NCBI GenBank assembly: GCA_937960645.1
Contig: CALGPJ010000058.1
Location: 1-54,823 of the forward strand
Direction of reading: 5' to 3'
DNA: 54,823 bases
Source of the DNA: an uncultured Spirochaetia bacterium
GTDB taxonomy: Bacteria > Spirochaetota > Spirochaetia > JABEVK01
Shown: positions 1 to 54,823 of the stretch, one piece after another
Layout of the letters: each line of letters begins with the position of its first letter
Numbering within the stretch: position 1 is the first letter of the stretch
Made by a program: the position numbers and the translations under genes
Notes under the pieces: model-generated
What the model was told of the DNA's origin: nothing
The model's input: the letters and a program-made list of their open reading frames with translations, nothing else
Databases searched by the model: none

Positions 1-1824
1 CCTCCGAAAATTTTAAGTGTTAATTCCACCTTTCGGGGCGTGTTGCGCCAGATGGGATTCGATCACGCCGAACAGTTTTTGGCTTATTTGCCGGAAACTT
101 TGGGCGTCAATCCCTTTGTGGCGGAGGAGATCGATGGGGAGTTTTTCATAACGAACCCCAAAGACGGCCTCCCATGGACGGTGCGGCTCAAGTCCCTGGA
201 CCCAACCAGGGTGGGAGCGATCCTCTTCTCTTCGATTGACGCCATGCTTTCCGGGGTCTCGCTTTTCTCTCTCTTTTTCTCCGGTCGTGGGGATGTATTC
301 TGGATTTTGAACCTCAAAACCCTGCGCTTCGATTACGTCAGTCCCTCGGTGGTCCATCTTCGAGGGTTTACCCCCGAAGAACTTCGAAACCAAACCCTGG
401 AGGACGCGGTTTCCCCCAAACAGTATCCCGAGCTTGTTCGAGTCCTGGAACAACGTCTTCAGGATCTAAAATACAACCCGGACGCTCCGACTCAATTCAT
501 CGATTTCGTGGAACAGAGGCACAAATCCGGAAACATTGTCCCCACCGAGGTCGCCACGAAAATCATCCTCGACGAAGAGGGCAGTCCCAAACTCCTACTG
601 GGGCTGAGCCGCGATATTTCCCAACGGCAGTCCCTTGAAATGCACTTGAACCAGGCTCGCCGCCTGGAGAGTTTGGGGCTCATGGCAGCGGGGATCGCCC
701 ATGATTTCAACAACATGTTGATGGCCGTTCAAGGTAATCTCGATCTCGCCCTCCTGGAGAGTCCCTCCCATCTGGTGCCCTATTTGTCGAACGCCAACAA
801 AATCCTCACCCAGGCGGCATCCCAAATCCGACAGCTCATGGTCTTCGCCGGAAAGGCAAAGATCGAAAAAAGTGTCGAAGACCTGAACAAGGTGGTCCAA
901 GACTGCCACACGATGTTCAAGGTTATGGTCCCCTTTCGGATCACTTTCACGCTCGACCTGGCCGAAACAGTCCTGCCTGTGGAAATCGATGTGGCCCTCG
1001 TGCAACAGCTTGTCCTGAACCTGATTCAGAATGCCGTGGATGCCATGGCGGACGGCGGGGAGTTGCGGCTATCCACCGGTGTCCAAAGGTTGGGGGGCGA
1101 TGATCTGGCCCTACTCAAGGAAGGAACGGATCTCTTGCCGGGTGACTATGCCTTTTTGGAGGTGTCCGATCATGGCATGGGTATCACCGCGTATCACCTC
1201 GATCGCATCTTCGAACCTTTTTTCACCACCAAGGCAGTCGGGAAGGGGCTGGGGCTTTCTTCCGTTCTGGGTATCGTGCGATTGCACAAGGGAGGGCTTT
1301 CGGTCACCAGTGCGGTCGGCAAAGGCACCACTTTCACTGTCTATCTCAAACTCCTCGCGGCCTCTCAAATGACCGGCCTGACAGAAAAAGAGATTTTACC
1401 GGGTCTCTGTGCGGAAATTGAGAAGGTTCGTATTCTGGTCGTCGATGACGAGGCATCGATTCGACAGGTTGTTTCACAAATGCTCCAATTGAGCGGTTAC
1501 CAGGTCGATGTCGCTGCCAGCGGCCAGGAGGCTCTTCGGCTCATCGGCGGCGAGCGGCGTACCTACGATCTCGTGTTGCTGGATTTGACAATGCCGGCGA
1601 TGGATGGCTATGAGGTGATCCACCATTTGAAATCCCTGGGATTGCCTCTTCCCAAGATCGTGCTGATGAGCGGCTACCATCACAAGCTGGAAGAAATGGG
1701 GGCCGATGCCGGTTTTGACCGGTACCTGACCAAGCCCTTTCGAATGGATGAACTTTGCCTATTGATCGAAGAACTTCTGGGCAAAAGTCAAGGAAATCTT
1801 GACACAAAAACGGGTATGGGCTAA
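1..1824 (+). CDS. Hybrid sensor histidine kinase (PAS-HisKA-HATPase-REC), 5' partial
   Basis: Signal-transducing kinase that autophosphorylates on His and passes phosphate to its own receiver. The frame is open from base 1; GTG at 40 and ATG at 52 are possible starts but neither has a Shine-Dalgarno sequence, so the gene probably begins upstream. Numbering from GTG 40: an N-terminal region of unknown type, a PAS fold around 85-195, a HisKA domain with the H-box GIAHDFNNML (His221), an HATPase with N-box near 325 and G-boxes DHGMGI and GKGLGLSS, then a receiver around 463-580 with acidic pocket VVDDE, phospho-acceptor Asp515 in LLDLTMP and Lys in TKPF. No clear membrane segment is seen, so it may be cytoplasmic. 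The input and output partner are unknown. The stop codon overlaps a candidate tRNA promoter. Confidence 0.9.
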   Translation, partial: PPKILSVNSTFRGVLRQMGFDHAEQFLAYLPETLGVNPFVAEEIDGEFFITNPKDGLPWTVRLKSLDPTRVGAILFSSIDAMLSGVSLFSLFFSGRGDVFWILNLKTLRFDYVSPSVVHLRGFTPEELRNQTLEDAVSPKQYPELVRVLEQRLQDLKYNPDAPTQFIDFVEQRHKSGNIVPTEVATKIILDEEGSPKLLLGLSRDISQRQSLEMHLNQARRLESLGLMAAGIAHDFNNMLMAVQGNLDLALLESPSHLVPYLSNANKILTQAASQIRQLMVFAGKAKIEKSVEDLNKVVQDCHTMFKVMVPFRITFTLDLAETVLPVEIDVALVQQLVLNLIQNAVDAMADGGELRLSTGVQRLGGDDLALLKEGTDLLPGDYAFLEVSDHGMGITAYHLDRIFEPFFTTKAVGKGLGLSSVLGIVRLHKGGLSVTSAVGKGTTFTVYLKLLAASQMTGLTEKEILPGLCAEIEKVRILVVDDEASIRQVVSQMLQLSGYQVDVAASGQEALRLIGGERRTYDLVLLDLTMPAMDGYEVIHHLKSLGLPLPKIVLMSGYHHKLEEMGADAGFDRYLTKPFRMDELCLLIEELLGKSQGNLDTKTGMG

Positions 1825-1827
1825 CAT
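1799..1827 (+). promoter_or_regulatory. Candidate sigma-70 promoter of the tRNA cluster
   Basis: TTGACA (1799-1804) is a perfect -35 box. After exactly 17 bases comes TAACAT (1822-1827), a 4/6 match to the -10 box. Transcription would start near 1834, a few bases before tRNA-His. The boxes overlap the last codons and stop of the kinase gene. This is inferred from sequence only. Confidence 0.5.
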
Positions 1828-1840
1828 CGCATTGTTTCTT

Positions 1841-1913
1841 GGTGACCGTAGTTCAGTGGTAGAGCGCCAGATTGTGGATCTGGTTGTCGCGGGTTCGAGT
1901 CCCGTCGGTCACC
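1841..1913 (+). tRNA. tRNA-His (GTG)
   Basis: Cloverleaf with anticodon GTG at 1874-1876 in a seven-base loop closed by CCAGA/TCTGG. Taking 1841 as the extra G(-1) typical of tRNA-His, the acceptor stem 1842-1848 pairs with 1906-1912 and C73 is at 1913, which pairs with G(-1). T8-A9 follow in the usual place. The T arm reads GGGTTCGAGTCCC. CCA is not encoded, so it must be added after transcription. First of five tRNA genes. Confidence 0.93.
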
Positions 1914-1921
1914 CGGTGCTC

Positions 1922-1994
<73 letters not shown>

Positions 1995-2007
1995 TGTTTG
2001 TCAATTG

Positions 2008-2080
2008 GGGCCGTTAGCTCAGCTGGTAGAGCGGCAGACTCTTAATCTGTTGGTCGAAGGTTCGAATCCTTCACGGCTCA
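2008..2080 (+). tRNA. tRNA-Lys (CTT)
   Basis: Acceptor stem 2008-2014 pairs with 2073-2079 (one G-U), discriminator A at 2080. The anticodon CTT is at 2041-2043 in loop CTCTTAA. The D arm (GCTCAGCTGGTAGAGC) and T arm (AGGTTCGAATCCT) are canonical. No encoded CCA. Confidence 0.93.
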
Positions 2081-2086
2081 GGTTCT

Positions 2087-2107
2087 TGACAGGCTGGCCT
2101 CCTGTCA
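2087..2107 (+). repeat. Inverted repeat between tRNA-Lys and tRNA-Leu
   Basis: TGACAGG (2087-2093) and CCTGTCA (2101-2107) form a perfect seven-base-pair stem around a seven-base loop. There is no T tract, so it is not a standard terminator. It could be an RNase processing hairpin separating the two tRNAs in the precursor. Confidence 0.45.
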
Positions 2108-2115
2108 GTAATATT

Positions 2116-2197
2116 GCGAGAGTGGTGCAATTGGTAGACACGCCAGACTTAGGATCTGGTGCCGCAAGGTATGTGGGTTCAAATCCCACCTCTCGCA
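2116..2197 (+). tRNA. tRNA-Leu (TAG)
   Basis: Class II tRNA of 82 bases with an extended variable arm (about 2160-2173). Acceptor stem 2116-2122 (GCGAGAG) pairs perfectly with 2190-2196, discriminator A at 2197 as expected for leucine. The anticodon TAG is at 2150-2152 within loop CTTAGGA. No encoded CCA. Confidence 0.93.
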
Positions 2198-2226
2198 CGG
2201 AGGGGCGTGTCTTGAAGTCCATTTAC

Positions 2227-2298
2227 GCGAAAGTAGCTCAGTGGTAGAGCGCCACCTTGCCAAGGTGGATGTCGCGGGTTCAAGTCCCGTCTTTCGCT
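2227..2298 (+). tRNA. tRNA-Gly (GCC)
   Basis: Acceptor stem 2227-2233 (GCGAAAG) pairs perfectly with 2291-2297, discriminator T at 2298 as usual for bacterial tRNA-Gly. The anticodon GCC is at 2259-2261, in loop TTGCCAA closed by CCACC/GGTGG. Last of the five tRNAs; an intrinsic terminator follows 9 bases later. Confidence 0.93.
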
Positions 2299-2306
2299 TC
2301 CAGTTT

Positions 2307-2337
2307 GGCGGTCCCTCGGCGGGCTGCCTTTTTTTTT
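2307..2337 (+). terminator. Intrinsic terminator after the tRNA cluster
   Basis: GGCGGTCC (2307-2314) pairs with GGGCTGCC (2321-2328), including two G-U pairs, around a six-base loop. A run of nine T follows (2329-2337). This is a strong Rho-independent terminator geometry. It ends only 22 bases before the tig start codon, leaving no obvious room for a separate tig promoter downstream of it. Confidence 0.8.
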
Positions 2338-2359
2338 ACTTCTCGTTTCGGAGGTCTCC

Positions 2360-3724
2360 ATGAATGCAACGGTCAATCAGGAACTGAAATCGGGTTCGGT
2401 CGTCAGGCTCAGTTTCCAGATTCCGGCCGAAGAGGTCAGAAATATCTATCAAAAAATTCAGGATAAGTATCAGAAGCAGATTCAGATCCCCGGTTTTCGA
2501 AGGGGCAAGGTGCCCCCCGCTATCCTGGAAAAAAAATTTGGTGAGGCCTTGAAAGCGGAGGCCGTTCAGGAGGTGGTGAATCAGGCCCTGACCGAATTTC
2601 TGCCCAAGGCCGAACGGCAGCCCATACCCTACGACGAGCCGCGCCTGGTCGATACGGACTTGACGCTCGATCTCTCGCAGGACACACGGTTTCATGTGGA
2701 ATACGACACCTACCCGGTTTTCAATCTTCCGGATTGGAAGGGCATCGAGGTGGAGGAGCCCCAGGTAACGGTGAGCGAGGAAGATATCGCACGGAAACTC
2801 GAGGAGCTTCGGGAAGAGAATGCTCTTATCGTCCCCAAGACCGAGGGCGGGGCGGCTGAGGGCGATGTGGTTACCCTGGATTACACCGAATGCGATGCTC
2901 AAGGGCAGGCCGTCCCCGGTACCGAGAGGCAGGACTACGTCATGACCCTCGGTAAAAATCAGAACATCTACGACATCGACCGCGATCTTGCCGGGATGAG
3001 GGAGGGAGAGACCAGGACCATCACGAAGGACTATCCCACCGATTATCGGTTCCCCGAGCTGGCGGGTACGACCAGGACCCTCGAGGTAAAGGTCAAGGCT
3101 CTCAAAACGCGCCAATTGCCCCAGTTGGACGATGACTTCGCGCAGGACATCTCGGACCGATATCAGACCCTAAACGATCTCAAAGCCGACCTGAAAAAAC
3201 AGCTGGAGGAACACCTCGAGGAGCGGCTCACCGATATCAAGATTGAAGCACTCCTCGACAAGCTTTTGGAAAAGACGAGCATCGACCTCCCCCGATCGCT
3301 CGTTTCCTATAATTTGCAGCAGACCTGGGCCAGCCTTGCCCAAAAATACGGGATGACCGTCGCCGATTTGGACCGAAGCATGGGAGAAGAGCGGCGCCGT
3401 CAAATCCTGGAAGGCTGGATACCCCAGGCGGAACGTCAACTCAGGCGCGAGATCGTCTTGCGAAAAATCGAGGATGGCCTGGACTACACCCCGAGTGACG
3501 ACGAGGTGGATCAAGAGCTGGAAAGGTTGGCCCGCCGCTACAACACCGATGTGGAAAAGCTGAGGTCTTATTATCAGGACGGTAAGCTGATCGAACAGCT
3601 CAAGAACGATCTCAAGAGGCGCTACACGGTCAGGACCCTGGTGGCCGCTTGCAAGCTGAAGAAGGGCAAAAAAATGAGCTACAAGGATTTCATTGACGAG
3701 CAGGAACGAAAAGGAGATAATTAA
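2360..3724 (+). CDS. tig: Trigger factor
   Basis: Ribosome-bound chaperone and peptidyl-prolyl isomerase that meets nascent chains at the exit tunnel. The N-terminal domain holds the ribosome-docking signature GFRRGKVPP near residues 46-54. An FKBP-like isomerase domain spans about 165-245, followed by the long helical C-terminal domain that forms the chaperone arms. Length is 454 aa, usual for the family (about 430-450). The ATG is preceded by GGAGGT five bases upstream. It heads a tig-clpP-clpX-lon proteostasis operon, an order widespread in bacteria; clpP starts 3 bases after its stop. The terminator just upstream raises the question of how it is transcribed. Confidence 0.97.
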   Translation: MNATVNQELKSGSVVRLSFQIPAEEVRNIYQKIQDKYQKQIQIPGFRRGKVPPAILEKKFGEALKAEAVQEVVNQALTEFLPKAERQPIPYDEPRLVDTDLTLDLSQDTRFHVEYDTYPVFNLPDWKGIEVEEPQVTVSEEDIARKLEELREENALIVPKTEGGAAEGDVVTLDYTECDAQGQAVPGTERQDYVMTLGKNQNIYDIDRDLAGMREGETRTITKDYPTDYRFPELAGTTRTLEVKVKALKTRQLPQLDDDFAQDISDRYQTLNDLKADLKKQLEEHLEERLTDIKIEALLDKLLEKTSIDLPRSLVSYNLQQTWASLAQKYGMTVADLDRSMGEERRRQILEGWIPQAERQLRREIVLRKIEDGLDYTPSDDEVDQELERLARRYNTDVEKLRSYYQDGKLIEQLKNDLKRRYTVRTLVAACKLKKGKKMSYKDFIDEQERKGDN

Positions 3725-3727
3725 ACC

Positions 3728-4369
3728 ATGAAGCCGACAGAAACTGCGGCCCTTACCAGAGCGGCGGCCCACCACATCGTTCCCTATGTTTGGGAACAAA
3801 CCAGCGGCGGGGAGCGGAGTTACGATATCTTCACGCGGCTGCTCAAGGATCGCATCGTGTTTCTCGGGGGAGAAATCGACGATTTTACCGCCGACGTCGT
3901 TGTCGGTCAGCTCCTGTTCCTGGAATCTCAAGATCCTGAAAAAGACATTGCGCTGTATGTCAATTCCCCGGGTGGCTCCGTAACCGCCGGTCTGGCCATC
4001 TACGACACCATCCAGGTGTTGCGCTGTCCGGTTCAAACCATCTGCATGGGACAGGCTGCCAGCATGGCGGCTCTCTTATTGGCAGGAGGTACCAAGGGCA
4101 AGCGATTGAGCCTGCCGCACAGCCGCATCCTTATCCACCAACCCTGGGGAGGTGTTCAGGGCCAGGCCAGGGATATCAACATCCAGGCCCGGGAAATTTT
4201 GCGGCTGAAAAACCTCACCATCCAGATCTTCGCTCAGCACACCGGCAAAAGCGAGGACACGGTTGCCGCGGACATGGAAAGGGATTTTTTCCTCGAGCCC
4301 AAACAGGCGGTCGAATACGGAATCATCGACCGGGTTCTCAGTCGTGAGGCTCATCATGGCAAGGGCTGA
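3728..4369 (+). CDS. clpP: ATP-dependent Clp protease proteolytic subunit ClpP
   Basis: Serine protease subunit that forms the degradation chamber docking with ClpX. The 213-aa protein shows the catalytic triad at the expected spacing: Ser112 in GQAASMAA, His137 in SRILIHQPW and Asp186 in MERDFF (25 and 49 residues apart, as in E. coli ClpP). About 15 extra N-terminal residues may be a propeptide. The stop overlaps the clpX coding region by 14 bases, which suggests translational coupling and a matched supply of the two subunits. Confidence 0.97.
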
Positions 4370-5639
4370 GATCGCGACCTGCAGTTTTTGCGGAAAGAAG
4401 GCCAACCAGGTCGCCCGAATGATCGGCGGACCTCGAGGGGTGAACATCTGCAACGAGTGCGTCGCCTTGTGCCAGAACCTCCTGGAAACAGAAAACCACG
4501 CGCCGGAGCTCGACATCGAACTTCCCCTTCCCCACGAGATGAAGGCCTATCTCGACCATTACGTGATTGGTCAGGAAGAAGCGAAAAAGGTCCTCAGCGT
4601 CGCGGTGTACAACCACTACAAGCGCATCAAGCAACGACAAAAGGGCCAATACCCGGATGTGGAACTCGACAAGAGCAACATCCTCCTCATCGGTCCCACG
4701 GGGACCGGCAAGACCCTGCTGGCCCGAACTTTGGCCAGGAGACTCAAGGTGCCCTTCGCCATCGCCGACGCCACCACCCTGACCGAGGCCGGTTATGTGG
4801 GTGAGGACGTCGAGAACATTCTTCTCAAACTGATTCAGGCTGCCGGAAACAACGTGGCCCACGCCGAGCGCGGCATCGTGTACATCGACGAAATCGACAA
4901 GATCGCCAAAAAAGGCGAGAATGTGAGCATCACCCGGGACGTCTCGGGGGAAGGGGTGCAGCAGGCCCTTCTCAAGATCATCGAGGGGACCATCGCGTCG
5001 GTACCACCCCAGGGTGGTCGCAAGCATCCCAATCAAGAGATGATCCGCATCGACACCACCGACATCCTCTTCATCTGCGGCGGCGCCTTCGTGGGTTTGG
5101 ACAAGATCATCGAGCGCCGCCTGACGTCCCAACCCATTGGTTTTGGTTCGGACCTCAAGCCGCGATCGACCCATTCCGTCTCCGAGCTTTTGAAGCAGGC
5201 CCAGCCGGACGATCTGATAAAATTCGGGCTCATTCCCGAATTCATCGGCCGGTTGCCCATTACCGTCGCCCTGAACGACCTGGATCGCGACGATCTGGTT
5301 CGGGTAGCCACCGAACCCCGAAACAGCATCATCCGACAGTACCAGGTCCTGTTCGAAATGGACAATTGTATCCTGGAATTCGAAAAAGACGCGGTCTACG
5401 CCATCGCCGAACTGGCGATCAAGCGCAAGACCGGGGCGAGGGGGATCCGTTCCATCGTGGAAGGCGCCATGAACGATCTCATGTACGAGATTCCGGCGAT
5501 GCCTAACCGAAAAAAAGTCATCATGACCAAAGAGGTGTTTTTGGAAGACGCCGAGCCGGTGATCATCTCGGATCCTCGAGAGATCGATCGGCCCTGGGTC
5601 AGGGAACTCTATGATTTTTCAGCGAAAGACTCGGCCTAA
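4356..5639 (+). CDS. clpX: ATP-dependent Clp protease ATPase subunit ClpX
   Basis: AAA+ unfoldase that recognises, unfolds and feeds substrates to ClpP. I chose ATG 4356 because the protein then starts with the family's zinc-binding domain (CSFC and CNEC at the N terminus). Length is 427 aa, close to E. coli ClpX. Walker A GPTGTGKT is at about 113-120, the pore motif GYVG follows, Walker B is near YIDEID (176-181), and the IGF loop that docks on ClpP is at 261-263. It overlaps clpP by 14 bases at its start and lon by 29 bases at its end. A longer open frame upstream of 4356 lies inside clpP and is not needed. Confidence 0.97.
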
Positions 5640-8019
5640 AGAGGCCGATCGAAAAAACCTCGTCGTCCTGGTCATCGCCAAGCCCCTCCAGTTTCCGGGA
5701 AACCCCCTTCCTTTTTTTATTTTCGAAGAAAACGATGTCAATGCGGTGGAACTTGCCTTGGGTGATACCAAGGAAATCCTGATCGTCCCCCCAAAACTGA
5801 AAACCGGGGAGGGGCTTGAACACGTGGGCACCTACGCCAAGGTCGTTCAGGTCATCAGGATGTCCGACGACTCGGTCAGGGTCCTCATCGAAGCCCGGCA
5901 AAGGGCCAGGGTGATCCGTTACATCCAGAGGGAACGCTACCTTCGTGCCGAAGTGGAAGTCCACGACCCATCGATCGAATGGAATGCCAACCTGGCCGCC
6001 CTGATGCAGACGGCCTTTCAGCTTTTGACCGAGTCCAAGGAGATCCAAAAAAAGATCCCGCAGGAGAAGTGGGACCTCATCCTCAAAGCCTCGACACCGG
6101 ACGCTGTGGTGGACGCGGTGACCCCCTTCCTCAACCTGGACTACGAGAAAAAGCTGGAGATTTATCTCAAGACCGACGTGAAGGAAAGATTTGAAGAGTT
6201 TTTGGTATCGCTGCGCCTGGAAATGGAACTCAATAGTATCCACCAGGAAATCAATCGCCGGGTGCGGTCCCGTTTGGACCGAAGCCAAAAGGAGCACTAC
6301 CTCCAGGAAAAAATCCGGGAGATGCAGCGGGAGCTGGGGGACGACGACGATCCTACCGGAGCCAAGGAGTTGGGCCGAAGAATCGAGGAGCTATCCATGA
6401 GTCCCGAGCTCAAGGAGCGTTGCCTCAGGGAAGTGGAACGGCTCAAGAGGCTCTCGCTCAACAGTGCCGAGGCCGCCATCACCCGAACCTACCTCGAATG
6501 GATCACGGATCTCCCCTGGAAAGTGTTTTCCGAAGACAGGCTCGATCTGTCCGAGGCCAAGCGGATCCTGGACGAAGACCATTACGACATGCAGAAGGTC
6601 AAAGATCGGATCCTGGATTTCCTGGCGACGCGGATCTTTCGCACCAATCAAAGGGGGCCCATCCTGTGTCTGGTGGGTCCTCCGGGGACCGGAAAGACCA
6701 GCCTGGCCCGCAGTATCGCACGGGCCTTGAACCGTCAATTCGTCCGCATCAGCCTGGGTGGGGTTCGGGACGAGGCCGAAATCCGGGGCCATCGGCGAAC
6801 CTATGTGGGCGCCCTTCCGGGGCGGATCATCCAGGGAATGAAGCGGGCCAGGACCTCCAACCCCGTCATGCTCCTGGACGAGATCGACAAAATCAGCTCG
6901 GACTACAAGGGCGATCCCGCAGCAGCCCTCCTCGAGGTTTTGGATCCAGAGATCAACAACGAGTTTTCCGATCACTACCTGGAAATCCCCTACGACCTCT
7001 CCCACGTGTTTTTCATTGCGACCGCCAACAGCCTGCACAACATGTCCCGCCCCATGATCGACCGCCTGGAAATGATCGAGGTTCCCGGTTATTCCTATCT
7101 GGAAAAAATTCGGATTGCCGAGGACCACCTCATTCCCCGTCAGATCACCGAAATCGGTCTGGAGGGTTGGCAGGTTCGCTTTTCCAAGGATGCCATTCAG
7201 GAAATCATCGAACGCTATACCCACGAAAGCGGGGTGCGTTCCCTGGAGAGGAGCATTGCCCAGGTGTTGCGGCGGGCCGTCAGTGAGTGGGCTCTGGAAT
7301 CGAAGAAATCCGAAAATGTGGAGGGTTCCTCGGACACCCCTGTCCAAACCTTGAATATTGAGCCTCAAGAGGTTCGGCGTGCCATGGGGGTGCCGCCGAT
7401 CGACCCGTTTGCCCGGTTGCCCGAGAAGATCCCGGGGATCGCCATCGGTCTGGCCTGGACCGAGAACGGCGGACGGGTGCTGCCGGTGGAAGTGGGCCTT
7501 TACCCGGGCAAGGGGGAGCTCGTCCTGACCGGAAGCCTGGGCGATGTGATGAAGGAAAGCGCTCGAATAGCGCTCAGCTACATCAAGGCCCACCACAACG
7601 AGCTCGACGTACCCCTGGAAACTTGCAGGGATAACGATATTCACATCCATTTTCCGGAAGGGGCGATTCCTAAGGATGGGCCGAGTGCAGGGCTGGCCAT
7701 GGTCAGCGCCCTGGTTTCCGCCTTTCGCCAACACCCCTTGAGGTCCCAATTCGCCATGACCGGTGAGGTCACCCTGATCGGCAAAGTCCTGCCGATCGGC
7801 GGCCTGAAAGAAAAACTGCTCGCCGCACATCGTCAGAAACTCTATCATGTGATTCTTCCCGCGGATAACAAGCCCAACCTCGAGGACATCCCGCAAGAGG
7901 TGACCCAGGCTCTGAACATTTACTGGGTACAAAGCGTCGAGGAAGCGTTGGATGTTTTGTTCAAGGAGGGAAACGATGAACAGTCCTCTGTTGGGACGTT
8001 CGCTTCTGAAATTGCATGA
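5611..8019 (+). CDS. lon: ATP-dependent Lon protease (LonA type)
   Basis: Single-chain AAA+ serine protease that degrades damaged and regulatory proteins. Order of parts in 802 aa: N-terminal substrate-binding domain with the usual early [11 protein letters not shown] element, a long helical region, an AAA+ module with Walker A GPPGTGKT (356-363) and LLDEIDKI, then the protease domain with catalytic Ser692 in PKDGPSAG and Lys735 in GGLKEKLL, spaced 43 residues as in E. coli Lon. ATG 5611 lies inside the clpX end. The C terminus overlaps the argF start by 44 bases. No heat-shock operator is visible; expression probably comes from upstream. Confidence 0.97.
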
Positions 8020-8941
8020 TCTCTCCTTCGTCGAACTGCGTTACCTTCTGGACCTGAGCCACCGGGTCAAGGCCCAACGGCGCCGCCGAGAGGCCACCAG
8101 CCGCTTCCGGGGACTGAGCTTAGGGCTCCTCTTCGAAAAACCCAGCACCCGAACCCGAAGTGCCTTCGAGACTGCCTTTGGCGAGGAGGGGGGGCACCCC
8201 TGTTTTCTCAGTCCCAAGGACATTCAGTTGGGAGCCAAGGAAACCATCGAGGACACGGCCCGAGTTCTGGGCCGCATGTTCGATGGCATCATGTTCCGGG
8301 GATTTCGGCAAGATTCGGTCGAAGCCCTGGCCCGATACTCCGGTGTTCCCGTGTACAACGGCTTGACCGACGACTACCACCCGATGCAGGTTTTGGCGGA
8401 TCTCATGACCCTCGAGGAAAACTGGGGCCAGCTGGAAGGGCGTAAGCTGGTTTATGCCGGGGATGCCCGCAACAACATGGCCAACACCCTGATCTTCGGC
8501 TGCGCCATGGTGGGCATCGAGCTCGTCCTTGCCTGTCCCGAAGAGCTCAGTCCCGACGAGCGCATCGTTCAGGAAAGCCGCAATTATCTTTTGGACGACA
8601 CTCCTGCCCTCGTCATCGAGCGAAATCTCCAAACCGCTTTGCGGGGGGCGGATGCTGTCTACACCGACGTCTGGGCCAGCATGGGAGAAGAAGACAGGCT
8701 GCAGGAACGATTGGCGCTCCTGAGACCCTATCAAATCAACGCCGAAACTCTCTCCTGGACCCAAAAAAACGACACCCTGTTCCTCCACTGCCTCCCTGCT
8801 GTGCGTGGCAACGAAGTTACCGCCGAGGTGCTCGAAGGCCCCAACAGCAGGGTCTGGGACCAGAGTGAAAACCGCAAACATACGACCAAGGCGGTGCTTT
8901 TGGCCACCTTGCCCCTGTTCGAAAAAACGCTTGATCCCTGA
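7976..8941 (+). CDS. argF: Ornithine carbamoyltransferase
   Basis: Joins carbamoyl phosphate to ornithine to make citrulline, in arginine synthesis or, working backwards, in arginine fermentation. The carbamoyl-phosphate motif STRTR is at 57-61, HPMQ at 135-138 and the ornithine-side motif HCLP at 271-274. Length is 321 aa, normal for the family. I chose ATG 7976 since AAGGAGGG sits five bases upstream; an alternative in-frame start at 7952 lacks this. It overlaps lon by 44 bases, an unusual pairing. No other arginine genes are nearby, so anabolic and catabolic roles cannot be separated. Confidence 0.95.
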   Translation: MNSPLLGRSLLKLHDLSFVELRYLLDLSHRVKAQRRRREATSRFRGLSLGLLFEKPSTRTRSAFETAFGEEGGHPCFLSPKDIQLGAKETIEDTARVLGRMFDGIMFRGFRQDSVEALARYSGVPVYNGLTDDYHPMQVLADLMTLEENWGQLEGRKLVYAGDARNNMANTLIFGCAMVGIELVLACPEELSPDERIVQESRNYLLDDTPALVIERNLQTALRGADAVYTDVWASMGEEDRLQERLALLRPYQINAETLSWTQKNDTLFLHCLPAVRGNEVTAEVLEGPNSRVWDQSENRKHTTKAVLLATLPLFEKTLDP

Positions 8942-8975
8942 GAGATGCCGATTTATACTCACGAAGGAGGTTCGC

Positions 8976-9437
8976 ATGAAACACCTAGTTCCCCTGATAC
9001 TGGCCCTGTTGATTTTAGGCCAGGGAATTTATGCTCAGGCCGCCGGAAGTCCCTCGAATCCGCGTCCCAACCTGGTGGTCTCGCCCTACTATGTCAAAAA
9101 CGTGTTCCTGAACCGCATCGTCAGCACCGCCCGAGGTTACCGCATCGAGTATTTCAACGCGCGCATGGAGCCCAAGGCCATCCATGTGCCCATCGAATGG
9201 TTTTCCCGCCAAAACCAGTACGGCCGCCTCGAGGACGGGGGGGTGAAGGCAGAAATACTTTTTGCGACCGACGCGGCCTATCCCTACGTGAGCATTTTCT
9301 GGAAGGACGGAAAGTTTTCACACCTCAGAATCCACGCCCAGGAAAGTTTCAATCACTCTTCCTGGGGAGTGCTTCGGCCTCAGACCAACATCGATGATCG
9401 GTTCAAACCTGACGCCGAGCTCGAGTTTGAGTTTTAA
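8976..9437 (+). CDS. Small predicted secreted protein of unknown function
   Basis: I do not recognise a family. The 153-aa product begins with a basic residue, a hydrophobic core (about residues 4-17) and a likely signal peptidase site near AQAAG, so export to the periplasm or beyond is probable. The mature part is rich in aromatic and charged residues, with short alternating stretches that suggest a beta fold. It has no lipobox, cysteine or transmembrane helix after the signal. ATG 8976 follows an excellent GAAGGAGG. It sits 34 bases after argF and its 3' end overlaps the next gene by 44 bases. Confidence 0.8.
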   Translation: MKHLVPLILALLILGQGIYAQAAGSPSNPRPNLVVSPYYVKNVFLNRIVSTARGYRIEYFNARMEPKAIHVPIEWFSRQNQYGRLEDGGVKAEILFATDAAYPYVSIFWKDGKFSHLRIHAQESFNHSSWGVLRPQTNIDDRFKPDAELEFEF

Positions 9438-10398
9438 GGGGATCATCCCGCCAGGGGTACTCGATTTTTTAAAAAATCCCGACACCTTTCTGGTGGTGGG
9501 GCATTCCGAGCCGGATGCCGACTGTTTGGGATCGCAGATCGCTCTGGCCCATGTGGTCCAGTCTTTGGGCGGACGGGCGGTCCTTGCTTCGGCCGGGCCC
9601 TTCCTGCGGCCCGAAATCAAGCCCTGGGAGTCGCTGTTTCTCGCGGATCCGGATGCCTGTCCCCGTGTCGATCGGGCGGTGGTGCTGGATTGCTCGAGTC
9701 CCTCCCGCGCAGGGCCCTGGCAGGCAAAGATGACGGGGCTTCCTGTTCTGGTCATCGACCACCACGCCGGCACCGACCGCTGTGGGGAAGTGGATTACAT
9801 CGACCCGGAAGCCCCCAGTACCGCCCTGCTCGTTTTTCGAATCTACGAGGCTCTGGGACTTCCTCTGACACCGGCCGTCGCCTACAGCCTGATGCTCGCT
9901 TCGTGCACCGATACAGGGTTCTTCCGACACCTGGGTCCCGCACAGGGTGAAACACTGCGAATGTGCGCCCAATTTTCGGACCTCGGCGTCAGCCTCCAGG
10001 ACATCCATGCGCTCATGACCGGTGGCCAGCTTGCAACCAATTTGCGGCTTCTCGGAAATCTTCTGGGACGTCTGCAGCTGCACTACGAGGGCAGACTCGC
10101 TTATACCTTCGAGGAAGAGGGGGAGCGCGAAAGCCTGCAGGCATCGAACCGCCCCTCGGACCTTCTCTACCAGCTGATATTCACCATCGATTCGGTGGAG
10201 ATGGCCGTGGTACTACGGACCGAAAACGGGGCGACGATCGGCGGACTACGCAGCCGCCGGACGATCGATTGTGCCCAAATCGCCTCGGGACTGGGCGGAG
10301 GGGGGCACGTTCGGGCCAGCGGTTTTCGAACCGAGAAGCCACTCGATCAGGTCAAAACGTTCATTTTTGCTGAGTTCGAGAGGGCACTCGGCGGTTGA
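9394..10398 (+). CDS. DHH-family phosphoesterase (NrnA-like)
   Basis: Likely a metal-dependent phosphoesterase that degrades short oligoribonucleotides and/or dephosphorylates pAp. Metal-site motifs are HSEPDAD (37-43), Asp99, DHH (122-124) and TDTGFFR (Asp173). The C-terminal DHHA1 domain ends in GGGHVRASGFR, the usual substrate-binding signature. Length of 334 aa matches NrnA. The start is uncertain: ATG 9394 has no good Shine-Dalgarno, and TTG 9427 inside the end of the previous gene is an alternative that removes 11 residues. Distinguishing nano-RNase from cyclic dinucleotide hydrolase activity is not possible from sequence alone. Confidence 0.9.
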   Translation: MIGSNLTPSSSLSFKGIIPPGVLDFLKNPDTFLVVGHSEPDADCLGSQIALAHVVQSLGGRAVLASAGPFLRPEIKPWESLFLADPDACPRVDRAVVLDCSSPSRAGPWQAKMTGLPVLVIDHHAGTDRCGEVDYIDPEAPSTALLVFRIYEALGLPLTPAVAYSLMLASCTDTGFFRHLGPAQGETLRMCAQFSDLGVSLQDIHALMTGGQLATNLRLLGNLLGRLQLHYEGRLAYTFEEEGERESLQASNRPSDLLYQLIFTIDSVEMAVVLRTENGATIGGLRSRRTIDCAQIASGLGGGGHVRASGFRTEKPLDQVKTFIFAEFERALGG

Positions 10399-10405
10399 TG
10401 CCCCT

Positions 10406-11191
10406 TCAGGGAAGGTCGTGGACCTCGATGTGCAAACGAGTCAGCACCCGGCCCATTTCGTCTCGGATGACCAGTCCGTATGTCCCAGCTTCTTCCAGTT
10501 TTCCCGTTTCCAGCACGGTGGATTTGCCGTGGACCAGGGTCTGCCGCATTCGATAAAGGATTCTCATCGGGTAGGGGTAAGTTCCTCTAAAAAATAGGAT
10601 CTCGACTTCCCCGTCCACCGTTGGAACGACGATAAAAGCGGGCGCCACGCCTGACTTTGCCAAACTGGGGCGCTGATACATCTGAAGACTCGGTCCGACC
10701 TCGACACCGAGGTAGGCCCTGGGTTCCGATACCTCTCCAGAGAAGTCGGTCTGGAAGGGGTCCAGCACCCCAACGATGCGGCCCTTCAATCCGGGTTGGC
10801 TCAGGGACACGATTTCGGTTCCCTGCAGATTTTCCGGGCTGGACAAAATCACCCTATCCCTGTCGAGGAAGATACCGATTTCGGCTGGCACACCCCCAAC
10901 CTCGAAGAACACCAGATCGCCCGGCTGGGCCCGGTCCAGGGAATTCAAGTCCCTTGCCGTGCCCAGGACTCGGACATCGCCCGGAATGAAGCGGCCCATC
11001 ACGCGTGAAAAGCAGGTCTGGACCAGGCGCAGAGAGTCGATGCCGTAGCGCGAATGGCCACCGTGGACGAAGGGAACTCCCAAATACGTGAGAGCCAGCT
11101 GAAGAAATTGTTCCCGGTAGTCTGCAGGGATATTTTGGGGTTGCGCAAAAAGCATCGAGGCAGTGGAGACAGCCAACAGCCAGCGGGCCAT
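10406..11191 (-). CDS. NlpC/P60-like secreted protein with lost catalytic residues
   Basis: NlpC/P60 proteins are usually cysteine peptidases that cut peptidoglycan stem peptides. This 261-aa protein has a short N-terminal signal-like segment, then the NlpC/P60 landmarks YLGVPFVHGG, RYGIDSLRLVQ and PGDLVFF. The catalytic Cys of the usual GxDCSG is Ser53 here. The His of the usual HVGIY is Glu104, and the later IHA position reads ILS. The fold is therefore probably kept without peptidase chemistry. The C-terminal 100 residues look like a beta-rich domain. It ends 7 bases from the convergent DHH gene and is followed upstream by a VTT membrane protein on the same strand. It may be a binding or regulatory pseudoenzyme. 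Confidence 0.75.
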   Translation of the reverse strand: MARWLLAVSTASMLFAQPQNIPADYREQFLQLALTYLGVPFVHGGHSRYGIDSLRLVQTCFSRVMGRFIPGDVRVLGTARDLNSLDRAQPGDLVFFEVGGVPAEIGIFLDRDRVILSSPENLQGTEIVSLSQPGLKGRIVGVLDPFQTDFSGEVSEPRAYLGVEVGPSLQMYQRPSLAKSGVAPAFIVVPTVDGEVEILFFRGTYPYPMRILYRMRQTLVHGKSTVLETGKLEEAGTYGLVIRDEMGRVLTRLHIEVHDLP

Positions 11192-11239
11192 GATTTATTA
11201 TCGGCTAAAACGACCCCAGCGCTCGAATGTCGCCGTCGT

Positions 11240-11839
11240 TTAATTCGAAGACAGTCGAAAAAATAACCCCGTGATGATGAAATACATCACGAAAATTCTG
11301 GGAATGCGGAAGAGGGATGCCAGGATGTAAGTGGGGAAGGGAACCTTCATCAGTCCGGCGATCCAACTGACCGTTGAATACGGCACTGGTGACACGGCGG
11401 CGATGACGACGGCCCAAAAGCCATATTTCTTGATGAGGGTCTCCCCCTTGGCCCTGTAGTATTCCACCATGCGGTGAACAAATTTGATTTTGTCAAAAAA
11501 ATGACCGATGGCCCAACCCGTGCAGCCGCCGAGGATGGAGGCCAAACTCATCATGGAGAGGATCCACACCGCGTTGAGACCTTCCTGTGCGAGGAAGGGA
11601 AAGGTGAGGTCGATGCTACCCGGAACGATCAGGGCGTCGGTGATGTAGGCAAAGGCAAAAAATCCCCAGGTTCCCAGGTTCTGGACGAACCATTTTCCGA
11701 AGGCTTCGATTTGGTCGTTGAAGATGATCATGAGGGAAAGGGCGATGACGGTGGTCGCTGCCAGGGTGATTGCGGTTTGGATCAAAATGGTCCTGGGATT
11801 CAATTCTACCGTCGAAGCATTCTTGGGATGTTCGCTCAT
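11240..11839 (-). CDS. VTT-domain (DedA/YqaA-like) membrane protein
   Basis: Integral membrane protein of about 199 aa. It has an N-terminal transmembrane helix (about residues 20-43), a re-entrant-type region around FFAFAYITDALIVPGS, a Gly-rich helix LASILGGCTGWAIGHFF, and a second half with the family pattern KYGFWAVVIAAVSPVPYS before a last helix. VTT/DedA proteins are linked to lipid scrambling or recycling of undecaprenyl phosphate; which applies here is unknown. I chose ATG 11839, which gives MSEHPK; a GTG at 11854 would add five residues. Neither has a clear Shine-Dalgarno. Confidence 0.85.
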   Translation of the reverse strand: MSEHPKNASTVELNPRTILIQTAITLAATTVIALSLMIIFNDQIEAFGKWFVQNLGTWGFFAFAYITDALIVPGSIDLTFPFLAQEGLNAVWILSMMSLASILGGCTGWAIGHFFDKIKFVHRMVEYYRAKGETLIKKYGFWAVVIAAVSPVPYSTVSWIAGLMKVPFPTYILASLFRIPRIFVMYFIITGLFFRLSSN

Positions 11840-11892
11840 GATTTTAATATACACAATTCATCGGGACTTTCTATCCCTGCCGAGCGAGCACC

Positions 11893-12135
11893 TCATCCCA
11901 GAAACTCTTCCAGCTCTTCCACACTGACCTGCTCCAACAGGTAATAGCGCTCTTCGCCGTTACGAGTTTCGCGGGTGCGCTGTCCGACCACACGGTAGAC
12001 GATTTGCCGGGCCGTGGTCAGGGGCAGGGGGAGCGGCTCTCCATTCAGGCCCACCAAACTCATGAGGGTCAGGGGATGGGAGATTTCCTGGACATCTCCC
12101 TCCGGATAGACGATGTAATGTTCGGTCCAGCGCAT
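11893..12135 (-). CDS. Small protein of unknown function
   Basis: An 80-aa product with no family that I recognise. It has no signal peptide, membrane helix or cysteine. The C-terminal third is acidic (VSVEELEEFLG). A GGAG lies 11 bases before the ATG, a wide but usable spacing. It is the first gene of the minus-strand group and faces mraZ across the divergent promoter region, with a candidate -10 TATAGT about 55 bases upstream. Support is codon pattern and context only. Confidence 0.6.
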   Translation of the reverse strand: MRWTEHYIVYPEGDVQEISHPLTLMSLVGLNGEPLPLPLTTARQIVYRVVGQRTRETRNGEERYYLLEQVSVEELEEFLG

Positions 12136-12189
12136 GTTTCATGATACTCCAACGCCTGGGTTGGGAAAACACCGAGGTGTGCAGGATTC

Positions 12190-12217
12190 ACTATACATCT
12201 GTAAACTCTCTTGCAAA
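12190..12217 (-). promoter_or_regulatory. Candidate divergent promoter for the minus-strand genes
   Basis: On the minus strand TTTGCA (complement of 12212-12217, 4/6 to the -35 box) is followed after 16 bases by TATAGT (complement of 12190-12195, 5/6 to the -10 box). A 12-base palindrome ACACCGAGGTGT lies just downstream at 12169-12180 and could be an operator. Weak evidence. Confidence 0.35.
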
Positions 12218-12257
12218 CTTTTTAGGAAAAATCTTTATTTTTCGGCTTTTCGGTCAA

Positions 12258-12286
12258 TTGACAAAGGTTCGCGGCTGTCTCATATT
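12258..12286 (+). promoter_or_regulatory. Candidate sigma-70 promoter of the division cluster
   Basis: A perfect -35 TTGACA (12258-12263) is followed after 17 bases by CATATT (12281-12286), a 4/6 match to the -10 box. It lies directly upstream of the MraZ boxes and about 50 bases before the mraZ ATG, where the main promoter of the cluster is expected. Confidence 0.65.
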
Positions 12287-12295
12287 GAGGATGAG

Positions 12296-12330
12296 GTGGG
12301 AGAAAGTGGGAAAAAAAGGCGAAGAGTGGT
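12296..12330 (+). promoter_or_regulatory. MraZ operator: three GTGG(G/T) direct repeats
   Basis: GTGGG at 12296-12300, GTGGG at 12306-12310 and GTGGT at 12326-12330 lie on one helical face at 10- and 20-base spacing; the slot at 12316 is empty. MraZ of other bacteria binds direct repeats of this type in its own promoter region, so autoregulation is the likely role. The boxes sit between the candidate -10 and the mraZ start codon. Confidence 0.7.
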
Positions 12331-12338
12331 AAAAAGTA

Positions 12339-12782
12339 ATGATCACGGGGGAATACCGGGTTGCCCTGGACGACAAAAACCGTCTCCTGATTCCGACGCG
12401 AATCCGAACGGATATCGCGGGGGACAACCTGGTTCTCACCAAGGGGATCGACAACTGCCTTTGGCTTTTTCACCCTTCGGAGTGGCAAAAGATTTCGAAC
12501 AGTATTCTGACTTCGACCTCGATGTTTCAGACCCAGGGCCGGATGATTCAGCGCCGGATTTTGGCTCCCGCGGTGGAGCTGGAGGTGGACAAGACTGGGA
12601 GGATCACCATCCCGCCCCTCCTGCGCGAGCACGCCGGCTTGAAGAAGGACTGCCTGGTCCTGGGCATGATTCGGTATCTGGAGATCTGGGACGAGGAAGC
12701 GTATCAGAAGTACCAGGAGGGGACCGAGGCCTCGCTGGGTGAGCTGACCGACCAGATCGCCATCATGTGGCCGAAGGAATGA
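12339..12782 (+). CDS. mraZ: Transcriptional regulator MraZ
   Basis: Ring-forming DNA-binding protein of the AbrB/SpoVT-like fold that usually heads the division and cell-wall cluster and regulates it. The 147-aa product has the two tandem MraZ repeats: one beginning GEYRVALDDKNRLLIP, with the conserved D-K-R-IP pattern, and one with VELEVDKTGRITIPP around residues 80-95. Its own predicted operator lies 9-43 bases upstream. The Shine-Dalgarno is weak. The stop overlaps the rsmH start (ATGA), which suggests coupling. Confidence 0.95.
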   Translation: MITGEYRVALDDKNRLLIPTRIRTDIAGDNLVLTKGIDNCLWLFHPSEWQKISNSILTSTSMFQTQGRMIQRRILAPAVELEVDKTGRITIPPLLREHAGLKKDCLVLGMIRYLEIWDEEAYQKYQEGTEASLGELTDQIAIMWPKE

Positions 12783-13702
12783 GCGTCCACACCAGCGTGA
12801 TGCTCCGTGAGGTGGTGGATTTCTTCACCGACCTCCCGGAAGGCTGCCTGCTGGTGGATGCGACCACGGGAGAGGGAGGGCATTCGGAGGCCCTCCTTCG
12901 CGCTCGGCCTGACCTGAGGCTCGAGTGCTGGGATGTCGATCGCGACATTCAGGCCCGGGCCAGAGAAAGGCTGGCCGGTGCCTTGGACCGGATTCGGTTT
13001 CGGTCGGGTTGGTTTGACGAACTTTTTGACGAGATGGAAGAGGAGCCGGGGGGGATCCTCTTCGATCTGGGTATCAGCATGTTCCACTTTCGTGCGTCGG
13101 GACGGGGATTCTCGTTTCGATCGGGCGAGCCGCTGGACATGCGTCTGAGCCGACAAGGGCCGACAGCTGCCGACCTTGTCAACACCCTCCCCGAGCAGGA
13201 ATTGGAAGATTTGATTCGAACCTATGGGGAGGAAAGGATGGCCCAGCGCATCGCGCGAGAACTGATACATCACCGACCGATTACCACCGCCGACCAACTC
13301 GCGCTCATCATTGCCCAGGCCGTGCCGCGGGGATACGAAAGGGGCAGGATTCATCCGGCCACTCGGACCTTTCAGGCACTGCGCATCGCCGTCAACGATG
13401 AACTCGGAAGACTGGAGAGAGCCCTCGACAAGGGGTTTACCCGTTTGAATCGGGGCGGCAAGATGGCGGTCATCACCTTTCATTCCCTGGAAGACAGGAT
13501 TGTCAAGACGCGCTTCAAGGAATGGTCGCGCTCCTGTATTTGTCCACCCGAAAAGGCCCGTTGCGAGTGCGGCGGAAAGCCGCTGGCAAGCCTCGCGGGG
13601 CGACTCATGCCCACCCCCGAAGAATGTGAAAGCAATCCGCCCAGCCGCAGTGCGATCCTGAGGCTCCTCGTGAAGCTTCGCCATCGGAGGACCGATGCGT
13701 AA
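12779..13702 (+). CDS. rsmH: 16S rRNA (cytosine(1402)-N(4))-methyltransferase
   Basis: SAM-dependent methyltransferase acting on C1402 of 16S rRNA. Landmarks are HTSVMLREV at the N terminus, the SAM-binding VDATTGEGGHS, the catalytic-region equivalent ILFDLGIS, GFSFRSGEPLDMR, HPATRTFQALRIAVN and TFHSLEDRIVK. With ATG 12779 (overlapping the mraZ stop) the product is 307 aa; a GTG at 12767 would add four residues. A cluster of cysteines near CICPPEKARCEC could be metal-binding, as in several homologues. Its place after mraZ is standard. Confidence 0.96.
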   Translation: MSVHTSVMLREVVDFFTDLPEGCLLVDATTGEGGHSEALLRARPDLRLECWDVDRDIQARARERLAGALDRIRFRSGWFDELFDEMEEEPGGILFDLGISMFHFRASGRGFSFRSGEPLDMRLSRQGPTAADLVNTLPEQELEDLIRTYGEERMAQRIARELIHHRPITTADQLALIIAQAVPRGYERGRIHPATRTFQALRIAVNDELGRLERALDKGFTRLNRGGKMAVITFHSLEDRIVKTRFKEWSRSCICPPEKARCECGGKPLASLAGRLMPTPEECESNPPSRSAILRLLVKLRHRRTDA

Positions 13703-13976
13703 CCTCCTGTATTGGGTGGCGGCGGTGATGATTCCCCTGGCCTTGTTCCTTCAGGTCAACCAGGCTTACGATTATTACCGGCTTTCGTCCGATTTGCGAA
13801 AGTTGCGCCGGGAGATCGCGCAAACCTCCGAGCAAAATCGCCAGCTGGAAATCGGCAGATCCATCCTCGAGAATCCCGAAAGAATCGACCGGCTGGCACG
13901 AGAAGAATTAGGCCTTTCGGTCATCGAAAGTCGGAGGATCATCAAGGTAAGACTGAATTCGGGGAGGGGGCCATGA
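13695..13976 (+). CDS. ftsL: FtsL/FtsB-type septal protein
   Basis: Small bitopic division protein of 93 aa. It has one transmembrane helix at about 4-21, followed by a periplasmic coiled coil (about 30-60) and a short tail with NPERIDRLAREELGL, a pattern typical of FtsL/FtsB. It would bridge FtsQ to the FtsW synthase. The assignment rests on topology and position after rsmH, since sequence identity in this family is low. It overlaps rsmH by 8 bases and murF by 4. No ftsI gene follows, unlike in most dcw clusters. Confidence 0.8.
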   Translation: MRNLLYWVAAVMIPLALFLQVNQAYDYYRLSSDLRKLRREIAQTSEQNRQLEIGRSILENPERIDRLAREELGLSVIESRRIIKVRLNSGRGP

Positions 13977-15367
13977 GCGGGCTGTTGAGCGCAGCGGATT
14001 GGCTGAGCATCACCGAGGCGTACCTCCTGGGCAGGGACGACAGACTGGACTCGGTGGTTTCTATCGTGACCGACAGCCGAAAGGCCGAGGCGGGAAGTCT
14101 CTTCGTCGCCCTGGCTGGAGAGCGTGCCTGCGGCTGGGACTACCTCGATCACGCCTATGCAAACGGTTGCACGGTCTTTTGGGGGCCCGAAGCAGCCTCC
14201 GAGTCGCTGGTGCAATTTTGGAAAAATCACCCCGACACCGCGGTGTTGATTTCTCCCGATCCTTTGAATTCCCTGCAACACGCCGCGCGCTGGTACCTGG
14301 CGGAAAGGACCAGGGCTTATCGCATCGGCGTGACAGGTTCCCAGGGAAAAACCACGGCCAAGGAAATGCTGCGAGTGGCCCTGTCGGCCTACGGGCAGGT
14401 GTATTCGCCGCAGGGGAATCTCAACACCGTCATCAGCCTTCCGTGCGAGATCTTCAAAATCGGCCCCGAACACGATTACGCCATTTTCGAGATGGGGATC
14501 GACCGCGTGGGGGAGATGGAGGTCCTGGCCGAGATGATCCGGCCCCAGGCCGCTCTTTTGACCGGTATCGGGACCGCCCACGCGGAGTTTCTCGGGGGAC
14601 GGGAGGGGATCGCTCGTGAAAAGGCCAAAATCGCCTCACGGATGGATCGAACCGGCGTTTTTCTGGTACCCCGGCACGATGATTTTTACGAACAGGTCGT
14701 TCGCGGCGTTTCGGCGAACGTTGTCGGTTATGGCTACGACGATGTCGAGGCGGGAAGCCTGGAGATCTTGTCCTGGACGCGGACTCGGTTCCGTTACCAC
14801 AACCGGTGGGTCGAGATCCCCCAGGCGGGAAAACACTTCGCCCTGATGGCCGTGGCCGTGCTCAAGTTGGTGGAGTTCCTGGGCCACGACCCCGGTCCGG
14901 CCATCGAGGCTCTCGCCGGTTTGAAACTGCCTGGGGGGCGAAGCCGCTGGATCGAGGGGGACATCTCGATTCTGGACGATTCGTACAATGCTAATCCGCA
15001 AAGTGTCGGGGCGCTGTTGGACACCCTGAGCGAATTGCCGCGTCCCAACCATCTGGTCCTGGTGCTAGGTTCGATGCTGGAATTAGGCGATTTGAGCGAG
15101 GACGCGCACCGGCAGTTGGGGCGAAGGGCGGCCAGCCTCCAGCCCGATGTTTTGGTGTGGGTTGGGAAAGAGGCCGGTCTGTCCTATGAGGAGGCAAGGC
15201 CCACGTACCTGGGGCAACACCGATGGTATCCCGACGCCGAGGCTGCCCTGGCCTTCCTTCGAGAGGTGGTGAGTCCCGGCAGCACTTTGGTGGTCAAGGC
15301 CTCGCGAGGCATCGGGTTGGACAAAATCGTCCATCACTTCACTCAGGAGTCTGCGCATGCTCTTTAA
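13973..15367 (+). CDS. murF: UDP-N-acetylmuramoyl-tripeptide--D-alanyl-D-alanine ligase
   Basis: Adds D-Ala-D-Ala to the UDP-MurNAc-tripeptide, the last cytoplasmic step in precursor synthesis. I chose ATG 13973, preceded by GGGGAGGGGG, which gives 464 aa. Mur-ligase signatures are the ATP loop GSQGKTTAKEM, QGNLNTVISLP, EMGIDRVGEM, GIGTAHAEFLGG with a Lys-containing REGIAREKAKI, and DDSYNANPQSV in the C-terminal part. A longer frame upstream of 13973 is only the shadow of ftsL. murE, usually its neighbour, is absent here. Confidence 0.96.
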   Translation: MSGLLSAADWLSITEAYLLGRDDRLDSVVSIVTDSRKAEAGSLFVALAGERACGWDYLDHAYANGCTVFWGPEAASESLVQFWKNHPDTAVLISPDPLNSLQHAARWYLAERTRAYRIGVTGSQGKTTAKEMLRVALSAYGQVYSPQGNLNTVISLPCEIFKIGPEHDYAIFEMGIDRVGEMEVLAEMIRPQAALLTGIGTAHAEFLGGREGIAREKAKIASRMDRTGVFLVPRHDDFYEQVVRGVSANVVGYGYDDVEAGSLEILSWTRTRFRYHNRWVEIPQAGKHFALMAVAVLKLVEFLGHDPGPAIEALAGLKLPGGRSRWIEGDISILDDSYNANPQSVGALLDTLSELPRPNHLVLVLGSMLELGDLSEDAHRQLGRRAASLQPDVLVWVGKEAGLSYEEARPTYLGQHRWYPDAEAALAFLREVVSPGSTLVVKASRGIGLDKIVHHFTQESAHAL

Positions 15368-16436
15368 CCTACTCTTTCCACTCGTGCCCTATTTTTCCGG
15401 TTTCAACGTGGTGCAGTACATCACCTTCCGGGGGGCGGTCGCCGCGGTGTTTGCCCTTCTGTTTTCGTTGTTGCTCGGACCGTGGACCATCAAGCGCCTG
15501 CGAATGTTGAAGGCCAAGCAGTCGATCCGGGACGATGGTCCGCAGACCCATCTCACCAAGGCGGGGACGCCCACCATGGGCGGGATTCTGATGATCGTGT
15601 CCATTGTCCTGAGCTGTCTGCTTTGGATGGACTGGGATTCGGTATATACCTGGCAGGTAGTGGTGGGGACCCTGGCCTTCGGTGCCATCGGTTTCTGGGA
15701 CGATTTTCTCAAAATCACCCGGCGCAACAGCGACGGGCTTTCCGGCCCCCTGAAAATGTTCTGGCAAATCGTGGTGAGTATCGGGTTGATGGTGTGGATC
15801 TACCTGACTCGAAACACACAGACCACCTATCTCTATCTCCCGTTTTTGAAGTTCCCCGTCCTCGATCTCGGACTTTTTTACATCCCCCTGGGTGTGCTGC
15901 TCATGGTAGGTTTTTCCAACGCGGTGAATCTGACCGACGGGCTCGATGGTCTGGCGACGGGTCTTTTGGTCCTCTCGGGAATCACCCTGGCCATCCTGAC
16001 CTATGTTTCGGGGCATGCGGAGTTCAGCCGCTACCTTCTGATTCCTTTCCTTCCCGGCGCGGGTGAGCTGACCATCTACAGTGCCGCCCTGGTCGGCGCC
16101 GCTGTGGGATTTCTTTGGTTCAATTCCCACCCGGCAGAGGTGTTTATGGGGGATACCGGTCCCCTGGCCTTCGGAGGGGTTATCGCCCTGGTCTCGATGC
16201 TCGTCAAAAAAGAAGTTCTTCTCCTGATTTTTGGCGGGGTTTTCGTGCTCGAGGCCGTCTCGGTGATGTGGCAGGTATTCTGGTTCAAGAGGACCGGAAA
16301 ACGATTTTTCCGTATGGCCCCGCTCCACCACCATTTTGAGCTGAGCGGGTGGTCCGAGACCAAGGTGGTGGTTCGTTTTTGGATTTTGGGAGGGCTTTTG
16401 ACCCTCGTCAGTCTTTCAACCTTGAAATTGCAGTAG
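15357..16436 (+). CDS. mraY: Phospho-N-acetylmuramoyl-pentapeptide-transferase
   Basis: Polytopic inner-membrane enzyme that transfers phospho-MurNAc-pentapeptide to undecaprenyl phosphate, forming lipid I. The 359-aa protein has about ten hydrophobic segments. Its cytoplasmic loops carry the family motifs THLTKAGTPTMGG, FWDDFLKI, NAVNLTDGLDGLA, FMGDTG and PLHHHFEL, including the Asp residues needed for Mg2+ and catalysis. The start overlaps murF by 11 bases. Confidence 0.97.
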   Translation: MLFNLLFPLVPYFSGFNVVQYITFRGAVAAVFALLFSLLLGPWTIKRLRMLKAKQSIRDDGPQTHLTKAGTPTMGGILMIVSIVLSCLLWMDWDSVYTWQVVVGTLAFGAIGFWDDFLKITRRNSDGLSGPLKMFWQIVVSIGLMVWIYLTRNTQTTYLYLPFLKFPVLDLGLFYIPLGVLLMVGFSNAVNLTDGLDGLATGLLVLSGITLAILTYVSGHAEFSRYLLIPFLPGAGELTIYSAALVGAAVGFLWFNSHPAEVFMGDTGPLAFGGVIALVSMLVKKEVLLLIFGGVFVLEAVSVMWQVFWFKRTGKRFFRMAPLHHHFELSGWSETKVVVRFWILGGLLTLVSLSTLKLQ

Positions 16437-16442
16437 GAGATC

Positions 16443-17573
16443 ATGCGGGAATACGACTTGCTGCGGCAAAAACAACCGACCCTCGACCATTCCCTGGCCG
16501 CGCTCGTCGTGCTGATCTGCGGTGTCGGTCTGGTGGTGTTGTATTCCGCTTCCTGGTTCATCGGCGAAAGGCTGATGGGTTCCGGTTACCACTTTCTGTT
16601 GAGGCAGCTGAGCTGGGCCGTTGTGGGCGGCCTGGCGGCCTGGCTGATCAGCCGCCTCGATTCCCGATGGTGGCAGAAGGCGGTGCCTCAGCTCCTGGTT
16701 GTGACCCTGGTGTTGATGCTCGTCCCCTTGCTTCCTGTGGTGGGGCGTCCCTTGCTGGGGGCGCGGCGATGGATCATTCTCGGACCCCTGACCTTTCAAC
16801 CCTCCGAACTGCTCAAGCTCACCATGATTCTCTACGTGGCCAACTTTTACTCCCGGCGCCAGGACAGTCTGGACGATCCCAAAGAGACCTTCATTCCGCC
16901 GATGATCGTGGTTCTGGTTCTGAGTGGTCTCTGTCTTCTACAAAACGATTTTTCCGCCGCGGTGTTTTCCTTTAGCCTGGGGCTGGCAATGATGTTCGCT
17001 GCAGGACTCAAGCTGCGCTTTTTGCTTCCCACCATCTTGATCGGTGTACCGGTGGGCATCGTGTTTCTTTTTGCCCGTAGTTACCGTGTCGAGCGGCTGA
17101 TGACTTACTTCAACCCTTACGAGGATCCAACAGGTGCGGGGTACCAGTTGTTGGCCGCTCGCCGAGCCCTAACGAACGGGGGGCTTCTGGGGGTGGGGCC
17201 TGGTGCCGGTGTGCGCAAGTTGGGAGGGGTGCCGGAAGTCCAGGCCGACTTCATCGGGGCCGTTTTCGGGGAAGAATTCGGCCTGGTGGGAATTGTCGCT
17301 CTCTTTTCCCTTTTTGGCTTTTTGTTCTACAAGATCTTTCGGATCGCCATGACCCAAAAAGATCCCTTCGAGGCCCTGGTGGCCACCGGGGTCGCGTTTT
17401 CTCTGGCCTTGCAATTTTTAATAAACATGGGCGTGGTATCCGGTGCCTTGCCGGCCACGGGCTTGCCCCTGCCTTTTTTCAGTTCGGGCGGATCGAGTTT
17501 GTTCATGAATCTTGTGATGATGGGAATTGTACTCAGTCTAACCAGGAGGAACGATGGTCACCAACCTCTCTAG
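16443..17573 (+). CDS. ftsW: Septal peptidoglycan polymerase FtsW (SEDS family)
   Basis: Membrane glycosyltransferase that polymerises lipid II at the septum with a partner class B PBP. The 376-aa protein has about ten membrane helices and SEDS motifs: GARRWIILGPLTFQPSE, QNDFSAAV, NPYEDPTGAGYQ, and the long loop that ends in VQADFIGAVFGEEFG. The late GLPLPFFSSGGSS is typical of FtsW/RodA. Placement between mraY and ftsQ supports FtsW over RodA. Its usual partner FtsI is not encoded in the window. It overlaps ftsQ by 20 bases. Confidence 0.93.
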   Translation: MREYDLLRQKQPTLDHSLAALVVLICGVGLVVLYSASWFIGERLMGSGYHFLLRQLSWAVVGGLAAWLISRLDSRWWQKAVPQLLVVTLVLMLVPLLPVVGRPLLGARRWIILGPLTFQPSELLKLTMILYVANFYSRRQDSLDDPKETFIPPMIVVLVLSGLCLLQNDFSAAVFSFSLGLAMMFAAGLKLRFLLPTILIGVPVGIVFLFARSYRVERLMTYFNPYEDPTGAGYQLLAARRALTNGGLLGVGPGAGVRKLGGVPEVQADFIGAVFGEEFGLVGIVALFSLFGFLFYKIFRIAMTQKDPFEALVATGVAFSLALQFLINMGVVSGALPATGLPLPFFSSGGSSLFMNLVMMGIVLSLTRRNDGHQPL

Positions 17574-18369
17574 CCCCTGGACCCCGATGACCGATCGAGC
17601 CTCCCCATCCATCCGGCCCGCTCGATCGGCACTGCGCCGTGGTCTCGTTGTCCTGAACATTGGCTTGTTGTCGGTGATCATCCTTCAGGTCGGTTTTTAT
17701 ACCTGGCTGGCTCCCAGGTTGGTCCTGGACTATGTGCAAATCCAGGGAACAGCCCGACCTCAGGCCCTGATCGAGTACCTCGGTCTCAAAAAAGGGACAC
17801 CGTTTTATTTGCTCGACGAAAATCAAATCCAGGAGCGCCTGATGGCCCTTCCGGAAATCCGCAGTGCCAGTGTGCTCAAGCGTTTCCCGGATTCGTTGAC
17901 GATCGTGGTCGACCAACGGCAGCCTGTAGGAATTGTCCTGCATCCTGAGTCTTTGGAAGTTTTTCTGATCGACCGGGAGGGGGTGGTGTTCCCCAAGCAG
18001 TCAGATGCCCGCCTCGATTACCTTCTGATTTCCGGACTCTTCTGGGATGAGGGATCGACATCTCCTCGGTTGGATCCCCGCTATGTTTCTTTCCTGGAAG
18101 ATCTCTATCAAGTCAAGGCTCAGGAGCCGGGAATCTACGATCTGATTTCGGAAGTAAAAATCGAGCTATCGCAGACGGGTTTCACTTTGAAAATCGCCTT
18201 CGTGCATTCCCGGGTACCTGTGCTGTTTTCCCGACCGCTGACCGTGGACAATTTGAAGCAGGCTCTTCTCTTACTCGATCTGATTCGGACGGAATCCTGG
18301 GAACAGGAGGTTTTGGAACTCGATATGAGAACCGCTGCGCCGGTGTTTCGAAAGGGGGTCAGGAGCTAG
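17554..18369 (+). CDS. ftsQ: Cell division protein FtsQ/DivIB
   Basis: Bitopic divisome scaffold of 271 aa. It has a cytoplasmic N-terminal tail of about 30 residues, one membrane helix (about 31-52), a POTRA domain (about 58-130, with the typical LPEIRSASVLKRFPDSLTI) and a beta-domain. AGGAGG sits four bases before ATG 17554. FtsQ/DivIB links early division proteins to FtsW/FtsI. It overlaps ftsW and lies 2 bases before ftsA. Confidence 0.92.
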   Translation: MVTNLSSPWTPMTDRASPSIRPARSALRRGLVVLNIGLLSVIILQVGFYTWLAPRLVLDYVQIQGTARPQALIEYLGLKKGTPFYLLDENQIQERLMALPEIRSASVLKRFPDSLTIVVDQRQPVGIVLHPESLEVFLIDREGVVFPKQSDARLDYLLISGLFWDEGSTSPRLDPRYVSFLEDLYQVKAQEPGIYDLISEVKIELSQTGFTLKIAFVHSRVPVLFSRPLTVDNLKQALLLLDLIRTESWEQEVLELDMRTAAPVFRKGVRS

Positions 18370-18371
18370 AT

Positions 18372-19589
18372 ATGGATGACCTCCTGGTAGGATTGGACAT
18401 TGGATCTTCCAAAATCCGTTGCCTCGTCGCCACACGCGAAGACGAGGGGGTGCCCAAAATTGTGGCCTGGGGTGCCAGCCCCTCCGACGGCGTTCGCTCC
18501 GGCGTTATCATCAACATCCGAAGCGCCAGTCAAGCCATCGGTCAGGCGGTGACCGAGGTCGAAAACCGCGGCTACGAGGTCGAACGAATCACCTCCGGTA
18601 TCTCGGGAATGAGCATCGATGGCATCAATTCCCGCGGAGTCGTGGCCGTGAGCAAAGGCAGGGAGATCGGTACGGCGGAGATGGAAAAAGCCCTCGAGGC
18701 GGCCAAAGCCGTGGTCATCCCCGAGGACAGGGAGATCCTGCATGTCATCCCCCAGGAATACATTGTGGACGGCACCTCGGACATCATGGATCCGCGCGGG
18801 ATGATGGGGGTCAGGCTGGAGGTCGAAACGCACATCGTGACCGCACCGTTGACCGCCATCCGAAATCTGTTGAGTGCCGTCAATTCGGCGGGTTTCCGAG
18901 TGGAGGAGCTTTTATTGGGGGCCCTGGCAGCCGGTGAGGCCTGCCTGACCCGGGATGAAAAAAATTACGGCTGTGTCCATCTGCACCTGGGTGCGGGGAC
19001 AACCGATGTCATGCTCTGGTACAAGGGGGCGCCAAGGTTCACCCGTTCGTACCCCCTGGGAGGTAACCTCGTGACGTCGGACATCGCGAATGTTCTGAAG
19101 GTTTCCCTGCCCGATGCCGAGGGACTCAAATTGCACGAGGGCAGCTGCTATCCGGGACTGCTTGCCGACGACTTCGTGCTGATTCAGAAAGTCGGTGATT
19201 CCCGTGTCACCGAGGTAAGCCGCAGCCAGTTGACCGATATTATCGCGGCTCGCGTGGTGGAGATTCTGCAGATTGTCAAGACGGATCTGGAGAGGAGTGG
19301 CCATCTGGAGCGGATTAGTGGCGGCGTGGTCCTGACCGGCGGGGCCGCCCAGCAGCTTGGCATGTTGGAGCTCGTTCAGGATCTCTTTCGGCGGCATTCT
19401 CGGGTGGCCGTTCCGATGGGGTTGGGGGGACTGCGAAATCCTGTAAGCGGTACCGAGTGGAGCACGTGTTGCGGGTTGGTTCTGGCAACCGCCAAAACGC
19501 GGGAGTCGTCGGTATCGGAGGTACAGAAACGTTCGGAAGGGAAGGGAATATGGGATTGGATCCGACTGATCGTCAAAAAAATTATTTAG
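18372..19589 (+). CDS. ftsA: Cell division protein FtsA
   Basis: Actin-like ATPase that tethers FtsZ to the membrane. The 405-aa product begins with the phosphate-1 motif VGLDIGSSKIRCLVA, has the 1C subdomain with the EYIVDG element, the phosphate-2 region HLHLGAGTTDVMLWY and the adenosine motif VVLTGGAAQQLG. The C terminus, IWDWIRLIVKKII, is an amphipathic helix that fits the membrane-targeting sequence. ftsZ follows after 25 bases with its own strong Shine-Dalgarno. Confidence 0.96.
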   Translation: MDDLLVGLDIGSSKIRCLVATREDEGVPKIVAWGASPSDGVRSGVIINIRSASQAIGQAVTEVENRGYEVERITSGISGMSIDGINSRGVVAVSKGREIGTAEMEKALEAAKAVVIPEDREILHVIPQEYIVDGTSDIMDPRGMMGVRLEVETHIVTAPLTAIRNLLSAVNSAGFRVEELLLGALAAGEACLTRDEKNYGCVHLHLGAGTTDVMLWYKGAPRFTRSYPLGGNLVTSDIANVLKVSLPDAEGLKLHEGSCYPGLLADDFVLIQKVGDSRVTEVSRSQLTDIIAARVVEILQIVKTDLERSGHLERISGGVVLTGGAAQQLGMLELVQDLFRRHSRVAVPMGLGGLRNPVSGTEWSTCCGLVLATAKTRESSVSEVQKRSEGKGIWDWIRLIVKKII

Positions 19590-19614
19590 GGAAAAAAAGG
19601 AAGGAGGGGGAGTG

Positions 19615-20826
19615 ATGTCATTTAGTATCGCACCGGATCGGGTCTCGGAATATGGGACGGTCATCAAGGTGGTAGGAATCGGAGGGGCGGGGGGTAACGC
19701 CATCAACCGCATGATCGAACAGGGGCTGTCGGGTGTGGAGTTCATTGCCTGCAACACCGACCGGCAAGTCCTCGACGTCAATCTGGCCCCCACCAAGATC
19801 GTGTTGGGTCGCTCGGTTACCCGCGGGCTGGGGGCGGGAGGGGATCCCGAAGTGGGTGCCGCGGCCGCCGAAGAAGACAAGGACACCATCCGTCAGGCCC
19901 TGGCCGGTGCCGATATGGTCTTCGTTACCGCGGGAATGGGAGGGGGGACGGGAACCGGGGCCGCCCCCATCATTGCGCGAATCGCCAAGGAAAACGGGGC
20001 CCTGACGGTAGGCGTCGTTACCAAGCCCTTCGAATTCGAGGGCTTGAAAAAGATGGAGATGGCCCTGACAGGTATCGATAAGCTTCGGAAGAACGTCGAT
20101 ACCCTGATCACGATCCCCAATCAAAAAATCATTTCGGTTTTGGGTCCCAGCGCCATGCTCAAGCAGGCATTTTTGAAGGCCGATGAAGTGTTGCAAAACG
20201 GAGTCCGGAGTATCACCGAAATCATCACCACTCCCGGAATCATCAACATCGATTTTGCCGATGTTCGAGCCACCATGGAAGGCAAGGGTGATGCCCTCAT
20301 GGGAAGCGGCGCGGGCAAGGGCGAGAACAAGGTTTTGGAGGCGGTGGAGCAGGTTTTATCCAATCCGTTTTTGGATGGGGTGAAACTCGACGGTGCCACC
20401 CGGGTTTTGATCAATGTCACGGCCCCGCAAACCCTCTCCATGGATGACTACGACGAAATCAACCAGCTGATTACCGCCAGGGTCCACAAGCACGCAGTGG
20501 TGATCACCGGCCTGGTCTGCGACGACAGTCTGTCCGACGAAATTCGGCTTACCGTCATCGCAACGGGTTTCGAGGTTCCCCGGGAGCTTGAGTTCGGCGG
20601 CCGCGACGAAAGGGGAGCCGAGACCCCGAAGCAGCGCACGCTCCGAGATCACGCTTCCGCCCATCAGACGTTGACAAAACCCATGTTCCTCGAGAAGTAT
20701 GGGCATGAGGGTATCATCACCCCGAATACCGACCCCAACTACGGTACGAGCCTTCCGGATGGGGACCGTTTTTTGATGCCTGCTTATCTTCGGAACAGTC
20801 AAAGGCAAGTGGCAGGTAAAAATTGA
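19615..20826 (+). CDS. ftsZ: Cell division protein FtsZ
   Basis: Tubulin-like GTPase that forms the Z ring. The 403-aa protein carries the nucleotide-binding [13 protein letters not shown], the tubulin signature [10 protein letters not shown] and the T7 region with NIDFADVRA. The C-terminal linker is short, and [11 protein letters not shown] near the end matches the FtsA-binding tail (usual form IPAFLR). I prefer ATG 19615 behind AAGGAGGGGG; GTG at 19612 would add one residue. The stop overlaps the TTG start of the recombinase gene. Confidence 0.98.
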
Positions 20827-21737
20827 ACAACTGGATCAAACGAGGCTTCGGCCTGTATCTCGAGAATCGTCAAGGACTCAGACCGCGGACCCTGGAGGAA
20901 TATCTGCGCGAGTTCGACCGCGTTCAGGATTTCGCTCAGGCGCGGGGGTCGGACTGGACCCAATGGGATCGAAATCAGGTGATGGAGTATCTCACCGAAA
21001 GGACCGGCCAGCTCAGTCCGCGCAGCGTTGTCAAACTCTTGAGTATTCTCCGTAATCTGTTTTCCTACCTCATCATGGAAAAGGTGAGGCCGGACGATCC
21101 CATGGAGCTGATCGAGGGACCGAAAATTCGGCCCAGGATCCCCGAAGTTTTCGACCCGATCGACGTCGATCGGTTTTTGGAGCTCTTTCCCCTGGACCAG
21201 CCCCTGCATGTTCGGGACCGCGCCCTTTTCGAACTCATCTATTCCTGCGGTCTGAGGGTCAGCGAGGCATCGGATCTGAGGCTCGAGGAGGTGGATCTGG
21301 AAAATGCCCTGATTCGGGTGCGGGGTAAGGGCGGAAAAGAGCGCCTGGTACCTCTAACCGACGAAGCCCAGAAGTTTCTCCGGCTCTACCTCGCCGAAGC
21401 CCGTCCAAAACTGGCACGAGTCGGCAGTCGGGAGGTATTCGTGAACGTTCGGGGGGAAGGACTGGGGCGCAAGGGCATCTGGAAAAACTTCAAATTCGCC
21501 CTGCAGAAACTCGGGTTGTCGGGCAAGGTCCACACCCTGAGACATAGTTTTGCCACCCACCTGCTGACCGGCGGGGCCGATTTACGCTCGGTACAGGAGC
21601 TGTTGGGTCATAGCTCGATCGCCACCACCCAGATTTACACCCACGTGCGCCAGGATGATCTGGCCAGGGCGCATCGGCGCTATCATCCGGGAAACACGGC
21701 CACGACGGCCGAAGGAGCTAAACATGAGAAGGCTTGA
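20823..21737 (+). CDS. xerD: Tyrosine recombinase, XerD-like
   Basis: Site-specific recombinase expected to resolve chromosome dimers at dif with a partner Xer protein. The 304-aa product has the N-terminal SAM-like DNA-binding domain (to about 95) and the catalytic domain with Arg145, Lys172, His237, Arg240, His263 and nucleophile Tyr272, a complete set. It starts at TTG 20823, overlapping the ftsZ stop as TTGA, so its synthesis is probably coupled to and lower than FtsZ. A second Xer gene lies at 23279. Naming this copy XerD and the other XerC is provisional. Confidence 0.9.
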   Translation: MNNWIKRGFGLYLENRQGLRPRTLEEYLREFDRVQDFAQARGSDWTQWDRNQVMEYLTERTGQLSPRSVVKLLSILRNLFSYLIMEKVRPDDPMELIEGPKIRPRIPEVFDPIDVDRFLELFPLDQPLHVRDRALFELIYSCGLRVSEASDLRLEEVDLENALIRVRGKGGKERLVPLTDEAQKFLRLYLAEARPKLARVGSREVFVNVRGEGLGRKGIWKNFKFALQKLGLSGKVHTLRHSFATHLLTGGADLRSVQELLGHSSIATTQIYTHVRQDDLARAHRRYHPGNTATTAEGAKHEKA

Positions 21738-22425
21738 TCTTTTCTGGCTGACCCTGGTCCTGGCCTCCTGCCAGTTTTCCAACACGGATTGGGAATTCTT
21801 CGAATCGGGCATCCGCGAAGATTCCGGGGGCAGGGTCGATGAGTCCCGGCTCAGGGAAGCCAGGAATCAGGTGGAGAAATACAAGTCCAGCATCGACCGA
21901 CTGATCCTGGAAACTCAGTGGCACGGCGACGCTCTGCGTTTCCTGGGAGACGAGTACTTCCGCCGCCAGATGTATGGACCCGCCCAGCAGGCCTACTCCA
22001 GGGCCCTGGAAATCCTGCCGGGGAGTTTCAGCCTTTGGTACCGGCTGGCCCTGAGTCACGCCCAGTTGGCCACCCTGGCCCTCGATCCCGACGAGAGGAA
22101 GGGCCGGTCCCTGCTGGCGGTGCGCGCCTACAACAGGGCTCTGGGGATCGAGGCGAATCACACCGCCAGCCTCTATGGTCTCAGTATCCTGCACGTCTTC
22201 GAACTCTCAGAGCCCGACAAGGCCCTTCCCCTGTTGGACAGGCTGTTGAACATCGAGCCGCGGAACACCCGCGCCCTCTTCGTCCGCGCCCGAGCGAGGT
22301 TCGAGACCGGCGACCTGGAGGGCGCGGTGCGCGATTACGACGCGATCATCAACTTTTCCAGCGATCCCGGTGAACAGGAAAGTGCCCGGCGCAACCGAAA
22401 CACCATCCTGGGAGGGGTTCGTTGA
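21724..22425 (+). CDS. TPR-repeat lipoprotein
   Basis: Predicted lipoprotein of 233 aa. The signal peptide ends in lipobox LASC, with Cys16 as the lipidation site. The rest is helical with at least three tetratricopeptide-like units (for example around QMYGPAQQAYSRALEILPG and GDLEGAVRDYDAIINF), which suggests a protein-binding scaffold at the membrane. ATG 21724 follows GAAGGAG and overlaps xerD by 14 bases; upstream in-frame starts would bury the signal peptide. Borrelia carries a TPR protein gene at the same place between ftsZ and dprA, so the role may be shared, but it is unknown. Confidence 0.85.
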   Translation: MRRLDLFWLTLVLASCQFSNTDWEFFESGIREDSGGRVDESRLREARNQVEKYKSSIDRLILETQWHGDALRFLGDEYFRRQMYGPAQQAYSRALEILPGSFSLWYRLALSHAQLATLALDPDERKGRSLLAVRAYNRALGIEANHTASLYGLSILHVFELSEPDKALPLLDRLLNIEPRNTRALFVRARARFETGDLEGAVRDYDAIINFSSDPGEQESARRNRNTILGGVR

Positions 22426-23291
22426 ACAGGGTCCTGCTGTTGTTGCTTCATCGAATGGAGGGGCTCCATCCCGCCGAGAAGCTGAAACTGCTGCAGACCT
22501 TTCCGGCGATCGAGGATTGGAAGTCCCTTCAGTGGCAGGACCTGGAGGCGGCTCTGGGAAGGAGGATGGCCGACAGGGGGCCTTCGCTGGCGCAACGTTT
22601 AGCTCTATCCGAGAGCGACTGCATCGATCTTGAAAAACATCATCAGGACTTTTTCATTTATGGTAAGGAAGGTTATCCCGTACTGCTGGGGGAGATACCC
22701 GATCCGCCCCTATTGGTATTTTACCGCGGCATTCCTCGGAACGCCCCTCGGTACGTGGCCGTGGTCGGGACCCGACACCCAACCCAGGCAGCCCAGCAAG
22801 CCGCTTTCGAGCTTGGAGCCAGGCTGGCGTCCCTGGGATGGGTCGTGGTGAGCGGCCTGGCCTTCGGTATCGACCGCCAGGCCCACCGAGGCGCCCTCGT
22901 CCACGGGATCACCTGGGCCTGGCTGGCTTCCTCGGTGGAAAACATCACGCCGAAAGCCCATGTTCCGCTGGCCAGGGCCATCCTCGACGGTGGCGGCCTG
23001 ATCCTGAGCGAGCATCCTCCGGGTACCCCCGCCCTGAGGCATCACTTTCCCCGGCGCAACAGGCTGTTGAGCGGCCAGTGCCAGGCGGTCATTCTGGTTC
23101 AGGCACCGAGAAAAAGCGGTGCCATGATCACGGCCCGCCTGGCCCTGGAGCAGAACCGGGAGGTGCTCGTTCTCCGCGAGGGTCTTCATCCGGTGGCGGG
23201 CAGCGGGGGACTGGCCCTGGCCGAAGAAGGCGCGAGGGTGATCGATGTCTCGGCAAACCTCGAAAAGGAGGCGGCAGGATGGATGCCTTGA
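22422..23291 (+). CDS. dprA: DNA-processing protein DprA (Smf)
   Basis: Single-strand DNA binding protein that loads RecA in natural transformation; also widespread in species not known to be competent. The 289-aa protein has an N-terminal helical region, then the Rossmann-like core with VAVVGTRHPT, VVSGLAFGIDRQAHRGAL, the HFPRRNRLLSG loop and SGAMITARLALEQNREV. It lacks the C-terminal winged helix of longer DprA proteins. It starts at TTG 22422 behind GGGAGGGG and overlaps the previous stop as TTGA. The stop overlaps xerC. Confidence 0.93.
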   Translation: MNRVLLLLLHRMEGLHPAEKLKLLQTFPAIEDWKSLQWQDLEAALGRRMADRGPSLAQRLALSESDCIDLEKHHQDFFIYGKEGYPVLLGEIPDPPLLVFYRGIPRNAPRYVAVVGTRHPTQAAQQAAFELGARLASLGWVVVSGLAFGIDRQAHRGALVHGITWAWLASSVENITPKAHVPLARAILDGGGLILSEHPPGTPALRHHFPRRNRLLSGQCQAVILVQAPRKSGAMITARLALEQNREVLVLREGLHPVAGSGGLALAEEGARVIDVSANLEKEAAGWMP

Positions 23292-24166
23292 TGGAGGAGT
23301 TTCTGATCTATCAACAGCGCCTGCGCGGTCTTTCCGAACGGACCCTGAGGGCGTATCGGACCGATCTGGGACACTGGGAGCGGTTTTTGCAGGCAGAGGG
23401 AGTGGGCATTCTGGAGGCAGACTCCCAGTTGGCCGGTGGCTTTCTTCTGGAACGACGGCGGCGGAAACTCACCCCGGCCGCGGTGAACCGGAGCCTGGGA
23501 GCCTTGCGGGGCTTCTATCGCTTCCTGCTGCGATCGGGTAAGGTGACGGTCAACCCCTTTTCCGGGCTGAGGTCCCTGAAAAATCCGCGCCTTCTGCCCA
23601 GGGTCTTGAAACAGTCCGAACTCCGGCTGTTGTTGAGCGGTCTGCCCCTGGACTTCGAAGGGACTCGGGATCGTTTCATCTTTTTACTGCTCTATTCCAC
23701 GGGGTGCAGGGCTGGTGAGGTGCTGGCCCTGCGCTACGAGGTACTCGCTGCCAGTGTGGACCGGTTCAAGGTAACGGGAAAGGGGAACAAGGAAAGGGTG
23801 GTGTTCCTGACCCGACAGGCCCAGGCCTCTCGAGACGATTATCTTTGCGCGTTAAAAGAGCGTTTCGGTGTCCCGGTCCATGGTATGGCCCTGGTCAATC
23901 GGCATGGGGAACCCCTGACCCACTCCATGCTCTCGCACCTACTGAAAAAGCGACTGTCCGAGGCAGGGATCATCCGACGGGTCACCCCCCATACCTTTCG
24001 CCACACCTTCGCCACCGAAATCCTGTCCAATGGGGCCGATATCCGCGAGGTGCAGGAGCTTTTGGGCCACTCCCGTATCGCCACCACCCAGATCTATACC
24101 CACGTCGGCATCGAACGATTGCGTAAAATTCTCAAAGAAGCTCATCCCCACGGAGGTTTGAAGTAA
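23279..24166 (+). CDS. xerC: Tyrosine recombinase, XerC/CodV-like
   Basis: Second Xer-type recombinase of the window, 295 aa. The catalytic set is complete: Arg144, Lys171, His238, Arg241, His264 and Tyr273. An N-terminal core-binding domain spans about 1-95. ATG 23279 has AAGGAGG seven bases upstream and gives a normal Xer length; the longer upstream frame is a shadow of dprA. Its position directly before hslV is the same as codV before clpQ-clpY in Bacillus. It overlaps dprA by 13 bases and hslV by 1. Confidence 0.92.
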
Positions 24167-24693
24167 TGCACGGAACCACGATACTTGCGGTCAGGACCCG
24201 AGGGCAGGTCGCCTTTGCCGGCGACGGCCAGGTCACGTTGGGCAATACGGTCGTCAAGCACAATGCCAGAAAGGTTCGAAAGATCTTTCAGAACCAGGTT
24301 CTGGCAGGTTTTGCCGGATCCACTGCCGACGCGTTCACCCTGCTCGAAAAATTCGAGGCAAAACTCAATCAATACGGCGGGGATGTCCGACGTTCCTCGG
24401 TCGAGCTGGCCAGGGAGTGGCGGACGGACAAGATGCTCCGACGTCTGGAGGCGATGATGCTGGCGGCCGACCGCGAGCACATTTTCCTGATCTCCGGCAA
24501 CGGCGACGTACTGGAACCCGAGGAAGATTGCGCGGCGATCGGTTCGGGAGGGGCCTTCGCCCTCTCGGCAGCGAGAGCCTATCTCGACATGGGCCAGCTG
24601 GAGGCATCGGAAATTGCGCGCCGGAGTTTGCTGATCGCGGCCAAAACCTGTATTTATACCAACGATTCGATCGTTGTGGAGGTGCTTTCGTGA
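24166..24693 (+). CDS. hslV: ATP-dependent protease subunit HslV (ClpQ)
   Basis: Proteasome-beta-like peptidase that forms the chamber of the HslUV protease. The 175-aa product begins MHGTTILAV; removal of the first three residues would expose the nucleophile Thr. It keeps [46 protein letters not shown] and AIGSGGAFA as in the family. TAATG joins it to xerC, and GTGA joins it to hslU. Confidence 0.96.
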
Positions 24694-26021
24694 GCGAGGA
24701 TTTCAACAACATGACGCCGGCGGCCATCGTTCACGAACTGGACCAGTACATCGTGGGCCAGAAGGCCGCCAAGCGTGCGGTGGCTGTGGCACTGCGCAAC
24801 CGTTACCGGCGGCAGAAGATTTCCGCGGAGATGCGCCACGAAATCCATCCCAAGAACATCCTGATGATTGGCCCCACGGGGGTGGGGAAGACCGAGATTG
24901 CGCGCCGGCTTTCAAAGCTCACCGGAGCGCCCTTCATCAAGGTGGAGGCCACCAAATACACCGAGGTCGGTTACGTGGGGCGCGATGTGGAGAGCATGAT
25001 CCGCGACCTCATGAATGCCGGCATCGCCATGGTCAAACAGGAACATCGCGAAGTCATGCGGGCCGAGGCCTCGGAGAAAGTGGAAAAGCAGCTGGTAGAG
25101 CTCCTGATCCAGCAGTCTTCGAAGCTGCCCGCCGGCATGTCTAACGAGTACCTGGATGTCCTCGAGGCCCTCCGGATGGGGCGGTTGGAGGACGTGCCGG
25201 TGGAGATCCAAACCCAGTCCAAGACTACCGTTGCGCCCATCGAGTTGATGCAAGGGATACCCAATCAGGATATCGAGGCCGCCCTCGGACCCTTTGCCAA
25301 TCTTTTTGGATCCAAAAAGAAAAAGAAGCTCACCCCCGTTCGACTGGCGAGAGATATCCTCCTGAACGAGGAGCTGGAAAAGATGATCGATCAGGACCAG
25401 ATCGTCGATATTGCCAGGGATAGGGTCCAGAACATGGGCATCATCTTCATCGACGAAATCGACAAGATCGCCAGCCGCGGCGAGGGTCGATCCGGTCTGG
25501 ATGTCAGCCGCGAGGGTGTTCAGCGGGACATATTGCCCATCGTCGAGGGGTCCCAGGTTAACACCCGTTACGGAATCATCGACACCTCGCACATACTGTT
25601 TATCGCCGCCGGCGCCTTCCACATGTCCAAGCCCAGCGACCTCATTCCCGAGCTCCAGGGAAGGTTTCCGATTCGGGTCGAGCTGGAAAGCCTGACCGTG
25701 GAGGATTTCAAAAGCATTTTGACCCAGCCCCGAAACAGCCTGATCGCTCAGTACCGTGCCCTCCTCGAGGTGGAAGGGGTCGAGGTTGAGTTCAGCCCCG
25801 AAGCCGTGGACGAATTGGCACGCTGGGCCTGGGAGGTCAACAGCCGCACCGAGAATATCGGCGCCCGGCGCCTGCACACGGTGATGGAGGCGGTGTTGGA
25901 CGAGTTGAGCTTCAACGCCCCCGAAATTCGCGGACAGAAAGTGGTCATCACCCCCGAATACGTGAGGGATAAACTCAAACCGGTGGTCGAAGATAGGGAC
26001 TTGTCGAGGTACATCCTGTGA
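24690..26021 (+). CDS. hslU: ATP-dependent protease ATPase subunit HslU (ClpY)
   Basis: AAA+ unfoldase partner of HslV. GTG 24690 overlaps the hslV stop and has GGAGG upstream, giving 443 aa, the usual length. Signatures: [17 protein letters not shown], Walker [15 protein letters not shown], pore motif GYVGRDVES, an intermediate domain (about 110-225) and Walker [12 protein letters not shown]. The C terminus LSRYIL is the conserved tail that inserts into HslV. A candidate sigma-28-like promoter for the flagellar operon starts within its stop codon. Confidence 0.97.
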
Positions 26022-26046
26022 AACAAGCGGGAAAAAGTGCCGATGG
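26020..26046 (+). promoter_or_regulatory. Candidate sigma-28-like promoter upstream of flgB
   Basis: GAAA (26020-26023), 15 bases, then GCCGATGG (26039-26046) resembles the flagellar sigma consensus TAAA-N15-GCCGATAA, with 3/4 and 6/8 matches and exact spacing. It lies about 20-45 bases before the flgB ATG. A FliA/WhiG-type sigma gene in the same operon makes the reading plausible. GCCGAT is common in GC-rich DNA, so the call is tentative. Confidence 0.4.
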
Positions 26047-26064
26047 TAGGATGAGGAGGATCAG

Positions 26065-26484
26065 ATGTTCTTGAACAACAGCTGGGGGATGACCCTCGAC
26101 ATCATGCAACGGACCCTCGACGTGCTGGACCTCAGGCGTCAGGTGCATGCCGACAACATCGCCAATGCCGAGACACCCAACTTCAAGCGGAGCTTCGTCA
26201 ACTACGAGGCCGAGCTCCGGCGGGTGATCGAAAGCCGAAACCACGTCATCCAGCCCCAGGCCCGCGTGACTGACCCCAGGCACATCCCGTTCAACGTCGA
26301 GCGCGACTGGCGTGACGTGAGGCCGAGAAGGGTGCTGGACTACCTGACCAACGTCAAACCCAACGGGAACAATGTGGATATCAACGAGGAAAACATGGCG
26401 GTTCTTCAAAACCAGATGACCTACGAGGCCCTGACGCGATTCATTTCGCACCAGTTCAATCAGGTCAACCTTGTTTTGAGATAA
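26065..26484 (+). CDS. flgB: Flagellar basal-body rod protein FlgB
   Basis: Proximal rod subunit of the flagellar basal body, exported through the flagellar type III system. The 139-aa protein has the conserved rod motif near the N terminus (ADNIANAETPNFKR) and a helical C terminus that pairs with it (VLQNQMTYEALTRFISHQFN). ATG 26065 follows GAGGAGGA. It is the first gene of the flagellar operon, 43 bases after hslU. Confidence 0.97.
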   Translation: MFLNNSWGMTLDIMQRTLDVLDLRRQVHADNIANAETPNFKRSFVNYEAELRRVIESRNHVIQPQARVTDPRHIPFNVERDWRDVRPRRVLDYLTNVKPNGNNVDINEENMAVLQNQMTYEALTRFISHQFNQVNLVLR

Positions 26485-26511
26485 AACCGGGAAGAGGAGA
26501 GGTGAACGAAC

Positions 26512-26976
26512 ATGGGGATGTTTAGCACGATCAACACCGCAACCACGGGGCTGACAGCCCAGCAGTTGCGCATGGACGTGATCTCGGACAACATTGCCAA
26601 CGCCACCACGACGCGTACTCCCGAGGGAGGTCCCTTCCGGCGCTCGCGTGTGGTGTTCCGGCCGATGGTACAGCAGCCGTACTGGAAGAGTCCCTTCCTG
26701 CCGCGGCACCTGGACAACGGTATCGGCCGCGGGGTTCGGGTGGTATCGATTCAAAAAGACTTCGACGCCCAGACCAAGCTGGTGTACGACCCGACGCATC
26801 CCGATGCCATCAAGACCGGACCGAGGGCCGGCTATGTCGAGATGCCCAACGTCAACATCGTCAACGAAATGGTGGACATGATCAGCGCCAGCAGGGCCTA
26901 CGAGGCAAACGTTTCGCTGATCAAGGGGTCGCAGAGCATGTTCAACCGTGCTCTCGAAATCATGCAGGTGAGATAG
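26512..26976 (+). CDS. flgC: Flagellar basal-body rod protein FlgC
   Basis: Second proximal rod subunit, 154 aa. The N-terminal SDNIANATTTRTPEGG is the usual rod motif, and the C-terminal MVDMISASRAYEANVSLIK plus FNRALEIMQVR is the typical FlgC/FlgG ending. Direct neighbour of flgB and fliE, with which it forms the MS ring-to-rod junction. Confidence 0.97.
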   Translation: MGMFSTINTATTGLTAQQLRMDVISDNIANATTTRTPEGGPFRRSRVVFRPMVQQPYWKSPFLPRHLDNGIGRGVRVVSIQKDFDAQTKLVYDPTHPDAIKTGPRAGYVEMPNVNIVNEMVDMISASRAYEANVSLIKGSQSMFNRALEIMQVR

Positions 26977-26991
26977 TTTTAGGAGGGGGAA

Positions 26992-27315
26992 ATGATCATT
27001 GAAGAGTCGGCGGCCCGCGGGCACGTGGTGAACCTGATGCGGACCAACCCGCGCCACCTCGGGCCCCAGCCTGAGATCGCGGACCCGGTGGTAGGCGGCA
27101 ACTTTGCCGACCTGCTGTTTGGCGGAATCAAGGCAACCAGCGATCTACAAAACAAGGCTTCGGATCTCATGGTGCAAAGCATCATCCAGCCGGAGTCGGT
27201 GAATGCCGATGACGTGGCTTTGGCCGCCAGCAAGGCCAACCTAAGCCTGAGCCTGATGAAGGCCGTGGTCGACAAGGCGCTTCGGGCTTATAACGACATC
27301 ATCAACATGAGGTAA
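26992..27315 (+). CDS. fliE: Flagellar hook-basal body protein FliE
   Basis: Small export-apparatus adapter that joins the MS ring and export gate to the rod. Of its 107 aa, the C-terminal half is the recognisable part: SVNADDVALAASKANLSLSLMKAVVDKAL followed by AYNDIINMR. The first 45 residues are variable, with a Pro-rich stretch. AGGAGGGGG sits just before the ATG. Confidence 0.94.
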   Translation: MIIEESAARGHVVNLMRTNPRHLGPQPEIADPVVGGNFADLLFGGIKATSDLQNKASDLMVQSIIQPESVNADDVALAASKANLSLSLMKAVVDKALRAYNDIINMR

Positions 27316-27349
27316 CATGTAGCACGACGTTCAAAGGGAGGGGGAACGT

Positions 27350-29056
27350 ATGGATTTTTTCAAACGACTCCTGGAGGCGATCCGCACCAACTGGGAAAAG
27401 TGGTCGGTCGTACAGAGAGTGATCCTGATTGGGGTGGTAGTTGCGGTGTTGGGTGCGGTGGTGCTCACCATCGGGCTCAGTGCGACTCCCACCCGTGTGG
27501 CCGTTCTGGGGGTGCCGTTCCCGGACGATCAAAGTTTTCGGGCAGCCATCATGCGGCTGGACACCGAGGGCATCGCTTACCAGACTACCGAGGATAGGCG
27601 GCTCTTTGTCCAGGACCTCAAGACAGCCCAGTTCGTGCGCGCCATTCTGATCCGCGAGAACCTGGTACCCGCCAACGTGGACCCCTGGAGCCTGTTCGAC
27701 ATCGAGCGCTGGACCATCACCGATTTCGAACGCAACATCAACGTGCGGCGGGCCATCACCGCCCAGGTCACCAACCACATCAAAAGTCTTCAGGATGTGG
27801 ATGACGCCACCGTCGTCATCACCATGCCCGAGGAGACATTGTTTACCGAAAGCCAGAAACCCGTGACCGCCTCGGTGACCATCACGCCCAAGCCGGGATC
27901 GGACATCGCCACCAATCGCAAGAAAATCGAGGGGATCATGAAGCTGGTGATGTTCGCGGTGGAGGGGCTGAAGGCCGAAAACGTGGTCATCACCGACCGG
28001 GCGGGCAACATCCTCAACGATTTCGCCGGCCTGGAGAATCTGGACCGCCTCGAGCTGGCCCGCCGGGAAATGAAGGTCAAACGCGAACTCGAAGAGCGTT
28101 ACCTGGCGGCGATCCAGCAGTCCCTGTCCGGTATTTATTCCCCTGACCGGGTACGCATCGTCAACATCGACATCAGTATGGAAACCGACAAGACCACGGT
28201 GAGCCGAGAGGAGTACTTCCCCATCACCCGCCGTCCCGACAATCCCCGCACGCCCTTCGACGATTCCGAAATTGTTGATAACATCCGTCTCAGCGAGTCC
28301 AACAAAGACGTGACTTTTCAGGGCTCGGGCTTCAATCCGGAGGGGCCCCCGGGGCAGGAAGGACAGACCCCGCCGGCCTACAAGGATCTGGAGGGATTGG
28401 TGGGAACCTACACCGACAAGTCCAGCACCATCAACTACGTGGTCAATCGAGAGAACAGCCAGATCGAGCGCGGTCCCTACCGGATTCGGCGGGTGACCAT
28501 CGGTGTGGCCCTGGATGGTATTTGGAAAAAGAAATACAACGAAAACGGCGAAATCATCCTGACCAATACCGGGGCGATCGATCGGGAGTACATCCCCCTG
28601 AACGATGCCGAGGTCGCCGCCGCCAAGTCCCTGATCGAACCGGCGGTGGGCTTCAACCGCGACCGCGGTGACGTGGTGACGGTTCAGCACGTTCAGTTCG
28701 ACCGTACCGCCCAGTTCGAAAAAGAGGACGCGGAATATCGGGCGGCCCTACAAACCCAGAGGACCATTTTCTGGATTATAATAGGGTTGATCGCCCTGGT
28801 GGTGATCTTCATCATCTTCCGTCTGATCGCCCAGGAAATGGAGCGGCGGCGGCGGCTGCGCGAGGAAGAGCTGGCCCGTCAGCATCAGGCGATGCGCGAG
28901 GCCGCCCTTCGAAGCGCCGAGGAGGAAAGCTCCGAGGTCGAAATGTCGGTGGCCGACCGTGCCCGCCTCGAGCTGCAGGAGACGGTCATCAACATGGCGC
29001 GAGAACATCCCGCGGATGTGGCCCAGCTCATCCGTACCTGGCTGAACGAAGATTAA
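27350..29056 (+). CDS. fliF: Flagellar MS-ring protein FliF
   Basis: Forms the membrane ring on which the motor and export gate assemble. The 568-aa protein has a transmembrane helix near residues 24-46, ring-building motifs in the periplasmic part (NINVRRAITAQVTNHI, VTASVTI), a long variable region around 300-380, a second helix near 470-492 and a cytoplasmic tail. The last 40 residues (ARLELQETVINMAREHPADVAQLIRTWLNED) are the FliG-binding segment. GGGAGGGGGAA precedes ATG 27350. Confidence 0.97.
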   Translation: MDFFKRLLEAIRTNWEKWSVVQRVILIGVVVAVLGAVVLTIGLSATPTRVAVLGVPFPDDQSFRAAIMRLDTEGIAYQTTEDRRLFVQDLKTAQFVRAILIRENLVPANVDPWSLFDIERWTITDFERNINVRRAITAQVTNHIKSLQDVDDATVVITMPEETLFTESQKPVTASVTITPKPGSDIATNRKKIEGIMKLVMFAVEGLKAENVVITDRAGNILNDFAGLENLDRLELARREMKVKRELEERYLAAIQQSLSGIYSPDRVRIVNIDISMETDKTTVSREEYFPITRRPDNPRTPFDDSEIVDNIRLSESNKDVTFQGSGFNPEGPPGQEGQTPPAYKDLEGLVGTYTDKSSTINYVVNRENSQIERGPYRIRRVTIGVALDGIWKKKYNENGEIILTNTGAIDREYIPLNDAEVAAAKSLIEPAVGFNRDRGDVVTVQHVQFDRTAQFEKEDAEYRAALQTQRTIFWIIIGLIALVVIFIIFRLIAQEMERRRRLREEELARQHQAMREAALRSAEEESSEVEMSVADRARLELQETVINMAREHPADVAQLIRTWLNED

Positions 29057-29066
29057 GGAGGGGACT

Positions 29067-30152
29067 ATGGCCAAGACCAAGACGGCCGGCAAGCCGGATA
29101 CGAACGAAACCTCATCCAAAAAATCGTCGGTCAGCCTCGGCGGATCCAGCAAGACCGATCTGACGGGCCGTCAAAAGGCCGCGATCTTCCTCGTGACCCT
29201 TGGCAGCGAAATCAGCGCCGAGATCTTCAAGCACCTGCGCGAGGAAGAGATCGAAATCCTGACCTTCGAGATCGCCCGTCTGGAGACCATCGACCCCGAG
29301 CAGCGGGATCTGGTCCTCCAGGAGTTCCGCGAACTCATGATGGCCCAGGACTTTATCACCACCGGGGGTATCGATTATGCGCGTGAACTGCTGGAAAAAA
29401 GCCTGGGTGCCCAGAAGGCGGTGGACATCATCAACCGGCTCACCAACAGCCTGCAGACCCGGCCCTTCGACTTCATCCGCAAAACCGACCCAACCCACCT
29501 GCTAAACTTTATCCAACAGGAACACCCCCAGACCATCGCCCTCATCCTGGCCTACCTCGAACCGAACAAGGCCTCGGTCATCCTCAGTCAGTTGGCCCAG
29601 GAAATCCAGAGCGACGTCGCCAAGCGAATCGCCAAGATGGACCGGACCAGCCCCGAAGTCCTGCGGGAAGTGGAACGCGTGCTCGAGAAAAAGTTGGCCA
29701 ACCTCAGCAACGAAGACTTTACCCTGGCGGGCGGTATCGACTCGATCGTCGAAATCCTGAACATGGTCGATCGTTCGACCGAAAAGTCCATCATCGAGAA
29801 ACTGGAAGAGGAAGATCCCGACCTGGCCGAGGAGATCAAGAAGAAGATGTTCGTGTTCGAAGACATCGTCATGCTCGACGACAAGGCCATCCAGAAGGTG
29901 CTGCGAGAGGTCGATACCCAGGAGTTGGCCAAGGCCCTCAAGGCTGTGGACAGCGAGGTCCAGGACAAGATATTCCGCAATATGTCCAAGCGGGCCGCCA
30001 GCATCCTGAAAGAGGAAATGGAGTACATGGGCCCCACCCGAAGGAAGGATGTGGAAGAAGCCCAGCAGAAAATCGTCTCGATCATCCGCAAACTCGAGGA
30101 GGCCGGAGAGGTCATCATCGCTCGAAGCGGCGAAGAAGACGTGCTGGTGTAA
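29067..30152 (+). CDS. fliG: Flagellar motor switch protein FliG
   Basis: Rotor protein that contacts the stator and sets rotation direction. The 361-aa protein has the three FliG armadillo-like domains, with EHPQTIALIL in the middle domain and charged residues for MotA contact in the C-terminal domain (around KAIQKVLREVDTQELAKALK). MFVFEDI marks the hinge between them. The first 32 residues are a basic, Ser/Thr-rich extension not usual in FliG of other phyla. Spirochaetes often carry two FliG copies; this operon copy would correspond to the motor-essential FliG2, by position. Confidence 0.97.
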   Translation: MAKTKTAGKPDTNETSSKKSSVSLGGSSKTDLTGRQKAAIFLVTLGSEISAEIFKHLREEEIEILTFEIARLETIDPEQRDLVLQEFRELMMAQDFITTGGIDYARELLEKSLGAQKAVDIINRLTNSLQTRPFDFIRKTDPTHLLNFIQQEHPQTIALILAYLEPNKASVILSQLAQEIQSDVAKRIAKMDRTSPEVLREVERVLEKKLANLSNEDFTLAGGIDSIVEILNMVDRSTEKSIIEKLEEEDPDLAEEIKKKMFVFEDIVMLDDKAIQKVLREVDTQELAKALKAVDSEVQDKIFRNMSKRAASILKEEMEYMGPTRRKDVEEAQQKIVSIIRKLEEAGEVIIARSGEEDVLV

Positions 30153-30161
30153 GGAGGTTCC

Positions 30162-31094
30162 ATGGCCAAGGCGTTCTTTCGTCCCTACGAATACGTGAAC
30201 CTCGCCGACAAGGTGGTGACCTTAAAACCCCCCTTCGAGCCGGCGCCGGTAGAGGAAGTGAAAGAGGTCGAGGAGTACACCGGGCCGACGGCCGACGATC
30301 TGCGCAGGGAGGCGGAGGAGTTCAAGCAAACCTGGGAAGCCGAGCGGGCCATGATGATTCAGGAAGCCCAGCTCGAGGCCGAAAAGATCCTCAAAGAAGC
30401 CGAAAATGCGGCCTTCGAACGGGTCAAGAAGGAAAACGACACCGCGGCGAAGATTCGCATCGAGGCCGAGCGGGACCGTGAGAAACTGCTCGAGGCGGCC
30501 CGAAGGGAGGCGGCCGATCTCAAGCGGGCCACCGAGGAGGAGCTGGCTCAGATTACCGAAGAGGCGCGTCAGAAAGGATACAAAGAAGGCTACGAGGCGG
30601 GCTGGAAGGAAGGCAAGGTCGAGGTGGACCGGCTGGTCGGCCGTATCCATACCATCATCGAAAAATTAATCCAGAAAAGGATGGAAATCATCGAAGGAGC
30701 CGAGACCCAGCTCATCAATCTCGTTCTCCTGATGGTGAAGAAGGTGGTCAAGGTCATTTCAGAGAATCAGAAGAACGTCGTGATCAGCAACGTCATTCAG
30801 GCCCTTCGCAAGCTCAAGACCCGCGGTGACGTGGTGATCCGAGTCAACCTGGAAGATGTGCAGTTAACCACCGAACACACCAAGGAGTTCATCCGAATGA
30901 TCGAGAACCTGCGGTCGGTCAGCATCGTCGAAGACACCACCGTGGACAGGGGCGGCTGTGTCATCGAAACCGACTTTGGCGAAATCGACGCACGTATCTC
31001 CAGCCAGTTGCATGAAATCGAGGAGAAAATCCTCGAGCTCATGCCCATCAAGGTCAAGCTCAACAGCGACGAAAAAAAGGTGGAAAACCCATGA
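30162..31094 (+). CDS. fliH: Flagellar assembly protein FliH
   Basis: Regulates the export ATPase FliI and links it to the C ring. The 310-aa protein has a short N-terminal segment, a long highly charged Glu/Lys/Ala-rich coiled coil (about 40-160) with a GxxxG-like patch KEGYEAGWKEGK, and the globular C-terminal domain (about 175-305) typical of FliH/V-type ATPase subunit E. TAAGGAGG precedes the ATG. It overlaps fliI as ATGA. Confidence 0.93.
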   Translation: MAKAFFRPYEYVNLADKVVTLKPPFEPAPVEEVKEVEEYTGPTADDLRREAEEFKQTWEAERAMMIQEAQLEAEKILKEAENAAFERVKKENDTAAKIRIEAERDREKLLEAARREAADLKRATEEELAQITEEARQKGYKEGYEAGWKEGKVEVDRLVGRIHTIIEKLIQKRMEIIEGAETQLINLVLLMVKKVVKVISENQKNVVISNVIQALRKLKTRGDVVIRVNLEDVQLTTEHTKEFIRMIENLRSVSIVEDTTVDRGGCVIETDFGEIDARISSQLHEIEEKILELMPIKVKLNSDEKKVENP

Positions 31095-32425
31095 GCACCA
31101 TCATGGAGAAGTACCTTTACGCCGCCGAATCCACCGATCCGATGAAGTGCTTCGGGAAGATCCAGCGGGTGAAGGGGCAGCTCATCGAGGCACAGGGCCC
31201 CCAGGCCGTGATCGGCGAGGTTTGCCTGATCCACATCCCGCGCAAGGACGAGTGGATCGGGGCCGAAGTGGTCGGACTGGACGGTACCCGGGTCCAGCTC
31301 ATGGCTTACGAGGAAGTGGACGGCATCGAGATTGGATCTCGGATCAAGGCGACTGGAGAACTTTTGAGCATCCCTGTCGGTCCGCAACTGTTGGGGAGGG
31401 TTTTGGATTGCCGCTGCCGCCCCCTGGATGGCGGCCCACCCATTCGTTCGGCCTACCGGCGCAGCGTGTTTCAAACGCCCCCCAACCCCATGGACCGAAG
31501 TCCGATCGACAAAAGGATACACACCGGTATCCGGAGTATCGACACTTTGCTCACCATGGGCCGGGGACAGAGGATGGGCATTTTCGCGGGAAGCGGCATC
31601 GGCAAGTCCACGCTACTGGGCATGGTGGCCCGCTATACCTCGGCCGACGTCAACGTCGTCAGCCTCATCGGGGAACGAGGGCGCGAGGTTCGGGAATTTT
31701 TGGAAACGGAGCTGGGTCCCGAAGGACTCAAGCGCTCGGTCGTTTTTGTCAGCACCTCGGATACCACCCCCATCTCGCGGGTGCGCGGGGCCTACAGCGC
31801 CCTGGCTGCCGCCGAATACTTCCGCGACCAGGGGAAGGACGTGATGCTCCTCTTCGATTCTGTAACGCGGCTGGCCAATGCCCAGCGGGAAATCGGTCTG
31901 TCCATTGGCGAGCCGCCCGCGACTCGAGGTTACACCCCGAGCGTTTTTGCCCTGCTTCCCCGTCTCCTGGAACGATGCGGCGTCGCGCAAAAGGGGACCA
32001 TCACCGGATTGTTCACCATCCTGGTGGAAGGCGATGATCTGGACGAACCGATCAGCGACGCGGTTCGTGGGATTCTGGATGGACACGTGGTCCTGAGCCG
32101 GCGGCTTGCCGAACAGTATCATTTCCCGGCAGTCGATGTGTTGAAGAGCATCAGCCGCCTGGCCAACCGAGTGCTGCCGGCCCAGATGCGCGAGGCCGCC
32201 AGCATCATCCGACGTCACCTGGCCATCTACACCGAGGCGGAAGACCTGATCAACGCCGGGGCCTATGTCAAGGGTTCCAATCCCGACATCGACAAGGCCA
32301 TCGCCATCATGCCCCAGATCCGAGCCTTCCTCCAGCAAAAAATCGAGGAGAGGGCCGACCCCCTGGAGAGCATGAAGCAGGCCGCTAAAATCGCCGGTAT
32401 CGCCCTGCCCATGGAGGTCCTGTGA
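31091..32425 (+). CDS. fliI: Flagellum-specific export ATPase FliI
   Basis: Hexameric ATPase that helps load and unfold flagellar export cargo. The 444-aa protein is related to the F1 beta subunit. Walker A is GSGIGKST near residues 167-174, Walker B DVMLLFDSVTR, and the catalytic GERGREVREF and RGYTPSVFALLPRL motifs are all present. It is coupled with fliH at its start and fliJ (GTGA) at its end. Confidence 0.97.
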   Translation: MSTIMEKYLYAAESTDPMKCFGKIQRVKGQLIEAQGPQAVIGEVCLIHIPRKDEWIGAEVVGLDGTRVQLMAYEEVDGIEIGSRIKATGELLSIPVGPQLLGRVLDCRCRPLDGGPPIRSAYRRSVFQTPPNPMDRSPIDKRIHTGIRSIDTLLTMGRGQRMGIFAGSGIGKSTLLGMVARYTSADVNVVSLIGERGREVREFLETELGPEGLKRSVVFVSTSDTTPISRVRGAYSALAAAEYFRDQGKDVMLLFDSVTRLANAQREIGLSIGEPPATRGYTPSVFALLPRLLERCGVAQKGTITGLFTILVEGDDLDEPISDAVRGILDGHVVLSRRLAEQYHFPAVDVLKSISRLANRVLPAQMREAASIIRRHLAIYTEAEDLINAGAYVKGSNPDIDKAIAIMPQIRAFLQQKIEERADPLESMKQAAKIAGIALPMEVL

Positions 32426-32847
32426 AAGCGTTTCGCTTCGGATTGGAAAAAATCCTCGACCTCAGAACCTTCCGCTGCAAACAGGCCGAGCGCCAACTCG
32501 CCGAGAAGGTGGGGATATGCGCTCAGATCGAAAACGCCATCCTGGATCGCCGACAGCTGATGCGCCTTTATCGCCTGGAGATGAAGGGATTGGCTTTTCA
32601 GGAACGCTGGGCCGTCGAGCGTTATATTTCGCGCCTGGGACATGAAGTGCAGAAACTGACGGAAGAGTACAACAAGGCGGTGATCGAACGCGAACATGCC
32701 GCAGAGGTGTTCCGAAAGGCCCTGGCCGAAAAAAAATCCCTGGAAAATTTGAAACAAAAACTTGCCGAGCGCTATCGGAAGTCGTCGCTTCGTTGGGAAG
32801 TGATGCAGGCCGATGACCAGTTTCAATCCTTCCGAGGAGAACGGTAA
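32422..32847 (+). CDS. fliJ: Flagellar export protein FliJ
   Basis: Coiled-coil stalk protein that sits in the FliI ring and contacts FlhA. The 141-aa product is almost all helical with long charged heptads; RFGLEKILDLR at the N terminus is the typical FliJ opening. It starts at GTG 32422 within GTGA, behind GGAGG, and ends in TAATG with flbB. Confidence 0.88.
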   Translation: MKAFRFGLEKILDLRTFRCKQAERQLAEKVGICAQIENAILDRRQLMRLYRLEMKGLAFQERWAVERYISRLGHEVQKLTEEYNKAVIEREHAAEVFRKALAEKKSLENLKQKLAERYRKSSLRWEVMQADDQFQSFRGER

Positions 32848-33479
32848 TGCCCAGACGCAGACCCGCCCTTCCCCGTATCCTGGGGTATCTCCTTTTGATT
32901 TTGGCCCTGGGGTCCACCCTCATGCTCTGGTTGGACATCATCGGTGTGGCCGATGCTCGGACGCTCATGATGCCGGTCTTTGTGGCCCTCGGCCTCGCTC
33001 CCGAATCTCCGACCATGAGCAGTCCCGGCGAACTCTTTCTGGAGAACGAGCGCATCCAGAAGGAGCGGGAAGAGATCCAGCTGCGCAGCAAGGAACTTGA
33101 TGACCGGCAGAAGTCCCTGGAAGATGCCCGCGTGGAGCTCGAAGCCCGGGCGAACGCCATCGATGAAAAAGAAAAAGCAGTTTTGGAGCGGGAAATCGCC
33201 CTTCAGTCGCGACTTCAACAGTACGACAATAAAAAAGCGAACCTGGAGCAGGTTTCCCGTTATCTGACGGGGATGCCCCCCGCCGACGCGGTCCGAATCC
33301 TTGCCGCAATGAACGACCAGGACCTGATCGATGTCCTGCGTGTCACCGACGAGATCGCCGCGGCCGCCGGGGAACAGTCCCTGACGTCCTTCTGGCTGAG
33401 TCTGATTTCCCGGACCGGCGCGGACGGGGCGGCAAGGGCGGCCGAAATCCAAGTAAAAATGGTTCGCAGACCGGACTGA
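32847..33479 (+). CDS. flbB: Periplasmic flagellar collar protein FlbB
   Basis: Spirochaete-specific motor protein; in Borrelia FlbB forms the base of the periplasmic collar and is needed for stator assembly. The 210-aa product has an N-terminal membrane helix (about 12-32), a charged coiled coil (about 60-125) and a C-terminal MotE/MgtE-N-like helical domain with YLTGMPPADAVRILAAMNDQ. Identification rests on this architecture and on the exact slot between fliJ and fliK, as in Borrelia. Confidence 0.82.
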   Translation: MPRRRPALPRILGYLLLILALGSTLMLWLDIIGVADARTLMMPVFVALGLAPESPTMSSPGELFLENERIQKEREEIQLRSKELDDRQKSLEDARVELEARANAIDEKEKAVLEREIALQSRLQQYDNKKANLEQVSRYLTGMPPADAVRILAAMNDQDLIDVLRVTDEIAAAAGEQSLTSFWLSLISRTGADGAARAAEIQVKMVRRPD

Positions 33480-33498
33480 GGTCCGACTGGAGGTGTCT

Positions 33499-34644
33499 GT
33501 GAACGCACCGATGGCTCCCAAACCGGGAGCGAAATCCCCTCAAAATACCGGGCGGCTTCAAAACGCCCTGAACAAACTGCCAAAATCGTCGGTTGGGTCA
33601 GGGGCTAGTTTCCGGGAAATCCTGGAAGGGGCGGCGGGCCGTAATGGTGGCTTGATACCCAGAAAAACACAAAACTCTCGCCCCCCCGAGACAGGCCGTG
33701 ACACGAGCCCAAAGAACGTCGGTCAGACGGCAAGGCAACAGGGATTATCCCCGAGTATCGAACTTGACCGTCGCAATAAGAGCGTACCCCCTGAAACTCA
33801 GGGACCGCAGGGGGGACTGTTGGCCCAACCATTTCCGCGCGATGTCCCCCAGCTGCGTCCCGGAGACGCCAAACGCCGGGAAACGGGAAACACCCCCGCG
33901 GCGCCCGGTGTTCGGTCCTCGGCGTTAGGCATCAACATCGTGTTGGCCGATACCCCAAGAGAGGTAAATCACAATAGGCAGATGGTGGAGAGCGACACCT
34001 CGGGCAAATCACGGGTGAAGCTCACCGTCGTCGATCGCCGTCGGTCGGCGATGGTACGGGAGAGCGCTACGGCGTTCGAAGGCAAAGAGGCTGTACAAGG
34101 CGCCAACACCGACGCGATCAAAAAAGATGGGGCCATCCCCCAACCGAACGAAAATACCGCGACGGTTTGGGCTCGAGTGGAATCTCCCGCTACCCTGTCC
34201 CGATCGTCCGCCGGCACGCAACCGGTTCGTCAGATTGCGGTGCCGCAGCAGTTTTATCAACAGCTCCACGGCGAATTTCTGGACCGAGCCAAACTCATCC
34301 TCAAGGACGGCGGCGGGGAGATGCGCCTGACCATCCGGCCACAAAACCTGGGCAGCCTGCGGCTTTCCGTCACGCTCGAGGAGAGGGTTTTGAAAGGGCA
34401 AATCGTGGTCGATAATGAAACCGTGAAGACCATCGTAGAAAGCCAGCTGGATTCCCTGCTTCGGAGTTTCCGCGAAGGCGGTTTCGATCCCCTCGAATTG
34501 AGTGTTTCGGTCGCCGGTGAGGACGGCGGGCGTGAATCCCGGCGAGAGGGAAATTTCTCCTCACGTCAAAAGGAAGAGGATTTTCAGCAGGCTCAGAGGT
34601 CACAGCATTTTGAGCGTCAGAATCACATCGCGTTGGAGGCGTAA
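33499..34644 (+). CDS. fliK: Flagellar hook-length control protein FliK
   Basis: Secreted ruler that sets hook length and triggers the export switch. The N-terminal 250 residues are low-complexity and poorly conserved. The C-terminal Flg_hook domain is clear: MRLTIRPQNLGSLRLSVTLE and QIVVDNETVKTIVESQLDSL, then LLRSFREGGFDPLELSVSV. I chose GTG 33499, five bases after GGAGG; GTG 33493 overlaps the Shine-Dalgarno itself. This gene is called tap1 in treponemes. Length is about 381 aa. Confidence 0.88.
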   Translation: MNAPMAPKPGAKSPQNTGRLQNALNKLPKSSVGSGASFREILEGAAGRNGGLIPRKTQNSRPPETGRDTSPKNVGQTARQQGLSPSIELDRRNKSVPPETQGPQGGLLAQPFPRDVPQLRPGDAKRRETGNTPAAPGVRSSALGINIVLADTPREVNHNRQMVESDTSGKSRVKLTVVDRRRSAMVRESATAFEGKEAVQGANTDAIKKDGAIPQPNENTATVWARVESPATLSRSSAGTQPVRQIAVPQQFYQQLHGEFLDRAKLILKDGGGEMRLTIRPQNLGSLRLSVTLEERVLKGQIVVDNETVKTIVESQLDSLLRSFREGGFDPLELSVSVAGEDGGRESRREGNFSSRQKEEDFQQAQRSQHFERQNHIALEA

Positions 34645-34646
34645 GG

Positions 34647-35105
34647 ATGGAATCGGTTGCACAGAGTTTTAACCTGAGTGCGGAGGAAAGGCTCAGGACA
34701 GATCAAATGGTCAAAATGTTCAACGCCCAGCTGAACGAGGGGAAAAAAATCAATCAGGTTTTGGGCAAGGATGATTTTCTCAAGATCCTGATCACCCAGC
34801 TGACCAACCAGGATCCCACCAAGCCCCTGGAGGACAAGGAGTTCATCGCCCAGATGGCCCAGTTCTCGAGCCTGGAGCAAATGAACAACATGGCCAGGAA
34901 CCTGGAAAAGCTCAGCGGCGTCCTGAACGCCTCTCAGGCGATTTCGCTTTTGGGCAAGCATGTCGAGGTGGGCACGGACACACAATCGATTAGCGGCCGG
35001 GTCGAGGCGGTCATTACCGGCCAGTACCCTCAGGTATTGGTCAATGGAGCATATTACGATTTCGATGAGATTCGCGCAATCAAAGAAGGAGAAAACACAC
35101 TATGA
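34647..35105 (+). CDS. flgD: Flagellar hook capping protein FlgD
   Basis: Scaffold cap needed for hook assembly. The 152-aa protein carries the family core [20 protein letters not shown] followed by [24 protein letters not shown]. The C-terminal beta region is short ([10 protein letters not shown] to YDFDEIRAI) and lacks the larger Ig/tudor domains of enterobacterial FlgD, which is common in spirochaetes. The stop overlaps the flgE start. Confidence 0.95.
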
Positions 35106-36463
35106 TGCGGTCGTTATGGGCGGGCGTGTCCGGCCTTCAGAACCATCAAACCCGGATGGACGTGATCGGAAACAACATATCCAACGTGAACACCACGGGA
35201 TTCAAAAAGGGACGTGTCAATTTTCACGACATGATCAGCCAGAACATCCAGGGAGCAGCCCGTCCCACCGATGAACTCGGTGGTGTGAACCCGAAACAGG
35301 TCGGTTTGGGAATGACCATCGCCAGCATCGACACCATCCACACCCAGGGAAACCTTCAAAGCACCGGGGTGACCACCGACGTGGCCATTCAAGGAAACGG
35401 CTTTTTTGTTCTGAAACAGGGCGAGCGCGAGTTCTACACCCGAGCCGGAAATTTTGCCATCGATCGGGAGGGGACTCTGGTGAATCCCGCCAACGGGATG
35501 CGGGTCCAGGGGTGGACCCCCGTGGTGGTGGACGGCCAGCCCATCCTTCGTACCAGCGCCACCCCAGGGGACCTCGTGATACCCGTGGGGCAAAAGGAAC
35601 CCGCCAAGGCCACCCAGAACGTGTTCTTTGCCTCGAACCTCAACAAGAACTTTCCACTCATCCCCGAAAACCCCAGCGCCGCGGACATTCTGCGTGGGAC
35701 CTGGGTCATTGACACCACCGTTTACGACAACACCGGCCAAAAGTACCTGCTCCAAACACGGTTGACACGGGTGGCCGATCAGCCCAACCAGTGGCAGGCT
35801 CAGGTTTACGTCGACCCGACCCAGGACCCCCCCGTTGGGGACCCTGTCACGACCTTCACCGTTCAATTTTCCAACCTGGGACTGTTGGAAAGCGTGACCA
35901 CCGCCGAGGGGAATACGATTACCCAGGGACAGGTTCAGGTGCCCATGACGTTCAATCTCAAAGAAGCCACAGCCAACGCCGACGGTACCCCGGCCACACA
36001 AACCTTGAACCTCAACATCGGCACCATCGGAAGCGTGACCAACTCCATGACACAGTTCGCCGACCGGCCCAGCACCAAGAGCTACTTCCAGGACGGCTAC
36101 ACCATGGGTTACCTCGAAACCTTTCAAATCGACCAAAGCGGTGTCATCACCGGTGTTTACTCCAACGGCGTCACCCGGCCCCTGGGTCAGATCGCCCTGG
36201 CCAGCTTTACCAACCCGGGCGGTTTGGAAAAGGCTGGTGAAAACACCTTCATCGTGACAAACAACAGCGGCCAGGCCGTTATTGGCGAATCGGGGACGGC
36301 GGGCAAGGGGAAGATCATCAGTGGCACCCTGGAAATGTCCAATGTAGACCTCACCGAGGCCTTCACCGACATGATCGTCACGCAACGAGGTTTCCAGGCC
36401 AACAGCAAGACCATCAACACGAGTGATCAGATGTTGCAAGAAATCTTGACACTAAAAAGGTAA
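35102..36463 (+). CDS. flgE: Flagellar hook protein FlgE
   Basis: Hook subunit that transmits torque from motor to filament. The 453-aa product has the N-terminal rod/hook motif ([15 protein letters not shown]), a central beta-rich region and the C-terminal [24 protein letters not shown] helix. In spirochaetes FlgE is covalently cross-linked between Lys165 and Cys178 (T. denticola numbering). Here Lys165 is present but residue 178 is Ser (TCG at 35633-35635), and the whole protein has no cysteine. The two ATG codons at 35102 and 35105 differ by one residue; with the first, numbering matches T. denticola exactly. Confidence 0.97.
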
Positions 36464-36481
36464 TAGGAGCATGATGAGGGT

Positions 36482-36679
36482 ATGATCGAGGTTACCAGGT
36501 TGGATGGCAAGACATACTGGGTCAACCCTCATCAAATTGAATACATCGAGCAGACGCCCGATACCATTCTCCAAATGCTTTCCGGAAAAAGGCTCGTGGT
36601 CCGCGAGCCTTACGATGTCTTGTTCGATAGGATCGTCGAATACCGGCGATTGATCGGTGCACTCAAGAACGAGGTTTAG
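36482..36679 (+). CDS. flbD: Flagellar protein FlbD (SwrD family)
   Basis: Small cytoplasmic protein of 65 aa, the FlbD/SwrD type found between flgE and motA in spirochaetes and Firmicutes; in Bacillus the homologue raises motor torque. The typical beta-rich pattern is MIEVTRLDGKTYWVNPHQIEYIEQ and TPDTILQMLSGKRLVVRE. Not to be confused with the unrelated Caulobacter FlbD regulator. Spacing to motA is 3 bases. Confidence 0.93.
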   Translation: MIEVTRLDGKTYWVNPHQIEYIEQTPDTILQMLSGKRLVVREPYDVLFDRIVEYRRLIGALKNEV

Positions 36680-36682
36680 TCT

Positions 36683-37468
36683 ATGGATCTAGGTACCCTT
36701 TCCGGGTTGATCGGCGGTATTTCACTCATCGTTATTTCGATCTTGCTCAATGGTGCCAGCTTGTTGTGGTATGCGGATATCGCCTCGTTTTTTGCCGTCT
36801 TCGGGGGGAGCTTTGCCGCCCTTTTGATCGCCAACCCGATCAGCCGGGCGCTTGGGGTAGGGAATTATATCAAACTCGTTTTTTCGGCACCCAAGAGCGA
36901 AAAGATGGCCGTGATCAGTCAGCTTCAGGCCTTCTCCGAATCGGCCCGAAAAGAGGGGCTGCTCTCCCTGGATGAAAAAATCGAAGAAATCCCCGATCCC
37001 TTCATGCGCAAGGCGATGCGCCTGGTAGTGGACGGCGGCGAACCCGAGTCGATCCGCAACATCCTCACCACGGAAATCGACAGTATGAAGGAGCGGCATT
37101 CCAAGGGCATCGGTTTCATGCAGGACTGGGCCAGTTTGGCACCCGCATTCGGAATGATCGGAACGGTTCAGGGCTTGATCCAAATGATGCAGAACCTGGA
37201 AGACAAGGCCTCGATTGGTAAGGGAATGGCCGTGGCCCTGATCACCACCTATTACGGGGCCCTGGCGGCCAACCTGATCTTCACTCCCATCAAACGAAAA
37301 CTCGAGGAGCGGGACAAGGAAGAGGTGATGACCCGGGAGATCATCGTGGAGGGAAGCCTTTCGATCCTCAGCGGGGAAAACCCCCACATCCTCATGCAAA
37401 AACTTTTGAGCTTCCTTCCGCCCAACGAACGCAAGGCAGCCGAAGAGGAAGTCGAGGGGAAGACCTGA
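36683..37468 (+). CDS. motA: Flagellar motor stator protein MotA
   Basis: Proton or sodium channel subunit of the stator. The 261-aa protein has four membrane helices, two near the N terminus and two after the large cytoplasmic loop. The third helix carries the conserved PAFGMIGTVQGLI, with the channel Pro, and the fourth TPIKRKLEER. The cytoplasmic loop has the charged residues that contact FliG (around FMRKAMRLVVDGGEPESI). Overlaps motB as TGATG. Confidence 0.97.
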   Translation: MDLGTLSGLIGGISLIVISILLNGASLLWYADIASFFAVFGGSFAALLIANPISRALGVGNYIKLVFSAPKSEKMAVISQLQAFSESARKEGLLSLDEKIEEIPDPFMRKAMRLVVDGGEPESIRNILTTEIDSMKERHSKGIGFMQDWASLAPAFGMIGTVQGLIQMMQNLEDKASIGKGMAVALITTYYGALAANLIFTPIKRKLEERDKEEVMTREIIVEGSLSILSGENPHILMQKLLSFLPPNERKAAEEEVEGKT

Positions 37469-38205
37469 TGGCAGCGAAAAAGAAAAAGCAGGAGTGTCCC
37501 GAATGCGTGGGCTCACCGGAGTACATGCTTACCTACGGGGATATGATGACCCTCCTGCTGGTGTTTTTCGTCACCATGTTTTCCCTGGACGATCCCATCG
37601 ATCCCCGGCTTCTACAAGTCAAACTCTCGGCCTTCGTGGGTGTCGGTGAGGCCCAGGGAGGTCTGACCCTTCAAAAAGGTCCCCTGGCCGAGATGGGCAA
37701 TTCGATCGACAGCCTGCCCTCGATGACCGCAGGACGAGCGATGGACCGCAGTTTGCAAGCGGCCATCAGCCTTTTGCAGCCTGAAATCACCGCCAAAAAA
37801 GTCAGGGTTACCGAGGACGAGCGCGGTTTGGTCATCAGCATGAATGGGGATACATTTTTTCCACCGGGCTCTGCCGAATTAAACATGGACGAGGCCCGTC
37901 CCTTGCTGCAGCGCCTCTCCAGTCTTCTCACCTCCGAAGCCCTGGGCGGGCGTCAGATCAGGATCGAGGGGCACAGCGATAACACGCCGACGGACCCCAA
38001 TGGCCCCTTCCCCAGCAACTGGGAATTGAGCACCGCCCGCGGCACGAACGTCTTGCGACGATTGTTGGATTACCAGGTTCCCGAGAAGCGCTTGCAGGTG
38101 GCGGGTTATGCGGATACTCGGCCGGTGGGGGACAACAGTACTCCGGAAGGCCGGGCCTATAACCGCAGGGTCGACATCGTTGTCCTGACCAGGGGGCATT
38201 TGTAA
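37468..38205 (+). CDS. motB: Flagellar motor stator protein MotB
   Basis: Stator subunit anchored to peptidoglycan. The 245-aa protein has an N-terminal CPEC, one membrane helix with the ion-binding Asp25 in YGDMMTLLLVFF, a plug/linker and an OmpA-like domain (about 105-240) with IRIEGHSDNTPTD, NWELSTARGTNVLRRL and GYADTRPV that binds peptidoglycan. The ion type cannot be told from this sequence with certainty. Confidence 0.97.
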   Translation: MAAKKKKQECPECVGSPEYMLTYGDMMTLLLVFFVTMFSLDDPIDPRLLQVKLSAFVGVGEAQGGLTLQKGPLAEMGNSIDSLPSMTAGRAMDRSLQAAISLLQPEITAKKVRVTEDERGLVISMNGDTFFPPGSAELNMDEARPLLQRLSSLLTSEALGGRQIRIEGHSDNTPTDPNGPFPSNWELSTARGTNVLRRLLDYQVPEKRLQVAGYADTRPVGDNSTPEGRAYNRRVDIVVLTRGHL

Positions 38206-38226
38206 AATGAAAAAGGGAGGGAACTT

Positions 38227-38769
38227 ATGTCCGATGATGCTTTGAACGAGGGCGCATCGCAGGAAGCGGCGGCCTCGTCCGCCGGAGGTGGTGTTCCGGA
38301 ATTCGTCATCCTTATTCTCAAAATTGTCGGTATCATCCTGGGCGCCATCCTGCTCACCGTTGTGGTGAGTTACGTCATGTTTCAGATCCTCTCGAGCGAC
38401 CGTCCCTCTCAGAACTTTGCCGAGACCTCGCCGGCCTACGAGGCGAAGCCTCCCATTCTGCAGTGGTATGACCTCATGCTCACAGGAGGAACGGACAGTA
38501 TCCGCGCACGGACCCGAGACGAAAAGAGCGTCAACGTCAAGGTAAGTTTCGGCTACGATCTCAACAATACCGCTTTACAAACCGAGCTCATCAACCAGAA
38601 CCGACGCTGGTTCGACCTCATCCGAAGCCACATCAGCGGAAGCCTGCTCGATGAAATCAAGAACGAGCAGCAATTCAAGGAAGAAATCCGTAGAAAGGTG
38701 AACCAAATCCTGGCGAGTGGCCAGATCCGTGAGGTCCTCTTCATCAACTTCGAGATCTTCGATAACTAA
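38227..38769 (+). CDS. fliL: Flagellar basal body-associated protein FliL
   Basis: Single-span membrane protein that surrounds and stabilises stators. The 180-aa product has a Gly/Ala-rich cytoplasmic N terminus, one helix (about 24-50) and a periplasmic stomatin-like domain ending in QIREVLFINFEIFDN, the usual FliL ending. A 61-base gap with a candidate promoter separates it from fliM. Confidence 0.93.
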   Translation: MSDDALNEGASQEAAASSAGGGVPEFVILILKIVGIILGAILLTVVVSYVMFQILSSDRPSQNFAETSPAYEAKPPILQWYDLMLTGGTDSIRARTRDEKSVNVKVSFGYDLNNTALQTELINQNRRWFDLIRSHISGSLLDEIKNEQQFKEEIRRKVNQILASGQIREVLFINFEIFDN

Positions 38770-38773
38770 TCAT

Positions 38774-38802
38774 TTGAAAAATCCTATTTTAGGGTCGATA
38801 AT
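38774..38802 (+). promoter_or_regulatory. Candidate internal sigma-70 promoter before fliM
   Basis: TTGAAA (38774-38779, 5/6) and GATAAT (38797-38802, 5/6) are separated by 17 bases in the 61-base gap between fliL and fliM. This AT-rich stretch stands out from its surroundings. It would give a transcript starting near 38809, before the fliM Shine-Dalgarno. Confidence 0.5.
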
Positions 38803-38830
38803 GGAAGTGAGAGGGGAGTGAATCGAAGTT

Positions 38831-39880
38831 ATGGGTGGTTTATCACAGGACGAAATCGATAACATTCTACATACGATCAACGCCGGCATTTCCATGCCCG
38901 CGGAGGATATTGCCACCTCGGCGGCAGAGACCAAGAAACTCAAAATTTATGACTTCAAACGACCTGACAAGTTTTCCAAGGAACAGATCCGAACCGTCCA
39001 AAACATTCACGAGTCCTTTTCCCGACTGACGACGACCAGCCTTTCGGCACAATTGCGCTGTTTGGTGGAAGTCAAGGTATCCGCCGTCGACCAGCTCACC
39101 TACGAGGAGTTTACCCGATCCGTCAGCAGTCCCGCCCCGTTGGCAATCATCAATATGGATCCTTTGAAAGGATCGGCCATATTACAGGTTGATACCGGAA
39201 TCGCCTTCGCTATCGTGGACAGGCTTTTTGGAGGTCCGGGTGTCAGCCAGTCGAAAATCGTTCGAGAACTTACCGACATCGAGTCGAGTGTGATGGAGGG
39301 AATCATCCTACGCATCCTGGGAAATATGCGAGAGGCGTGGAGTCAAATCATCGAACTCCGCCCGCGTCTTTCCAACATTGACACGAACATTCAGTTCATT
39401 CAAATCGTGCCTCCCAATGAAATGGTGATTCTCGTTACCCTGGAGATCAAAATTCAGGACAAGCAAAAAGATGTCAATATCGAAGGGATGATGAACCTTT
39501 GTATTCCGTATCTGACCATCGAACCCATCGTCAACAAACTCAGCACCCAATTCTGGTACAGTACGGTGAGAAGAAGCACGACGACGGAATACCTGATGAC
39601 CATCAAAAATCGGATCAGTCAGATCCCCATCCCTATCGTCGTCGAATTGGGTAAAACCGAGATTCACATGAACGAAATCCTCTCACTGAAACCGGGCGAT
39701 CTCATCCTTCTGCCCAACAGTCCGGTGGAGGGGAATCTGGTCGCCAAGGTGGTGAATCAGCCGAAGTATCTGTGCCGGCCTGGATTGGTGGGTAATAAGG
39801 TTGCCGTGCAAATCACCAAGGTATTGGACGAGGGCAGCGGCGATGTCGAAGAGTTGACGGAAGAAGGAGAAGATCTATGA
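38831..39880 (+). CDS. fliM: Flagellar motor switch protein FliM
   Basis: C-ring protein that binds phosphorylated CheY and transmits the signal to FliG. The 349-aa protein has the N-terminal CheY-binding peptide LSQDEIDNILHTI, a CheC-like middle domain with the FliG-contacting loop LFGGPG, and a C-terminal SpoA domain (about 270-330) with IVVELGKTEIHMNEILSLKPGD. The stop overlaps fliY. Confidence 0.97.
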   Translation: MGGLSQDEIDNILHTINAGISMPAEDIATSAAETKKLKIYDFKRPDKFSKEQIRTVQNIHESFSRLTTTSLSAQLRCLVEVKVSAVDQLTYEEFTRSVSSPAPLAIINMDPLKGSAILQVDTGIAFAIVDRLFGGPGVSQSKIVRELTDIESSVMEGIILRILGNMREAWSQIIELRPRLSNIDTNIQFIQIVPPNEMVILVTLEIKIQDKQKDVNIEGMMNLCIPYLTIEPIVNKLSTQFWYSTVRRSTTTEYLMTIKNRISQIPIPIVVELGKTEIHMNEILSLKPGDLILLPNSPVEGNLVAKVVNQPKYLCRPGLVGNKVAVQITKVLDEGSGDVEELTEEGEDL

Positions 39881-41052
39881 GTGATTTGAGTCTTTCCCAG
39901 GATGAAATCGATGCCTTGTTGATGGGGGGCGGCGCTCCGGCTGCCACGAAGAAACAATTGAGTGATTTTGAGCGGGATGGTTTTCGAAAGATTCTTACCG
40001 AGGCTACTGAATTTCAACTCAACTCACTCCGCGGGATGTTGGAAGGGGTCAACATCTCACTTGAATTGGACCTGGTCGAATTGACGGACAGGGATGGCTT
40101 TCTGGACCATTTAAGCAAGGATCAGGAGGTTGTTGAACTCCGTGTGGATATTTCGGGCGACGTCACGAGCCAACACGGGATCTATCTTTCCAGTGACCAT
40201 GCCCTGAAACTGTCCGCCCCGGTGTTGGGCCAGCAGGAAGTCGAGCTCAATGGGGCCACCATCAACGCCCTGGAGGAAGTCGCCAGTCAGTTTACAGCCG
40301 GCATGGTCAATTTCCTGTCCTCCAAGATGAACCTCAACGTCACTCCCTCGCCGGCGTCCGGTCAAAAGGCTCCCAAGGCCCTGTTTTCCACCCCCGATGA
40401 CGATCTCATCACCGTCAAATGGAACATGAGTCTGGGCAAGGATACCATCCAGCTCGTCGAGTTTTACACCTACAACATCGTCAAGAAACTCGTTGGCCAG
40501 GATCCCAACAAGGGTGCTGCGTCGAGCGAAAAGCAAGCTTCCTCGCAGAAGGCGGCGCCCCAAATGGCGGCCTCGCCTTTCCCGGGCGGGGCGGTTCCCG
40601 GAGGGTTCGTTCCCGGTTATGGGGCGCCGGCGGGAGCACCGTGGGGGATGCCCGGTGGCGCTCCGATGCCCAACATGCCGCCGGGTTACCAGGGGACACC
40701 CATGATGGGCATGGTACCCGGGCAGATGGCCTACTACCCCAATGTCCAGTCCGTTCAGTTTCCCAACCTGAATCAGGTTCCTGACATGAAGGACCTGAGC
40801 AACATCGGCCTTCTCATGGATGTCACCATGGAGGTGACCGTGGAACTGGGAAGGGCCAAGCGTCAGATCAAGGACATTCTGGGGATGGGGGAGGGAACCA
40901 TCATCCAGCTGGACAAGCTGGCCGGTGAGCCGGTGGACATATTGGTCAACGGCAAGCTCATCGCCAAGGGGGAGGTCGTCGTCATCGAGGAAAACTTCGG
41001 TGTCCGTGTCACGGAGATCGTCACCACCCAGGACAAGAGCAAAGAATCTTGA
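39877..41052 (+). CDS. fliY: Flagellar motor switch protein FliY/FliN
   Basis: C-ring base protein of 391 aa, much longer than enterobacterial FliN. Order: N-terminal CheY-binding-like LSQDEIDALL, a CheC-like middle domain (about 28-200), a Gly/Pro/Met/Ala-rich linker (about 215-300), and the C-terminal SpoA domain with LLMDVTMEVTVELGRAKRQI and GEPVDILVNGKLIAKGEVV. This matches the FliY form of spirochaetes and Bacillus. The Asn of CheC-type ExxN phosphatase motifs is not evident: the aligned places read EATE (42-45) and EVAS (134-137). The product may thus be structural only. Confidence 0.94.
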   Translation: MSDLSLSQDEIDALLMGGGAPAATKKQLSDFERDGFRKILTEATEFQLNSLRGMLEGVNISLELDLVELTDRDGFLDHLSKDQEVVELRVDISGDVTSQHGIYLSSDHALKLSAPVLGQQEVELNGATINALEEVASQFTAGMVNFLSSKMNLNVTPSPASGQKAPKALFSTPDDDLITVKWNMSLGKDTIQLVEFYTYNIVKKLVGQDPNKGAASSEKQASSQKAAPQMAASPFPGGAVPGGFVPGYGAPAGAPWGMPGGAPMPNMPPGYQGTPMMGMVPGQMAYYPNVQSVQFPNLNQVPDMKDLSNIGLLMDVTMEVTVELGRAKRQIKDILGMGEGTIIQLDKLAGEPVDILVNGKLIAKGEVVVIEENFGVRVTEIVTTQDKSKES

Positions 41053-41618
41053 AAACCTCTCTCCTCCTAATCATCCTCGTCGCGTCGTCAGTAGCCTGGG
41101 GGCAGAACAATCCGCCATCGCCGCCACCCGTCGATGAGACCCAGCTGAAGTTGGATGCGGGACCGGCCGATTCCGCGCCTATCGAGGGCGCTGATCTGGG
41201 AATGTGGGACTTCGTTCGAATGATCCTCGTTCTCGGTCTCATGGTAGGTCTGATTTGGGGCTTCGTGCATGTGCTCAAACGGATGACCCAGAGGCCCGTG
41301 GAGGAACTCGATGGAGTGAAACTTCTAGCGACCTTCTCCCTGGCGCCGTCCCGGTATCTGTACTTCGTGGAAATAGGTAACCGCGTGTTCGTGCTGACGG
41401 GAGCCGAAAACGGCGTTCACAACCTGACAGAACTCGATGATCAGGTCTTGATCGATAGTCTCCGCCTGAAGGCCTCGCAAATCAAGCCCAAGGGGCAGCC
41501 GTTCTGGGAGATGTTGAAAAATATGTTGGGGCCCCACAAACCCCCGATGGTGACACCGCCGGCCTCTCAAACCGAGGAATTTTTTCGAAAACAGCGCGAT
41601 CGGCTCAACAAACTGTAA
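41049..41618 (+). CDS. fliO: Flagellar biosynthesis protein FliO (FliZ)
   Basis: Helps assemble the FliP export pore. The 189-aa product has a cleavable-looking signal (about 1-18), a Pro-rich periplasmic stretch, one membrane helix (about 55-78) and a basic cytoplasmic FliO domain with LLATFSLAPSRYLYFVEIGNRVFVLTG. It starts at TTG 41049 overlapping the fliY stop. The treponemal and Borrelia name is fliZ. A 77-base gap with a candidate promoter follows. Confidence 0.9.
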   Translation: MKTSLLLIILVASSVAWGQNNPPSPPPVDETQLKLDAGPADSAPIEGADLGMWDFVRMILVLGLMVGLIWGFVHVLKRMTQRPVEELDGVKLLATFSLAPSRYLYFVEIGNRVFVLTGAENGVHNLTELDDQVLIDSLRLKASQIKPKGQPFWEMLKNMLGPHKPPMVTPPASQTEEFFRKQRDRLNKL

Positions 41619-41635
41619 AAAAATGACAAATACCC

Positions 41636-41664
41636 GTGACAAACGTCACAAATTCACATATACT
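41636..41664 (+). promoter_or_regulatory. Candidate internal sigma-70 promoter and palindrome before fliP
   Basis: GTGACA (41636-41641, 5/6) and TATACT (41659-41664, 5/6) are separated by 17 bases. The -35 lies inside a perfect inverted repeat GTGAC-AAAC-GTCAC (41636-41649), which could be an operator for a repressor or activator. It is in the largest gap of the flagellar operon. Confidence 0.5.
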
Positions 41665-41695
41665 GTAAGAGCAGTTTTCTGTACCTGGGGGGGGA

Positions 41696-42484
41696 ATGAA
41701 AACGCTCTATCGAGCTGTCTTGATCTTTTTTCTTGGCATGGTATGCCAGGCTCCTGAAATCAGCGCCCAGACGCCGACATTCAGAACCCAAGAGGGGCTG
41801 AATCTGCCCCTGGTCGACGTCCAGGTGCGTCCGCCGAATTCGAACCAGGAAGTCGCCCTTTCGGTTCAGATCCTCCTTCTCCTAACGTTGATCGCACTCT
41901 CCCCGAGCATCCTCGTCCTCATGACGAGCTTTTTACGGGTATCGATCGTCATGGATTTCATCAAGCGGGCCCTCGCCCTGCAGCAGGTTCCCCCCAACCA
42001 GGTGCTGATGGGCGTCAGTCTGTTTTTGACCCTTTTCATCATGTGGCCGGTATTTTCCGAAATCTATAACCAGGCCTTCGTTCCCTTCTCCGAAGGGCAG
42101 ATCAATCTTCAGGAAATGTACAACCGGGCCGAGGGGCCGCTGCGCCTCTTCATGTTTCGGCAGATGAGCGGCAACCGGCACCAGGAAATTCAGTTGTTCA
42201 TGCGCCTCAGCAACCTCCCCCGGCCTGAGAACTTCAGCCAGGTGCCGACCTATGTGCTCATCCCGGCCTTTGTGCTCCACGAGATGACGGTGGCCTTTAA
42301 AATGGGGATATTGATCTTCATTCCCTTCATCATCATCGATATGGTGGTTTCCAGCGCCCTCATGGCCATGGGAATGATCATGCTGCCACCGGTCATGATT
42401 TCCACTCCCTTCAAGCTCATGCTCTTCGTGTTGGTCGATGGCTGGGGTCTCTTGACCCAGCAATTGGTGAGGAGCTTTTTATGA
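41696..42484 (+). CDS. fliP: Flagellar type III export pore protein FliP
   Basis: Core subunit of the export gate (FliP5-FliQ4-FliR1). The 262-aa protein has a signal peptide (to about residue 25), then membrane segments with SILVLMTSFLRVSIVMDFIKRAL and, near the C terminus, AFKMGILIFIPFIIIDMVVSS and MGMIMLPPVMIS, the family signatures. A GGGGGGGAA run lies before ATG 41696. It overlaps fliQ as ATGA. Confidence 0.97.
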   Translation: MKTLYRAVLIFFLGMVCQAPEISAQTPTFRTQEGLNLPLVDVQVRPPNSNQEVALSVQILLLLTLIALSPSILVLMTSFLRVSIVMDFIKRALALQQVPPNQVLMGVSLFLTLFIMWPVFSEIYNQAFVPFSEGQINLQEMYNRAEGPLRLFMFRQMSGNRHQEIQLFMRLSNLPRPENFSQVPTYVLIPAFVLHEMTVAFKMGILIFIPFIIIDMVVSSALMAMGMIMLPPVMISTPFKLMLFVLVDGWGLLTQQLVRSFL

Positions 42485-42750
42485 CCCTGGGCGATGTGGT
42501 TCAAATCTTCAATTCGGGCATCCTTCAGGTTCTGGCTCTGAGCGCGCCGGTGCTCATTGTCAGCATCGTGGTCGGCCTGGTCATCAGCATCCTTCAGGCA
42601 ACCACCTCCATCCAGGATCAGACCCTTTCCTTCGTACCCAAGATCGCCGCCATCATGGCCGTGCTGATCATCTTCGGTCCCTGGATGTTCACGGTGCTCC
42701 GGAACTTTACCGTTCAGCTCTTCCAGCGATTGCCGGATATGGTGAGGTAG
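42481..42750 (+). CDS. fliQ: Flagellar export gate protein FliQ
   Basis: Small two-helix export gate subunit of 89 aa. Helices are at about 15-38 and 52-75; SAPVLIVSIVVGLVISILQATTSIQDQTL is the family signature, followed by FVPKIAAI. Stop is 4 bases before the fliR start. Confidence 0.97.
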   Translation: MTLGDVVQIFNSGILQVLALSAPVLIVSIVVGLVISILQATTSIQDQTLSFVPKIAAIMAVLIIFGPWMFTVLRNFTVQLFQRLPDMVR

Positions 42751-42754
42751 ACGC

Positions 42755-43555
42755 ATGACCATCATGACCCTTGTGGCCGGCGCTAACCTGTTTTTCCTGA
42801 TCTTTGCCCGCATCTTCGCCTTTTTCAGCGTGTCCCCTCTTCTGGGCAGTCAGGCCCTGCCGGGGATGGCACGGGCCGGTTTGGCGTTGATGACCACCGT
42901 CACCGTGTTTCCCTGGGCCCAGGGTGCCGGTATTTGGGTGATCCCCGATAACGGTTGGGCCTACCTGGCGTTGATTTTTGGCGAGGCCCTGCTGGGGCTG
43001 TTTCAGGGTCTCGTTCTCGTGATGGTGTTTTCCATTTTCCAGATGAGTGGCCAGCTTTTGGCGACCCCGATGGGCTTTGGTGCCAGTGAAGTCTTCGACC
43101 CCATGGCCCAAATCGAATTGCCGCTCATTGGACAACTGTTCAACCTCGTCGCCACGCTTCTTTTTCTTTCCATTCAAGGTGTGCAAAAGATGTTTTTGAC
43201 GGGAATCTGGCAAAGTCTCAGGTCCTTGAAAGCCTCGGACTTTTTGGTCGTCCAGGGGGGTAATCCCTACGCCCTGGTGGGCGCCTTCGCCGAACTTTTC
43301 ACCCGGTCCCTCCTTCTCAGTTTTCCCATCCTCGGAGTACTCATCCTGGTGAATATCACCATGGGACTGTTCGGGAAGGCGGCTCCCCAGATGAACCTGA
43401 TGATGATCGGCTTCCCCATCACCATTTTGGTCGGATTCGTGGTGATGATCCTGGTTTTCCCCTACCTGGCCAACGCGTTCGGGGTACTTTTGGACAGGGG
43501 ACTGGAGATGGTGTTGCGGGTTTCGGGGGCAGCCCCGGGTACGGTGCCACGATGA
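42755..43555 (+). CDS. fliR: Flagellar export gate protein FliR
   Basis: Third membrane component of the export gate, 266 aa, with about six membrane helices. Recognised by its place and by LIFARIFAFFSVSPLLGS, FGEALLGLFQGLVLVMVF, GFGASEVFDPMAQIELP, and LGKAAPQ-like LFGKAAPQMNLMMIGFPI late in the sequence. Overlaps flhB as ATGA. Confidence 0.96.
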   Translation: MTIMTLVAGANLFFLIFARIFAFFSVSPLLGSQALPGMARAGLALMTTVTVFPWAQGAGIWVIPDNGWAYLALIFGEALLGLFQGLVLVMVFSIFQMSGQLLATPMGFGASEVFDPMAQIELPLIGQLFNLVATLLFLSIQGVQKMFLTGIWQSLRSLKASDFLVVQGGNPYALVGAFAELFTRSLLLSFPILGVLILVNITMGLFGKAAPQMNLMMIGFPITILVGFVVMILVFPYLANAFGVLLDRGLEMVLRVSGAAPGTVPR

Positions 43556-44682
43556 CGACCCAATACTGGGAAGAAAATTTGTTTTGGATCCCTCTCCAAT
43601 GGTTTGCGGCAGAGGACGAGGGGCGGACCGAACAGCCCACCGAACAGAAAATTCAAAAGGCCCGCGAGGAAGGGAAGGTCGCCAAGAGCCCGGACCTCAC
43701 ATCCGCGGTGGTCCTTCTCCTCCCCATCGGCTTGATCTTTTTGGCCTCGGGGTATTTTTTCAGTACCCTGCACGAGATGCTGATGTTTTACCTGACGCGC
43801 GTTGCGGACGGGGCACTGGAGAACAAGCTCTTCGACCCTAACCCCTTTTTCGGGTATCTGGCGCGCCTGTCGGTTCCGATCCTGGTCGTTGCCCTGTCCG
43901 CAGGCGTGTTGGGTAATGTGCTTCAGGTCGGATTTCTTTTTACCACCAAGCCCATCACCCCGGACTTCTCCCGAATCGTCCCGAAGTTCGGTCAGTTTTT
44001 TCAACGAGCGCTCTTTTCGGCAGAGGCCGCTTTCAATTTGGGAAAGAGCCTCCTCAAGGTGCTGGTGATCGCCCTCATCGCCTATCTCAACATCCTCGCT
44101 GCCTGGCCACGGATGGTCCATCTCATGGATCTGCCTTTCGCTCAGGGGGCGGGGTACATCGGCAGTACGGGTCTCATGATCGTGCTCCAGGGGGCTGTGG
44201 CCCTCCTCCTTCTCTCCGTGCCCGATTACATGTTCCAACGGTGGCGCCACACCGAGAGTTTGATGATGAGTCGCGAAGAAGTAAAAGAGGAACGCAAGCA
44301 GTCGGAAGGGGACCCCCTGGTCAAGAGCCGGCTTCGCGAAAAGATGCGGCAGATCCTGCGGCAGAACCTTACGGCCACCGTTCCCAAGGCCACGGTGGTG
44401 GTGACTAACCCGACCCACTTTGCCTGTGCCCTGGAGTGGAACTCCCTGACCATGACCGCCCCCATGCTCACCGCCAAGGGGGAAGACCTGATGGCACAGC
44501 GGATCAAGGAAATCGCCCGGGAAAACGGTGTTCCTGTGGTGGAAAACAAGCCCCTGGCACGGAGCCTGTATTACTCGGTAAACGTCGGTGACGAGATTCC
44601 CGAGGAGTACTGGGAAGTGGTGGTGCGCATCCTGGTTGCCATTCAACAGAAGACCGAAAAGAGTCAGGAGGCTGTCGGATGA
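43552..44682 (+). CDS. flhB: Flagellar export switch protein FlhB
   Basis: Export gate protein that controls the switch of substrate from hook to filament. The 376-aa protein has an N-terminal cytoplasmic stretch (EDEGRTEQPTEQKIQKAREEG), four membrane helices and a cytoplasmic domain with the self-cleaving NPTH at 286-289. Cleavage would occur between Asn286 and Pro287. Overlaps flhA as ATGA. Confidence 0.97.
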   Translation: MTTQYWEENLFWIPLQWFAAEDEGRTEQPTEQKIQKAREEGKVAKSPDLTSAVVLLLPIGLIFLASGYFFSTLHEMLMFYLTRVADGALENKLFDPNPFFGYLARLSVPILVVALSAGVLGNVLQVGFLFTTKPITPDFSRIVPKFGQFFQRALFSAEAAFNLGKSLLKVLVIALIAYLNILAAWPRMVHLMDLPFAQGAGYIGSTGLMIVLQGAVALLLLSVPDYMFQRWRHTESLMMSREEVKEERKQSEGDPLVKSRLREKMRQILRQNLTATVPKATVVVTNPTHFACALEWNSLTMTAPMLTAKGEDLMAQRIKEIARENGVPVVENKPLARSLYYSVNVGDEIPEEYWEVVVRILVAIQQKTEKSQEAVG

Positions 44683-46775
44683 GCGATGCCCTGACCAATC
44701 TCCGCACAAGCCTCCTGCGAAACCCGAGCGACCTGGGTTTAGCCGGTGCTGTCGTCGTCGTGGTCGCGATGATGATCATCCCACTGCCGACTGTGCTCCT
44801 GGATGCCCTGATGGCCCTCAATCTCACCCTGTCCATCCTGGTCGTCCTGGTGGTGATCTACTCCCGGCGCGCCATCGATTTTGCGAGTTTTCCTACCGTC
44901 CTGCTCATCGTGACGATTTTTGGTCTGGCATTGAACATCTCTTCCACCCGTCTCATCCTCAGCAAGGGGAGCGATTTCGACGGGGCCCTGGTGCGGGCCT
45001 TCAGCCGCTTCGTTGTCGGTGCGGAGGGGCTGCAGGGTCTGGTGATCGGTTTGATTATTTTCATCATCATCATGGTGGTGCAGTTCGTGGTCATCACCAA
45101 GGGGGCCACCCGAATCAGCGAGGTCAGTGCCCGATTCACCCTGGATGCCATGCCCGGTGAGCAAATGAACATCGATGGCGCCTTTTCCAGTGGGGCCATC
45201 ACCGAAGAAGAGTACAAAATTCGCAAGGCCGAGCTGGAGCTCAAAAAAGACTTTTTCGGGGCCATGGACGGTGCCTCCAAATTCGTATCGGGAAACGTCA
45301 AGGCCGGGCTGTTCATCACCTTCGTGAACGTGATCGGGGGCTTTCTGGTGGGGATGCTCATCCACGGCGAGTCCTTCCAGACGGCCTTGCAGACCTACAT
45401 CGGTTTGACCATCGGTGACGGGCTTGTCAGTCAGTTGCCCGCCCTGATGGTCAGCACGGCCAGTGGTCTGATCGTGACGCGAACCACCAGCGGACCCAAT
45501 CTGGGCGAGGATATCCGACGGCAGTTTTCGGCCGACGCCAACATTTACTGGATCAGTGCGGCGATTTTGGTGGTGCTGGGTTTCCTTCCAGGATTCCCGG
45601 GCCATGTTTTGATCCCCCTGGCCGGTTTCCTGGCCTTTGTGGCCTACCAGATCGGGCGTAAAGAATCCGCCCAGACCACCACCAAGGCCCCGGACAAGAC
45701 AAAACAGGGACCGAGCAAAGAATCCACTCGGGAAGCGGGAACCCCGGCCCCCCTCGATCCCCTGAGTCTGGAGCTGGGCTACGGCCTCATCCCCCTGGTG
45801 GACCGGGATCAGGGTGCCGAACTCCTCGATCGAATCACGCGCATCCGTCGCGAAACGGCCCTCGATCTGGGCTTGGCCGTCCCCCCGATCCACATCATCG
45901 ATAATATGCGATTGGAACCCTCGGACTACAGCTTCAAGATCCGCGGTACGGAGGTCGGGCGCGGCACCCTGAAAATGGGCTATTACATGGCGATCAATCC
46001 CGGTAGCGCCCTGGACGGGATCCCCGGGGAGCCCACACGGGATCCGGCCTTCGGTTTACCCGCTTTTTGGCTCAACGAGGAGTCCCGCGAAAAAGCCGAA
46101 CGCCGTGGGGTGACCGTGGTGGACAGTCCCAGTATCATCGCCACCCATCTCACCGAGATCATCAAGCGGCACGCCGCCGAGATTCTGGGCCGTCAGGAAA
46201 CCCAGGCCCTGCTCACCTCCTTGAAAGGCGAATACGGTGCGGTGGTCGAGGAAGCACAAAAACATTTCAGTTTGGGAGAGGTGCAAAAAGTGTTACAGCA
46301 CCTCTTGAAAGAGCAGGTATCGATTCGGAACCTCGTGACCATTCTGGAAACCATGAGCGATTACGGAGCGATCACCAAGGATACGGTGTTCCTCGGAGAA
46401 AAAGTGAGGCAGGCCCTGGGTCGGCAGATCTGTCAACAGTACGCCGACGAGAACAGGGTCCTGCACGTTCTGACCATCAACCCCGAGCTGGAACAAAAGA
46501 TCATCTCCAGCAGGGACGAGGGGGGAGGTGTTCAGGTGGCGGCCCTGGAACCCAGGTTGCACCGGGCCTGGATCAATGCCGTGGCGAATGCGTTTCAGTC
46601 TGTCCAGAGCAAGGGTTTTTACCCTGTTATCCTTTGCAGCGAAGCCGCCCGGTCTTTGGTGCGATCGTCGACCGAACGTGAGTTTCCTGAGCTGGCCGTT
46701 CTGAGCGTTCCGGAGATTGCCGGAGGTTACCAAGTCGAATCCCTCGGTGAAATCAATGTGGAGGTCAGTGTATGA
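44679..46775 (+). CDS. flhA: Flagellar export protein FlhA
   Basis: Largest export-gate subunit, 698 aa, which couples the proton motive force to export. The N-terminal half has eight membrane helices and the FHIPEP region, with MPGEQMNIDGAFSSGAITEEEY and the conserved ARFTLDAMPG. The C-terminal cytoplasmic domain (from about residue 350) forms the nonameric ring and binds chaperones. Stop overlaps flhF as ATGA. Confidence 0.97.
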   Translation: MSDALTNLRTSLLRNPSDLGLAGAVVVVVAMMIIPLPTVLLDALMALNLTLSILVVLVVIYSRRAIDFASFPTVLLIVTIFGLALNISSTRLILSKGSDFDGALVRAFSRFVVGAEGLQGLVIGLIIFIIIMVVQFVVITKGATRISEVSARFTLDAMPGEQMNIDGAFSSGAITEEEYKIRKAELELKKDFFGAMDGASKFVSGNVKAGLFITFVNVIGGFLVGMLIHGESFQTALQTYIGLTIGDGLVSQLPALMVSTASGLIVTRTTSGPNLGEDIRRQFSADANIYWISAAILVVLGFLPGFPGHVLIPLAGFLAFVAYQIGRKESAQTTTKAPDKTKQGPSKESTREAGTPAPLDPLSLELGYGLIPLVDRDQGAELLDRITRIRRETALDLGLAVPPIHIIDNMRLEPSDYSFKIRGTEVGRGTLKMGYYMAINPGSALDGIPGEPTRDPAFGLPAFWLNEESREKAERRGVTVVDSPSIIATHLTEIIKRHAAEILGRQETQALLTSLKGEYGAVVEEAQKHFSLGEVQKVLQHLLKEQVSIRNLVTILETMSDYGAITKDTVFLGEKVRQALGRQICQQYADENRVLHVLTINPELEQKIISSRDEGGGVQVAALEPRLHRAWINAVANAFQSVQSKGFYPVILCSEAARSLVRSSTEREFPELAVLSVPEIAGGYQVESLGEINVEVSV

Positions 46776-47974
46776 GCGATACTTTCAGTCTGATAGCCTC
46801 GTCCTACGATGAAGGCCTGCGAATAGCCAGAGAACGCTACGGGCCAAATATTTATTTCTTGAGTCACCGTAACATCCAGCAGGGAGGTTTCCTGGGGATA
46901 GGCTCCAAAATGATGGTGGAAATCAACGGGGTGATCGTACCGCCCAAAGAGAAGCCCGCTTCATCTGCCGCGGTCGGTCCCAGTCGGGAGGATATCCAAA
47001 GGTACAAAGACGAGCTTCTCCAAAAGACCCAGGGTAACATTGGCCATCCCAGGCAGTCCGATAAATTCGAGGAGATCCTGACAGTAATCAAGCGTGAATT
47101 TCGCGAGCTGGAAAATACGATCAAGGACAAGGGCCAGCACCCCAACGAAAAATTACTTGTAAAGATTCTGAAAGACAATGATTTTCCCGATTCGTACATC
47201 GATCTTTTGGTGGTCGAGCTCAAGAACAAGCTCAGTGTCCATGCCTGGGAACAACGCCGCGAGGTCGAGTTGGCCGCACTGGATTACATTTCCCGTACCA
47301 TCGTGATCAGCCCCGCTCGGGAGGAGAATCGCCCCCGCGTGCACGTTCTCGTGGGACCGACCGGGGTGGGCAAGACGACGACCATCGCAAAATTGGCCTA
47401 CTATCTCGGTGAGTGGCAAAACAAGAGAGCCCAAAAAAAACTCGCCCTGATCAATCTCGATGACCAGCGCGTAGAAGCTCAAGCGACTTTGAACAAGTAC
47501 GGGGAATACATGAATCTGCCGGTCCATTTCTGCGCGAGCATCCAGGAACTGGAGCGAAGCCTGGCGCTGACACAGGAGTGCGACCATGTCCTTGTCGATA
47601 CCGCTGGTCACAGCCCTAAAAATTTTTCGGAGCTGGCCCAGGAAAAAAAGATGATAGATTCGATCCGGGAAAGGTACGAGTGTCTATTGACCATCAGTGC
47701 CGTGACAAAAACGATCGATCTGGAAAACATCGTTCAAAACTACGCCATGTTTCAAACTCGTGATGCCATCGTCACGAAGGTCGACGAAACAACCGGCATC
47801 GGAAACATCATCGGAGTTCTCTGGGAAAACAAACAGCGAATTCGCTACCTTTCCTGTGGTCAGACGGTGCCGACAGATTTCAGCCTGGCATCGAAGTTCG
47901 AAATAATGAAGAACCTGGTCAATTTTTCCGAAAATGTGATCAAAGAGTTCTTGAAGGAGCTGAACAATGGCTGA
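46772..47974 (+). CDS. flhF: SRP-type GTPase FlhF with altered active site
   Basis: Determines where flagella are placed; in Borrelia it is needed for polar positioning and number. The 400-aa product has the N-terminal B domain, a helical N domain and a G domain with P-loop GPTGVGKTT (195-203), DTAG (276-279) and TKVDE (335-339). The insertion-box motif that is usually DTYRIGAxEQL reads LDDQRVEAQATL (229-240), losing the conserved Glu-Gln, and the residue after DTAG is His280 where Arg is usual. Overlaps flhG by 8 bases. GTP binding looks intact; hydrolysis may be altered. Confidence 0.94.
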   Translation: MSDTFSLIASSYDEGLRIARERYGPNIYFLSHRNIQQGGFLGIGSKMMVEINGVIVPPKEKPASSAAVGPSREDIQRYKDELLQKTQGNIGHPRQSDKFEEILTVIKREFRELENTIKDKGQHPNEKLLVKILKDNDFPDSYIDLLVVELKNKLSVHAWEQRREVELAALDYISRTIVISPAREENRPRVHVLVGPTGVGKTTTIAKLAYYLGEWQNKRAQKKLALINLDDQRVEAQATLNKYGEYMNLPVHFCASIQELERSLALTQECDHVLVDTAGHSPKNFSELAQEKKMIDSIRERYECLLTISAVTKTIDLENIVQNYAMFQTRDAIVTKVDETTGIGNIIGVLWENKQRIRYLSCGQTVPTDFSLASKFEIMKNLVNFSENVIKEFLKELNNG

Positions 47975-48836
47975 CCAGGCAGAGAAGTTGCGGGAATTGG
48001 TGGGATACAGCGAGTCCTCCCAGCAAACAGGAAAAAAGACACGAATCATCACCGTAGCATCTGGAAAGGGTGGGGTCGGTAAGTCCAACATCGCGATCAA
48101 TCTCGCCCTGGGTTTTGCGAAACTGGGGAAGGGGGTCGTTGTCCTGGATGCCGATTTGGGATTGGCAAACGTGAACGTGATCCTGGGTGTCATTCCCCGC
48201 TACAATCTCTACCACATGATGCGTCAGCAAAAAACGATGAAGGAAATCATCACCGATACAAGCTATGGGATCCAGATCGTTGCCGGTGCCAGCGGTTTTT
48301 CGAAGATTGCCAACCTCAGCGAAGAAGAGCGCCGTTCCTTCATTATGGAGCTCAGCAATCTGGGACAGGCGGACGTGCTGATCATCGATACCAGTGCGGG
48401 GGTTTCCAGCAACGTCCTGGATTTCGTGGCGGCTGCCGATGACGCCATCGTGGTGACGACTCCCGAACCCACGGCTATCACCGATGCCTACGGTATCATC
48501 AAAATCATCGCGACGGAAATCAACAATCCGCGGATGAACCTTAAACTTCTGGTCAACCGAGTGCCGACCGTAACCGATGCCAAGAAGGTCTCCGACCGTG
48601 TCATCAACATCGCCAGTCAATTTTTGAACATCAAGGTGGATTACCTGGGTTTTGTTTACGAGGACGCTCACGTTCAGCAGGCCGTTCTCCGGCAAAAGCC
48701 CTTTCTGGTTACCGATCCCCATTGCAAGGCATCGCTTTGCATCATGAATGTCGTCAGCCGTCTGGAAAAAATCGATTTCAAGGAAGGCAGCGGTATCGGA
48801 GGATTTCTCAGTAAACTCCTCGGCAGGATGACATGA
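47967..48836 (+). CDS. flhG: Flagellar number regulator FlhG (YlxH, MinD-like ATPase)
   Basis: MinD/ParA-type ATPase that limits flagellar number and acts on FlhF. The 289-aa product has the N-terminal FlhF-activating motif DQAEKLREL, the deviant Walker A SGKGGVGKSN, VLDADLGLANVNVILG, DTSAGVS and a C-terminal amphipathic ending (GIGGFLSKLLGRMT) that could bind the membrane. Overlaps the next gene as ATGA. Confidence 0.95.
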   Translation: MADQAEKLRELVGYSESSQQTGKKTRIITVASGKGGVGKSNIAINLALGFAKLGKGVVVLDADLGLANVNVILGVIPRYNLYHMMRQQKTMKEIITDTSYGIQIVAGASGFSKIANLSEEERRSFIMELSNLGQADVLIIDTSAGVSSNVLDFVAAADDAIVVTTPEPTAITDAYGIIKIIATEINNPRMNLKLLVNRVPTVTDAKKVSDRVINIASQFLNIKVDYLGFVYEDAHVQQAVLRQKPFLVTDPHCKASLCIMNVVSRLEKIDFKEGSGIGGFLSKLLGRMT

Positions 48837-49372
48837 ACCTAAAGCCCTACCTCATCGCCGCCGGAATTGGCTTCGTGCTTTCCTTTCTGGGAGGATTGAT
48901 CGGTGGGGTAGGATTGGGTGAACTCTTGCTTCGAGGCCTTCTGGCTGCTGTGGTCTTTGGCTCTGGCGCCTTTGGCTTAACCCTGCTGCTTCAAAACATG
49001 TTTCCCGAACTCTTCGAAACGCCTCAGGAAAACGGCAAGACCGTCGATGTCAAAATTGGGGAAGATTCCGATTTCGCGATGCCGCCGCCCATCGATGATT
49101 CCGACGGATTCACCCAGGAAATTCAACCCGAGGACGATGCCGCAAGAGAGCACGAATTGTTGACAAAGGATGCCGATCAACTCGGCGATATGGACGAATT
49201 CGATTCCGGGGGGGAGTTTCAGTCCCAACCAGGATCAGAAAACTCATCGTCTGGTGTGTCTCTGATGGGTGGCGATGATGAAAAAGATGGAGTATTATTA
49301 GAGGGGATCGATGACGATCCGCTGACCCTCGCCAGGGCGGTGCAAACAGTTTTGAAAAAGGACTCGGATTAG
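48833..49372 (+). CDS. Two-helix membrane protein with acidic tail, unknown function
   Basis: I do not recognise a named family. The 179-aa protein begins with two hydrophobic Gly-rich segments (about 6-29 and 32-55), probably a hairpin, and continues as a soluble, strongly acidic tail of about 120 residues. The tail is rich in Asp, Glu, Ser and Gly and ends in DDPLTLARAVQTVLKKD, a helix. The gene overlaps flhG and sits 6 bases before the sigma factor gene, so it is in the same transcript. Possible roles are a membrane partner of FlhG/FlhF or an anti-sigma factor; both are guesses. Confidence 0.8.
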   Translation: MNLKPYLIAAGIGFVLSFLGGLIGGVGLGELLLRGLLAAVVFGSGAFGLTLLLQNMFPELFETPQENGKTVDVKIGEDSDFAMPPPIDDSDGFTQEIQPEDDAAREHELLTKDADQLGDMDEFDSGGEFQSQPGSENSSSGVSLMGGDDEKDGVLLEGIDDDPLTLARAVQTVLKKDSD

Positions 49373-49378
49373 GTGGAG

Positions 49379-50173
49379 ATGATGTCGTCGGAAAGTGTCA
49401 CTCAGGAAGAGATCGAAGAAAAACTTTGGAGCCAGTACAAAAAATCGAAGGATCCTTCCATCCGCGAGTGGTTTATCAAACAATACGCCCCACTTGTCCG
49501 TTATGTCGCAGGGAAATTGGCCGTTGGGCTTCCTCAGAGCGTGGACTTTGACGATCTTGTCGGCTACGGAGTTTTTGGTCTTATCGACGCCATCGAAAAG
49601 TTCGATCCTGAAAAACACGTCAAGTTCAAGACCTACGCCGTCACCCGAATACGGGGTTCCATCATCGACGAGCTGCGAAACGCCGACTGGGTGCCAAGAA
49701 GTGTCCGGCAGAAGAGCAGGGAAATCGAGAACGCCATCGTCGAACTCGAGGCCAAAATGGGTAGGGCCCCTACCGACAAGGAAATAGCCGAACACCTCAA
49801 CCTCAGCGAAGACGATTTCAACGACGTCATCCAAAAAATCAGCGGTACCACGGTCTTGAGCCTCGACGATGTCTGGTACACCGGGGACGACAACGACAAG
49901 GTCAGTATCATCGACAGTATCGAGGCCCACCCCAGCCAGAATCCGGACCACGAGGTTGAGCGGGAGGAAATGAAGAGGGTCATTTTGGAAGCCCTTCGGG
50001 AACTCCCCGAAAAAGAGCAGAAAGTGTTGATCCTCTACTATTACGAAGATCTCACCCTCAAAGAAATCGGCAAGGTTCTCGATGTCACCGAATCGCGTGT
50101 CTCCCAATTGCATACCAAGGCCATCACCCGTTTGCGTGCCAAACTCACCAGCGTCAAAAGGGGTATTGTCTAG
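49379..50173 (+). CDS. fliA: Flagellar RNA polymerase sigma factor FliA/WhiG (sigma-28)
   Basis: Sigma-70-family group 3 factor for flagellar genes. The product is about 264 aa. Region 2 is at about 30-95 (YAPLVRYVAGKLAVGLPQ, DLVGYGVFGLIDAIEKFDP, KFKTYAVTRIRGSIIDELR), region 3 covers RSVRQKSREIENAI to about 160, and region 4 at about 205-255 has LTLKEIGKVLDVTESRVSQL. Starts ATG 49379, ATG 49382 or GTG 49373 are all possible. Borrelia lacks this gene; treponemes have it. Confidence 0.95.
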   Translation: MMSSESVTQEEIEEKLWSQYKKSKDPSIREWFIKQYAPLVRYVAGKLAVGLPQSVDFDDLVGYGVFGLIDAIEKFDPEKHVKFKTYAVTRIRGSIIDELRNADWVPRSVRQKSREIENAIVELEAKMGRAPTDKEIAEHLNLSEDDFNDVIQKISGTTVLSLDDVWYTGDDNDKVSIIDSIEAHPSQNPDHEVEREEMKRVILEALRELPEKEQKVLILYYYEDLTLKEIGKVLDVTESRVSQLHTKAITRLRAKLTSVKRGIV

Positions 50174-50185
50174 GAGGAAGGTTTT

Positions 50186-52123
50186 TTGATCTCGATGCAG
50201 GATATCCAGGAGTTTATGGCCCAACGGCTCAAGGAGGATCGAGAAATTAAATCGATCACCGTTGTCGGGGATACTCTCGATGAGGCCCTGAAGTCGGCTG
50301 CCCTGGAGCTGGGTGTGAGCGTGATGCGCGTGGAGTACGACATCGTTCAAAAAGGAAGTCAGGGAATTCTGGGACTTGGGAAAAAGAAGTGGACCTTGTT
50401 GGCCTACCCCTCCGCTGTCAAAGCAAAAAAGAAGGGGCCATCGGCCGAGGAACTCTCCGTCGAAGAGATCAGAGTCGAGGAAGTGAAACCCAAGGATGTG
50501 GACGGCAAGGTATTCGTGCGGCTTTGGGCAGATGGGGCCTATCTCAAGGTCACCCCTCCCCTTGGGGCCGGCAAACCCGCTACCGAGGAAATGGCCCTGG
50601 CCGCGCTGGCCGACCGAGCGGTGCGCGACATCAATCAACAGGCACTGAAGGGGACCGTAAAGTTCGCTGCCGGAACCTACCAGAAGGTAGGGGAATACAT
50701 CAACAATCCCGCCGCCGATTCCAGTATGACGGCCTACCTCGAAGATGGCGACATGGCCGCCTACATCATCGCCAATGCGCCCGGGCCCGGAGGAGCCGAT
50801 CTCGCACTCGAAGAAATCGAGTCCTTCCTGCGGAATTTCGGAATCGTGCACGGTATTCTGGAAGATCGGCTCACTCAGTTTATCGATACCCCGGTTTATG
50901 GTGAAAAATATTTGATTGCGGAGGGATCCAAGCCGGTCAACGGGAAGGACGCTCGGATCGTCTATCACTTCGATACCAAGATGGATTTCAAGCCCATCGA
51001 ATCGGATGGGAAGGTAGATTTCAAGAACCTCAACAACATTCACAATGTGGTGAGGGGAGAAGAACTGGCCACCAAGATCCCCGCGGAGAAGGGGATCGCC
51101 GGGCGAACGGTCACCGGAAAGGTCCTCCCTGCCAAGGACGGTAAGGACCTGAACTTCGATCTGGGAAACGGTGTCTACCTCTCGAAGGATGGTCTGAAGG
51201 TCTACAGTGCGGTGGATGGTCAGGTGTTGTTCCAAAACGGAAAGATCAGCGTGGAGACCGTTTTGACCATTCCCGGTAACGTCAACCTGGCCAGCGGCGG
51301 AAACATTAACGTCCTGGGCAGTGTTATCGTCAAAGGCGATGTCGAAGATGGTTTCAATATCTCGGCCGGCGGAAACATCGAGGTCATGGGCTCGGTGGGG
51401 CGGGATTGCGCCATTGAAACACCGGGCGATGTGATCCTTCACGGGGGTATCAACGGAGGAGAAAGGGGTTACATCAAGGCCGGAGGCAGTATCTGGTCCA
51501 AGTTTATTCAACATGCACGTGTTACCTCGGGCGGTTTTGTGATTGTTTCGGACGGTATTCTCAACAGCATGGTCGATGCGGAAAAGAAAGTCCTGTGTAA
51601 GGGCCGCAAGGCTAAAATCATCGGGGGACACGTTCGCGCGGGCGAGGAAATCAACGCCGTGTCCTTTGGTGGCAATTGTCTTTTGGAAGTCGGTTACGAC
51701 CCCAAGATCAAGGAAGAACTGGACAAGCTCGTTGAGACCGCCGAACTACTCAAAAAAGAAAAGGACGAGGTTGACCTCAACCTGACGGGACTGGTCAAAA
51801 TGCTACGCATCCGTCAATCCCTGGCTCATGAAAAAGAAAGGCAGCTGCATGAGCTGCAGAAGAAGCAGAAAGAACTCGAGGAGGAAATATCGCGGCTTCA
51901 GGGCGAAATACAGGAGAGGCAAAACTACCTCGATTCCTTTCAGAATATCGGGAGAATCGCCGCCAGCGGTGAAATTCAGACCGGTGTCAAAATCAATATC
52001 CGGGGAGTCGATTTCGAGGCAAACCGGGATTATCGAAGTGTCGCCTTCGTTCTCGAAAACGGCCTGATCCGAACACAAAAATACGAGGCCATCGATGAGA
52101 GCGAAATCGCCAGGAAGCAGTAA
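50186..52123 (+). CDS. FapA-type (DUF342) protein with Jag-N domain
   Basis: Large cytoplasmic protein of 645 aa. The N-terminal 75 residues resemble a Jag-N domain (ITVVGDTLDEALKSAALELG, then GSQGILGLGKKKWTL). The rest is FapA/DUF342: a mixed domain around 95-330, a right-handed beta-helix around 360-500 with repeating GGNINV/GDVxxG units, and a coiled coil near 515-580. FapA has been linked to cell envelope and glucose-transporter control in Vibrio, but its role here is unknown. TTG 50186 is the likely start, with AGGAGG 8 bases upstream; ATG 50195 is too far. Borrelia has a DUF342 gene in the same slot, as I recall. Confidence 0.88.
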   Translation: MISMQDIQEFMAQRLKEDREIKSITVVGDTLDEALKSAALELGVSVMRVEYDIVQKGSQGILGLGKKKWTLLAYPSAVKAKKKGPSAEELSVEEIRVEEVKPKDVDGKVFVRLWADGAYLKVTPPLGAGKPATEEMALAALADRAVRDINQQALKGTVKFAAGTYQKVGEYINNPAADSSMTAYLEDGDMAAYIIANAPGPGGADLALEEIESFLRNFGIVHGILEDRLTQFIDTPVYGEKYLIAEGSKPVNGKDARIVYHFDTKMDFKPIESDGKVDFKNLNNIHNVVRGEELATKIPAEKGIAGRTVTGKVLPAKDGKDLNFDLGNGVYLSKDGLKVYSAVDGQVLFQNGKISVETVLTIPGNVNLASGGNINVLGSVIVKGDVEDGFNISAGGNIEVMGSVGRDCAIETPGDVILHGGINGGERGYIKAGGSIWSKFIQHARVTSGGFVIVSDGILNSMVDAEKKVLCKGRKAKIIGGHVRAGEEINAVSFGGNCLLEVGYDPKIKEELDKLVETAELLKKEKDEVDLNLTGLVKMLRIRQSLAHEKERQLHELQKKQKELEEEISRLQGEIQERQNYLDSFQNIGRIAASGEIQTGVKINIRGVDFEANRDYRSVAFVLENGLIRTQKYEAIDESEIARKQ

Positions 52124-52452
52124 TGGGACTACAACCGATTGATTTGCAGGCCGTTTTTCTCCACATGAACCAACCGGCTAAAGACCAGGCGGTTACCCGT
52201 GATGCCGTATTGATCAGCCAGAATGCCCAGGCCAACAAGCTGGTGGAACAGTCCTTGAAGACTCAGGACGATGTCACCGCCGCGACTACCGACGACGACA
52301 AAGAATTGAAAGTCAAAGACAAGGAAGGCCACGAGTTCGAGAAAAAGGAATCCAAGGAAAACGATCGTAAAGAGGAGACTGAAATCGAAGAAGATAAAAA
52401 GCGGGTTTTCACCGATGAACGCCTTGGCCGCAAGATCGATTTGACGGGGTAG
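52123..52452 (+). CDS. Small highly charged protein, unknown function
   Basis: No family recognised. The 109-aa product starts with a conserved-looking segment MGLQPIDLQAVFLHMNQ and becomes strongly charged (Lys, Glu, Asp) from about residue 55 to the end, with no hydrophobic stretch. It is probably partly disordered. TAATG joins it to the FapA gene and it lies 4 bases from the next gene. A homologue in Borrelia at this position (about BB0266) is expected but cannot be confirmed here. Confidence 0.75.
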   Translation: MGLQPIDLQAVFLHMNQPAKDQAVTRDAVLISQNAQANKLVEQSLKTQDDVTAATTDDDKELKVKDKEGHEFEKKESKENDRKEETEIEEDKKRVFTDERLGRKIDLTG

Positions 52453-52456
52453 AAAG

Positions 52457-52972
52457 ATGGAGTTCCTGTTTTTACTCTTGATCGATATTTTGGCTTTAAC
52501 CGTATTTTATTTGATCTTTAAAAACCGGATCGCGAAGGCCCTCGATTCTCGGGAGAGGGTCAGGGAACTTGAAACCGAAATCAATAAATTACTTGCCCAG
52601 TTCAACAATGCAGCCGACAGGAACATCACCATCCTCGAGGAGCGGGTGTTCAAACTCGAGGACTTGCTTCGCCGTGCCGATCAGCGAATCAAATTACTTC
52701 AGCAAACACCTTCGATCAAAACCGATGTCGCTGTACCGGAACAACTGATGACCCGGGACTTGGCCGGAGGAACGTATACTCCCACCGCCAAAAGACAGGA
52801 ATTCAGGCCGGCTTCCTCGGTCGTCGTCAAGCCTCGTCAGGAAGAAGGCCGCGACGAAACCGTTGTCAAGCTTCATCGTGAGGGAATGGAAATCGACAGC
52901 ATCGCCCACCATCTCGGCATCAGTACCACCGAAGTCAAACTCATCCTTCGAATGGCAGAAGACATAAAATGA
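52457..52972 (+). CDS. Membrane-anchored coiled-coil protein with C-terminal HTH (DUF6115-like)
   Basis: The 171-aa product has one N-terminal membrane helix (about 2-20), a coiled coil (about 25-85), a flexible middle and a C-terminal helix-turn-helix-like segment VVKLHREGMEIDSIAHHLGI followed by TTEVKLILRMAEDI. This layout resembles the DUF6115 family that is often encoded near flagellar genes in Firmicutes. It may bind a protein or nucleic acid partner at the membrane. Overlaps the next gene as ATGA. Confidence 0.8.
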   Translation: MEFLFLLLIDILALTVFYLIFKNRIAKALDSRERVRELETEINKLLAQFNNAADRNITILEERVFKLEDLLRRADQRIKLLQQTPSIKTDVAVPEQLMTRDLAGGTYTPTAKRQEFRPASSVVVKPRQEEGRDETVVKLHREGMEIDSIAHHLGISTTEVKLILRMAEDIK

Positions 52973-54645
52973 TAACATTAGGAATCGATCTTGGAACGAC
53001 GAACTCTCTGGTAGGGTTTCACGACAAGGACAGAATCACCCTCATTCCGAACGATCGAGGAAAAATCGTCACTCCCAGTGTTGTCGCTTTCCGAGGCAAA
53101 CAAGTACTGGTCGGAGAAAGTGCCAAGAACCAGGCCGTCATCAACCCCCTGGGTACCATTTCGCAGGTCAAGCGTTGGATGGGCAGTGTCCATCGCTGGG
53201 AAATCGAAGGAAACTATCACGACCCAGTCGAGGTAAGTTCTCTCATCCTGTCCTATTTGAAAAAAACTGCGGAGGGGTACCTCGGTACCCAGACGGATTC
53301 TGCGGTGATCACCGTTCCCGCCTATTTCAGTGAACCGCAGCGGAAGAGTACCCTGGACGCGGCCAATTTGGCTGGCTGGAAACAGGTGAAGCTCATCAAC
53401 GAGCCCACGGCTGCCGCCCTGGCCTGGGTCATGGAAAAGGGTGTGGAGAATGGGTTAGTGATGGTTTATGACTGGGGCGGGGGAACCTTCGATGTTAGCC
53501 TCGTGAGGGTGAAGGACAGGGATTTTTACGTCCTGGGCACCACCGGTGACTCTCATTTGGGAGGAATGGACTTCGACGAAATGATTTTCTCTCGGGCCCT
53601 GGAAAAGTTTGAAAGAAGCATTGGCAAGATCGACGACCCGGGGATTCTCCAGCAACTGCGTCAGCTCTCCGAATCCGCCAAGATCGAACTCTCCAGCGAA
53701 AAAGAAACCCAAATTGCCCTTCCTTTTGTGGGCAACGGAAAAGTCACGCACCTGGCGATGAACCTGACCCGACAGGAATTCGACCAGATGATTCGCCCCA
53801 GTGTCGATAAGACGCTGGAGCTCTGTGCCCAGGTGTTCGAAGAGGCGAGCATTTCCCTGTCGAGTCTCAGCGCCCTCATCCTTTCCGGGGGAACGACTCG
53901 GATTCCCCAAGTCAAAAAGAGGCTGGAGGATTGGACAGGGCTGAGATTGGCCCAGGGGTTCAATCCAGAAGAGGCGGTCTGTCGGGGAGCAAGTTTGTTT
54001 GCCGATATGTCGCACTCGGCTTCTGGCCGGAAAATCTACGATGTGACCGCCTTCGACCTGGGTCTCGAGATCGAGGGCGGGGACTTCTTCCCCTTGATCC
54101 GTGCCAATACTCGCTTGCCGGCCCAGGCCTTGCGGCAATTCACCACCGTCGAGGATGGTCAGACCATCGTGGAGATTCACGTCCAACAACGCCATGGTCA
54201 GGACCTGTCCTCCCTCGGCAAGTTTCTTCTCGAGGGAATTGCCCCCCTCGATCGGGGGCTTCCTCGTATCGATGTGTCCTTCAAACTGGATATCGATGGC
54301 ATCCTCACCGTAGAGGCCAGGGACAGAAATTCGGGTATTTCGCAGGAACTCACCATCACCCAACTGCCAGCCCTCGGAATCGGAACACCCTGGGAAGTGG
54401 TGGAGGGCTTACTTCAAGAGGTCGAGGACCTGTCCTGGGATCGAATACCTCTCGATCTTCTTCATCGAAAAAAAGAATGGCTCGATCTGCTTTTGGAAGC
54501 GAGGGCGGTGGTGGCCCGGCGGGACGTCCAGCGGAAGGAGGACGTTTATTCGCGGTTGAGGGAAATGCAGCTCCAACTCAAGGTTTCAAAAGAAGCAAGA
54601 CGGAACCAGGAGACCTCGGTCAAATCAGTATTTAGCGGTGAATAA
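52969..54645 (+). CDS. Hsp70/DnaK-like chaperone with short lid
   Basis: The 558-aa product has a full Hsp70 ATPase domain: GIDLGTTNSLVGF, NEPTAAALAW, VYDWGGGTFDVSLV and ALILSGGTTRIPQVKK. The beta substrate-binding domain begins after a hydrophobic linker (around residues 360-470). The helical lid is only about 90 residues, and there is no Gly-rich, EEVD-like tail. This makes it a DnaK paralogue rather than the main DnaK. No grpE or dnaJ lies beside it. Borrelia has an Hsp70-family gene (BB0264) at the same place after the flagellar operon. Possible clients are neighbouring flagellar or FapA proteins; that is inference. Confidence 0.9.
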   Translation: MITLGIDLGTTNSLVGFHDKDRITLIPNDRGKIVTPSVVAFRGKQVLVGESAKNQAVINPLGTISQVKRWMGSVHRWEIEGNYHDPVEVSSLILSYLKKTAEGYLGTQTDSAVITVPAYFSEPQRKSTLDAANLAGWKQVKLINEPTAAALAWVMEKGVENGLVMVYDWGGGTFDVSLVRVKDRDFYVLGTTGDSHLGGMDFDEMIFSRALEKFERSIGKIDDPGILQQLRQLSESAKIELSSEKETQIALPFVGNGKVTHLAMNLTRQEFDQMIRPSVDKTLELCAQVFEEASISLSSLSALILSGGTTRIPQVKKRLEDWTGLRLAQGFNPEEAVCRGASLFADMSHSASGRKIYDVTAFDLGLEIEGGDFFPLIRANTRLPAQALRQFTTVEDGQTIVEIHVQQRHGQDLSSLGKFLLEGIAPLDRGLPRIDVSFKLDIDGILTVEARDRNSGISQELTITQLPALGIGTPWEVVEGLLQEVEDLSWDRIPLDLLHRKKEWLDLLLEARAVVARRDVQRKEDVYSRLREMQLQLKVSKEARRNQETSVKSVFSGE

Positions 54646-54667
54646 ACTGGCAAAAGCCCCGGTTCCT

Positions 54668-54694
54668 ACCGCGATCGCCTTACCGCGCGGTTTT
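54668..54694. terminator. Weak candidate bidirectional terminator
   Basis: ACCGCG (54668-54673) can pair with CGCGGT (54686-54691) around a 12-base loop, followed by TTTT on the plus strand. It lies between two convergent reading frames. The T tract is short and the stem only six pairs, so support is low. Confidence 0.25.
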
Positions 54695-54822
54695 CACGCC
54701 CTCAGACGCCCCAAGTTCTCATTCGTTGGCCACAGGTCCCGCCCCTCCTTATCCTTCAGCCGATCCTCCCGGTTCCACACCCTGCGGTGAAACTCCCGCA
54801 GCGGCTCCCGGGCCGGAAACAC
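54694..54822 (-). CDS. Unidentified gene, 3' end only
   Basis: A minus-strand frame of 42 codons enters from the right edge and stops at TGA (complement of 54694-54696). The third codon positions are strongly GC-rich, as in the true genes of this window, which supports coding. The C-terminal residues include REFHRRVWNREDRLKD and end in ENLGRLRA. I do not recognise a family. It is convergent with the Hsp70 gene, so it probably marks the end of the long co-directional run. Confidence 0.4.
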   Translation of the reverse strand: MFPAREPLREFHRRVWNREDRLKDKEGRDLWPTNENLGRLRA

Positions 54823-54823
54823 C

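Follow-up and report, generated by a model that had tools for sequence, protein, structure and literature searches.

A probably exported and catalytically dead NlpC/P60 family protein from an uncultured Spirochaetia bacterium, with all three catalytic positions replaced

A gene in a 54,823-nucleotide stretch of DNA from an uncultured Spirochaetia bacterium (contig CALGPJ010000058.1 of assembly GCA_937960645.1; the whole of this stretch is referred to here as the window) encodes a two-domain protein of the NlpC/P60 family in which all three catalytic positions are replaced, the residues present being Ser53, Glu104 and Leu116. A non-enzymatic job is most likely for this protein. We favour, with a probability of roughly 0.55, the reading that it is a probably exported and catalytically dead NlpC/P60 protein whose ancestor was an active, MepS-like endopeptidase of peptidoglycan that carried a C-terminal beta domain; the C-terminal domain would be functional and the dead domain would serve as a scaffold.

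The gene is an open, intact reading frame of 261 codons (Table 1), starting two codons past an in-frame stop and ending 8 bases from a convergent DHH gene. Its codon score is 0.148 per codon in frame, whereas none of the other five frames exceeds 0.011. Nine neighbouring genes score 0.126–0.285, so the composition resembles that of its neighbours. No Shine-Dalgarno-like sequence was seen by eye ahead of the ATG. Sequencing error or a frameshift as the source of the changes can be ruled out, because these are in frame, lie at several separate places and occur in a frame that is coding-like. A preliminary description made from the DNA alone had proposed relaxed or altered function rather than error, and this is supported. 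The same description had pointed to a signal-like N terminus and to secretion. Export is probable, a putative signal peptide being suggested by the hydropathy of a short hydrophobic N terminus.

Table 1. Features of the gene, of its protein and of the two adjoining genes, in window coordinates
Feature	Position	Strand	Basis
Whole gene, 261 aa, NlpC/P60 pseudoenzyme + C-terminal beta domain	10406..11191	-	Intact ORF; PF00877 41.2 bits; codon score
Short hydrophobic N terminus (residues 1-17), signal-peptide-like	11141..11191	-	Hydropathy only
NlpC/P60 domain (residues 21-150)	10742..11131	-	AF2 pLDDT block means 88-98; PDB match 7cfl
Ser53 (TCT), catalytic Cys column	11033..11035	-	C in 148/150 relatives among matches listed
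Glu104 (GAA), catalytic His column	10880..10882	-	H in 150/150 relatives among matches listed
Leu116 (TTG), third catalytic column	10844..10846	-	H/S/N/Q in 150/150 relatives among matches listed
C-terminal beta-rich domain (residues 156-258), no Pfam family	10418..10726	-	27-30% identity to same-genus homologue's C-terminal part; low-confidence all-beta model
Upstream neighbour, VTT-domain membrane protein (context)	11240..11854	-	PF09335, 59.5 bits
Convergent neighbour, DHH/DHHA1 phosphoesterase (context)	9394..10398	+	PF01368, 60.3 bits

Membership of the NlpC/P60 family is supported at the level of both sequence and predicted structure. The Pfam family PF00877 (NLPC_P60) matches residues 38–142 above its cut-off of 23 bits, and an AF2 model built from 36 sequences is confident across residues 21–150. 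PDB entries of the NlpC/P60 family head the Foldseek and VIA-align matches to this model, the best being 7cfl (Z 19.8, 122 residues aligned, rmsd 1.7), with YkfC (3h41) at Z 18.4 and the inactive RipD (4lj1) at Z 16.7 (115 residues, rmsd 1.7); solved MepS chains, which represent endopeptidases of the MepS/Spr type, share the fold and match as well. The predicted model thus has the papain-like NlpC/P60 fold, and the fold landmarks that had been read from the sequence are borne out. The C-terminal domain, described earlier as an extra beta-rich part, is beta-rich in both of its models, although at low confidence (mean pLDDT 53.0 for the single-sequence model). A Pfam search with this domain gave no match, and Foldseek on the low-confidence model returned nothing reliable (best E 0.29). 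The C-terminal piece of a single relative (L162/L019, one of five pieces) matched DUF2914 below the cut-off, with an E value of 0.013. This pairing of an NlpC/P60 domain with a C-terminal beta domain is shared by several families within the class.

Relatives were collected from the class, of which 394 genomes were searched with a 12-row profile and 153 gave matches. The class is probably Spirochaetia, given that the named loci closest to its proteins are from Breznakiella (62%) and Treponema (58%), whereas four other named loci reached 49% at most. The matches listed, together with a second domain from a genome of the same genus (G001), make up 151 loci, or 150 domains once the protein's own copy is set aside; some proteins contribute two domains. 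Among these the first catalytic column is Cys in 148, Asp in one and Ala in one, the second is His in all 150 and the third is His in 119, Ser in 17, Asn in seven and Gln in seven. A second set, the best 80 of 235 named loci, was picked for similarity without regard to the catalytic residues, and here 79 of the 80 have both Cys and His. The alignment thus confirms the earlier observation that all three positions have changed in the window protein. Because Ser53, Glu104 and Leu116 stand in place of the triad of Cys, His and His or another polar residue, the protein is a member of the fold family but, it appears, not one of its active peptidases.

The nearest homologue, on contig C442 of the same-genus genome G001, retains Cys, His and His. 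The two proteins are 29–30% identical from end to end, C-terminal domain included, and align over their full length in BLASTP with an E value of 2e-23. A two-domain profile matches the window protein at positions 10–259 of its 261 residues with 227 bits, the profile containing the window protein's own row. Of the NCBIfam models, PRK10838 (MepS/Spr) matches the same-genus homologue best, at 91 bits and below its cut-off of 186. Spr (MepS) has a Cys-His-His triad, which the window protein does not.

Two of the 150 class relatives among the matches listed lack the Cys, each having lost it independently. One (L165/L038, genome G140) is a Cys-to-Asp pseudoenzyme of the same two-domain architecture on a long branch; it differs from the window protein in keeping both His residues and in belonging to another family. 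The other (L037/L301, genome G288) is a tandem NlpC/P60 protein with Ala at the Cys column of its second domain. Loss of all three residues is rare but not unique, because a locus from a Burkholderiales MAG (L097, positions 4995–5411 of JAJFBE010000008.1) has Asp, Tyr and Gln at the catalytic columns. This loss too is independent; unlike the window protein, the Burkholderiales protein keeps the Tyr column, is much longer (a 700-codon open frame) and comes from an unrelated lineage.

Could the new residues themselves form an active site? Ser53 and Glu104 do occupy the nucleophile and base columns, but the third position is Leu, the conserved Tyr is gone, a Gly-to-Arg change (G55R) adjoins the nucleophile and the domain's two His residues, H43 and H46, both lie away from the His column. 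The preliminary description had also called for a survey of orthologues for a conserved Ser/Glu pair; none was found among the 150 domains of the matches listed or in the best 80 of 235 named loci, and the same-genus homologue keeps Cys, His and His. An enzyme with a new Ser53/Glu104 site is consequently very improbable. An alternative triad built on Cys60 and another His, which had been named as grounds for rejecting the pseudoenzyme reading, is likewise out. Cys60 is the protein's single Cys and sits in a helix column that is mostly Val, Leu, Ala, Ser, Ile or Thr and is Cys in four of 150 relatives among the matches listed.

The losses extend to the residues that hold the substrate. Conserved columns, defined as those in which at least 70% of relatives share a single residue, number 34, and the window protein retains 15 of them, the lowest fraction of the 151 sequences among the matches listed. 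Those retained are mostly structural (G38, P40, G44, P70, PGDL, FF and G124) together with D52, whilst Y41, C53, S54, G55, R71, H104 and H116 are among those lost. In the YkfC structure Tyr226, Asp237 and Ser239 are described as holding gamma-D-Glu, with Asp237 and Arg255 forming an active-site network (PMC2954226). Matched by spacing around the DCS motif, Tyr226, Asp237 and Ser239 correspond to F41, D52 and L54 of the window protein, so only the Asp is kept and the Tyr/Asp/Ser set that contacts gamma-D-Glu is incomplete (Y41F, S54L); Arg255 probably corresponds to G71, judging from a conserved Pro-Arg. As these peptide-holding residues have been lost (R71G with the same reservation), wall binding through the old groove seems unlikely, and the cell-wall binding proposed earlier does not hold up for the NlpC/P60 domain.

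The loss of these contacts bears directly on the closest known parallel, RipD (Rv1566c) of Mycobacterium tuberculosis (4jxb, 4lj1), which likewise combines an NlpC/P60 fold, changes at three triad positions and an extra C-terminal part. RipD, whose lost triad now reads Ala83-Ser132-Glu144, is reported to bind peptidoglycan (PMC12067865), and its structure is among those that match our model. By analogy, the dead groove of the window protein could bind stem peptides without cutting them. The two proteins differ, however, in their replacements (Ala-Ser-Glu against Ser-Glu-Leu) and in their C-terminal parts (pentapeptide repeats against a beta domain), and the NCBIfam model for inactive RipD, NF033743, gives 13 bits against a cut-off of 215. 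Moreover, unlike RipD, a reported peptidoglycan binder, the window protein retains only Asp237 (as D52) of the residues that contact the stem peptide in YkfC. We regard a binder of the RipD type as rather improbable.

The evolutionary rates of the two domains were compared on a tree of 20 full-length members, the topology being fixed for the test of each domain. None of the 20 has a longer terminal branch than the window protein (3.44, compared with 1.39 for its sister and a median of 1.13), although its join to the same-genus relative has low support (37/0); the branch of the Cys-to-Asp member, at 2.32, is also long. On the fixed topology the ratio of the window to the sister terminal branch is 3.01 in the NlpC/P60 domain, or 2.29 when eight active-site columns are taken out; for the C-terminal domain it is 1.22, and the window protein there ranks eighth of 20. 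The ratio of window to median was bigger in the NlpC/P60 domain than in the C-terminal domain in all 100 paired column bootstrap replicates, with 5–95% ranges of 2.63–6.78 and 0.87–2.18, respectively; the window-to-sister ratio was less sharp (1.50–4.00 versus 0.59–3.13). Mean pairwise identities agree: in the NlpC/P60 domain the window protein has the lowest value of the 20 (27.9%, the next being 35.1), and in the C-terminal domain its 16.0% lies within the 15.1–22.7 spanned by the other 19. Only the NlpC/P60 domain, then, has sped up. The dead form is carried by one species only, and the ordinary rate of the C-terminal domain says little for a function, since every member varies greatly there (the terminal branches have a median of 0.88 per site).

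The long branch speaks for another possibility, that the gene is on its way out, in a lineage that is losing NlpC/P60 activity, and is simply still unbroken by stops. In another genus of the same family (g2) PF00877 has no match in any of three genomes, and the activity is therefore dispensable in the lineage. At an E value of no more than 0.001, the genome that encodes the window protein, 99.34% complete, has no other PF00877 match. Among nine proteins compared with G001 this one is conserved least (30% identity, as against 44–82% for the other eight). The 261-codon frame has nevertheless stayed unbroken despite the very long branch, with neighbour-like codon composition and the fold landmarks retained, and loss of the whole gene should speed both domains rather than one. 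Decay of this kind is, in our judgement, a serious but unlikely explanation.

The preliminary description had also drawn attention to the gene's position, facing the division cluster. Upstream on the same strand lie the VTT-domain gene and an 80-codon gene; the division cluster, which begins with mraZ, is on the opposite strand. In G001, however, the homologue, the VTT gene, the DHH gene and mraZ are on four separate contigs; the homologue adjoins PIN-like and caspase-like genes, and the VTT gene adjoins rpsT-like and HU-like genes and a transposase-like fragment (all names read from translations, not database matches). No match to the caspase-like neighbour was found in the window's own genome, and the comparison with G001 revealed no conserved neighbourhood. 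Because the homologue and the VTT gene have other neighbours there, location says little about function, and the hint of a link to division is not supported.

Some of the surrounding gene order is shared between the two genomes. The order lon-argF-DUF-DHH in G001 is colinear with the window, the contig ending 77 bases past the DHH gene, and includes a counterpart (46% identical) of a protein of ~160 residues, with no Pfam family, encoded at 8934–9437 (+) between the argF-like and DHH genes. The 80-codon gene (11893–12135, −) belongs to no confident family but is 64.5% identical to a G001 gene (L145, 516–746) in the same place upstream of mraZ; its small product is thus conserved, and the gene diverges from the division cluster. 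Two contig ends of G001 (L144, 1–1000, and L145, 1–500) carry the same short translated stretch, in one case with a transposase-like frame, which suggests that a mobile element breaks that assembly.

Under the reading we prefer, that of a dead NlpC/P60 domain kept as a scaffold, the ancestor would have been an active MepS-like endopeptidase with a C-terminal beta domain. Its descendant would no longer cut or grip stem peptides; the function still under selection would be carried by the C-terminal domain through binding of an envelope partner, and the NlpC/P60 domain would persist as a folded support. The partner is a guess, an M23 hydrolase being one example. The genome encodes five M23 domains and one Amidase_3, and these proteins are possible partners or replacements. 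A functional model is provided by degenerate LytM (M23) regulators of the DipM type, in which a dead peptidoglycan hydrolase domain is described as regulating live hydrolases (PMC10336132), although these are of another fold and family. That the NlpC/P60 domain has been freed from peptidoglycan and retained as a scaffold, with the C-terminal domain selected for a task such as regulating M23 hydrolases, so that the protein would be the NlpC/P60 counterpart of those regulators, is a tentative proposal only.

Pseudoenzymes of the NlpC/P60 family are rare but known, as RipD illustrates, and the window protein adds another. Around 1% of 2599 NlpC/P60 sequences lacked the Cys/His dyad (PMC2954226). 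RipD was the only non-catalytic NlpC/P60 protein found in our literature search, in which the wording of one query may miss 'NlpC/P60', and a search for NlpC with pseudoenzyme found nothing. What is worth keeping from the present case is the rate change limited to one domain, together with the loss of substrate contacts. A near-complete genome here has a single NlpC/P60 protein, which is dead, and the rate has changed in the dead domain alone, so that the roles of the two domains can be separated. The case also makes it possible to test whether dead NlpC/P60 proteins are regulators in the manner of dead LytM proteins.
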